NCBI GenBank assembly: GCA_015228815.1
Contig: JADGCV010000020.1
Coordinates: forward strand, 1-41,566
Source of the DNA: Magnetococcales bacterium
GTDB lineage: Bacteria; Pseudomonadota; Magnetococcia; Magnetococcales; UBA8363
Length of the DNA: 41,566 bases
Reading direction: 5' to 3'
Both the position numbers and the translations under genes were made by a program. The notes beneath the pieces were generated by a model. The model was not told the origin of the DNA and did not search any database. It was given only the letters and a program-made list of their open reading frames with translations. Below, one piece after another: positions 1 to 41,566 of the stretch; the first letter of the stretch is position 1; every line of letters starts with the position of its first letter.

Positions 1-64
1 AGATCGATTGTGGGTGAAAAATTCCCTGGATCCCGAAGTCGAAAAACTACGTATCCCAAAATAG
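1..64 (+). CDS. Possible 3' end of an upstream gene (partial)
   Basis: From base 2 a frame is open and reads DRLWVKNSLDPEVEKLRIPK before a TAG stop at 62-64. The composition (charged residues, a Pro-Glu-Val-Glu-Lys stretch) is protein-like, but the piece is too short to assign to a family. Frame 1 is also open for about 24 codons, so the coding frame is not certain. An AT-rich palindrome follows at once, which would fit a gene end. This is inference from 20 codons. Confidence 0.3.
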   Translation, partial: DRLWVKNSLDPEVEKLRIPK

Positions 65-71
65 GTGCGGT

Positions 72-106
72 TTAAATAAAAAACTTCATTTTTTCTTTTT
101 ATTTAA
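72..106. repeat. AT-rich inverted repeat, possible terminator
   Basis: TTAAATAAAAA (72-82) is repeated exactly as its reverse complement at 96-106, with a 13-nt loop. The stem is pure A/T, so it would be weak as an intrinsic terminator. It sits directly after the putative end of the upstream gene. The rest of 107-305 is AT-rich and shows no gene. Two near-identical short words, GGTGCGGTTTAA (64-75) and GGTGCGGCTTAA (229-240), bracket this AT-rich stretch. Confidence 0.35.
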
Positions 107-305
107 GTTCAAGAGCAAATTCAAAAACGGAGAATGAAGCTTTTTGTTTATAGTCAAAACCTTGAGAGGAAAAGTCCCCCAAACCCCTTTTTTCTTTCGA
201 TAATTTTATAACTATGTATTTCAAGCTGGGTGCGGCTTAATGTAGGGGGGGGAGGAAGAGCTGAACGGTTATCAGCCCGAAGCGACTGAAATACAGAGAT
301 GAATC

Positions 306-620
306 ATGCCAATTGATGCTGATCGGTTTCCCATGTCATCCATCAGGGCTTTCTGTGAACGCTGGAAGATCACGGAATTTTCCCTGTTCGGTTCTGTGCT
401 GCGGAAGGAATTTTCGGGCAGCAGCGACGTCGATATTTTGGTCTCCTTTGCAGACGATACCCATTGGACCCTCTTTGACTTTGCCGACATGCGGGATGAG
501 TTGAAGGGGATGTTCGGACGAGAAGTGGATCTGGTAAGCCGCAGGGGGATTGAATCCAGTCGGAATTTTCACCGCCGTCAAGCCATCCTGGAGTCCGCAG
601 AGCGCGTCTATGGATCGTGA
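306..620 (+). CDS. mntA: MntA-type nucleotidyltransferase antitoxin
   Basis: This 104-residue protein is a minimal nucleotidyltransferase (MNT). The family motif GSx10DxD is visible as GSVLRKEFSGSSDVD, with the two metal-binding aspartates at its end, followed by a second acidic strand (REVDLVS). In characterised MntA/HepT pairs, MntA adds AMP units to a tyrosine of the HEPN toxin and so silences it. That is family knowledge, and the partner here has the matching target motif. The gene overlaps the HEPN gene by 11 bases (610-620), so the two are almost certainly co-translated. A weak GA-rich ribosome site lies just before the ATG. The assignment to an MNT/HEPN pair is firm; toxin activity is untested. 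Confidence 0.88.
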   Translation: MPIDADRFPMSSIRAFCERWKITEFSLFGSVLRKEFSGSSDVDILVSFADDTHWTLFDFADMRDELKGMFGREVDLVSRRGIESSRNFHRRQAILESAERVYGS

Positions 621-963
621 TACGGGCTACCTGATCGACATGCTGACCTCCGCGAAGCTGGCCGTTGAATATTTGGAAGGAACCGACAAGGCGGGTTTCG
701 TCACAGATGTGCGCACGCAGGATGCGATAGTACGGCGACTGGAGATTATCGGAGAGGCATCCAGGCGATTAACTGAGCAGGGCCGTGCCTCATTGCCAGA
801 GTTACCCTGGCGTGCCATGGTGTCCATGCGGAATTTAATGATCCATGAATACGATAGTGTGGACTACGCCCTGGTGTGGGAGACGGTCAAACAGGATCTT
901 CCGTCGTTGATCCAACTTTTGGAAAGAAGACTTGGAAAGGGAACAACCCAGCGCGCCCTGTGA
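610..963 (+). CDS. hepT: HepT-type HEPN toxin (DUF86 family)
   Basis: This 117-residue, mostly helical protein carries the HEPN motif Rx4HxY as RNLMIHEY near residue 77. In family members the Arg and His form the RNase site, and the Tyr is AMPylated by the partner MNT protein. Here all three residues are present, so the toxin looks intact. I chose the ATG at 610, which overlaps the end of mntA. An earlier in-frame start at 550 would lie wholly inside mntA and adds 20 residues with no family resemblance. The stop at 961-963 is followed immediately by a patch of short repeats, which suggests the pair sits at an insertion-prone site. Confidence 0.87.
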   Translation: MDRDTGYLIDMLTSAKLAVEYLEGTDKAGFVTDVRTQDAIVRRLEIIGEASRRLTEQGRASLPELPWRAMVSMRNLMIHEYDSVDYALVWETVKQDLPSLIQLLERRLGKGTTQRAL

Positions 964-970
964 GGAGGGA

Positions 971-1227
971 AATGCAAGACCTGACCCCATTCTGTCACAA
1001 TTCAAGACATGATCCCATTCTGCATTCATTCTGACATTCTGTCGCAATGCAAGACCTGACCCCATCCTGTGACCGCAAATCGACCTGGTTCGAACCCGAA
1101 TTGCGCGATGGCCTCGTGATCCAGCCTGTTTGAGCCGCGCCGCGACATCCCCAACCTCCAGGCTTTTCTGTTCTGCGGCGGTTCGTGTACCTTTATCATT
1201 GTCAAAATAAGGGTCAAGTCTTGCATT
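971..1227. repeat. Short-repeat patch built on AATGCAAGACCTGACCCCAT
   Basis: Two near-perfect direct copies of AATGCAAGACCTGACCCCAT lie at 971-990 and 1046-1065. A diverged copy (TTCAAGACATGATCCCAT) is at 1001-1018, and an inverted copy (GGGTCAAGTCTTGCATT) is at 1211-1227. The outer copies therefore form an inverted pair around about 220 bases of decayed sequence. A weaker echo (GCAATCTGACCCAA) lies just before the next gene. No transposase is present, so these are taken as non-autonomous repeat units of unknown origin. Confidence 0.6.
1132..1206 (-). pseudogene. Remnant of a PIN-like toxin gene
   Basis: On the minus strand this segment still reads FDNDKGTRTAAEQKSLEVGDV. It matches ISNDKGARTAAEQKRLEVGDV in the intact PIN-like gene about 0.9 kb downstream. 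At the DNA level, bases 1144-1201 match 2008-2065 at 51 of 58 positions without gaps, by hand alignment. Similarity stops on both sides, and the flanks are repeat units. The remnant keeps only the last catalytic Asp region and cannot encode a working domain. Confidence 0.7.
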
Positions 1228-1296
1228 ACGGCATTCAAGACGGCACAATGTCCGGGCAGACGGGCAATAGAACGTTTCGAAAGGCAATCTGACCCA

Positions 1297-1710
1297 ATGA
1301 AAAATAATAAATACTCCATAAATTTATTGATTACCACTCGCAGGAAATGTACCTTAATATTAATAACCATTTTTATTTTCTTTCTGCCAATAAATTGTTT
1401 CTCTTTTGATTATATTTGTGAATCAAACAATATCGTTCTTGATGAATTGGGAATTAAATTAATTTCAAATAATTATGGGTACTGTACCATATCAGGAATT
1501 ATAAAAGTGATCAACTGCACCAAGGATATGAAAACTCTTACAATACGAATTGATGGCCTTGACTCCTCTGGATATAATATTGAACATTTCTATGTTCGCG
1601 GGAAAATTGGCCCCCTGAGGTGGGAAAAACTATCGGAACAGAGTGGTATTGATTGCAAATATCTTAATAAAATAAAAACATGGAAGGGCACCATATCATA
1701 CTTTGACTGA
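1297..1710 (+). CDS. AT-rich hypothetical exported protein
   Basis: The 137-residue product starts with a basic stretch and a hydrophobic segment at about residues 19-36 (LILITIFIFFLPINCFS), which reads as a signal peptide or membrane anchor. The remainder is beta-rich with four cysteines. The stretch around residues 62-95 (TISGIIKVINC, then TLTIRIDGLDSSGYNI) resembles the pattern of small FxLYD-like beta-sandwich domains, but this is a guess. Base composition is strikingly AT-rich and uses AAT, ATA and TTA codons freely, unlike the GC-rich neighbours, so recent acquisition is likely. The ribosome site is poor. I do not recognise the protein; it could be an unexpressed import. Confidence 0.5.
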   Translation: MKNNKYSINLLITTRRKCTLILITIFIFFLPINCFSFDYICESNNIVLDELGIKLISNNYGYCTISGIIKVINCTKDMKTLTIRIDGLDSSGYNIEHFYVRGKIGPLRWEKLSEQSGIDCKYLNKIKTWKGTISYFD

Positions 1711-1797
1711 AAGATATTTCATGTTTCGTCTGATGTACTAAATGCGGCAGGAGACGTCGTCATCAAAGACTTGATAGAGGCAGATCGAGTCGTAAGG

Positions 1798-2385
1798 TTA
1801 TCCCGTTTGCACATCACTTGGCAGGCCCGAAGAGTCGCACCGCTTCAAACGAGGATGGGAATTCCTGATCTGAAATAGCGCATCGAAATTAGTATAGTCC
1901 CTCGGACGACAGAAAGCGTTTGGGTGGTCGTCCCAGGAACAGGTCAACCGTCGTCCTTCTTCCCGAGTCACAGCACCGAAGCGCACAAGGCACACGAGAA
2001 GATCCAGGACATCCCCAACTTCCAGGCGTTTCTGTTCCGCAGCGGTTCGGGCGCCTTTATCATTGGAAATAAATGCGGGTCTTTGACCTTTGGGCTGCCC
2101 CGTGATCCAGGCAATCGCCTCGGCCTCGCCCTTATGCACACCATTTTGGATCAAACGTCGATATTCCTTGTATTCGTCTGTCCCTGCGAAAACCTGGACG
2201 ATTGTCAGACAACCGTTTTCCACCAACGACGTTATTTCCTTGGCGACATCTCTCAATTCATGATGCGCAATATAACTCGTCATCATTACCGACAGCGCAT
2301 CCGTGCGGCACAGAAGTTCCAGGATGGAAAGATTCCGCAAACAATGGAAAACATCCGAATCGAGGAGGATACCCAGGCCATTCAT
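1798..2385 (-). CDS. PIN-like nuclease, putative toxin
   Basis: This 195-residue protein shows the spaced acidic residues of PIN-like nucleases: Asp9/Asp11 in the first strand (LLDSDVF), Glu87 in KGEAEAIAW, and Asp109 in ISNDKGAR. A C-terminal helix (DLLVCLVRFGAVTREEG) resembles the end of DUF3368-type domains. PIN proteins of this kind are usually metal-dependent RNases acting as toxins. The ATG overlaps the stop of the upstream Xre-ImmA/IrrE gene by four bases (ATGA, 2382-2385), so translation is coupled and the two form one unit. The last 45 residues extend beyond the PIN core and are not recognised. A partial copy lies upstream at 1132-1206. Confidence 0.75.
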   Translation of the reverse strand: MNGLGILLDSDVFHCLRNLSILELLCRTDALSVMMTSYIAHHELRDVAKEITSLVENGCLTIVQVFAGTDEYKEYRRLIQNGVHKGEAEAIAWITGQPKGQRPAFISNDKGARTAAEQKRLEVGDVLDLLVCLVRFGAVTREEGRRLTCSWDDHPNAFCRPRDYTNFDALFQIRNSHPRLKRCDSSGLPSDVQTG

Positions 2386-3551
2386 GCGTGATCCGGCAAC
2401 ATCGGGGGGTCTGTGTCGAAAAAGTCCAAGACCATTTCCAATGCCGCACTCGGAGGCACACCCAACATCTCGGCAAAGAAATCCCTTTGAATATGACGCT
2501 CCGCGTACAGATAGGCCGCATGCCGAGCAACAAACGTGCGGCGTTCCACCGAAACCTCGGGAAGCGGGAAATCGGCAACACCTGCCGGGGCCTCACAGTC
2601 CTGCCAGCATTGATCAATACCAACGCGCAAACCTGGCACTGGTCGAACTGGAATGGTTCTGCCACAAGTATGCGATAGATAATTTCTCGCCGCACTATAC
2701 GGCAAACCAAATTCCTTGATCAGATATTCGGCAGTTTTTTCAGCATCATTGCTTTTGTCAAGGTGACGTTGAACCACCGATTCCGGACACAAAAGACGAA
2801 TGGCGAATGCATTGGCGCGTTGTTCAATCTCCTTCTTCCGGTCGGAAAGATACCCGGATAGCGTCGCCAGAGGATCAGGACGGCGCCAATCGATCCAATA
2901 GTGACAAAGTTCATGAGCCAAACTCACGCGCCTGGCAGTCGGATTGGTGTTTTTTCCATCCATATTGAGCGCCAGGACCGCCCCTTCCTGAGAATTGGCA
3001 AAGGTTAATCCGGCAGGCCCATCCGCACCCAATTTGCAGTACAACAATGTGACAGTGATAACATCCAGTGCCAAATCACGAACAGACGGTAAAGGTTCTT
3101 CCCCAAGACAAAAATATGTTCTGAATGCCTGCGCCAATTCACGCCCTTGCTGCCAGGGCGGAGAATTGTTGTTGATTACGGGCAAGGGAGGCAGATCCGC
3201 TCCAGGCCGGACCCGGTCACCATCCGCGGGAACCATCGACCGAAGCCGGGCCAAATCTTTTGCCGCATTGTGAATCTTGACGATGCCATGACGAATATGC
3301 TCATTCCATTCCTGGAATTCATTGTTTCGTGCCAAAAGATGAACGCCATCTTGCGGCAAAACGCGGATTGGATCTTCGGCAAGAACCTCCGGGGAAATAC
3401 CATACACCAACGCCATCGATTCGATCTCTGCAATATCCGGCGCTTCTCCATTCTCGATGCGTTCAAGCCGATCCAGGGGAATCCCCGTGTACCGGTGAAC
3501 CGTTTCCAGACGAAATCCAAGGATGGTTTGGCGAAGCTCTTTCAGGTTCAT
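2382..3551 (-). CDS. Xre-family regulator fused to ImmA/IrrE metallopeptidase
   Basis: The 389-residue protein has an N-terminal helix-turn-helix region (about 1-60). It continues with a linker and then an ImmA/IrrE (COG2856) zinc-peptidase domain. The zinc motif HELCH is at 213-217, and a downstream Glu in EIEQRANAFAIRLLCP lies near 241-243. Relatives either cleave a partner repressor or act as the antitoxin half of toxin-antitoxin pairs. Here the gene overlaps a PIN-like nuclease by ATGA, so an antitoxin or regulator role is the simplest reading. The last 100 residues form an extra C-terminal region (from about 290) common in long members. The N-terminal HTH is a little degenerate, and direct DNA binding is inferred. 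Confidence 0.8.
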   Translation of the reverse strand: MNLKELRQTILGFRLETVHRYTGIPLDRLERIENGEAPDIAEIESMALVYGISPEVLAEDPIRVLPQDGVHLLARNNEFQEWNEHIRHGIVKIHNAAKDLARLRSMVPADGDRVRPGADLPPLPVINNNSPPWQQGRELAQAFRTYFCLGEEPLPSVRDLALDVITVTLLYCKLGADGPAGLTFANSQEGAVLALNMDGKNTNPTARRVSLAHELCHYWIDWRRPDPLATLSGYLSDRKKEIEQRANAFAIRLLCPESVVQRHLDKSNDAEKTAEYLIKEFGLPYSAARNYLSHTCGRTIPVRPVPGLRVGIDQCWQDCEAPAGVADFPLPEVSVERRTFVARHAAYLYAERHIQRDFFAEMLGVPPSAALEMVLDFFDTDPPMLPDHA

Positions 3552-3596
3552 TTTTCATTTTGTCCCGAAACTGGAAGGGATACCAAACGGATTGAA

Positions 3597-3839
3597 TCAA
3601 TGCGCAGGGAACATCTTGAGAATGGCGATAATAAACATTGCCTGTCCAGCGGCGATGCCGAACATCCACTTGATGGTCTCGGCTTTGAGTTCAGCAATAT
3701 CTCTCTTGGTAGCCAACTCCTTGAGAAGAGAGGCTTCGACATGATCCAGGAGGTCCGTCTGGGCTTCGGCCAAAGCCTCGGCCTGTTTTTCATCAAAACC
3801 GAAGGTTTTAAGCGTCTTGACATATTTACAGGAAAGCAT
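3597..3839 (-). CDS. Small DUF1640/CCDC90-like coiled-coil membrane protein
   Basis: This 80-residue protein has the characteristic start of DUF1640 family proteins (YVKTLKTFGFDEKQAEALAEAQ). A coiled coil (residues 20-58, with ELATKRDIAELKAE) and a single C-terminal transmembrane segment (about 59-77) follow. Bacterial members are short and functionally uncharacterised; the eukaryotic relatives sit in the inner mitochondrial membrane. The gene begins 15 bases after the metzincin gene and ends 45 bases before the Xre-ImmA gene, all on the same strand. Many accessory regions carry such genes next to toxin-antitoxin modules, but no role can be assigned from sequence. Confidence 0.75.
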   Translation of the reverse strand: MLSCKYVKTLKTFGFDEKQAEALAEAQTDLLDHVEASLLKELATKRDIAELKAETIKWMFGIAAGQAMFIIAILKMFPAH

Positions 3840-3854
3840 ACCACACCACCCTGC

Positions 3855-5183
3855 CTATCGAGCAACAGGAGCGTATCGTAGAACCGTTCTTTGATCCGGC
3901 GTCAATACCTCCTGCGCCGACCGCACCCCGCCCCACGAGGTAAACGGCGTCCAAAACATCAGATTATCCGCCCCGGCCCCGGCACATTCTTCCAATTCCA
4001 GGGTTCCCGAGGCATTGACGTCCATGAAAGGGAGACATTCGGGCGTATCGTCCAGAGGATCCTGGGGGGTGCCGGTCGATTCACTGGTATGAAACAACCC
4101 CAGAAAATGCCCCATCTCATGAGCCGCCGTCTCCCCGAGAAAATCGGTATCCACCCGCCCCGCGACTCGATGCGGCGCCAGGCCGATCAGGATACCGTTG
4201 AAGCCACCCGTCATCCCCATCGAACCGGGAATGGCGGCAGCAATGCCCAGAGCGCCATAATCGGTAAAATCATCGACGAAAAAAATGTTGATCGCATCGA
4301 CAGCCCCACGCGAAACCAGTTCCGCCGTCACCGGATGGGTAAAATCAAGATCAAGCACCTCGAACCGGGGATCGTCGATCACCGTCATGGCACGCAGTTC
4401 GACGATCAGGTCATTCTTTGCATAAATGGCCACAAGGTTCGCCAACGCCTTTTCAATGTCGTCCGTGGCGCCCCGCGTTCCCCGGACCCAATAGGGGGCA
4501 ACGATCAGACGGGTATCCGCTCCCGGAGTCGCACCCGAACGCATGGTAACCGACACGGTGAAATTGTCCGGATTGGCCATGGCGCTTTGAAGACGAAAGC
4601 TCCAGACAGAATCCACACCGATCATGGAAGGGGTGCGGGGGATGAGCACGGGACAATAGTAGGTCACGCACGGTTGCTGGGAGAGATCCAGCGTTTCCCC
4701 TCTGGAATTGGTCACCGACTGGAACGAAACCGCACCCTCTCCGACACTGGTTCCGCTCAGATGGAGAAGCAAGGAAACCGGAGCCAATGAATCGCTCCGG
4801 GCATTGGTCCGTGACCCTGCCAGGGCCGCCACCGCGGAACCGTCGAAAGTCATCACCGACGAAAGATAATTCGTTCCCTCCCTGGAAAAGGAAATGTCGC
4901 TGTTGCCTCCCAGGGATACCGCAACGATCCCCGGTCCCACGGTGGTTGCAACCATGTTGCCGCTGCGCGCGGTCGTCGTGGAAGACGCCGTGGATCCGCT
5001 CGTGGCACTGGTAATGCTCGTGCTTGTGGTTGCGGAGGTCGATGATCCCGATGACCCGGATCCCTCCGCCCCCCCGCCACCACATCCGCCCAAAATCATC
5101 AAGCCCATCGCCAACAGGCCGCCGATCAGCAAACGCCCGGATTTGCACTCCACCCGGCCAGACCCGTCCCATGCACCCGGCAT
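3855..5183 (-). CDS. Secreted lipoprotein metzincin, M43 (pappalysin)-like
   Basis: A signal peptide ends in a lipobox (LMILGGC), so the mature protein should be a lipoprotein. A Gly/Ser/Thr-rich linker of about 40 residues follows. Near the C-terminus lies the full metzincin zinc motif HEMGHFLGLFH, about 85 residues from the end, followed by DDTPEC, as in M43 peptidases, and a Met-turn candidate NLMFW. Between them, DVNASGTLELEEC resembles a calcium-binding loop. I chose the ATG at 5183, preceded by AAAGGGGTGG; a GTG at 5192 is also possible. The protein is likely anchored in an envelope membrane and acts on extracellular or periplasmic proteins; the substrate is unknown. It lies downstream of the giant lipoprotein gene and may share its transcript. 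Confidence 0.8.
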   Translation of the reverse strand: MPGAWDGSGRVECKSGRLLIGGLLAMGLMILGGCGGGGAEGSGSSGSSTSATTSTSITSATSGSTASSTTTARSGNMVATTVGPGIVAVSLGGNSDISFSREGTNYLSSVMTFDGSAVAALAGSRTNARSDSLAPVSLLLHLSGTSVGEGAVSFQSVTNSRGETLDLSQQPCVTYYCPVLIPRTPSMIGVDSVWSFRLQSAMANPDNFTVSVTMRSGATPGADTRLIVAPYWVRGTRGATDDIEKALANLVAIYAKNDLIVELRAMTVIDDPRFEVLDLDFTHPVTAELVSRGAVDAINIFFVDDFTDYGALGIAAAIPGSMGMTGGFNGILIGLAPHRVAGRVDTDFLGETAAHEMGHFLGLFHTSESTGTPQDPLDDTPECLPFMDVNASGTLELEECAGAGADNLMFWTPFTSWGGVRSAQEVLTPDQRTVLRYAPVAR

Positions 5184-5262
5184 CCATCCCACCCCTTTGT
5201 CCTATTGAAACAAGGACTCCCGCCCAGACACGTTGCCGGACGGGAATCCCCACGCCAATCGA

Positions 5263-8200
5263 CTACCGCGCCTGCAACATGCCATTGATCACGGCAGGGG
5301 CCTCGGGAAGACCGGTCAGAGCGCCCGGATCACCCAGCCGGGTCGCCGGATCAACCTCTCCCATCCAGGACACGGTCGCCGGAAAGACCTGTTTCTCGAT
5401 GGAAAGCGCTGTACAGCCGGCATCGTCCTTGAGCATCCGTTCTTCCAGGTCCAAGGCCTTGACAAGATAGGTATTTCCATCCTTGTCCGCAACCACCGCC
5501 CCGGTATCGATGGAAAAGTCGGGTACCCACCGCGACTCCGGACCACAGGTGATCTCCTCATCACTGCCAAACCCGACACAACGCCCCGGAATCCCCTGCA
5601 AATTGCCCGCTCCCTCATAGTTTAGACTGTATTTGGCAGTGCTGTCGGCACTCCAGGAATGGCTGTAGCTCACGACCAATGGCGGATCGAATTTCAGGAA
5701 ATTGCCGCTGGAATCCTTGAGCGCCGCATATTTGTTCCAATCGTTCGGGCCGGTTTCCCAGGTGTAAAAGACATCCAGACGGTCCCAGGCCTGCCAGGGA
5801 CAAATGAAATTCTTGTCCCAATCACATTTGATGGCATCAAGGTTGGTACTGGTGTTTTCAAACAGGGGACCGCTGTGAATCCCGAACTGATACATCGCAT
5901 TATTCGTCGAGCCCACGACACTTGCGCCATTGTATTTCAATTCCATGGCGGTCTTGTCGAAGGTAAACGTATAGAACTTTTGACTGAGATCGGTCGTGGT
6001 CCCTTCACCGCCCATTTCCTTGTTGTCAAGAAAGGGACTGGAAGCATCGGTGGCGGAGATTTTTTCAGGGTTGGGACAGGACTCACCACACAAAAGACTC
6101 GAAGGTACCGCATCGAACGAGGCAGTCCCCGGTTGGATCATCTCCTCACGATTGAAAATGACAGAGGTGGTGTCGGCGGCGGAACAGGACCAGGTATCGC
6201 CAGAGGTATCGTTGATGATCGCCTGTTCCTTGATCCGTGCGGCATCGGCATTGTTGGCGGCGTATAATGTCTCCACTTCCTGCCATTGACTCTGTTTCGA
6301 ATTGACGCAACCATCCAGCTTGACCCGGACATTGCCGCCAAGGGCCTCGCCCCAGAACTGCAAACCATCCCAGGGCAGGGTGGTCAGTTCCATCGGTTGT
6401 TCCGGTGTCAGTTTTTCAAAAAACCAGTTGGTTTGATTGAGTTTTGCCTTCTTGATGAACTGGGTCCCATTCCATTCGACCGTGTATTCGGTACGCATCC
6501 CGGTCGTCTTGTTTTCCTCGCTGTATTGCAACGGAATATTTTTTATGTCCGCCAGGGTCTGCGCCACCTTGGTATGGCGAATCAGTTTGCCGCCGGCGCG
6601 GAACAGGGTATAAGGCGATTCCTGAACGCCCGTGCGTTCGAACACCTGTTTGGTGACCGAGGCCCCGTTGGCAATCGCCACATCGCCGGGAAACCACGGG
6701 CCATGATAACCAACCCATCCGTGCCATTCCTTGCCGCTGGCATCGGTATAGCTGATGGGGAACCCTGAATTGACTTCGACATGATCGCCCGGCGCCCAGG
6801 TCGTGGTCGCTCCGACGGGCGGGGGGGAAAGATGATAGAGACCATAGCTCCAGACATCGACCTTGTAGGCATTGCGGGACAGACACGCCCTTTCGGCCCC
6901 CGAATCATCCTGGCGCAAAAACCAGTTTTCATCAAACGCAAAGTGAAAAACCTGATTCTTCAAGGTCATCTTCTGCGCCGATTCATCCCACTGCGGTTCG
7001 GTAAAATCGACACTCCCCGTTCCCCCCTTGCCATCGGCGGAACGGACAAGGATCACCTTTTCGGTAACCGTATCCTCATGGTGCTTGTATTGGTCCATGA
7101 ATGTCACCTTGACGCGGTTGTCCGCCGTCTCTTCGACATCCATGGATCCCCGCGTCGTCTCCACCAGGGTCGGCCTGCCATCGTCCCCCTTGGCGACCCC
7201 CTTGAAATCCATGTTAAATACGCCATAGGGATTGGTCGCGCTCGCCCCCTTGTCGATTTGGGTGTAGGCATAAATCAAATCCCCGTTTCCATCCGGTTCC
7301 TCGTCCCCGCCATCGCCATCGTCCACCCACACCTTGACAATCTGCGGCACCTCGTCACTGTCACGTTGGGAATCGACAATCCAGGTTTCAAATTCCGGAG
7401 CGCCCGCCCCGGAGGATTGATTCTGGGCCCCCTTGCCCGCCTTGGAGGCATCCTTTTTGTCAGCACTGCATTTGGACAAGTCCAACTGGGACTTGTAAGG
7501 CCCCAGATTGAGCATCCTGTCATAACGGGTCTGACCGATGGAACACAAAATTTCGTTCACCGTCTTGAGCGCCTCGCCCGAGCGCTCGCTGACGAACACA
7601 TTGGGCTCATCCATGTAGAAATCGGAAACCGGACTGATCGCTTCCATCTCGGTGGCACTGGCCGTCCGCAGGGCGCGATTCCACGGCGCCGACCGCGTGG
7701 TCGTCCCCTTGGCGGAGGCACCCTTGGATTTGGTATCAACGACACTCACCTTGTTGCCCAAGGTCAGGGCATGGGCCAGTTTCTTCTTGAGCGAAGGATC
7801 GGTGAAATCAACCGATCCCGAACTTATTTTGCTGGTGTCGATGACCGCCTTGGTCACATCGAGCGTCGCCACGCTGCCACTGAGAAGGGTGGCTTTCTTT
7901 TCACCCTCGGCGACAAGTTTAAGTTTGTCGATCACCTGATAGCCCCCGGCGGCGTTGACGGAAATCTGAACGCCATCGAATACCTTGTCCAATCCCTTGC
8001 CCTGCTCGATCTTCGCCGCGAAGGGATCGACCTGGGCGCCGGAATATCCCTGGTCCTCCATCGTCTTGAGAAAGGTTCCCTTGAATTCGTTCACCTTGGC
8101 TTCGAGTTCGGCAGGCGTATCGATTTTGGCAACCTTCTCGGCAACCGCGGAACTTCCCAGATTGCTGAAAACAGCCGCGGGATCCCCCCCGATGGCGTTG

Positions 8201-9783
8201 GAAACCACCAGGTTGGTCATGGGATTGACGTTGGCCTGCCCCGCCTGCTGGGCCACGGAAAAGAGGGTGAATTCCTTGCTGGCCGCCTTTCCGGTCACCT
8301 GAATGAAATAGGGCGGATTGGGGGTTTTCATCGTGTCAAGGTTACAGGTATAAGTGGCCCCGGAGGTTGCGCAGGTGACGGAATCGCCATCCTTGTCCTT
8401 CATGATGACCGTCACATCGGTATTGATCAGCGCCCCCGCGCTCATCGTGCCGGTCACGACATTCGTCCCCCCAGATCCTGTCGCGGTCGATGCTCCCGAT
8501 GTTCCTGTCGCCCCCCCGGTCGTGCCTGAAGTTGCCGTGGCACCGCTCGAAGCGCCCGAAGATCCACTCCCCCCCGAGGTGGAACTTCCAGCCGGCTTGG
8601 CTGGAGCGATCGCCGAAACCGCCGAAACGAGCACCTCCGATGAATAGGTTTTGTTCCTGATCCCCCCCGTGACGGTATTGACGGATGATTCGACATGGGA
8701 AACGATGGTCGGATCGATCTTGCTCGTCCCGGTCTTGCCGACCTCCAGGTTGCCGATGGCACTTTCAAGCGAGGTCATGGTGGCGGTATTCACCCCCAGG
8801 GTTTCCATGACTTTCTTTGCATTTCCAACATCAAGCGTCATCTGGGTCTTCAGTTTCTCGGAGACCGGCACCGCCTCCATCTTGGCCAGGGCCGTATTCT
8901 GGCTCAGGCTTGAATCGACCTTGTTGATCGACTGGGAAAACCGGGTCTTGACCTCGTCGGAGGTGAGTTGCGTACCGTCCGCCTTGGTCACCTTCATGGT
9001 ATTGTTCACCACTTCCATGCCAACCAGGGCCTTCTGCTGGGTTACCGCCGAAACCATGGTCGTGGCGTCGAACCCGGTGGGCATGGGTTTGCTCAGGGTG
9101 GCGCCACTTTTCTTGCCATCCATCGCCCCGTCCGCCATGTCTTCGCCGATGACCTGGAACGCCTTGGCCATGGTCTCCGGGTTGGATCCGACCGCGCGCC
9201 GGACCGTCTCCGCCATCGCCTCCGAGGACTTCATGACCGATGCAATGTTGTTCGAGGTAATGGGACTGGATATGGGATCGAAGGCGGCATCCTCCGAATC
9301 GATCCCAAAACCGAATTTGGACACGACATCGGCCTTGACGGTGGTCACCGTCGTCGCCGTCACCTTGTCCAGGCTGCCGGCATTGGCCACTGCCGCCTGA
9401 TACACCACCGAAGTGATGGGGGTGACGTTGGCCGTGGTTTGGGTGGCGTCGGTCACCAGCGAATCCATGGCCATCGGGGTCTCTCCGGTCACCTGATCGG
9501 TACCGCCCGAGGTCGCGACCCGCAGCGGAAATGTCGTTCCCGCCGGAATGGGGATACTGAATTTTGCATCCGTGCCACTCGTCGCCGTTCCGATGACCTT
9601 GTTGTTGGCGTCATACAGGGTCACGGTGGAACCCGTGACCGGTCCGTCGATGACGGTACCCGACAAACTGGTCGATGAAGCGGCGGAATCGGAACTGCCG
9701 CCACCGCCGCCACAACCCGAAGCCGCGATCCACAATGGAAGTGCCCACGCGGCCAGGGCCGCCTTGCGTAACGTGTGTGTCAT
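5263..9783 (-). CDS. Giant 1506-residue lipoprotein with two carboxypeptidase-regulatory-like modules
   Basis: The N-terminus is a signal peptide ending at Cys24 (WIAASGC) followed by a Gly/Ser run, typical of lipoproteins. Residues about 38-130 form a carboxypeptidase-regulatory-like beta module (LSGTVIDGPVTGSTVTLYDA) leading into a helical part starting NVTPITSVVYQAAV. After a Ser/Gly/Thr-rich linker (about 400-440) the pattern repeats: VVTGTMSAGALINTDVTVIM, then NVNPMTNLVVSNAIGG. The last 800 residues are aromatic-rich beta sequence with scattered cysteines, and I do not recognise them. The ATG at 9783 has GAGGG six bases upstream. A surface-exposed adhesin-like or scaffold role is plausible but unproven. 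It follows the HEAT-repeat gene by 44 bases. Confidence 0.8.
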   Translation of the reverse strand: MTHTLRKAALAAWALPLWIAASGCGGGGGSSDSAASSTSLSGTVIDGPVTGSTVTLYDANNKVIGTATSGTDAKFSIPIPAGTTFPLRVATSGGTDQVTGETPMAMDSLVTDATQTTANVTPITSVVYQAAVANAGSLDKVTATTVTTVKADVVSKFGFGIDSEDAAFDPISSPITSNNIASVMKSSEAMAETVRRAVGSNPETMAKAFQVIGEDMADGAMDGKKSGATLSKPMPTGFDATTMVSAVTQQKALVGMEVVNNTMKVTKADGTQLTSDEVKTRFSQSINKVDSSLSQNTALAKMEAVPVSEKLKTQMTLDVGNAKKVMETLGVNTATMTSLESAIGNLEVGKTGTSKIDPTIVSHVESSVNTVTGGIRNKTYSSEVLVSAVSAIAPAKPAGSSTSGGSGSSGASSGATATSGTTGGATGTSGASTATGSGGTNVVTGTMSAGALINTDVTVIMKDKDGDSVTCATSGATYTCNLDTMKTPNPPYFIQVTGKAASKEFTLFSVAQQAGQANVNPMTNLVVSNAIGGDPAAVFSNLGSSAVAEKVAKIDTPAELEAKVNEFKGTFLKTMEDQGYSGAQVDPFAAKIEQGKGLDKVFDGVQISVNAAGGYQVIDKLKLVAEGEKKATLLSGSVATLDVTKAVIDTSKISSGSVDFTDPSLKKKLAHALTLGNKVSVVDTKSKGASAKGTTTRSAPWNRALRTASATEMEAISPVSDFYMDEPNVFVSERSGEALKTVNEILCSIGQTRYDRMLNLGPYKSQLDLSKCSADKKDASKAGKGAQNQSSGAGAPEFETWIVDSQRDSDEVPQIVKVWVDDGDGGDEEPDGNGDLIYAYTQIDKGASATNPYGVFNMDFKGVAKGDDGRPTLVETTRGSMDVEETADNRVKVTFMDQYKHHEDTVTEKVILVRSADGKGGTGSVDFTEPQWDESAQKMTLKNQVFHFAFDENWFLRQDDSGAERACLSRNAYKVDVWSYGLYHLSPPPVGATTTWAPGDHVEVNSGFPISYTDASGKEWHGWVGYHGPWFPGDVAIANGASVTKQVFERTGVQESPYTLFRAGGKLIRHTKVAQTLADIKNIPLQYSEENKTTGMRTEYTVEWNGTQFIKKAKLNQTNWFFEKLTPEQPMELTTLPWDGLQFWGEALGGNVRVKLDGCVNSKQSQWQEVETLYAANNADAARIKEQAIINDTSGDTWSCSAADTTSVIFNREEMIQPGTASFDAVPSSLLCGESCPNPEKISATDASSPFLDNKEMGGEGTTTDLSQKFYTFTFDKTAMELKYNGASVVGSTNNAMYQFGIHSGPLFENTSTNLDAIKCDWDKNFICPWQAWDRLDVFYTWETGPNDWNKYAALKDSSGNFLKFDPPLVVSYSHSWSADSTAKYSLNYEGAGNLQGIPGRCVGFGSDEEITCGPESRWVPDFSIDTGAVVADKDGNTYLVKALDLEERMLKDDAGCTALSIEKQVFPATVSWMGEVDPATRLGDPGALTGLPEAPAVINGMLQAR

Positions 9784-9827
9784 GAAACACCCTCATTAAA
9801 AGTTAATCCCATGAATCATGAGAAAAG

Positions 9828-10421
9828 TTACCTGAGGACAGGAAGTTCCGCCGATTGAAACTGTTCGGTTTCCAGGGCCAGGCGGGTTGACGGAGACAGC
9901 GCATCCCAGGGCAGTTCTTTCAAGGTGGCGGCGGCCTGGGATCGTATCTGCCCATTGTCATGACGGAGCAGTGGCGCGGCAAGTTGCGCAACCCTGTCCG
10001 GATCGCTTTTGCCAAAAGCCTGGGTGTAGGCTGCAAGTCCGCGGCGCAGCAGCTCTGGGGATGGGTTCTGTCCGATCAGCGTCTCAAGGAAAGAAGCCAC
10101 TGCGGCATTGGGAAAAAAGCGCAATACCGCCAGGGCGCGAAAACGGAGGACGCCATGCCATCGGGGGTCGGAGGCGATCTCCATCAACACCCGGTCCGCC
10201 CCCTCCCCGACCGCGACAAAACGATCCGGACGATCATTCCATTCGAATCCCTGAAGGAGTGGCAGGATACGATCCGACGTGGCCATCTCCGCGGCAACCG
10301 GAAAAACAACAGAAAATGCCAGGGTCAGAATCAAGGGGACAACCATCCCCCTGCCAGAGACCTTTCGCCGGACTGCCGCACCGTCCCCATTCAAGACCAT
10401 CCCCGATACAATTCCCTTCAC
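9828..10421 (-). CDS. Exported HEAT-repeat-like protein
   Basis: An N-terminal hydrophobic segment (VVPLILTLAFSVVFPVAA) follows a basic stretch and reads as a signal peptide. The rest is helical, with HEAT-like units such as RWHGVLRFRALAVLRFFP and HDNGQIRSQAAATLKELPWDAL. HEAT repeats usually mediate protein binding. The start is uncertain: GTG at 10421 has AAGGGG eight bases upstream, ATG at 10400 lacks a good site, and ATG at 10346 would remove the basic region. The product is probably periplasmic. The giant lipoprotein gene follows 44 bases downstream, so the two likely share a transcript from the promoter near 10548-10576. Confidence 0.7.
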   Translation of the reverse strand: MKGIVSGMVLNGDGAAVRRKVSGRGMVVPLILTLAFSVVFPVAAEMATSDRILPLLQGFEWNDRPDRFVAVGEGADRVLMEIASDPRWHGVLRFRALAVLRFFPNAAVASFLETLIGQNPSPELLRRGLAAYTQAFGKSDPDRVAQLAAPLLRHDNGQIRSQAAATLKELPWDALSPSTRLALETEQFQSAELPVLR

Positions 10422-10547
10422 GCTCAAGGCCCCTTCACACGGTCGGCCCGCGAGGCCCTGTTCAGAGGGCCTCCCTCAAGGCAATGACCTCCAGCCGCGA
10501 GGTCAAAAGACGATCGACATGTCCTTACGGCAAAAAAAAGATTGTTC

Positions 10548-10576
10548 AGTATAACGCATCGGAATGATAAAGTCCA
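10548..10576 (-). promoter_or_regulatory. Predicted sigma-70 promoter of the HEAT/lipoprotein genes
   Basis: On the minus strand, TGGACT (10576-10571) and TATACT (10553-10548) are separated by exactly 17 bases. They match the -35 consensus at 4 of 6 and the -10 consensus at 5 of 6. Transcription would start about 120 bases upstream of the HEAT-repeat start. This is a consensus match only. Confidence 0.4.
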
Positions 10577-10609
10577 TTTCATTTTGCAATATCTCCCTGC
10601 ACTTCCAAT

Positions 10610-10836
10610 GTAACCGTTCAGACCCCCTCTCCCTCCGGGAGAGGGTCGGGGTGAGGGGAAACAGAAACTCCATCATTCAAAAGGCTGTGGTGATCCTTGA
10701 AGAACCATTCCAATTGCTTGATTTCGTGACGAGATCTTTCTATGGAATTACCGTTGATCAAAGCGCCGGTTCCCTCACCCCTGCCCCTCTCCCAGAGGGA
10801 GAGGGGAAAAAATCCAGGGGGGGTCTGAACGGTTAC
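10610..10836. mobile_element. MITE-like element with IS66-type ends and 8-bp target duplication
   Basis: The 227-bp element begins GTAACCGTTCAGACCCCC (10610-10627) and ends with the exact reverse complement of those 18 bases (10819-10836). CTTCCAAT occurs directly before it (10602-10609) and directly after it (10837-10844), a perfect 8-bp direct repeat. Inside each arm is a palindromic CCCTCTCCCTC(C/T)GGGAGAGGG module followed by a GGGGTGAGGG run, in opposite orientation. It encodes no transposase; open frames across it are products of the repeat. Ends starting GTAA and 8-bp duplications are typical of the IS66 family, so it was probably mobilised by an IS66-type transposase elsewhere. Confidence 0.8.
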
Positions 10837-10856
10837 CTTCCAATTCAATCGATTTT

Positions 10857-10922
10857 CTTTAACCTTATGGGTTAAACTTTTTTATGTCGATTTCCTTTAC
10901 CCGATGGGTTAAACTTTTTATG
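10857..10922 (+). promoter_or_regulatory. Duplicated palindromic operator/leader before higBA
   Basis: A 30-base block at 10857-10886 is repeated, with small changes, at 10895-10922. Each copy holds a palindrome: TTTAACC-TTATG-GGTTAAA, and TTTACCCGATGGGTTAAA. Each then continues AACTTTTT(T)ATG, so both copies end in an ATG, at 10884 and 10920. HigA-type antitoxins normally bind palindromes in their own promoter, so these are candidate operator sites. That role is inferred from position and symmetry. Confidence 0.6.
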
Positions 10923-11264
10923 GAAATTTTTTTTCGCGACCGGAAGCTGAAAAAAGAGTGTAACAGCCAACAATCCTTGCAAAAAGCCTATGGAGAGAAG
11001 CAGGCCCGATTGATTGCCCTCCGTCTCAAGGCCATTCGTGCGGCGGTTCACCTTGGTGAATTCTGGCCGACCCAAAAACACACGGGGCGTTGCCATGAAC
11101 TGAAGGGCAATCGGGCCGGTCAGTTGTCCATGGACCTGGACCATCCCTATCGCCTGATCTTCGAACCTGCCAATGTTCCCATCGAACAACGTCCCGAAGG
11201 TGGGCTCGACTGGCATCGGGTCACAGCCATTTTGATCATTGGTGTGGAGGATACTCATGAATAA
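10920..11264 (+). CDS. higB: HigB-like RelE/ParE-superfamily toxin
   Basis: This 114-residue basic protein has the layout of HigB/RelE-type mRNA interferases. Helices rich in Lys/Arg (ALRLKAIRAAVHLGEFW) come first, followed by strands with ELKGNRAGQLSMDLDHPYRLIFEP and a final ILIIGVEDTHE. Family members cut mRNA at the ribosome. I chose the ATG at 10920; an upstream ATG at 10884 belongs to the duplicated leader and would add 12 residues of unlike character. The gene overlaps higA by eight bases, with toxin first and antitoxin second, which is the typical HigBA order. The insertion of a MITE 75 bases upstream could affect expression. Confidence 0.82.
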   Translation: MEIFFRDRKLKKECNSQQSLQKAYGEKQARLIALRLKAIRAAVHLGEFWPTQKHTGRCHELKGNRAGQLSMDLDHPYRLIFEPANVPIEQRPEGGLDWHRVTAILIIGVEDTHE

Positions 11265-12402
11265 GCCGATTGCAAATCAGTATGTTCCGGACCATGCCGT
11301 TCATCCAGGCGAAATCCTGGAGGAGTACCTCTCCGCTCTGGGAATGAACCAAACCGAGCTGTCGGCACGTACCGGCATCGTACTCAAACATATCAACGAG
11401 ATCATTCGTGGAAAAGCTGCAATCACGGTCGATACCGCACTGAAATTGGAACGCACGGTTGGCCACTCCGCCAGTTTTTGGAACAACCTGCAACAACTGT
11501 ATGAACAGGACATTGCCCGTTTGGCCGACAATAAGCGTCTTGAAGAAGATCTTGGATGGCTGAAACAGATTCCGGTTCGGAAGATGGCGGAGGCTGGGTG
11601 GATCAGGACATTTCAGGACAAGAAAGAACAGCTTGCCGAGATTCTCCGATTCTTTGGCGTGGCTTCACGGGCGCAATGGGAGTCTGTTTGGAGTGGATCC
11701 CCCGTGGCAGCCTTTCGCCAGTCCAGAAATGGAACGATCAGCGAAACCGCCGTGTCTGCCTGGTTGCGTCAGGGAGAAATTCAGGCGCAGGCAACCCAAT
11801 GCGCGTCGTTCGATAAAGCGGGATTCGAAAATGTATTGACGGAGGCCCGCCATTTGACCAGAGAGCCGCCACGGATTTTTCAGCCCCGCCTGATCGAACT
11901 GTGCGCTGGAGTTGGCGTGGCCGTGGTCTTTGTCCCGGAACTGCCCAAAACCGGCATCTCTGGCGCAACCCGATGGCTCACCCCCAACAAGGCATTGATT
12001 CAACTCAGTCTGCGTTACAAGGCTGACGACCAATTGTGGTTCACGTTTTTCCATGAGGCGGGGCATATCCTGCGGCATGGAAAGAAGGATGTGTTTCTGG
12101 AAGGTGTTGCGGGTATGAATCAAGAGAAGGAGAATGAAGCCAACCAGTTTGCCGCCGATTTTCTCATTCCCGCCGACCGTTGGGCTACCTTCAAACAAAA
12201 GCACCCATACACCTTGGCCACGGTGAGGTCTTTTGCCGAAACATTGGAAATCGCCCCCGGAATCGTCATCGGGCGGTTGCAACACGAGAAGATTGTGGCT
12301 TTCAAGTGGGGCAATAATCTGAAATGTCGATTGACATGGCAGAAGGCCGGGCAAGACAACTCGGGTTGGAGAAATACAAATGACGCCATCCTTGACGAAT
12401 GA
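11257..12402 (+). CDS. higA: HigA-type antitoxin fused to ImmA/IrrE metallopeptidase
   Basis: The N-terminal 90 residues are a HigA/VapI-like helix-turn-helix domain with the hallmark HPGEILEEYLSALGMNQTELS and a recognition region (INEIIRGKAAITVDTALKL). The following 290 residues end in an ImmA/IrrE zinc peptidase (COG2856) with HEAGH at 266-270 and a distal Glu in NEANQFAADFLIP. Ordinary HigA proteins are about 100 residues, so this is the long fused form. It should neutralise HigB and repress the shared promoter; proteolytic activity is suggested by the intact zinc motif but unproven. The start at 11257 has GGAGG six bases upstream and overlaps higB by eight bases. This is the second Xre-ImmA protein in the window. 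Confidence 0.85.
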   Translation: MNKPIANQYVPDHAVHPGEILEEYLSALGMNQTELSARTGIVLKHINEIIRGKAAITVDTALKLERTVGHSASFWNNLQQLYEQDIARLADNKRLEEDLGWLKQIPVRKMAEAGWIRTFQDKKEQLAEILRFFGVASRAQWESVWSGSPVAAFRQSRNGTISETAVSAWLRQGEIQAQATQCASFDKAGFENVLTEARHLTREPPRIFQPRLIELCAGVGVAVVFVPELPKTGISGATRWLTPNKALIQLSLRYKADDQLWFTFFHEAGHILRHGKKDVFLEGVAGMNQEKENEANQFAADFLIPADRWATFKQKHPYTLATVRSFAETLEIAPGIVIGRLQHEKIVAFKWGNNLKCRLTWQKAGQDNSGWRNTNDAILDE

Positions 12403-12502
12403 CCACGGCATGATCCGGTATGGAGCGATTTCATCCGAAACCATCGATAAGATTGTGCGCACCATCGTGGAGCATTGCCATCCTGCAGAAGAGCGATCAT
12501 GA
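12380..12502 (+). pseudogene. Truncated nucleotidyltransferase (MNT-like) gene start
   Basis: A 40-codon frame overlaps the end of higA by 23 bases and includes SSETIDKIVRTIVEHCHPAEE. That is the usual first helix of MNT-fold nucleotidyltransferases, which normally continue into the strand bearing the GSxARG motif. Here the frame stops at a TGA before any such motif, and no continuation is seen before the divergent dnaJ-type gene. It is best read as the stump of a lost MNT gene, though a real micro-protein cannot be excluded. Confidence 0.5.
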
Positions 12503-12537
12503 TTTGATCACGGCGCGTAGCGTTCTGGTTCCATGCG

Positions 12538-13548
12538 TCAAAACAATCCCTGGCGCGGATCGAAGGAAAATTCCCTGGAAAACCGTTGATAGGCTTCGAT
12601 CTGTTCCGGGGATCGAGCCTCGGGGATAACCATTTTCAGAACGACCGTCTGGTCCCCGGGCGGTGAACCGGGCAAACCCTTGCCCCGCAATGCCAGACGC
12701 TTGCCCGACTGGCTGTTTTCGGGAATGCGCATCCGTACCTGCCCACCAAGGGTGGGAACAGTCACCTGACACCCCAGGGCCGCTTCCCAGGGACTCAAGG
12801 GAAGATCCAGTTCCACATCGCGTCCCGACAATCGAAACCACCGGTGCGGCAGAATGGAGATGGCAAGCAATACTTCTCCCTGTGGAAAATCACTGCCACG
12901 ACCACCCCCGCCAATGCGCAAGGTCTGGCCGTCGAGCATCCCCGGCGGAACGGTCACCAGGATCTGGCGGTTGCCCTGGGGCGTATGAAGGTCGATGGAT
13001 CGTTTGCAGCCCTGATACGCCTCCTCCAGAGTGATTTCCAGACGGGTTTCCGGTTTCCGGGACCGGCTGGAACACGAGGAAGGACCGGATCGTTGCGACC
13101 GGGAACAGGATGCGTCACCATCGAGACCACCACCAAAAAAAGGAAAACCACCCGAACGGGCACGGGAAAAAGGATTGTTCATCCCCTTCTGACCGAAAAA
13201 TCGATTGAAGATTTCCTCGATCTCGGGAGACGTTCCGCTCGGATCGAATTCAAAAACAAATCCCTGTTGACCCCGGGTCTCCGGCCTGGCACCCGGCCTG
13301 GAACGGGGACCACCGTTTTGCATATATTGATACAAGGTATCGTATTCCCGACGCTTTTCCGCATCACCCAAAATGTCGTAGGCGGCGGAAATATCCTTGA
13401 AGCGACGTTCACTTTCGGGAGCCTTGTTGACATCGGGATGAAATTCCCGGGCCAGACGGCGAAAGGTTTTCTTGATCTCTCCCTGATCGGCATTGGGAGA
13501 CAGGCCAAGAATCTTGTAATAATCCTTGAATTGCGTTGGATCCATCAT
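12538..13548 (-). CDS. cbpA: CbpA-like DnaJ-family co-chaperone
   Basis: The 336-residue protein begins with a J domain (about 8-75) containing the HPD triad at 37-39, which stimulates DnaK ATPase. A Gly/Phe-rich stretch follows (about 80-160), then two beta-barrel C-terminal domains starting TRLEITLEEAYQGCKRSI and including VTVPPGMLDGQTLRI. There is no CxxCxGxG zinc-finger module, so it is a type II (CbpA) protein rather than DnaJ proper. An unusual Ser/Cys/Arg patch (SCSRSQRSGPSSCSSRSRK) sits between the linker and the first substrate domain. A methionine at 13545 is an equivalent start. It is divergent from the diguanylate cyclase gene across a 287-base gap in which I see no clear signal. 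Confidence 0.9.
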   Translation of the reverse strand: MMDPTQFKDYYKILGLSPNADQGEIKKTFRRLAREFHPDVNKAPESERRFKDISAAYDILGDAEKRREYDTLYQYMQNGGPRSRPGARPETRGQQGFVFEFDPSGTSPEIEEIFNRFFGQKGMNNPFSRARSGGFPFFGGGLDGDASCSRSQRSGPSSCSSRSRKPETRLEITLEEAYQGCKRSIDLHTPQGNRQILVTVPPGMLDGQTLRIGGGGRGSDFPQGEVLLAISILPHRWFRLSGRDVELDLPLSPWEAALGCQVTVPTLGGQVRMRIPENSQSGKRLALRGKGLPGSPPGDQTVVLKMVIPEARSPEQIEAYQRFSREFSFDPRQGLF

Positions 13549-13835
13549 GGTTTTCCTGCCTTTGCACGATTTCGGACGGCCACATGTTTCGAGAAGTCAC
13601 CGGGTGATGACTCGATGTTTCAACCCATTTGTGTTATCAATGATGGATCAAGAAAGCGTCCCGATCCAGCAGGTAGGTCTGAATATCGCCTTTTTCAAGA
13701 AGGAAACAAAAAAAACGATCATCCTCCCCTTGTTTCAATCCGAAACCGAATTGACCATCGCCATGATCCCGCAACCCGTGACGATGCCGTCGATCGAACC
13801 CTTGTCACACTTCAACCTCGAACGAGACCACCACC

Positions 13836-14795
13836 ATGGACCCGCTCGCGTCTGCCGTCAACCGATCGAAAATTTTCCAGGATCTGGATTGGGACATTTT
13901 CATGGAAGACCTCCGTGCCTGTCCCCATCGTACCGTCGATGAACACGAAATCCTCATCCGTCCCGGACAGGAAAATCATTCGGTCTATTTCCTGATCACC
14001 GGAACACTGTCGATTCACCTGGAAAAACCGGGAAACAACCCGATCCGAATCGTCCATCCCGGAGAAACGGTCGGCGAACTGTCCATCATCGCCGCGACCC
14101 TTTCCTCGGCCTATGTCGTGGGGATGGAACGGGCGGAACTGGCGGTGATCGACCAATCGCTGCTGTGGGACCTGGTGGAACGAGAACCCAGAATCGCCCG
14201 CAACCTTCTTCTGGTCCTTTCCGGCTGGGTCATCACCGGAAACGTCCAGACCGGAAAACAAATGCGCACCCTCGAAACCCTGGAGGGTCTGGTCCGCATG
14301 GATGGACTCACCGGCATCTACAACCGCCGGTCGTTCGACGAAATGCTCAAACGCTTTCTCACCCGCAGCCAAAGGGTGGGCCATCCGATGGCGCTGGTTC
14401 TCATCGATGTCGATTTGTTCAAGCGTTACAACGATACTCAGGGCCATCAGGCCGGAGACCAGGCCTTGATCGCCCTGGCCCGGGTATTGAACGATTCCAT
14501 CCGTCCCTCCGATTTCGCCGCGCGATACGGTGGCGAGGAGTTCGCCTTTCTCCTCGCCGACACCTCGCTTGAAGAGGGGATCATGATCGCCGAGCGTGTC
14601 CGGCAGGCGGTCATGGAAAAAAACATTTTTTCCCAGGATGGCCACCCCCTTCCCGGCATCACCATTTCTCTCGGTCTTGCCCTGTCCCATCCCGGTTCCA
14701 CCCCCGAAGGGCTGATCCGCATCGCCGATCAAAACCTTTATCGAGCCAAACAAGAGGGACGCAACCGCTGCTGCCACCACCACACGGAGGAATGA
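13836..14795 (+). CDS. cNMP-binding domain-GGDEF diguanylate cyclase
   Basis: Residues about 12-125 form a cyclic-nucleotide-binding-like (CRP-type) domain with HPGETVGELSIIAATLSSA near 74-92. Residues 150-312 are a GGDEF domain with the intact active site GGEEF at 232-236. An inhibitory I-site RPSD (223-226) lies exactly five residues before it. It should therefore make cyclic di-GMP from GTP, with product feedback. The input could be a cyclic nucleotide or another ligand; the usual PRAA-Arg of the cAMP pocket is replaced by TLSSA, so cAMP binding is doubtful. No membrane segment is present. The ribosome site is weak. The C-terminus ends in a His-rich tail (CCHHHTEE). Confidence 0.87.
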   Translation: MDPLASAVNRSKIFQDLDWDIFMEDLRACPHRTVDEHEILIRPGQENHSVYFLITGTLSIHLEKPGNNPIRIVHPGETVGELSIIAATLSSAYVVGMERAELAVIDQSLLWDLVEREPRIARNLLLVLSGWVITGNVQTGKQMRTLETLEGLVRMDGLTGIYNRRSFDEMLKRFLTRSQRVGHPMALVLIDVDLFKRYNDTQGHQAGDQALIALARVLNDSIRPSDFAARYGGEEFAFLLADTSLEEGIMIAERVRQAVMEKNIFSQDGHPLPGITISLGLALSHPGSTPEGLIRIADQNLYRAKQEGRNRCCHHHTEE

Positions 14796-14847
14796 TTCTG
14801 CCCCTCCAGGAATTTCCATTCATGATCCCCGCGACGCGGACCGGTCC

Positions 14848-15705
14848 ATGATTCCATTCAAGCGGGGCCGCATCGCCGCCGTGATCCTGGTGCTGTTCGC
14901 GGGATTGGGATTTTCCGTCGTCGCCGCCATCGTCAAGGCGGTCAGCACCGAGGTCCATCCCTTCCAGCTTGTCTTCCTGCGTACTTTTTTCGGTCTGATA
15001 TGGGTATTTCCCTTTCTGCTGAGGCGGGGCGTTGCCCTGTCCCTGATCTCGGACCATCCCCGGCTGCATCTTCTGCGCGGCATGGCCGGAATTCTCGCCA
15101 TGGGAAGCGCCTTCTACGCCTATGCCCACCTGCCCCTCGCCCTGGTGACGGCCATCGGCTTCACCACACCGCTGTGGGTCATCGGGCTGGCCTGGTCGCT
15201 CTTGCATGAACGCATGGACCGGTCCTCGGGTCTGGCGACGATCATGGGCTTTTCCGGGGTTCTCCTGATGAGCCCCCCGGGGTCCAACCCATGGGAAATC
15301 GCCTGGCTTGCCGCCCTGTGCAGCCCTTTTTTCGAAGCCTTGGTCCTGGTGCTCGTCAAACGCCTGACCGCCACGGAACCCATACTCAACATCATCGCCA
15401 CCTACAGCTTCATTTCGGTCGCCTTCTGGCTGCCCGTAGCCGTATGGGTGTGGCGACCGATCACCAACCATGATCTCTTCGCCATGATCCTGGCCGCCGG
15501 CATCGCCACATCAAGCCAGGCCGCCACCATCAATGCCTATTCCATGGCCCCAGCCACCCTCATCACCCCATTTTTCTATGTTCGGTTGATCTTCATTGGG
15601 ATTATCGGGTATCTGTTCTTTCGGGAACTCCCAACCTGGAATACCTGGCTTGGCGCCATGGTGATCATCGGCAGCAACGTCGCCATTCTCAAACTCAAAG
15701 GATAA
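14848..15705 (+). CDS. EamA/DMT-family transporter
   Basis: This 285-residue hydrophobic protein has about ten membrane helices and the two repeated EamA halves of the drug/metabolite transporter superfamily. The second half carries SMAPATLITPFFYVRLIFIGIIGYLFF, and the family signature positions around AFYAYAHLPLALVTAIGFTTPLWV are typical. Substrate cannot be told from sequence; family members export amino acids, purines or other small metabolites. It starts 52 bases after the diguanylate cyclase gene on the same strand and is followed five bases later by the DUF4344 gene, so the three may be co-transcribed. Confidence 0.87.
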   Translation: MIPFKRGRIAAVILVLFAGLGFSVVAAIVKAVSTEVHPFQLVFLRTFFGLIWVFPFLLRRGVALSLISDHPRLHLLRGMAGILAMGSAFYAYAHLPLALVTAIGFTTPLWVIGLAWSLLHERMDRSSGLATIMGFSGVLLMSPPGSNPWEIAWLAALCSPFFEALVLVLVKRLTATEPILNIIATYSFISVAFWLPVAVWVWRPITNHDLFAMILAAGIATSSQAATINAYSMAPATLITPFFYVRLIFIGIIGYLFFRELPTWNTWLGAMVIIGSNVAILKLKG

Positions 15706-15710
15706 CCGTC

Positions 15711-16559
15711 GTGCCATTTTGCGGTTTCGCGCCGTCCCGCAATGATGCTCCGCGAAAAAAACGGGGTCCCTGGATCGCCCTCCTGACGATGTTTTTCGCT
15801 TTCCTCGCCCCCGCCCCGGGATTTTCCGCCCCGGGGGGAGGATTTCTCCTGGTCATGGACCCGCCCGGTCATGCCAAGGCCACCTGGGCCTGGGAACTGC
15901 TCCGGAGTTCACAACGGATGGAAACGGTGGTGCGGATCCTGGAAAACAGTTTCACGCTGCCACGGCCACTGACCATCCGCTTCGGCGAGGGACAGGGACC
16001 ATCGTATGATCCGGAACAAACGGAAATCCTTCTCCCATATCCCTTCATCGCCGATATTGCCCACCTTCTGTCCCATGGTTCCCAGAGGGATACACAACCC
16101 ATCGCAATCGATTCCAGGGCGGAATCGATGCGGAACGAAACCCTGGATGTGGTCGAATGGGTCGTCTACCATGAACTGGGGCATGCCTTCATCGATCTGT
16201 TCCATCTCCCCGTTCTGGGACGGGAAGAGGATGCCGCCGATGCCCTGGCCACGCTTCTGGCCATCGAACTGGTCGAAGGAGGGGGACGCATCGCCCTGAC
16301 CGCCGCCGACCTCCTGGGCCGCGTCGCCACCGGCGCCAGAAAAACCACAAACGCCGCCTACTGGAGCGAACACACCATCGACAAGCAGCGATTTTCCCAG
16401 GTCGTCTGCTGGGTCTACGGCAGCGACACCATCACCTTCGCCCCTCTGGCGCAAGCGGGAACCATTCCGCCTCATCGGGCAAAACGCTGCCCCGATGCCT
16501 TCGCCTCCATGGCCCAGGGATGGATGCGCCTTTTGAACCAATACATCAAACCCGCTTGA
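15711..16559 (+). CDS. Exported DUF4344-type metallopeptidase
   Basis: The 282-residue protein has a basic N-terminus (RKKRGP) and a signal peptide ending near residue 40 (APGFSA). Its core has the zinc motif HELGH at 154-158 and, 13 residues on, GREEDAADALATLLAIEL. This HELGHAxxD...GREEDAAD pairing is characteristic of DUF4344 putative metallopeptidases. The two His and the following Glu pair would be the zinc ligands and base. The start is GTG at 15711 with AAAGGA eight bases upstream; no ATG lies earlier in frame before the signal peptide. Substrate and function are unknown. It converges on the cyclase gene with a 21-base gap. Confidence 0.82.
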   Translation: MPFCGFAPSRNDAPRKKRGPWIALLTMFFAFLAPAPGFSAPGGGFLLVMDPPGHAKATWAWELLRSSQRMETVVRILENSFTLPRPLTIRFGEGQGPSYDPEQTEILLPYPFIADIAHLLSHGSQRDTQPIAIDSRAESMRNETLDVVEWVVYHELGHAFIDLFHLPVLGREEDAADALATLLAIELVEGGGRIALTAADLLGRVATGARKTTNAAYWSEHTIDKQRFSQVVCWVYGSDTITFAPLAQAGTIPPHRAKRCPDAFASMAQGWMRLLNQYIKPA

Positions 16560-16580
16560 TAAAGACACGCTTTCGACCAC

Positions 16581-17255
16581 TCATCCCAACCGTCCAAACA
16601 CCGTACAGGGGGCACTGTCAATATCTTCCATCCACAGCGGCGCGACGATCACCTGCGACAAGGTTTCAAGGGAATGATCCAGATTCATGTCCTCGATCAG
16701 CCGAATCGGCCTCCCTGAAGATTGGGGATCAAGAAAGGTCCTGTGACTTTCCCGGCCTTCCGGTCGATGGCGCCGCGCCGTCAGGGATACGAAATCCATC
16801 CCCAAGGCCCGAACCCCAGGGCGATTGTGCCGCAGCCACAACCCCACTTCCTTGTCCACGCCAGGGTTGTCCATGCTGTAGACCTCCGTGCCGCGATAAC
16901 GCTGAAAACCGGTCCGGAAAAGAACCAGATCGCATTCGCTGGTCACATGTTCCATAACCGCCAGGACGCCGATCATTTCTCCCGGACCGCAGGCGATGTC
17001 GATCAGACAGGGACTGTCGAAAATCCATTCCCCGGCGGTAAACCCGGTAACCCCCGGCCCCTGATCGAAAAAATGGGCCGGGGCATCGACATGGGTCCCC
17101 CAATGATTCTCCAGGGCGATGCGGCAAACATTGGCCGTATCGCCGCCTCGGATCGATTTGACCATCGTTCGTTCAGGCCGTGCCGCCACATCACCATAAA
17201 CAGGAACAGTCTGGCCCAACGGGTGCGATAAAAGGACCCAGCGTGTTTTTTTCAT
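16581..17255 (-). CDS. Cyclase-family (PF04199) metal-dependent hydrolase
   Basis: The 224-residue product has the cyclase/kynurenine-formamidase family motif HWGTHVDAPAHF at 51-62, supplying metal-binding His and Asp residues, and matches the family's size. Relatives hydrolyse N-formylkynurenine or open amide/lactone rings. The substrate here is unknown, and no kynurenine-pathway gene is nearby, so the kynB name is not used. I chose the ATG at 17255, where homology to the family begins (LLSHPLGQTVPVYGD). In-frame starts at 17312 and 17432 would add residues unlike the family. The ATG lacks its own ribosome site but overlaps the stop of a tiny upstream frame that has one. Confidence 0.82.
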   Translation of the reverse strand: MKKTRWVLLSHPLGQTVPVYGDVAARPERTMVKSIRGGDTANVCRIALENHWGTHVDAPAHFFDQGPGVTGFTAGEWIFDSPCLIDIACGPGEMIGVLAVMEHVTSECDLVLFRTGFQRYRGTEVYSMDNPGVDKEVGLWLRHNRPGVRALGMDFVSLTARRHRPEGRESHRTFLDPQSSGRPIRLIEDMNLDHSLETLSQVIVAPLWMEDIDSAPCTVFGRLG

Positions 17256-17275
17256 AATGGCAGTTGGATTCCCAT
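17252..17275 (-). CDS. Possible 7-codon leader peptide of the cyclase gene
   Basis: On the minus strand, GGGAGG is followed seven bases later by an ATG that opens the frame MGIQLPL. Its TGA stop overlaps the ATG of the cyclase gene in an ATGA junction (17255-17252). The cyclase start itself has no recognisable ribosome site, so translation may depend on re-initiation after this leader. This is a structural reading only; the alternative is a leaderless or weakly initiated cyclase. Confidence 0.4.
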   Translation of the reverse strand: MGIQLPL

Positions 17276-17573
17276 GGGTTTTCCTCCCGTCGAATGATTG
17301 CGGGAGCGGCATTTTCAATAGAATGTCATACCATATCCGCGACTGCCACCCAAACAAAAGAACAACCTGTATCCAAAAGCACCGAAGGGCCCAGGTCGAA
17401 AAGAGAAACCGGGTCGATTCAGTTGCATTCATTTAAATTTGCCGACCGCTTCGTCCCCGGACCATGGTTCCTGGAAAAATAACGCCAATGGCCCTATTCT
17501 TGGACCGATCGGAATTCTCATACCACTTCCGACACATTCCGAACCCAAAGCCGTCCAGTCAAGGAGTCTTGCA

Positions 17574-18602
17574 GTGGCTGTATCCTGGTTGCATGGTCCC
17601 GTTCGCCCCTCCAGCATCGCAGCACGGGAAGAGGCGAAAAAACATCTTGAAACCATGGAGAAACCACCGGGCTCCCTTGGCGTGCTCGAAGAGACTGTCA
17701 TCCGCCTGGCCGGCCTTTACGGTACCTCCCGGCCCGACCCCGATCCCGCGCGCATCCTTCTCTTCGCCGCCGATCATGGGGTCGCTGCCGCCGGGGTGAC
17801 GCCCCATTCTCAGAGCATGACCCTGGCCATGGTCGAAAACGCCCTGAAAGGGCGCAGCGCCATTGCCGTCATGGCCCGACATCTTGGATTGCAGTTGGAA
17901 ATCGTCAACGTCGGCATGTGTCATTCTCCGGAAAATACCCCAGGACTGGTCAACCAACCTGCCGCCCCCGGTTCCAACGACATTCGTTTCCGGCCTGCCA
18001 TGGACGAGGAACAACTGGCTCTGGCCATGGAGGCCGGTCGAGACGCGGTGCAACGTGCCGTCAATGACGGCATGCGCATGATCATCGCCGGTGAAATCGG
18101 CGTTGGCAAAAGCACCCCAGCCGCCGCGGTCGCCGCAGCCCTCCTTGGTATCTCACCCGAATCGGTGGCGGGACCGGGTTCCGGCCTTCATCCAGACGGA
18201 ATGGCGCGCAAGGCCCAGGTCATTCAACAGGCGCTGGATCTGCATTTGCCCGGACTCAACGGCTCGATGCAAACGGTCCGGCGATTGGGTGGATTCGACA
18301 TCGCCGCCCTTGCCGGGGCCTTCGTGACGTGCGGTCAATCGGGAATTCCCGCCCTGGTCGATGGTTTGACCGCCTCTACCGCGGCTCTGGTAGCGGTTTC
18401 GTTGCATCCAACGCTCAAGGACTGGCTTTTTTTTGGCCACCGCTCCGCCGAGCCGGGACAGTTGCCCTTGATTCGCGCCATGGATGTCATGCCTCTTTTG
18501 CACCTGGACATCAGCCTGGGAGAAGGAACCGGCGCCACCGCCGCATTTGCGCTGTTGCGCATGGCCAGTTTCCTTCAACGTGAAATTTCCTATTTTCATT
18601 GA
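17574..18602 (+). CDS. cobT: Nicotinate-nucleotide-dimethylbenzimidazole phosphoribosyltransferase
   Basis: CobT makes alpha-ribazole phosphate from dimethylbenzimidazole and nicotinate mononucleotide for the lower ligand of cobalamin. The 342-residue protein has the family landmarks in order: PPGSLG at 31-36, FAADHGVAAAGVTPHSQ, GEIGVGKSTPAAAV, and GEGTGA near 316, placing the catalytic Glu at 317 as in the Salmonella enzyme. Length matches the family. I chose GTG at 17574, which has AAGGAG seven bases upstream; an earlier frame opening at 17439 adds unlike residues. No cobalamin riboswitch was recognised in the 318-base divergent gap (17256-17573). No other cobalamin gene is in the window. 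Confidence 0.93.
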   Translation: MAVSWLHGPVRPSSIAAREEAKKHLETMEKPPGSLGVLEETVIRLAGLYGTSRPDPDPARILLFAADHGVAAAGVTPHSQSMTLAMVENALKGRSAIAVMARHLGLQLEIVNVGMCHSPENTPGLVNQPAAPGSNDIRFRPAMDEEQLALAMEAGRDAVQRAVNDGMRMIIAGEIGVGKSTPAAAVAAALLGISPESVAGPGSGLHPDGMARKAQVIQQALDLHLPGLNGSMQTVRRLGGFDIAALAGAFVTCGQSGIPALVDGLTASTAALVAVSLHPTLKDWLFFGHRSAEPGQLPLIRAMDVMPLLHLDISLGEGTGATAAFALLRMASFLQREISYFH

Positions 18603-18640
18603 TCTTGCCTCCATCGAGAGGCACGGTCCGAGTCCCTCTC

Positions 18641-20320
18641 ATGTCGCTTTCACCTTCCCCTGCCCCGGATGGTCCGGGAGACCGACACAAGGAACGGGGC
18701 AATGCGTTTCTTGCCCAGGGGCGGTTGGCGGATGCGGCGCAGGCGTATCGTTTGGCGCTGGCCTGTCAACCCGACCATCATCGTGCCATGTCCAACCTGG
18801 GAATCGTTTTCCAGGCCCAGGGACGGCTGGAAGATGCGGTGGATTGTTTTTCCAGGGCCTTGGCCATGCAACCGGAATTTGCCGCGGCACACTCCAATCT
18901 GGGCGTCGTCCTGCATCGCATGGGACGATTGCACGAGGCCCGGACCCATCTTCTGCGCGCCCTCGAACTGGAACCGGCCTATCCCGAAGCCCTTTCCAAT
19001 CTGGGCAACCTGTACCTTTCCCAGGGGCGTTGGTTGGACGCCGTTGCATGCTATCGGCGGGCCCTGACGGAAAACCCCGCTTTCCCCGATGCCCTGGCCA
19101 ATCTGGGAGTCGCGCTGCAGCATCTGGGAAACCTTTCCCAGTCGGCCCTTTGCCTCGAAGGTGCCCTGAACCTTGAACCCAACAGCCATGAATACTGGAC
19201 CAACCTCGGAGTCGTCCGGTATCGCCAGGGAAACCTGGAATCGGCCATGGCGTGTCTTGACCGTGCCTTGCGGCTCAAACCGGATCATCCCGACGCCCTG
19301 GCCAATCTGGGTTGTCTTCTCATGGAGCAGGGACACCTTTCCGAGGCCCTGTCCTGGATCGGAAAAGCGGTGCATATCGCACCGGAGCTTGCCGAGGCCC
19401 ATTTTGCCGAAAGTCTTGTCTTGTTGTTGTCGGGCGATTTTAAAAAAGGATGGGAAAAGCATGAATGGCGGTGGCGGCGGTCCGGATTTCCTCCGCATGG
19501 ACGGCCCGAGCCGCTTTGGGACGGGCATTCCCTTGCGGGACGCTCGATTCTTCTTCACTGCGAGCAGGGGTTGGGTGACAGTATCCAGTTCGTTCGCTTC
19601 GCCCCGGAGGTCAAGGCCAGGGGTGGGACGGTTCTTCTCAGGTGTCCGCAACCGCTTGCCCGCTTGATGGCCACCGCCGCAGGCATCGATCGATGGGTAT
19701 TGGAAGGGGAAGAGGGTGTGTCGTGCGATACCCAAGCCCCCTTGATGAGTCTTCCCTGGCTGCTGGGAACGACACTGGAGACCCTTCCCGCCGTCACTCC
19801 CTATCTGCACGCGACCCACCCCTCCCCCCTGCCCCGTTCCTGGATGGCTGGACCAAACATGAAAGTCGGGCTGGTCTGGCGTGGCAACCCTATGTTCCGG
19901 GATGATGGCAAACGGTCGATGGATCCCTCCCACCTGGTTCCCCTGCTCGGTCTTGCGGGAATCACCTTCATCGGATTACAGGTGGACCTGTCCCCGGGTG
20001 AACGGGAGTTTTTCGCGTCCTTCCCCAATTTTTTCGACGCCGGGAATCTTTTGACCGATTTTGCCGTTACCGCCGCCGTCATTCAGGAATTGGATCTGGT
20101 CATCTCGGTCGATACGGCAGTCCTTCACCTGGGAGGGGCCCTGGGACGGCCCACCTGGGCCTTGTTGCCCAAAACTCCCGATTGGCGCTGGCTTCTGGAA
20201 CGGGAAGATTCCCCGTGGTATCCGACCATGCGGCTTTTTCGGCAGAAAAATCGCGGCGATTGGCTGGAGGTCATGGACCGAATCGCCAGGAAACTGTCGG
20301 CGGCAAAGTACCCCCAATGA
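18641..20320 (+). CDS. TPR-repeat protein with C-terminal glycosyltransferase-9-like domain
   Basis: From about residue 15 to 275 there are seven or eight tetratricopeptide repeats of 34 residues, each with the pattern of A-NLG-x(2)-L near its centre (for example ALANLGVALQHLGNLSQSAL). The C-terminal half (about 300-555) resembles glycosyltransferase family 9/heptosyltransferase folds: GLVWRGNPMFRDDGKRSM, then LDLVISVDTAVLHLGGALGRPTWALLP with the conserved nucleotide-sugar loop. It may glycosylate proteins or cell-surface sugars, but the acceptor is unknown. The ATG at 18641 is chosen over a TTG at 18599. The gene starts 38 bases after cobT; the shared strand may only reflect read-through. 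Confidence 0.82.
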   Translation: MSLSPSPAPDGPGDRHKERGNAFLAQGRLADAAQAYRLALACQPDHHRAMSNLGIVFQAQGRLEDAVDCFSRALAMQPEFAAAHSNLGVVLHRMGRLHEARTHLLRALELEPAYPEALSNLGNLYLSQGRWLDAVACYRRALTENPAFPDALANLGVALQHLGNLSQSALCLEGALNLEPNSHEYWTNLGVVRYRQGNLESAMACLDRALRLKPDHPDALANLGCLLMEQGHLSEALSWIGKAVHIAPELAEAHFAESLVLLLSGDFKKGWEKHEWRWRRSGFPPHGRPEPLWDGHSLAGRSILLHCEQGLGDSIQFVRFAPEVKARGGTVLLRCPQPLARLMATAAGIDRWVLEGEEGVSCDTQAPLMSLPWLLGTTLETLPAVTPYLHATHPSPLPRSWMAGPNMKVGLVWRGNPMFRDDGKRSMDPSHLVPLLGLAGITFIGLQVDLSPGEREFFASFPNFFDAGNLLTDFAVTAAVIQELDLVISVDTAVLHLGGALGRPTWALLPKTPDWRWLLEREDSPWYPTMRLFRQKNRGDWLEVMDRIARKLSAAKYPQ

Positions 20321-20354
20321 TGTGACGACCCGGTGGATACGACACCATGGCCCA

Positions 20355-20894
20355 CTACCACACCCTGGGCGTAAATCCCTCCTGATTGGCGATTCGAACC
20401 GTGTTTCCAGACGGGACAATGACAAACAGCCCCTGGTTCATGGCATGCCGCGCTATGTCCTCTTCCACGGTCAATCCCGCGACAACCCCCATGATGCGAT
20501 AGTCATGGTATGTTGGAGATAATTCTCTAAACAACGGCATTTGTTCCAACAGCAAGTCAACAAAGTCCACCATCATGTTGCGCGAAACAGAAAGAAGAAA
20601 TATATCTCTGTCAATGATGACTGTCGGACCAAATTTGGCACTGAACCCCTTGTCCTGTCTGTCATATATGATCGTCGCTCGGGCTGTTTGTATTGCAATA
20701 TTATTTGGATAACCGAACATGGTCGTCCAGTTTGGAAAAATGTGTTCATCAATCAAAATTTCGATCTCATCATCCCAATGTAATCCACTCTTCGAATCAA
20801 CCGCATTGTCCTCCACGGCATCGATACCATGATTTATTCTGTGAACTATTTCGGTGACCTTCTGCCAGACGGCATCGAACGTTATCTTGTCGGA
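20355..20894 (-). CDS. Hypothetical protein related to the DUF3782-type neighbour
   Basis: The 180-residue product has no recognised catalytic motif. Its last 45 residues (GVVAGLTVEEDIARHAMNQG then LFVIVPSGNTVRIANQE) align closely with the end of the next gene (GAVAGILIDKDVDRFAMNEG, then LFVIVQSGDSVKLANKE). The N-terminus (ITFDAVWQKVTEIV) also resembles that protein's (LTFDDIWKMFQEMV). The middle is different: the coiled coil is gone and the DxVEVK nuclease motif is not visible, so it may be a degraded or regulatory paralogue. Its first ATG is at 20897-20895, with a GAGAAAGAG stretch upstream. Base composition is less GC-rich than the flanks. Confidence 0.6.
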   Translation of the reverse strand, partial: SDKITFDAVWQKVTEIVHRINHGIDAVEDNAVDSKSGLHWDDEIEILIDEHIFPNWTTMFGYPNNIAIQTARATIIYDRQDKGFSAKFGPTVIIDRDIFLLSVSRNMMVDFVDLLLEQMPLFRELSPTYHDYRIMGVVAGLTVEEDIARHAMNQGLFVIVPSGNTVRIANQEGFTPRVW

Positions 20895-21030
20895 CATGCC
20901 AAGGCACTCTTTCTCTCAATTTTTTCCAGTCGGAACACAATACCCACCTTCGGTGTCATTGCCAAACCTGGCACCCCCATGATCCGTCGCCAAGACATCA
21001 TCACTCCAGCCACCATACGGAAACTCATCG

Positions 21031-21753
21031 TCACCAGGTACGTGGTACAAACGTTTCCTTATTGGCCAGCTTGACGCTGTCGCCAGACTGAACGATAACG
21101 AACAGCCCTTCATTCATGGCGAATCGATCGACATCTTTATCGATCAGGATGCCGGCCACGGCACCCATGACCTGGGCGCCACCCTCGCCTTCGTAGAATT
21201 CCTTGAACTCGCGTATCCGTTTCAGATGATCACGGACATCCTCGACGGTCAGACGACTCTTGACCTCCACCAGGACAACGCTGTCGGTGTTGTCCACCAA
21301 CAGGTCAATCTCCATGCGCTGGCGACCGTCCAGACTCATTACCTTGACCCGAGGCGCGACACGATGCACTGGAACGCCCCGTTCGGCAAACAAGGTCTCG
21401 CAGGCCGGAGCAACAATGCCTTCGACGAACTCACCCCACCGACTACCCAGGTTGCCAACCTGCTGGCTGACCTCCTTGATCTTGCGGTCGGTTTCCTTCA
21501 TCTGCCGGTCGGTTTCCTGCATCTTGCGGTCGGTTTCCCTCATTTGCGCAGAAACTTCCTTGATTTCGCGGGCGGTTTCCCTCATTTGCGCGGAAACTTC
21601 CTTGATCTGCTGGTCGGTTTCCTTGATTTTCCGGTCCAACTCCGCTCGCCGCTCACGATCCTCCTGCCGATCCCTCCGTCTCCGCTCACGATCCTCCTGG
21701 ACCATTTCCTGGAACATTTTCCAGATGTCATCAAAAGTCAAGGCCTGCGACAT
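21031..21753 (-). CDS. Coiled-coil DUF3782-type protein with PD-(D/E)xK-like nuclease core
   Basis: Residues about 20-95 form a highly charged coiled coil made of near-repeats such as KETDRKIKEVSAQMRETD; the DNA is correspondingly repetitive at 21480-21640. The C-terminal half has MEIDLLVDNTDSVVLVEVKS, the D-x(n)-ExK arrangement of the PD-(D/E)xK nuclease fold. Proteins of this DUF3782 type are common in multi-copy families in filamentous and magnetotactic bacteria; their function is unknown. I chose the ATG at 21753 with GGAG nine bases upstream; a GTG one codon earlier is equally usable. The neighbour at 20355 is a shorter relative. Confidence 0.78.
   Translation of the reverse strand: MSQALTFDDIWKMFQEMVQEDRERRRRDRQEDRERRAELDRKIKETDQQIKEVSAQMRETAREIKEVSAQMRETDRKMQETDRQMKETDRKIKEVSQQVGNLGSRWGEFVEGIVAPACETLFAERGVPVHRVAPRVKVMSLDGRQRMEIDLLVDNTDSVVLVEVKSRLTVEDVRDHLKRIREFKEFYEGEGGAQVMGAVAGILIDKDVDRFAMNEGLFVIVQSGDSVKLANKETFVPRTW
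21480..21640. repeat. Degenerate tandem repeat encoding the coiled coil
   Basis: Units of about 21 bases around TTGCGGTCGGTTTCC recur at least six times, alternating with a TTTGCGC(A/G)GAAACTTCC unit. They encode the charged heptad-like repeats (KETDRK, AQMRET) of the DUF3782-type protein. Unit number could vary between strains without changing the frame. Confidence 0.65.
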
Positions 21754-21879
21754 CACGATGTCTCCCGTTTACAATGACGAAATCGACGCATCCTTAAAGG
21801 ATGGTTGCGGTTGGCGGAAAAAAAGTCAAGGTTCAATGCGGATTCCAGAATCCATTCCGACAAGAAAATCAATGAACAA

Positions 21880-24492
21880 TCAATCTGTTTTCAGCAAGGT
21901 ACCCAGGTCTTGAAGATCGGTCCGACTCAACGTCCCCACTGCCTGCTTCAAACGCAGTCGATTGACCAGATAATCATATCGCGCCTGAAGATAATCGCGC
22001 TTCGCGGAATAATACTGGCGATAGGCATCGACCACCGTCAAGATATTGCCCACTCCGGCCTTGAATCCTTCCAGACGGGCCTGCAAAGCCCCGTCCTGGG
22101 CAACGACCGCCTTGCGCAAGGCAGCCAGGGAGCGGGCGCTCGCCTCCACCGACTGGAACGTGGCTCGGGTCATCCGTTCGGTGCGCCGGAACTCCTGCTC
22201 CCGCTCCTGGGAAGCCTTCTCACGTCGGGCCATGGCCTCGCGCACCAGAGAAAGGGTCATCCCCCCCTCGAAAATCGGTACATTGACCTTGACCCCCAAC
22301 TCCACGTTGTCCACCTTCTGGCCATCCCCATACAAGGAACCATCGCTGTCCTCACGGCTGATCGTACTGACCAGGTTGACCGTCGGCAAATAACCCGCCT
22401 GCTGCCGCAAGATTTCCAATCGGGCGATTTCCATCGCCAGATTTCGCGACTGCACCGCCAGATTCTGCTCCAGAGATGCCTGAACCCAGGCATCGACCGA
22501 CGCGGGTTGTGGCGGGGCGGCATCGAAATCGACCCGAAATCCCTGAATGTCCTCCAGATCGACGCCAACGATCTCCTTGATCCCCTGAAGGGCGTCATCA
22601 TATTTGTTGCTCGCATCGATCTCCCGCGCCTCGGTCAGAGCGAATCGCGCCTCGGTGTCGTGCAACTGGGTAATCGTCCCCAGACCACTGTCCAGACGCG
22701 CCCTGGCCAATTCAAACTGTTTTTCATTGGCCTCCCGCTCCGCCTTCGCCAGCTCACGCGCATCCTTGGCCGCCAACAGATTGAGATAGGCACTCGCCAG
22801 ACGCAAAATCAAATCCTGTTCCGAAGCGATCAGATTGACCTGCGCCTGCTCGACCGCCAGACTCGCCTGATTCATCTTGACCAACGCCTGCGCCTTGAAC
22901 ACCGGTTGGGTGATCGTCAAAGTCAAATCCTGGCTGGGATAATCGGAGTTGCCCGTCGAAAAGGTTGGATTGGAGGCGCGCAGGATGTTCTGATACATGC
23001 TGACATGCTGATAATCGAAGGAGGCAGTCGGCAGATGACCGGCACGCGCCTGGGGAATCGCCTCCTGATTGGCATCGAGATCCGATTTCGCCACTTGATA
23101 TTTGGGATCGTTGCTCATGGCCTGCCGAAACAGGCCAAGGAGGGTTTTCGCCCCCTTGGGTATCTCGACCGGAGGCGTCTTGCGCACCCAATACCCCTCC
23201 TGCTCCAATTGCACTGGCCGAATCACGACCACCGGACGGGCACGATCATGCAGATCACGCCGCAAATCAGGACGCCGCCCATCACGTCCGACACGAGTCG
23301 CCGGGACCTCGCTCCCCGGAGCGGGTTTGCGTACCGCAAGCGTCAAAGTCTTCTGCTGCCCTCCCAGCTCCGAATGAGCGACGTCGAAGGTCTTGGCAAT
23401 CATCGGTGACGAACCGGACAACTCGAAAATCAACCGTCCCGATCCCAACCGGGTCGATTCGACCCGGGCACTGCGCACCGAAGGATGACTCGATGTAAAT
23501 CCCGCAACCGCCGCATCCAAACGATTGGGCGTCCATCCGAGAAAATCGACGATCAGTTCCGGTGGATCATCGACGGTGTAGGCGTTGACGCGACTGCCGT
23601 CAACTCCGGGAAGCACGAAGGTTAATCGTCCCACCAGCTCGTCGATCCGGATCCGTGACAACGCCGACATCCCGGCCACCATCCGCGCAGGCGCCGCATC
23701 CGGCGCGATGCTGATCGAGATTCGGCCCGTATCCCCCTCCAAAGCCCCCGAACCAGCCACCAGGTCGGAAGTCTCGGCAAGATGAAACATCAGACGGCTG
23801 CTCCCCTTGTCGATCGGACGTACCATAACCCCACGGATCATGGGATTGGAGGTCCGAAAGGAACGCGCCACTGCCACCAGCTCCTTGTGTCCCACCCCCG
23901 GCAGATCGACCAGAAGACGCGGCGGCTTGTCCTCGAAGGAAACCTCCGCCACCAGACCGCGGTTGCCCGCCAACTGCAGTTCGATCCGCCCCTCGTGCCC
24001 CACCAGGCCGATGGAAGACAATACCGCCGCTTCCCGCGGTCGTTCCTGGCCCAGAGTCGCCGGTCCCAACACCAGTTCCCAACGTGACCGGTCGCCGCCT
24101 CCCGCGACAATGGTCTCGTCCAATACCTCCGACGGGCCACGCAACTGGACCAATAATCGCGCTGATTCCCCCTCCCCCGGAAGAACATGAACCCCGCGAA
24201 CCGCAGCCAATGGTTTCCGCGATTTCCCGATCCGGTCCATCAGTTCCCTGGCGTCGGTCCCCTTGAGCTCGATGATCACCTCCTGCCCGGAGTTTCCAAG
24301 CGCGGCGCCATTGAACACCCCGACCCGGGTTTCAAGCTGAATGCGAACGATCTCCCCATCCTCCCGAACATCAAACTCCGATACCGCCTCCACAGCGGCC
24401 AACGCTCTTCCTGAAATCGACAAAAAAATACAAGCCATTGCTATAATCCATGGCCATACCTTATTCTTCATCCACCCCGGTAATCGATTCAT
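21880..24492 (-). CDS. AMIN-domain/TolC fusion outer-membrane protein
   Basis: A signal peptide (WPWIIAMACIFLSISGRALA) is followed by three AMIN-like beta modules at about 35-145, 160-262 and 278-388, each with strands like RIELQLAGNRGLVAEV and LLVDLPGV. A short basic linker leads to a complete TolC-family domain (about 450-865) with LTLTITQPVF, AYLNLLAAKDARELAKAE, and GVNVPIFEGG-type TolC signatures (VKVNVPIFEGGMT). TolC proteins form outer-membrane/periplasmic export channels. AMIN domains bind peptidoglycan or localise proteins in the envelope, as in PilQ and AmiC. The fusion suggests a channel tied to the cell wall. No transporter partner is next to it; the periplasmic N-terminus could stand in for an adaptor. 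Confidence 0.85.
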   Translation of the reverse strand: MNRLPGWMKNKVWPWIIAMACIFLSISGRALAAVEAVSEFDVREDGEIVRIQLETRVGVFNGAALGNSGQEVIIELKGTDARELMDRIGKSRKPLAAVRGVHVLPGEGESARLLVQLRGPSEVLDETIVAGGGDRSRWELVLGPATLGQERPREAAVLSSIGLVGHEGRIELQLAGNRGLVAEVSFEDKPPRLLVDLPGVGHKELVAVARSFRTSNPMIRGVMVRPIDKGSSRLMFHLAETSDLVAGSGALEGDTGRISISIAPDAAPARMVAGMSALSRIRIDELVGRLTFVLPGVDGSRVNAYTVDDPPELIVDFLGWTPNRLDAAVAGFTSSHPSVRSARVESTRLGSGRLIFELSGSSPMIAKTFDVAHSELGGQQKTLTLAVRKPAPGSEVPATRVGRDGRRPDLRRDLHDRARPVVVIRPVQLEQEGYWVRKTPPVEIPKGAKTLLGLFRQAMSNDPKYQVAKSDLDANQEAIPQARAGHLPTASFDYQHVSMYQNILRASNPTFSTGNSDYPSQDLTLTITQPVFKAQALVKMNQASLAVEQAQVNLIASEQDLILRLASAYLNLLAAKDARELAKAEREANEKQFELARARLDSGLGTITQLHDTEARFALTEAREIDASNKYDDALQGIKEIVGVDLEDIQGFRVDFDAAPPQPASVDAWVQASLEQNLAVQSRNLAMEIARLEILRQQAGYLPTVNLVSTISREDSDGSLYGDGQKVDNVELGVKVNVPIFEGGMTLSLVREAMARREKASQEREQEFRRTERMTRATFQSVEASARSLAALRKAVVAQDGALQARLEGFKAGVGNILTVVDAYRQYYSAKRDYLQARYDYLVNRLRLKQAVGTLSRTDLQDLGTLLKTD

Positions 24493-24929
24493 AGACGCAG
24501 AGCCTTGGCAATCCTTATCTTGGATTCATGTTGCCCACACCATACCACCTCATCCCTTCGCTGTAGCGCACTCATATCCCGAGCGCACGATCAACCCAAG
24601 CGACATGTTCTTATTTTACCAGTTTCCATGCATTCCAATCCATGAACAATCATTTTTGACGATCAAGTCTTTTTCAGTCCATTCAACCCCCATGGCGGAC
24701 ATATCATTACTCATCGATATAACAATATAAGAATTGACGATCGTCAATTCTTGCATAAAATGACCAACAAATAATTCTGAATGACACCACCGGAAAACAA
24801 TTCCCGAGACAAAAAATGACACGATAAAACATACCATTGCCAAAACAGTCCTTGACATCCCCGGATCAACAGGGCCAACCTGTCTGCATGAATGTGTCAC
24901 TTTCTTTATCAATGCCAATGGAGGAATCC

Positions 24930-25118
24930 GTGGACAAACCCCTTCCTCTCAATAATACGATCCCTTTCCCCCATGCCCCCCCCAGCACCGAGCCTATGAA
25001 CGAGGAACAACAGGGCTACAATTGCGACGAACTCGCGATGCTTTTCGACATGGTGGACAGCACGACTTTGTTGGACCTGATCGATGGCACCACCCTGCCG
25101 GATTGTTCCAAACCGTAA
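24930..25118 (+). CDS. Small acidic hypothetical protein
   Basis: A GTG at 24930 is preceded five bases upstream by GGAGG and opens a 62-residue frame. Its first half is proline-rich; its second half is acidic and helical (NCDELAMLFDMVDSTTLLDL). I know no relative. Earlier ATGs at 24888, 24912 and 24918 are in frame but lack a ribosome site. The 24493-24929 stretch before it is AT-rich with no gene I can support. The frame is plausible because of its start site, but its coding status is unproven. Confidence 0.42.
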   Translation: MDKPLPLNNTIPFPHAPPSTEPMNEEQQGYNCDELAMLFDMVDSTTLLDLIDGTTLPDCSKP

Positions 25119-25193
25119 CGCCCGGTCTTCCGGCCCCCCCACGAAAACGATGGATCGTGTGGCTCCCGCAGGGAAGAAATACATTCGGGAAAT

Positions 25194-25230
25194 AAAAAAA
25201 AGGGGCGGCGCCTTTTCGGCGCCGCCCCTT
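25194..25230 (-). terminator. Rho-independent terminator of the aldolase gene
   Basis: A perfect 13-bp stem (25200-25212 with 25218-25230, GC-rich GGGGCGGCGCC arm) and a five-base loop are followed, on the minus strand, by an uninterrupted run of T. It lies 35 bases after the aldolase stop codon and has the right orientation. This is the clearest terminator in the window. Confidence 0.9.
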
Positions 25231-25264
25231 CTCGTGCTGCGACTGTTCTTACTGCAACTTAAAC

Positions 25265-26281
25265 TTACTTGCCACCGAAGATGGCTTTGCCTTGACCGGC
25301 GGAACCAAGCACATTCTTGTTCTTTTCGATGATCATTTTCTTCAGTTCGTCACGGGCCGGTCCAAGGTATTTGCGGGGATCGAATTCGGCGGGCTTGTCG
25401 GCGAAGACCTTGCGAATCATCGCGGTCATGGCCAGGCGTCCGTCGGAGTCGATATTGATCTTGCAAACGGCGGAACGGGTCGCCCGGCGCAGTTGATCCT
25501 CGGGAATGCCGACCGCGTCTTTCAGGGCGCCGCCATGGCCGTTGATCATGCCCACATAGGTCGGAACCACCGACGAGGCGCCGTGCAACACGATCGGGAA
25601 GCCGGGGATGCGGCGTTCGATCTCTTCCAGGATGTCGAAGCGCAACGGAGGGGGAACCAGGACGCCCTCGGCGTTACGGGTGCATTGGGCGGGGGTGAAC
25701 TTGTTGGCGCCATGAGAGGTGCCGATCGAGATGGCCAGTGAATCGACTCCGGTCTTGCTGACGAACTCTTCGACCTCCTCGGGACGGGTATAGGTCGATT
25801 TGTCCGCCACGACATCGTCCTCGATCCCGGCCAGAACCCCAAGTTCCCCTTCAACGGTCACGTCGCGACCATGGGCATATTCCACGACCTTCTTGGTCAG
25901 GGCGATGTTGTCGGCGAAGGAGTGGTGCGACCCGTCGATCATCACCGAGGAAAACCCGGTGTCGATGCACGATTTGCACAGATCCAGGGTATCGCCGTGA
26001 TCCAGGTGCAGCGCGAATTTAAGGTGGGGATTGATTTCCTTGAGGAGTTCCGCCGCACCCTGGGCCATGTAACGCAGAAGCGTCTGGTTGGCATACTTGC
26101 GGGCGCCCGAGGAGACCTGAAGAATGAACGGGGAGTCGGACTCACCGCAACCGGTCACGATGGCCTGCAACTGTTCCATATTGTTGAAGTTGTAGGCCGG
26201 GATGGCAAACTTGCCCTCGAAGGCGGCCTTGAACATGGCTTTGGTGTTGACGAGTCCTAATTCTTTATAGCTGACGGTCAT
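25265..26281 (-). CDS. fba: Class II fructose-1,6-bisphosphate aldolase
   Basis: The enzyme interconverts fructose 1,6-bisphosphate with dihydroxyacetone phosphate and glyceraldehyde 3-phosphate in glycolysis, gluconeogenesis and, where present, carbon fixation. The 338-residue protein shows the class II zinc-site landmarks: HLDHGD at 92-97, IDGSHH at 115-120, VEGELG at 143-148 and GTSHGANK near 187, plus a LHGASSVVP phosphate-binding stretch. I chose the ATG at 26281 with GAGGA seven bases upstream; a longer frame starts at 26347. It has its own strong terminator. The 258-base gap upstream (26282-26539) holds no gene; its promoter was not identified with confidence. Confidence 0.94.
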   Translation of the reverse strand: MTVSYKELGLVNTKAMFKAAFEGKFAIPAYNFNNMEQLQAIVTGCGESDSPFILQVSSGARKYANQTLLRYMAQGAAELLKEINPHLKFALHLDHGDTLDLCKSCIDTGFSSVMIDGSHHSFADNIALTKKVVEYAHGRDVTVEGELGVLAGIEDDVVADKSTYTRPEEVEEFVSKTGVDSLAISIGTSHGANKFTPAQCTRNAEGVLVPPPLRFDILEEIERRIPGFPIVLHGASSVVPTYVGMINGHGGALKDAVGIPEDQLRRATRSAVCKINIDSDGRLAMTAMIRKVFADKPAEFDPRKYLGPARDELKKMIIEKNKNVLGSAGQGKAIFGGK

Positions 26282-26539
26282 GTTTTCCTCATTTTCGTTG
26301 ACGTGTTTAAGGCGGTGGTCCCCGGTCCCGATCCGAATCCCTTCCATTCCGGAAAACCCGGTTCACAACCGATACCTGTACATCACTGATGCAACTTTTT
26401 CGGGATGGTGCTTCATTTTCGATTCCCGGATGTTAACAGCACCGACACCAATCGGCAATCCATTTCCTTCGATAATACCAAAGATGGGAAGCCCGACTGG
26501 CTGTCCTTGCGAACCCGACTCCGGCAATCCTGGTCTGAA

Positions 26540-27628
26540 TCAACCGTAACGCCGCTCGAACTCTTTCATGAACTCCGTCAATGCCGTGACCCCTTCGTCG
26601 GGCATGGCGTTGTACAGCGACGCCCGCATCCCGCCGACCGAACGATGTCCCTTCAAGGTCATCAATCCCGCCCGGGTCGATTCGGACAGGAAGGTTTCGG
26701 TAAGATCCGGATTGCTCAGCGTGAAGGGAATGTTCATGCGCGACCGGCTCCCCTTTTCGTTGGGGCAACGATAGAAGCCCGACTGGTCGATCACCCGATA
26801 GACCTGATCCGCCTGACGGATGTTGCGCTGTTCCAACCCTGCCACCCCGCCCTGATCCCGGACCCAGTCGAGAACCATCCCGAGAATATAGATGGCATAG
26901 GTCGGCGGTGTATTGAGCATCGACTGCTCGGCGGCCTGGGCCTTGTAGTCGAGCATCACCGGAAGGTTGGCGTGGCGCCCTTCAAGGTCCTTGCGAATGA
27001 TGACCACGGTCACCCCGCTGGGGCCCAGATTTTTCTGCGCCCCGGCATAGATAATCCCGAACCGGTTGACATCGACGACCCGGGACAGGATGTTGGAGGA
27101 CATGTCGGCAACCAGAGGCACCTTGCCGGTATCGGGGGTATAGTGAAACTCCGTCCCATAAATGGTGTTGTTGGTGGTCATGTGGGCATAGACGGCCTCG
27201 GGGTCGAGCTTGAGTTCGTCCTGGGTCGGAATCCGGGTAAACCGGACATCCTCGCTCGAAGCGGCAACCCGGATTCGGGAAAATATTTTTTTCGCCTCCT
27301 TCATCGCCTTTTTCGACCAGCTTCCGGTCAGGATATAGTCGGCGGTTTCTCCCTGGGGGTCGGTGATCAGGTTCATCGGCACCATGGCGAACTGCAACGT
27401 CGCACCCCCTTGAAGGAACAACACATCGTAGTCCTCGGAGATCCCCATCAGGGACCGGAGCATCGATTCGGCATGCTGGATGATGCCCAGATATTTTTTC
27501 GAACGGTGACTCATTTCCATCACCGACATGCCGGACCCCTGATAATCCAGCATCTCGTCCCGGGCACGTTCCAGCACCGCCACAGGCAAGGCGGCGGGAC
27601 CGGCACTGAAGTTGTAAACACGTCCCAT
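26540..27628 (-). CDS. serC: Phosphoserine aminotransferase
   Basis: SerC converts 3-phosphohydroxypyruvate and glutamate into phosphoserine and 2-oxoglutarate in serine synthesis, and also serves pyridoxal phosphate synthesis. The 362-residue length equals the E. coli enzyme. The PLP-binding Lys is in YAGAQKNLGPSG (Lys199). Other signatures are YNFSAGPAALP at the start and VAHRSKK-like MEMSHRSKKY near 38-46. The ATG at 27628 is preceded by AGAGGA; two upstream in-frame ATGs lack support. The gene follows acs on the same strand after 135 bases, and fba follows after 258 bases, so an operon is possible but not compact. Confidence 0.95.
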   Translation of the reverse strand: MGRVYNFSAGPAALPVAVLERARDEMLDYQGSGMSVMEMSHRSKKYLGIIQHAESMLRSLMGISEDYDVLFLQGGATLQFAMVPMNLITDPQGETADYILTGSWSKKAMKEAKKIFSRIRVAASSEDVRFTRIPTQDELKLDPEAVYAHMTTNNTIYGTEFHYTPDTGKVPLVADMSSNILSRVVDVNRFGIIYAGAQKNLGPSGVTVVIIRKDLEGRHANLPVMLDYKAQAAEQSMLNTPPTYAIYILGMVLDWVRDQGGVAGLEQRNIRQADQVYRVIDQSGFYRCPNEKGSRSRMNIPFTLSNPDLTETFLSESTRAGLMTLKGHRSVGGMRASLYNAMPDEGVTALTEFMKEFERRYG

Positions 27629-27719
27629 CTGTCCTCTACGCTCCTTCATCGTGGTAAAAGAAAAAGGGCGCATGATCCAATGAATGGGCGCGCCCAGGAA
27701 TAACCGATCATGAATACGT

Positions 27720-27740
27720 CACCCGCCCGACTGGCGGGTG
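27720..27740. terminator. Stem-loop after acs (possible terminator or attenuator)
   Basis: CACCCGCC (27720-27727) and GGCGGGTG (27733-27740) form an 8-bp perfect stem with a five-base loop, 24 bases after the acs stop codon. No T run follows on the minus strand, so intrinsic termination is doubtful; RNA end protection or rho-assisted termination are possible. Confidence 0.35.
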
Positions 27741-27763
27741 CGTTCGTCATGCGTGCGGGGGGG

Positions 27764-29695
27764 CTATTTGTTGGCCCGGTTGCGAATCAGGTTGTCCACC
27801 ACCGTCGAATCGGCGAGGGTCGTTGTATCACCAAGGTTTTCCAGCTCGTTGGCGGCGATCTTGCGCAGGATGCGCCGCATGATCTTGCCGGAGCGGGTCT
27901 TGGGAAGACCTGGAGCCCACTGGATGATGTCCACCTGGGCGATGGCGCCAATCTCCTTGCGCACCAGAGCGGTCAGTTCTTTCTGCAACTTTTCCGACGG
28001 CTCCACCCCCTGCATCAAGGTGACATAGGCATAGATCCCGTTGCCCTTGATGTTGTGCGGATAGCCCACCACGGCAGCTTCCGAGACGCTTTCATGGAGC
28101 ACCAGGGCGCTTTCGATCTCGGCGGTTCCCAGATTGTGCCCCGAAACGATGATGATGTCATCGACCCTTCCCGTGATCCAATAATAGCCATCCTCATCGC
28201 GTTTGCAACCATCTCCGGTAAAGTATTTTCCCGGAACCGCGGAAAGGTAGGTTTCGAGAAAACGCTGATGGTTGCCATAAATGGTCCGCATCATGCTGGG
28301 CCAGGGACGGGCCATGACCAGGTTGCCCTCGGTCGCCCCTTCGAGCACCCGCCCCTCCGCATCGGTCAACTGCGGCTCGATGCCGAAGAACGGGCGCGTC
28401 GCCGATCCCGGCTTCAGCGGGGTGCATCCGGGAAGCGGCGTGATCAGGATCCCCCCCGTTTCCGTCTGCCACCAGGTATCGACGATCGGACAACGCCCCT
28501 CTCCAACCACATGATAATACCATTCCCACGCCTCCGGATTGATCGGTTCCCCCACCGAGCCCAGGAGCTTCAGGGATTTGCGGCTGCTTTTCCGGACCGG
28601 TCCATCCCCCAATCCCATCAGGGAGCGGATGGCGGTCGGCGCGGTATAGAAGGTATTCACCCGGTGTTTGTCGATCACCTGCCAGAAGCGGGAGGCGTCG
28701 GGATAGGTTGGAATCCCTTCGAACATCAACGTCGTCGCCCCGTTGGCCAGGGGACCATAGACGATGTAGGAATGCCCGGTCACCCAGCCGACATCGGCGG
28801 TACACCAAAACACATCCCCATCGTGATAGTCGAAGATAAACTTGTGGGTCATGGCGGTATAGAGACAATATCCGCCGGTACAATGTTGCACCCCCTTGGG
28901 TTTGCCGGTGGAGCCCGAGGTGTAGAGAATGAACAGCGGGTCCTCGGCGTCCATGTGTTCCGGAGGACACGCCGGCTCCACAAGCGCCGCGGCCTCATGA
29001 TACCAGACATCCCGCCCCGCGACCCATTGGACCTCCGTGCCACTGTGACGCACCGTCAAGACCGTGTGGACGTTGGGACAACTCTTGAGGGCCTGATCGA
29101 CGTTGGCCCGCAGGGGCACCACCTTGCCGCCACGGAAGCCGCCATCGGCGGTGATGACGGTCCGACAGTCGGAATCGAGAATCCGGTCCTTGATGGAATC
29201 GGGAGAAAATCCGCCGAACACCACCGAGTGGATCGCGCCGATCCGGGCACAGGCGAGCATCGCCACCGCCGCCTCGATGATCATCGGAAGATAGATGCAG
29301 ACCCGATCCCCCTTCGAAACGCCACGTCCCTTGAGGACATTGGCCATCCGGCACACCTCGGCGTGCAACTGGCGATAGGTGATCCGGCGGTCCGAACCGG
29401 GATCATCCCCTTCCCAAATGATGGCGGTCTGGTCACCCCGCGTTTCCAGGTGACGGTCGAGGCAGTTGTACGAGGCATTGGTCGTGCCGCCCTCGAACCA
29501 GCGGATGTGCCCCTTGCGAAAATCATGATCCAGCACCCGGGTCCAGGGAGTGAACCAATGGACAAATTCACGCGCCCGGTCACCCCAGAAGGTCTCGGGA
29601 TCGTCGATGGATTGCCGGTACCATCGCTGGTACGTTTCCTCGTTGATGAAGGCGTTCTCGGCAAACTCCTTGGGTACGGGATAGACCTTGCTCAT
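27764..29695 (-). CDS. acs: Acetyl-CoA synthetase
   Basis: The enzyme makes acetyl-CoA from acetate, ATP and CoA via acetyl-AMP. The 643-residue protein has the adenylation signature [11 protein letters not shown], the acetate-pocket region [16 protein letters not shown], and the C-terminal [11 protein letters not shown] with the Lys known to be inactivated by acetylation in relatives. Length is typical. I chose the ATG at 29695 with AGGAGA six bases upstream; an open frame back to 29860 is less likely. The 393-base stretch up to the next gene (29696-30088) contains the divergent control region, where I could not define a promoter. Confidence 0.95.
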
Positions 29696-30088
29696 GTCGA
29701 TTCTCCTGGTATGCGCCATGGCCTGGCGGCAGGCATCGTCGCTGTTTGGATCGCGTAAAAAACGGACCTTCGGATCTCCTGGAACCGCCACCCACGGCGT
29801 TTCCCCTGGTCCCATCACTTGCGGGTTCCCCCCTTGACGACGGGCATTGTAACACTTCATCCGTCAGGAATCAGTCCTCTTTTTCCATTCGTGTCAAAAA
29901 ATTGGATCGCGCCCGGGAAAGGCTCCACGATGACATCGGCAACAGCCCCCGTCCTGAAACGATCCCCGAAATCCATCTCTTTCAATCATGGCACGGGTCC
30001 TGCGTGACGGCATTGTCGCCGACCTTGAACAAACCCTCGGGAAGCGAACGCTTCCGTTCCTACGACAACCAAATGAAAGAATTCGACA

Positions 30089-30325
30089 ATGGCCATTTCC
30101 AAAGTAAGCGCCCTCATGTCCAGCGTCAGCCATCTGATGACCACCCGGGCCATGCAGGCAAGCCAGAAACTGGGCGAAAAGGTGCATGCCAGTTCTTCCC
30201 AGACCGCCAACGCCATTCACGAACGTTCCAACGTCCCGCAATATGGCAAAAGCCAGGCCTTCAAAATCAATATTTCCAAGACCGGAATGGCCAATTTTGA
30301 AAGCATGCAGGCCAACAATAAATGA
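30089..30325 (+). CDS. Small hypothetical protein
   Basis: The frame encodes 78 residues, rich in Ser, Met and Gln, with no membrane segment. The first part (KVSALMSSVSHLMTTRAMQASQKL) is amphipathic helix-like; the rest (QAFKINISKTGMANFESMQ) is mixed. A weak GAAAGA site lies nine bases before the ATG. It converges on the CheD gene with a 12-base gap, so it is the only plus-strand gene at the end of the signalling block. I do not recognise it; it could be non-coding, but the codon choice looks normal. Confidence 0.45.
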   Translation: MAISKVSALMSSVSHLMTTRAMQASQKLGEKVHASSSQTANAIHERSNVPQYGKSQAFKINISKTGMANFESMQANNK

Positions 30326-30337
30326 CCCGGGCGTCAT

Positions 30338-30895
30338 TCACGAAAGCGTCGTCCGACCCGCCGCGACCTCGATCAATTCCAGTTCCGTCTTGCGGATTCG
30401 TTGCAGCCTGATCTCTCCGGTTCCCGAGTGAAAAACGATCCTGCGGCCCCACGGGCCGCCCACATCGGAAGAGACAAGGCGCAATTTTTTCTCCCGGATC
30501 AGGTCCATCGCCACCTCGACGTTCCTCCGCCCGATGGCGATCGATTCTTCCTGGGTCTTGCCGGGAAGGGTGAACATCATGGCCCCGCCGAACAGTTTGA
30601 CTTCCAATTCCCTGGCCGCGATTCCCATCTGGTCGAACCATGAGAGCATGAAATGGAACGCACAGGAGACATAATCCCCCATCAACCGACACACCTTCAA
30701 TCCATTGCAGCCGTGATCGCACGGGCGCGACGGAAGTTTGCCATGGCAGATCGCGCCCAACTTCCGATGGGGATGAAACAGCACCACGGAAACACACGAT
30801 CCCAGGACGGTATGAACCTCCATGGGCCGAATGCCCAGAAACAGTTCTCCAGGATCCAGGGTGACGAAGCGGCTCGCATGTTCCATGAGGGCCAT
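30338..30895 (-). CDS. cheD: CheD-type receptor glutamine deamidase
   Basis: CheD deamidates glutamines on chemoreceptors and, in Bacillus and Thermotoga, binds CheC and raises its phosphatase activity. The protein has the catalytic Cys in VLGSCVSVVLFHP (Cys34) and His in AICHGKLP (His51), with a Cys-His spacing of 17 as in Thermotoga CheD (Cys27/His44). The rest (LEVKLFGGAMMF, IGRRNVEVAM, SSDVGGPWGRRIVFHS) matches the family. The upstream cheC-like stop overlaps a TTG at 30907; ATG 30895 or 30886 is likelier. It is the last gene of the block, so the CheC partner relation is present but no receptor gene is. Confidence 0.9.
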   Translation of the reverse strand: MALMEHASRFVTLDPGELFLGIRPMEVHTVLGSCVSVVLFHPHRKLGAICHGKLPSRPCDHGCNGLKVCRLMGDYVSCAFHFMLSWFDQMGIAARELEVKLFGGAMMFTLPGKTQEESIAIGRRNVEVAMDLIREKKLRLVSSDVGGPWGRRIVFHSGTGEIRLQRIRKTELELIEVAAGRTTLS

Positions 30896-30903
30896 GGGCT
30901 GGC

Positions 30904-31569
30904 TCAAACCGACCGGGTGGCGATGAAGCGACGAATGGCCTGTCGAAGGCCGACCTTGTCGGTCCAGTCGAGCCAGATCACGACCGAGCCCCCCACCATT
31001 CGCAACGGAATCGAAAAATCGACGCGAAGATTGGCAACCTGTCTTTCCCCGAACGATGACGCCTCCTCGACCTGGCCATCGCGAAGATTGAACGAGGCCA
31101 TGCTCATGTTCCAGTCACGCGGATTTCCCCTGAAGAACACCGGTTTCTTTCCTTCCAGATCCGCATCCAGCAGACCGCTCAAGGTGCTGACGCACGTATA
31201 GAGCAACAGGTCCCCGACATCGGTGAATGTTTCCCGACACACTTCATTGTGCATCGATTCCGGGACATGCTCGCCATACAGGGCATCCAGAAGCGGGGCC
31301 ACCGATTCGCCGCGCAGCAACAAAAGTGCTGTCCCCGCCACTTCTTCCGTTCGCGCCAGAATCAGCTTGAAACCCATCTGCACCAGACAGGCCGCCGATC
31401 CCACCAATTGTTCAATGTTTTCGATCAGGCGTTGCGCCGCGGTCATTTCGATGCATGGAGGAGAAAACTCGATCTCCGCATCGACCATTTCACTCAGGGT
31501 GGGAACCGCATGCCCCAGACTGAGGTTGAACATCTCCCTGATCGCGTCTTCCTCCAGTTCGTCCAACAT
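30904..31569 (-). CDS. CheC-family protein, copy 1 (second site altered)
   Basis: CheC proteins hydrolyse CheY-phosphate using two ExxN sites. This 221-residue member has the first site as EMFN (Glu12/Asn15) within EDAIREMFNLSLGHAVPTLSEMV. The equivalent of the second site reads TDVGD, with Asp in place of both Glu and Asn, so only one site is likely active. Length is near the family norm. GGAAG lies just before the ATG. It directly precedes cheD, the natural regulatory partner of CheC, and may bind it. Confidence 0.83.
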   Translation of the reverse strand: MLDELEEDAIREMFNLSLGHAVPTLSEMVDAEIEFSPPCIEMTAAQRLIENIEQLVGSAACLVQMGFKLILARTEEVAGTALLLLRGESVAPLLDALYGEHVPESMHNEVCRETFTDVGDLLLYTCVSTLSGLLDADLEGKKPVFFRGNPRDWNMSMASFNLRDGQVEEASSFGERQVANLRVDFSIPLRMVGGSVVIWLDWTDKVGLRQAIRRFIATRSV

Positions 31570-31623
31570 CTTCCGCCCCCCTGCCCATGAAGCGATGTCG
31601 CCGAAAAATACCGCAACCGCCGT

Positions 31624-32820
31624 TCATCGAAGCCCCTTCGAACCGTCCAGCGAAAGACAGGACCTCGTTGAACGATACTCCTTGTTCACCTCTGGTTGCC
31701 ATGTTTTTTTCCGATCCGATTCCCCGCTTTCTCCTTCCGTCAACGGCAGTACCACCTTGAACATGGATCCCTTCCCCAACACACTTTCGACGATGATTTC
31801 ACCCCAATGGGCATCGACGATCTTCTTGACGATGGACAAACCCAAACCAACGCTCTTTTCCCGGCCCGTGGGACGCGCACTCAATTTTTCGAAAGGGCCG
31901 AACATGCGTCCCTTGTCTTCCTCCGAGATGCCCGGTCCCTCGTCGGTCACCGAGAACCAGACGCCCCTTGGATCCCGACCCGTGCGAACGGTTATGGTGC
32001 ATGAATCATTTGAAAACTTGATGGCGTTGCCAATCAGGTTATCGACGACCTGCCCCATCCGGTCCTCATCGAAGAAAACCTCTCCGGTCGTGGAAAACTC
32101 CGAGGCGATCCGGATCGATTTCCGATCCGCGGAAAATTGAAGCAGTTCAATGCGGGATTGGACCATCCGTTCCAGGTTGTGCGGTTTGCGGCACAATCGG
32201 AACTGGCCACTTTCGATGACCGAGACATCGAGAAGATCATCGATAAGATGGCGCATCTGCATGCCGACGTTGTGGATGGCGGAAAGAAATCGATGCTGCT
32301 CATCCCGCGCCAGCTCCAGGTTGAGCAACAAATCGGACATGCCACAGATGGAGTTGAGTGGATTGCGCAGGTCGTGAGCGGCCATGCCGAGGAATTTATT
32401 CTTCAGATCATTCAATTCCTGCAAGCGTTTCCTCTGCCGCAAAAGTTCCAGATGGGTGTGAATACGCGCCAGAACCACCCCTGGACTGAACGGTTTGCGG
32501 ATGAAATCGACCGCGCCCAGTTCCAATCCATGCGTTTCATCGGCAGGATTGCTCATTCCGGTAATGAAAATGACCGGTATCCCCGCCGTGGCCGGGTCCG
32601 CCTTGAGTTGACGGCACACCTCCAGTCCATCCATTTCCGGCATGAGGATATCCAGAAGAATCAGGTCGGGAAGGGGCAAGGTACGGGTCCGCTTCAAAGC
32701 CTGAAGTCCATTCTTGGCGACGATGACGCGAAACTCGTCGCTCAGAAGCCCCACCATGACATCGATATTTGCCTTCTCGTCATCGACCACGAGAATTCTT
32801 GCCGACTCGTCCTCGATCAT
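31624..32820 (-). CDS. REC-histidine kinase (HisKA-HATPase)
   Basis: This is a soluble 398-residue kinase with an N-terminal receiver domain (1-125; phospho-acceptor Asp57 in LLDILMPEMDG). A HisKA domain with His149 in AAHDLRNPL follows, then a HATPase_c domain with VVDNLIGNAIKFS and VGLGLSIVKKIV. The receiver-first order suggests that phosphorylation by another kinase controls this one. No membrane span is present. A purine-rich ribosome site (GGAGAAGAAGAG) precedes the ATG. A 102-base gap separates it from the REC-GGDEF gene upstream. Its C-terminal 40 residues are unstructured-looking. Confidence 0.9.
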   Translation of the reverse strand: MIEDESARILVVDDEKANIDVMVGLLSDEFRVIVAKNGLQALKRTRTLPLPDLILLDILMPEMDGLEVCRQLKADPATAGIPVIFITGMSNPADETHGLELGAVDFIRKPFSPGVVLARIHTHLELLRQRKRLQELNDLKNKFLGMAAHDLRNPLNSICGMSDLLLNLELARDEQHRFLSAIHNVGMQMRHLIDDLLDVSVIESGQFRLCRKPHNLERMVQSRIELLQFSADRKSIRIASEFSTTGEVFFDEDRMGQVVDNLIGNAIKFSNDSCTITVRTGRDPRGVWFSVTDEGPGISEEDKGRMFGPFEKLSARPTGREKSVGLGLSIVKKIVDAHWGEIIVESVLGKGSMFKVVLPLTEGESGESDRKKTWQPEVNKEYRSTRSCLSLDGSKGLR

Positions 32821-32922
32821 CGCTCTTCTTCTCCACCACGGGCATCCCGAATCATCGGACCCCGGCCCATTGAAAACATGACGATTCCCACTCCTTGTTT
32901 CTCCCCCTCCGGCACGCCATCG

Positions 32923-33882
32923 TCAACAGGTTCCACCCTCCGAAAACTGCCGCACCTGATTGCGTCCACGGGACTTGGCCAGGTACAACCCCTTGTCGGC
33001 CATCTCGATCAAATGACCGCGGGCGATGTCGAGCGTGGGGACGACCGTTGCGGTCCCCAGACTCAAGGTGACGATTTCGTCCGCGTCGGACCGGGGATGG
33101 GGCAGACGCAAATCCCGGCAATTGGCCAGAATGCGCCGCGCCACGATTCCCGCCCCTTCGGCGCTGGTTTCGGGCAAGACGCAGGCAAATTCCTCGCCAC
33201 CATAACGACAGGCCAGATCCACGGTTCGCGGCATCGCCTCGGCGATCGACCGGGCAATCTTGACCAGACATTCATCCCCCGACGTATGCCCCAGGGCATC
33301 GTTATAACGTTTGAAAAAATCAATATCCATCAGGATCAGTGACAAAGGGTGCCGATAACGGAGGGATCGTTCCCATTCATATTCCAGGAATTCGTCAAAA
33401 CGACGGCGATTGGCAATTCCTGTCAGACCATCGAGCACCGCCATTCGTTCCAGGGCATCGCCACGCCGCTTAAGTTCGACATGGGTCTTGACCCGCGCCA
33501 AAGTGATCATGGGACTCAAGGGTTTGCTGATGTAATCGACCGCCCCCACCTCGAAACCCAAGGCCTCATGCTTTTCCTCGGTCTGACCGGTGACGAAAAT
33601 GACAGGTATTTCCCGGGTCAACATGTTTTTCTTCACCAGACGACACACCTCGTAGCCGTCCATCCCCGGCATGACGACATCGAGCAGAATCAGGTCCGGC
33701 AGTGGTGGCCGTTCCAATCGTTTGAGGGCCTGAATCCCATCCTTGGCGATGGCCGTTCTGTAATAAGGTTTCAGCAATCCATCAAGGATATCGATGTTGA
33801 TTTTTTCATCATCGACGATGAGAATCTTGGCTTTGTTGTCCGCGCCGTTTTTGGAGGGCAAGGGGCTCATGGTCTGTTTCAT
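32923..33882 (-). CDS. REC-GGDEF response regulator (diguanylate cyclase, PleD-like)
   Basis: A receiver domain (about 18-138; Asp68 in [11 protein letters not shown]) precedes a GGDEF domain (about 148-310). GGEEF is at 228-232 and the I-site RTVD at 219-222, five residues before it. It should make c-di-GMP when phosphorylated, with product inhibition. Its start overlaps the end of the hybrid kinase by four bases (ATGA, 33879-33882), so kinase and cyclase are translationally coupled and probably work together. It is the only clear output enzyme in the signalling block. A Met at codon 5 is an alternative start. Confidence 0.92.
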
Positions 33883-36635
33883 CGGGGGTTGGAAAACGAC
33901 AGATTCAGGGTTGCGGCAATATCGCGGAATGTCGCCTGGGCCGCGTCGAATTCATACTCATCGATTTGTGATTCAAGATGCCGCAACGGTTCCGACAACC
34001 GGGAATCGGACAACAGTTCCCGGGTCCGGATCACCAGGTTCAAAGCGTCCGAATCGCCCTCGTCGAGCATTCGGTGCAGTTCGGCGAACAACGGCGTCAG
34101 ACGATCGATTTCCAGGGGTTCGACAGGCCGATCGTTCGTTTCCGCGACGGGTGTTTTCCGTTCGACGCCCGTATCGAGGTCCGAAAGAAAGGATTCCAGA
34201 GCCGCCATCACCCGCTCGACCGCGACCGAAAAGGGACGGATGAACCCGTCGATCCCTTCCAGGTTCTTCTCCTTCAATCGCGACTCCAACCGTTGCGCCA
34301 CCTCCATCAATTCTTTCGCGCCGATGGTTCCGGCCATTCCCTTGAACGTATGAACCAAACGGTGCGCCGAAACCGGGTCACCCGTTGCGAGCAGGTCACC
34401 GACCCTGGTCACGACATCACGATGGGAAGAAAGAAGATTCCTGATTATTTTCAGATACAAGGATCGTTTTCCACTGACATTCCCAAGGCCGAGGACAACA
34501 TCGACGCCATCGAGGAATTCCGGCCATGGCGTCGCGTCCGGCCCCTGTATCACGGGAGAAGGACCCTTATGGTCCAAACCTTCGCCCACGCCCGCGGACG
34601 GCGAACGCGGCGAAACCACCACCAGCCGGCACAAGGTTTCGAACAGGGCGGGGGGATGAATCGGTTTGGTCAGGTGTTCGTTCATTCCCGCCAGAAGGCA
34701 TTTTTCACGGTCACCGGCCATGGCGTTGGCGGTCATGGCGATGATGGGAACCGAGCGTCCCTCCGGAAGGTTCCTGATCTCCCTGGTAGCGGTGTAGCCA
34801 TCCATCACCGGCATCTGGATGTCCATGAGAATGGCATCGAAGGTTTCCACGGCAACCGTTGCCACCGCTTCGGCGCCGTTGTTGGCGATCCGCACCGAAA
34901 ACCCCTTGTCCTCCAACAATTCCCGTGCGACCTGCTGATTGATTTCGTTGTCTTCCACCAGCAACAGTCGCCCACCACGAATGCGCGACAGGTCCGCTTC
35001 GATGCGCTCCGGTGGAGGTAAAGAGATCCTGGGATATTCCCTGTTTTCCCCGAGAATGGTCAACACCGTGTCGAACATGACCGAAAGATTGACCGGTTTG
35101 GTCAACAGCATGTCGATTCCCGACTGGCTGGCCGCCAGGGCGACATCCTCCCGCGAATAGGCGGTCACCATGACAATTTTGGGCACCTTGATGCCGGGAA
35201 AACGTCGATTGATCTCGCGGGCGGTCCGGATCCCGTCCATCTCGCCCATTTTCCAGTCGAGGAAAACCATCCGATACGGTCGTCCCTCGCGACCGGCCCG
35301 TTCCAGTTCGGACAAGGCTTCCTCCCCCGAGGAGACCGCGGTCACCCGGAACGAAAAGGATTCGAGCGATTTTTGCACGATTTCCCGCGCCACCGGATTG
35401 TCATCGGCGACCAATACCCAAAGCCCCACATACGCCCGCGAGGGCAGCCGAAAACGGCGCCGGTTCGTATCCTTGCGACCAAAGATGGCGGTAAAATGAA
35501 ACGTCGAACCCTGACCGGGAACGCTCTCCACCCAGATTTTTCCCCCCATCATTTCCACAAGCCTTTTGCAGATGGTCAACCCCAGTCCGGTGCCACCAAA
35601 TTTCCGGGTCGTCGAAGAGTCGGCCTGGGAAAACGCCCGGAACAGCCGGTCCATCTCCTCCTCGTTCAAACCAATGCCGGTATCCCGGACCTTGAAATGG
35701 AGTTCGACACGAAATTCCTCGCACTGTCGCGGATGAATCGCAAGGACAATGTTTCCCTTTTCGGTAAACTTGACGGCATTGTTGGCCAGATTGATCAATA
35801 CCTGCCCCAAACGGAGCGGATCACCGATCAATTTCATCGGCACCCCGGTATCGACATGGAAACTGACCTCCAATCCCTTCTCGTCCGCCTTCATGGAAAT
35901 CAGGTTGGCGACATCGTTGAGAACATCATCCACATGAAACGGCACCGTCTCGATGGTCAGTTTTCCCGCCTCGATCTTGGAGAAATCAAGGATATCGTTG
36001 ATGATTCCGAGCAGCGATTGCGCCGAGGAGGAAATCTTGGAAACATAGTCGCGCTGCCGGGGATCGAGATCGGTCTTCAAGGCCAGATGGGACATGCCGA
36101 TGATGGCATTCATGGGCGTGCGAATTTCATGACTCATATTAGCCAGAAAATCGCTTTTGGCCTGATTGGCTTTTTGCGCCGTCTCCTTGGCAATCTTGAG
36201 TTCCCGGGCCTGATTGCGCAGCAGGTGTTCACGGGAAACGGTATTGGTGATGTCCTGGATCTGGATGCAACAGTGTCGCACCCCATGGCCATCGCGAATC
36301 GCCCGGATCTGCACCATCTGATCCATGCGCGCATTCCCGGAACTTTTTTCCGAGGCGGTGAACAACGGAAACGGAGTCGGGGTCAGACGGTGCGACAGCA
36401 TGGTCGGCAATCCCGAACCCAGGGCACTCTCGATGGCCCGATGGATCCGGGAGCTTTCAAGTTCGCCGAACACCGCGAACAGGGACCGTCCAAGGACCTG
36501 CCGGGCCTGTAATCCCGTTGCCTTGTGCATCCATTCGTTCCAGAACACGATCACCTGACCCGGATCAAGAATGACCGTCCCCACCGTTCCCACTTCGAGG
36601 GCATTCAGCAACAGATCGAGGTCCAAACCGGTCAT
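33879..36635 (-). CDS. Soluble hybrid histidine kinase PAS-HisKA-HATPase-REC-REC-HPt
   Basis: The 918-residue protein begins with a PAS domain (about 5-130). It continues with HisKA (His169 in [12 protein letters not shown]), HATPase_c (about 270-385; NLANNAVKF), a receiver with Asp460 in [11 protein letters not shown], and a second receiver with Asp605 in [11 protein letters not shown]. An HPt domain with His762 in HTFKGMAG follows, and a C-terminal extension of about 90 residues that I do not recognise completes it. All the phosphorelay elements are on one chain. No transmembrane helix is seen, so it senses an internal signal. I preferred ATG 36635 to a TTG at 36686. It is coupled by ATGA to the REC-GGDEF gene. 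Confidence 0.92.
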
Positions 36636-36722
36636 GTCGTCCCATGGCGCGGCACAGCCGCAATGCTGAAAGAGTGCCAGTCCCAAGGATGGATCCGTTC
36701 CCGACCCGTCGGATCGAACCCC

Positions 36723-37391
36723 CTACAAGTTCTCCAGAATCACCGCCAATTCACGTTTCAGGATCATCATCGCCTGTTGCGAGAACAAGAGAACGACAAA
36801 CCCGCTCAAGGTATGTTGTGCTTCATTTTCGTCACTGGTCTTGAAATCCATCATCAACACGAAGGCCCGTTCGTCATCGTCATCCTCCCCATCCGCCATC
36901 AACGACTGCCTTTGTGCCGCAAGGTGCGAGGAAACATCCAGTAAAAATCGGCTCGATCCCCGCAAATATTCCGCCGCTTCGAACTCGAACTCGATGCTCA
37001 TCATCTGGGTAAAACTTTCCAGGAATGCGTTGAGAATGACATTTCCGACATCGAGCAGGGTTTCCTGTTCCAGTTCGGTCAGCACCTCCAGGGGAATTTC
37101 CTCGTTCAACAATGTCCGTACCAGTTCCAGGCTTTCACTGCCCGGAAAAATCAACAGGGCGGTTCCCGTCAGTTCCCCTCTGAAATTCTGCCGGACCGCA
37201 ACCAGTTTTTCCTCATGATCATCCCGAAGCAACATCCGGGTCGCCTCTTCATAGGGGACAACCTTGAGTTTTGGCAGCGTCAGCAGCACTTCGTTGTTGA
37301 CCATCCGACTCAATGAATTGGCCGCCATGCCCAATCCAAGATTAAAAAATTCCTTAAGCGCATCTTCCTCCAGTTCGCTCAGACGAAACAT
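36723..37391 (-). CDS. CheC-family protein, copy 2
   Basis: This 222-residue CheC relative has the first phosphatase site as EFFN (Glu14/Asn17) in EDALKEFFNLGLGMAANSLSRMV. The second-site equivalent is LDVGN, with Asp replacing Glu but Asn kept, so the second site is questionable. Its start at 37391 is well supported by GGGAGAAGGAGGAA immediately before the ATG; a longer version from 37412 is unlikely. It lies between copy 3 and the hybrid kinase, 87 bases before the latter's chosen start. The C-terminal part (DDDERAFVLMMDFKT) follows the family's last strand pattern. Confidence 0.84.
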   Translation of the reverse strand: MFRLSELEEDALKEFFNLGLGMAANSLSRMVNNEVLLTLPKLKVVPYEEATRMLLRDDHEEKLVAVRQNFRGELTGTALLIFPGSESLELVRTLLNEEIPLEVLTELEQETLLDVGNVILNAFLESFTQMMSIEFEFEAAEYLRGSSRFLLDVSSHLAAQRQSLMADGEDDDDERAFVLMMDFKTSDENEAQHTLSGFVVLLFSQQAMMILKRELAVILENL

Positions 37392-37431
37392 TTCCTCCTT
37401 CTCCCGGCGCATGATCGTTCCATTGTTGTTA

Positions 37432-38115
37432 TTAATTGATTTCTCGTTGGAAAAGAAGCCGATGGACAGCCCTGCCGATCGTCCCCTTGAGATCTGGAAG
37501 TTTCGAGATATCCAAAAACAGCATCACCTCCCCGGCGATTTCCCGGCTTGCGGAACGAAATTCGACCACCAGTTGCAACACCTTGTCCTGAAGTTCCACA
37601 GGTCGGCGTTTTTGTTCGTTTGGCCCCGTCATCGTCATCGCCTGGCTTCCCTGGGCGCGGGAGATTTCGATCAGAAGATCCGCGGCGCGATGAAGGTGGA
37701 CCTCGGGCAGCTTCGAATCAAACTCCGTCTCGATCATGTCGGCCAGGCTGGACAGGCAGGCGTGCAAAAGCAGATTCCCCAATTCCGCCAGGACATCTAT
37801 TTCGCTGACTTCCGAACCACAAAGCATTGACGCCAGATTCCGACTGCTCACCTGGGAAACGATCAAAAAGGCCTCTCCCGAAAAGCCATGCGCGTTTTTT
37901 TCATCGACAAAAGATTGGCGAATGGTATGGGCGTCGAAATCAAAACGGGCGGCACAGAGATCGATGGCGGCGCGCTTGGGAAGAATGTGGACGGAAGGGA
38001 CCGTGACGTGAATTTCTTCACCCAGCAATTCGCTCAAGGCGGCGGAACCCGATCCGAGACCAATGTTAAACGCCTCGGCCAGAAGGTCGAGTTCCAGTTC
38101 ACTCAGAAAGCCCAT
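37432..38115 (-). CDS. CheC-family protein, copy 3 (both sites intact)
   Basis: In this 227-residue copy the first site is EAFN (Glu14/Asn17) in LLAEAFNIGLGSGSAAL, and the second is AELGN, so both ExxN sites look intact. It is therefore the best candidate for an active CheY-phosphatase in this block. The ATG at 38115 is preferred; a GTG at 38154 would add residues with no family match. It sits directly after the CheY-like gene in transcription order, a natural arrangement for a receiver and its phosphatase. The three copies share only the CheC pattern, so the duplications look old. Confidence 0.85.
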   Translation of the reverse strand: MGFLSELELDLLAEAFNIGLGSGSAALSELLGEEIHVTVPSVHILPKRAAIDLCAARFDFDAHTIRQSFVDEKNAHGFSGEAFLIVSQVSSRNLASMLCGSEVSEIDVLAELGNLLLHACLSSLADMIETEFDSKLPEVHLHRAADLLIEISRAQGSQAMTMTGPNEQKRRPVELQDKVLQLVVEFRSASREIAGEVMLFLDISKLPDLKGTIGRAVHRLLFQREIN

Positions 38116-38189
38116 GGACCCATCCGAAGTGCATGATGATCGTGGCGCAACCACCGCTCGCGCGCCACGTCCTGCATGGCGGCAGTGCG

Positions 38190-38552
38190 TTATCGCTCAT
38201 TGCGCATGGCTGCGGTGATCTTGTCCTGATTGACCGGTTTCTTGATGAAGCCGATCCCGATGGATTCGGCGCGTTGCTGCATCCGTTCCTGAATGTTGGC
38301 CGTCACCAGGTGAATGGACAGCCCCGGTTGTTTCCGCAGCAACCGTTCCGCCAGATCGATTCCATTCATTCCCGGCATGTTGAAATCGACCAATGCCAGA
38401 TCAAGTGCCACCCCCTCGGTCTTCTCCAGGGCCTCCTGACCATCCTTTGCCTCCAGGAGTTCCCAATCCTTGAACCCGTCCGCAAAAATTTTGCGCACCA
38501 TCATCCGAGCCAGACTGCTGTCATCCACAATCAAGGCCTTCATCTTTGTCAT
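38190..38552 (-). CDS. CheY-like single-domain response regulator
   Basis: The 120-residue protein is one receiver domain: acidic pair VDDS (10-11), phospho-acceptor Asp56 in LVDFNMPGMNG, a Thr/Ser switch in LVTANI, and a Lys in FIKKPV. It has no DNA-binding or enzyme output, so it acts by binding a partner, or as a phosphate sink. The ATG at 38552 is preceded by GGAG eight bases upstream. It lies between the CheA-like kinase and CheC copy 3 genes, so it is the likely phosphorylation target of the one and dephosphorylation target of the other. Confidence 0.92.
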   Translation of the reverse strand: MTKMKALIVDDSSLARMMVRKIFADGFKDWELLEAKDGQEALEKTEGVALDLALVDFNMPGMNGIDLAERLLRKQPGLSIHLVTANIQERMQQRAESIGIGFIKKPVNQDKITAAMRNER

Positions 38553-38609
38553 CACATCATCTCCAATTCAATTCAATCCGCTCCTTAACCATCCATTGCC
38601 AGGAGCAAC

Positions 38610-40460
38610 TCATTCCCGCTTTTCCGATCCCTCCAGCAATGCCGAAACATTGAGCAGAAAGGTAATCCCCCCGTCGGGCAGGACCGCGGTCCCGGCAAGA
38701 ATCTGAATATGCGAAAACATCCGATCGATCGGTTTGATCAACAGCGATGCGTGCCCCAGAATGGCTCCAACCTCCAGGCCGAACAGTTGTTCCTGGGCCT
38801 GAAGAATCGCGACATGGAGTTCCCTGGCGGAATGAATCCGCTCCAGTTCCCTCTGGCCACTGCGTCCTGGACCATCGCGACGGAGCAACCGTTGCAGCGG
38901 CACCAGGGGCAACAATTTTTCCCGTACCCGAACCATGGGCGATTGCATCTTGCCCTCGATGTTACGACGAATATCATCGCCATAGAAGGAAACCAGTTCC
39001 ACGACATTGGCCTGGGGCAGAGCGAACGTTTCACCGCTGTCGTTGATCATCAAGGCGGATACGATGGCCATGGTCTGGGGAATGGACATGCGAAAGGTCG
39101 ATCCCACCCCCGGAGTGCTGTCGATGACGATGGTCCCGCCAATCTTGTCGAGCGCGGCCTGAACTACATCCATTCCGGTTCCACGTCCCGAAATCCTGCT
39201 GATTTCCCGAGCGGTCGAAAAACCAGGAGCCATGATGAGCCTGATGATTTCCGCCTCTTTCATGGAGGCGGCCTGTTCGGGGGTGATTCGCCCGGTGGCA
39301 AGGGCCTTGTTCAGGATCGCCCCTGGATCGATACCTCTGCCATCATCCCTGATTTCCAACAGGATCTGTCCATGTTTCTGTTCGGCGGCGAGCGTGATCC
39401 GCCCCGCCGGCGGTTTTCCCAGAGCGGATCGTTCCCCGGAAGGCTCGATGCCATGATCGACGGCATTGCGAATCAGATGGCCCAGAAGTTCATTGATGGC
39501 GACAAGGACATTGCGATCCACCTCCGTTTCCTCGCCAACCAGTTCGAGGACAACCTTCCTTCCCGTCTCGACCGACAGATCCCGGACCAGACGGTGATAC
39601 TGTTCCCAGATCCGGCCAATGGGCTGGAGACGATATTTGATCACCTCCTCCTGCAACCAGTGAATCTGTTTGCCATGGACTTCGAGAATCTGATCCACCT
39701 GGCCGGGGCGCTCCGACAAAACATACTTGAGCTGGTTGAAGGAAGCCCCCAATTCACCGACCTGATTCATCAAGGTGTCCAGACGGCTCAAGGACAACCG
39801 GATCGATTCCAGCGAGCCGGGATTGCCGGCGGTTTCGGTTTCTCTGGGGCTGGCGACGCCAACCGGAAGCGTCACCGTTTCGTCTCCGTCCCCGGCCAGG
39901 GAAGAAGTTTCGGCGGGCTTTGCGGAGCGGGTGGTGGTTTCTGGTCCGTGGCAAGAAAGAATCGCCCGGTCCGGTTCAGTCGATTTGTGCGTCAATTTTT
40001 CGGCGATATTATTGAAAGGTTCCGGGACCATCTCCGTCGGAGGCGACAAGTCGACCGCCACGGACGCCGGGGTCGCGAATCCTTCCAGGGCGCCGATGAT
40101 CGAAGAAAAATCACTCGCCCCCTCCGATCCCGACCGGGCGATTTCCTCCAATGTCCGTCCAACCCCGTCCACGACTCCGAGCAGGATCGTCCCGATTTTC
40201 TGGTCCATGACGAGATGACCGTCACGCATCAAGTCCAGAACCGTTTCCGCCCTGTGCGCCAATTCCTCCAGGCGCGGAAAACTCATCATCCGGCAATTGC
40301 CCTTGACCGTATGCATGTCGCGAAAAATGGCATTGACCCGCTCCCGATCCCCTGGATCGGTTTCCAGGTCGAGCAAACCTTTCTCGATACGGCGCAGCGC
40401 CTCCCGGTTTTCCGAGAAAAACTCCTCCATGAGCGCCTTTTTGGTCTCTTCGTCGAACAT
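38610..40460 (-). CDS. CheA-like histidine kinase (HPt-P3-HATPase-CheW)
   Basis: The 616-residue protein has an N-terminal HPt domain (His50 in MHTVKGNCRMMSF), then a long low-complexity linker (about 125-225) without a recognisable P2 CheY-docking domain. A P3 dimerisation region (about 226-310) follows, then a HATPase_c domain (HLIRNAVDHGIEP, DDGRGID, GRGTGMDVV) and a CheW-like C-terminal domain (about 470-600). It is CheA-type but lacks P2, so phosphotransfer may be less specific. The ATG at 40460 has GAAGGG about five bases upstream. It is the first gene of the block. No receptor or separate CheW is in the window, so its signal source is unknown. Confidence 0.9.
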   Translation of the reverse strand: MFDEETKKALMEEFFSENREALRRIEKGLLDLETDPGDRERVNAIFRDMHTVKGNCRMMSFPRLEELAHRAETVLDLMRDGHLVMDQKIGTILLGVVDGVGRTLEEIARSGSEGASDFSSIIGALEGFATPASVAVDLSPPTEMVPEPFNNIAEKLTHKSTEPDRAILSCHGPETTTRSAKPAETSSLAGDGDETVTLPVGVASPRETETAGNPGSLESIRLSLSRLDTLMNQVGELGASFNQLKYVLSERPGQVDQILEVHGKQIHWLQEEVIKYRLQPIGRIWEQYHRLVRDLSVETGRKVVLELVGEETEVDRNVLVAINELLGHLIRNAVDHGIEPSGERSALGKPPAGRITLAAEQKHGQILLEIRDDGRGIDPGAILNKALATGRITPEQAASMKEAEIIRLIMAPGFSTAREISRISGRGTGMDVVQAALDKIGGTIVIDSTPGVGSTFRMSIPQTMAIVSALMINDSGETFALPQANVVELVSFYGDDIRRNIEGKMQSPMVRVREKLLPLVPLQRLLRRDGPGRSGQRELERIHSARELHVAILQAQEQLFGLEVGAILGHASLLIKPIDRMFSHIQILAGTAVLPDGGITFLLNVSALLEGSEKRE

Positions 40461-40621
40461 GATGCCCTTCAGGCAAAAAGAGAACAACCAAAGTCAAGAG
40501 AAAACCGTGACGATACGCCATTACAGGCGGATTCTCTACCGCAATGCCTTGGAAGGCAAGAGAAAACTTCGCAGGGCTATCAGTGGAGAGCGAAGTCGGC
40601 GTTTTGGGAAATCCTCCATCT

Positions 40622-41566
40622 TCATGCCCGAGCGGCAAACACCTCGTCCAGGGATTGGGAATCGAAGATCCGCAGGCTCCATTCTTCCAATGATTTGGAA
40701 TCAGCCTGGGAGAGCTTTTCCTGGGCCCAATCGGGCAATGCGCCAAAACGGCGTTGGAGAATGCCGACCAGAAGATTGGCCTGGCCGATTTGTTCGCCTT
40801 TTTGCAAGCCTTTTTGCAAGCCTTCTTGCAAGCCTTTTTGCAAGCCTTCTTGCATGCCTTTTTGCAAGCCTTTTTGCAAGCCTTCTTGCAGGCCTTCTTG
40901 CTTTCCATCGATCAATCCGGCGCCATAGGTGGACTGCACCATGCTCGCCTGGAAATGCAGATCATCCTGATAGCGCTCGTAGGCCTGTCGTTCCGACTCC
41001 GGCAGGTTCAGAATATCGAACAGATTCTTGGCCTTGAGCAAACCGCGCGCCGTGAATTCATCCCGGATCTCGCCTGTCTTGAGAAAATAGATCCACTCAT
41101 CCAGACTTGTCCGTGCCACTTCATTAAAACGGTTGACCTTGATCAGGTAATATTCCGGGAAGATTTCCCGGATCGTTCGGCGACAGAACAGACTCTTCTG
41201 CCCTTCATTGAGTTGCAGTTCATCCTTGGTGTTCAGGCCATGGAACGAGGTCGTGCCATGGTAGATATAATCCCTGCCCTCGCCAAGATCAAAATACAAA
41301 ATGCTGATCGATATGATCCTTGGTATGTTTGCATAGGCATCACCTGCCTTCAGATGCTCCGTGACGGCCTTGGAGGAGGCAAAGACCAGGCGTTGCAGGT
41401 AGTCATGTTCCCGTTCGAATTGCAGTTCGATCAGGATCAATTCACCCTGGCCGTTCTTGACCTTCATGTCAACGCGGTTGTACTTGTCCAGAGGGTCATC
41501 GCGGTTGCTTTCGCTCTCCAGGATTTCGACGATGCGCACGTCGGTCATAAGCAATTCGCTCAGCAG
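40622..41566 (-). CDS. Rpn-family PD-(D/E)xK nuclease/putative transposase (5' end outside window)
   Basis: The frame is open to the window edge, and the family's usual start (about 50 residues including the VFKxIF-like region) is missing, so the gene is truncated by the window. The nuclease core is visible as VDMKVKNGQGELILIELQ, the D-x(n)-ExQ form typical of Rpn proteins. Relatives are recombination-promoting DNases. Near the C-terminus a GLQ(K/E)G tetrapeptide repeat (about nine units) is followed by a conserved tail (LLVGILQRRFGALP). It stops 161 bases before the CheA-like gene on the same strand; nothing suggests a functional link. Confidence 0.85.
   Translation of the reverse strand: MLSELLMTDVRIVEILESESNRDDPLDKYNRVDMKVKNGQGELILIELQFEREHDYLQRLVFASSKAVTEHLKAGDAYANIPRIISISILYFDLGEGRDYIYHGTTSFHGLNTKDELQLNEGQKSLFCRRTIREIFPEYYLIKVNRFNEVARTSLDEWIYFLKTGEIRDEFTARGLLKAKNLFDILNLPESERQAYERYQDDLHFQASMVQSTYGAGLIDGKQEGLQEGLQKGLQKGMQEGLQKGLQEGLQKGLQKGEQIGQANLLVGILQRRFGALPDWAQEKLSQADSKSLEEWSLRIFDSQSLDEVFAARA
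40796..40901. repeat. 12-bp tandem repeat inside the Rpn gene
   Basis: The unit GCCTTTTTGCAA or GCCTTCTTGCAA occurs eight times in full, with a partial ninth. It encodes the GLQ(K/E) tetrapeptide repeat on the minus strand. Gains or losses of units keep the frame, so repeat number could vary without inactivating the gene. Confidence 0.9.

Follow-up and report, generated by a model that had tools for sequence, protein, structure and literature searches.

The window analyzed here, a stretch of 41,566 nucleotides from a Magnetococcales bacterium, carries just upstream of a toxin-antitoxin gene pair a 227-bp repeat that, with a probability of about 90%, is a non-autonomous mini-element (MITE) mobilized in trans by a single-ORF, ISBst12-like transposase of the IS66 family. 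Between its ends lie two copies of the intrastrand triplex motif (TM) of Holder et al. 2015 (PMC4666352). As a MITE, the element is of a known kind; its interest lies in the link between a recognized class of mobile element and a TM whose spread had lacked an explanation.

The anatomy of the element can be read directly from the window (Table 1). Its left end and the reverse complement of its right end agree at 18 of 18 positions, the first mismatch falling at base 19, and the 8 bp that flank it on either side are identical (8/8). The initial annotation had described a 227-bp MITE with perfect 18-bp terminal inverted repeats (TIRs) starting in GTAA, an 8-bp duplication and two inverted, hairpin-prone modules inside, and each of these features was confirmed. 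The element displays the hallmarks of a MITE: it is short, is bounded by TIRs, contains no transposase gene (for which it is also too short), and is found at several unrelated sites with target duplication. Moreover, its TIRs are common to autonomous elements, being exact at both ends of one IS66 element (L249) and near-exact in two others (L126/L127). Ends that begin with GTAA and a target duplication of 8 bp agree with its derivation from IS66.

Table 1. Features of the MITE and of the genes downstream, in window coordinates.
Feature	Position	Strand	Remarks
Left target-site duplication CTTCCAAT	10602..10609		Same as 10837-10844
Left terminal inverted repeat GTAACCGTTCAGACCCCC	10610..10627	+	18/18 with right end; matches the IS66 ends in L249, L134, L245 and L302 (17-18 nt) and L126/L127 (GTAACCGTTCAGAGACCCC)
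Probable non-autonomous mini-element (MITE), 227 bp	10610..10836	+	Five full genome copies, 98-100% identity
First intrastrand triplex motif (TM)	10625..10657	+	CCCTCTCCC-TCC-GGGAGAGGG-TC-GGGGTGAGGG; same motif as TMECO (PMC4666352)
AT-richer core between both TMs	10658..10771		No transposase gene
Second TM, inverted	10772..10805	-	CCCTCTCCC-TCT-GGGAGAGGG-GCA-GGGGTGAGGG on the - strand
Right terminal inverted repeat	10819..10836	-	18/18 with left end
Right target-site duplication CTTCCAAT	10837..10844		Same as 10602-10609
Two palindromic repeats (TTAACCTTATGGGTTAAAC / TTTACCCGATGGGTTAAAC)	10858..10913		Presumed operator of the two genes that follow
Small ORF in HigB position	10920..11264	+	No family match; region 79% identical DNA in G005
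HigA-family antitoxin with IrrE-like domain	11257..12402	+	TIGR02607 6.6e-20, Peptidase_M78 1.8e-9

The insertion had been placed about 20 bases before a higBA operator region, and indeed 21 bases separate the end of the element from the start of the palindromic repeats (~10858), one copy of which is conserved in the congener G005. Of the gene pair, the antitoxin was confirmed as a member of the HigA family. Its presumed partner HigB matches nothing in Pfam, NCBIfam or the PDB sequences and is so called by position only. A site scan of the element gave no promoter-like or terminator-like site that clearly exceeds chance expectation.

The genome of the same bacterium (4.2 Mb in 96 contigs, several of which end inside these repeats) contains five full copies of the element at 98 to 100% identity and two more cut by contig ends. 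Perfect 8-bp duplications flank three of the five full copies (CTTCCAAT, GAAAAAAA and CCTCAATC) and are absent at the other two. Recombination between known copies was considered as the cause of the missing duplications (L004, L005 and the contig-end copies) and rejected, since the flanks do not pair. One copy, L005, has no target duplication, and part of its terminus is repeated in tandem at the right end (1708-1737; GAATGGTTAC GAACGGTTAC). The element is not a chance arrangement, because the 15-base TIR core is enriched both in the window (6 matches with up to three mismatches, versus 0.77 expected) and genome-wide (31 matches with up to one mismatch, versus 1 for the reversed control), and because four more full copies exist. 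Of the checks that had been named for the MITE, further copies with the same ends exist, and the absence of an insertion in relatives is indicated at the C41 copy. There, about 60 bp lie between the aligned flanks in four congeners (G001, G004, G005 and G006) versus about 435 bp here, the latter consisting of the element, its duplication and another repeat. The left flank of the window copy has no homologue in the congeners, and only its higBA side has one, in G005. That congener holds a 227-bp copy of its own with the duplication TTTGGACC, and the whole element is 86 to 90% identical in a congener. Another congener, G007, has 74 TIR matches over many contigs, mostly of the variant GTAACCGTTCAGTCCCC; in this one species, related mini-elements have undergone a burst.

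The same TIR also bounds other mini-elements of the genome, 65 to 453 bp long, five of which have perfect 8-bp duplications (GCTGAGGC, GTCATGTC, GAATATAT, GGGATGGC and ACGCCTGG). Their interiors differ; therefore, the ends and not the interior are what is mobilized. Elements of a second set (111 to 453 bp, with the same TIR and 8-bp duplications; C12:59567-59961 [L036], C17 [L052] and C43 [L047]) are built of TTTCTTTCAATAATT / GGGGTCTGGGGGATTGCCCCCAGGG repeats, pieces of which are present in dozens of copies both here and in the congener G002. Same-TIR elements of about 118 bp (C1:59811, C36:19025 and C12:62209; L030, L055 and L051) have the interior CGTCATTCCC...GGATCCAGG, which resembles another common bacterial dispersed repeat (ATTCCCGC...GCGGGAAT). 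At about 34.7 kb of C12 (L012, from 1601), a degenerate copy of the element directly adjoins a CRISPR-array-like array of repeats of the form CAATCCCCTTTCATGCGGGGCGATGACTTCAAGAAG.

That the element folds strongly (-116.8 kcal/mol, z = -7.4) could suggest a structured RNA or a terminator that happens to be repeated. We consider this highly improbable: inverted TIRs and inverted TMs account for the fold, Rfam gave no match near the gathering score, the single terminator-like site is weak and no better than expected by chance, and the same ends enclose different cargo. Furthermore, in earlier work, as far as Holder et al. cite it (PMC4666352), the motif was without promoter or terminator activity.

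The ends of the MITE are widespread. When 84,980 species genomes were scanned for the 18-mer TIR, at least 120 stretches matched; among the matches listed are Magnetococcales, Chromatiaceae, Methylococcaceae, "Ca. Thiosymbion," "Ca. Venteria" and several gammaproteobacterial bins. Duplications were counted at all convergent TIR pairs, taken without selecting for duplications. Among 87 such pairs in other genomes, a perfect direct repeat of 8 bp is present at 53, versus none of 4 to 6 bp, one of 7 bp and three of 9 bp, and mismatched flanks (left versus right flanks of other elements in the other genomes) never match (0/7,482). In the genome of the window, 8 of 19 pairs have a perfect 8-bp duplication and none has one of 4 to 6 bp; here, the mismatched-flank control gave 1/342. 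Given 53/87 at 8 bp against 0/7,482 in the control, the TIR identifies a large set of mini-elements that have an 8-bp target duplication. This set, ending in GTAACCGTTCAGACCCC and found across Proteobacteria, is undescribed as far as the open literature shows: searches with the TIR sequence returned unrelated papers only, and no paper linking MITEs, IS66 and triplexes was found in this literature, so that an earlier description of IS66 MITEs elsewhere is possible.

Which transposase recognizes these ends is indicated by IS66 elements of other genomes, which bear out the IS66-type ends proposed initially. In the same class, IS66 elements of 1.7 to 1.97 kb contain one transposase ORF and terminate in GTAACCGTTCAGAGACCCC; at eight loci (L126, L127, L139, L142, L144, L148, L151 and L152), they are flanked by perfect 8-bp duplications. 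A metagenome bin contig, which may be misbinned, holds an intact IS66 element of 1,732 bp (L249) with the exact 17-nt window TIR at both ends. Its single transposase ORF matches PF03050 (2e-44) and NF033517 (2.8e-73) in profile searches, as the transposase of L081 also does; its flanks, GATGAGTG and TTCATAGG, show no target duplication. Transposase fragments adjoin the exact TIR at three further loci, L134 (Magnetococcales), L245 ("Ca. Venteria ishoeyi") and L302. Where both ends are present, the partner elements encode one transposase of ~540 amino acids and no tnpA or tnpB, as is typical of the ISBst12 group. In a tree of 23 transposases, the end types GTAACCGTTCA, GTAACTATTCA and GTAAGCG fall in separate clades; the fork uniting the GTAACCGTTCA clade has a support of 93/98, and the branches between clades are long. 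In these sequences, TIR type follows transposase clade.

An IS66 transposase with matching ends, the existence of which the initial annotation had proposed to check, exists in the same class and on the metagenome contig, but none was found in the assembly of the host. The search of its 96 contigs, from which collapsed repeats may be missing, gave no IS66 transposase of the matching clade. With PF03050, a single IS66 piece was detected, a remnant of 49 codons that is of the GTAAGCG type and has the ends GTAAGCGCCGAACGAACCCC, and TnpB has no match; an IS66 element of this genome was accordingly rejected as the direct partner. The remnant (C17:57242-57388; L058) is of the classical IS66 kind, and its right end is tandemly duplicated.

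Near a TIR, the L058 region and the start of contig C72 have in common transposase-like coding DNA that looks IS4-like by eye, and a transposase of another family with a similar 8-bp duplication, such as an IS4-like one, might then move the element. This is very unlikely, as IS66 transposases were seen in several independent associations with the TIR, the ends being exact or near-exact and the TIRs matched to the clade, and no element of another family was seen with both ends. Mobilization by an IS66-family transposase, as initially suggested, is supported by the copies, by their 8-bp duplications and by IS66 elements with matching ends. From the anatomy, the copies, the duplications and the matching IS66 ends and transposase genes observed, we infer that a transposase of this single-ORF IS66 kind acted on these copies and is, or recently was, in the cell.

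We next consider the cargo. The internal module, CCCTCTCCC-nnn-GGGAGAGGG-nn-GGGGTGAGGG, is the TM, and both window copies follow its pyrimidine-purine-purine pattern (CCCTCTCCC / GGGAGAGGG / GGGGTGAGGG). TMs occur in more than 260 bacterial genomes and have been linked to genome instability, and triplex formation in vitro was shown for the E. coli motif (PMC4666352). Holder et al. reported neither an association of TMs with transposons nor transposase or integrase remnants nearby (PMC4666352). The initial annotation had taken the module for a dispersed intergenic repeat; it is indeed present, but in this genome it is nearly confined to the element. Of its ten strict TMs, nine belong to 227-bp copies, both of the contig-end copies being counted, while the tenth is accompanied by a degenerate TIR on one side. 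Similar figures come from stretches of two gammaproteobacterial bins, chosen for holding the TIR and thus describing the stretches, not the whole bins. In 126 kb fetched from nER1bin10, 16 of the 24 TMs lie between two TIRs and the other 8 adjoin one, mostly at contig ends; in 129 kb from nTSbin2, the corresponding figures are 12 and 1 of 13. A strict TM is enclosed by 24 of the 62 TIR pairs with a duplication (up to one mismatch), and a TM-like variant by 12. Unrelated gammaproteobacteria have elements of about 92 bp with the same TIR and a single TM.

TMs are also found without these ends. In 11 of 12 cases, no GTAA-type ends surround TMs in plasmids of other genera (Azospirillum, Klebsiella, Methylobacterium, Xanthomonas, Enterobacter, Sphingomonas, E. 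coli and Leptolyngbya). In the Pseudanabaena plasmid ABRG53c (L328, 374-534), a TM pair lies inside a mini-element with the TIR CTCACCTTACGCAG and the 7-bp duplication TTTATCA; here, the TM is apparently carried by a different transposon family. Inspection of other Magnetococcales (G010, G021, G016, G008 and G037) revealed no GTAACC ends at TMs. G010 and G021 have 23 and 38 TMs, respectively, mostly as inverted pairs about 25 nt apart (L331, L332, L338, L339 and L359-L374). These pairs represent a REPIN-like form, free of such ends, within this order; G016 has single TMs.

Free pairs and single TMs of this kind, together with the TMs devoid of such ends in Klebsiella, E. coli, Azospirillum, Methylobacterium and others, would fit a scenario in which the TM itself is the multiplying unit, as in REP/REPIN-like sequences, and the IS66-like ends are incidental. 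For the element of the window, this is improbable: the conserved unit reaches the TIRs and stops there, the 8-bp duplications abut the TIRs and not the TM, elements with the same TIR and duplication but without a TM exist, and every TM within the ~255 kb fetched from the two bins lies in or adjoins a TIR. The proposal that IS66 elements spread the CCCTCTCCC...GGGGTGAGGG repeat thus stands for this genome and for the sampled stretches of both bins, but not as a general explanation. Since TMs occur elsewhere without these ends, in many bacteria including other Magnetococcales, IS66 is a TM vehicle in some lineages only.

In the mechanism that we favor, mobilization in trans, an IS66-family transposase would recognize the terminal GTAACCGTTCAGACCCC repeats and move everything between them, duplicating 8 bp of the target upon insertion. 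The cargo would be the inverted TM pair with its short core, and each transposition would plant two TMs at a new intergenic site. The same TIR may likewise have mobilized other cargo, such as the 65- to 453-bp elements of this genome and the ~92-bp single-TM elements. Since the C-run of the left TIR, with which the first TM is fused, is also the start of the first triplex strand, the TM possibly helps transposition, although this fusion is suggestive only and the TM may equally be a passenger. More tentatively, and with less than even odds, IS66-type mini-elements may have been the vehicle that carried the TM into and around several lineages, the motif perhaps being kept as a transposition aid.

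The discoverers of the TM found no mobile element; here, the motif sits in elements with TIRs, 8-bp duplications and an identified class of transposase. With such elements known in Magnetococcales and in two gammaproteobacterial bins, there is at least one concrete route by which TMs spread. The instability associated with TMs might, as a conjecture where E. coli is concerned, also reflect the insertion and decay of mini-transposons.

Among known systems, the closest on the transposase side is the ISBst12 group of the IS66 family, a likeness drawn via ISDge4 and the features of the group. ISDge4, which was shown to transpose with an 8-bp duplication (PMC12898284), has GTAAC-type imperfect TIRs (GTAACTGCTCAGCA), and the single transposase ORF of the partner elements is a further common trait; the GTAACTATTCA end type in particular resembles ISDge4. 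Unlike members of this group, the window element has no transposase, and its TIR GTAACCGTTCAGACCCCC belongs to a clade apart from the GTAACTATTCAGCA type. In architecture, it recalls MITEPsy1 and MITEPsy2 (PMC3189936), which are non-coding, measure 100 to 230 bp and have TIRs in common with a full insertion sequence; MITEPsy1 also has a target duplication. Their suggested parents are of the IS5 or Tn3 type, whereas that of the window element is probably IS66-like and its cargo is a known TM. The internal modules share the sequence pattern of the TMECO entries (e.g., CCCTCTCCCTGTGGGAGAGGGCCGGGGTGAGGGC; PMC4666352). In E. coli, TMs are described as not associated with transposons or transposase remnants (PMC4666352), while in the window they lie inside a mobile element.
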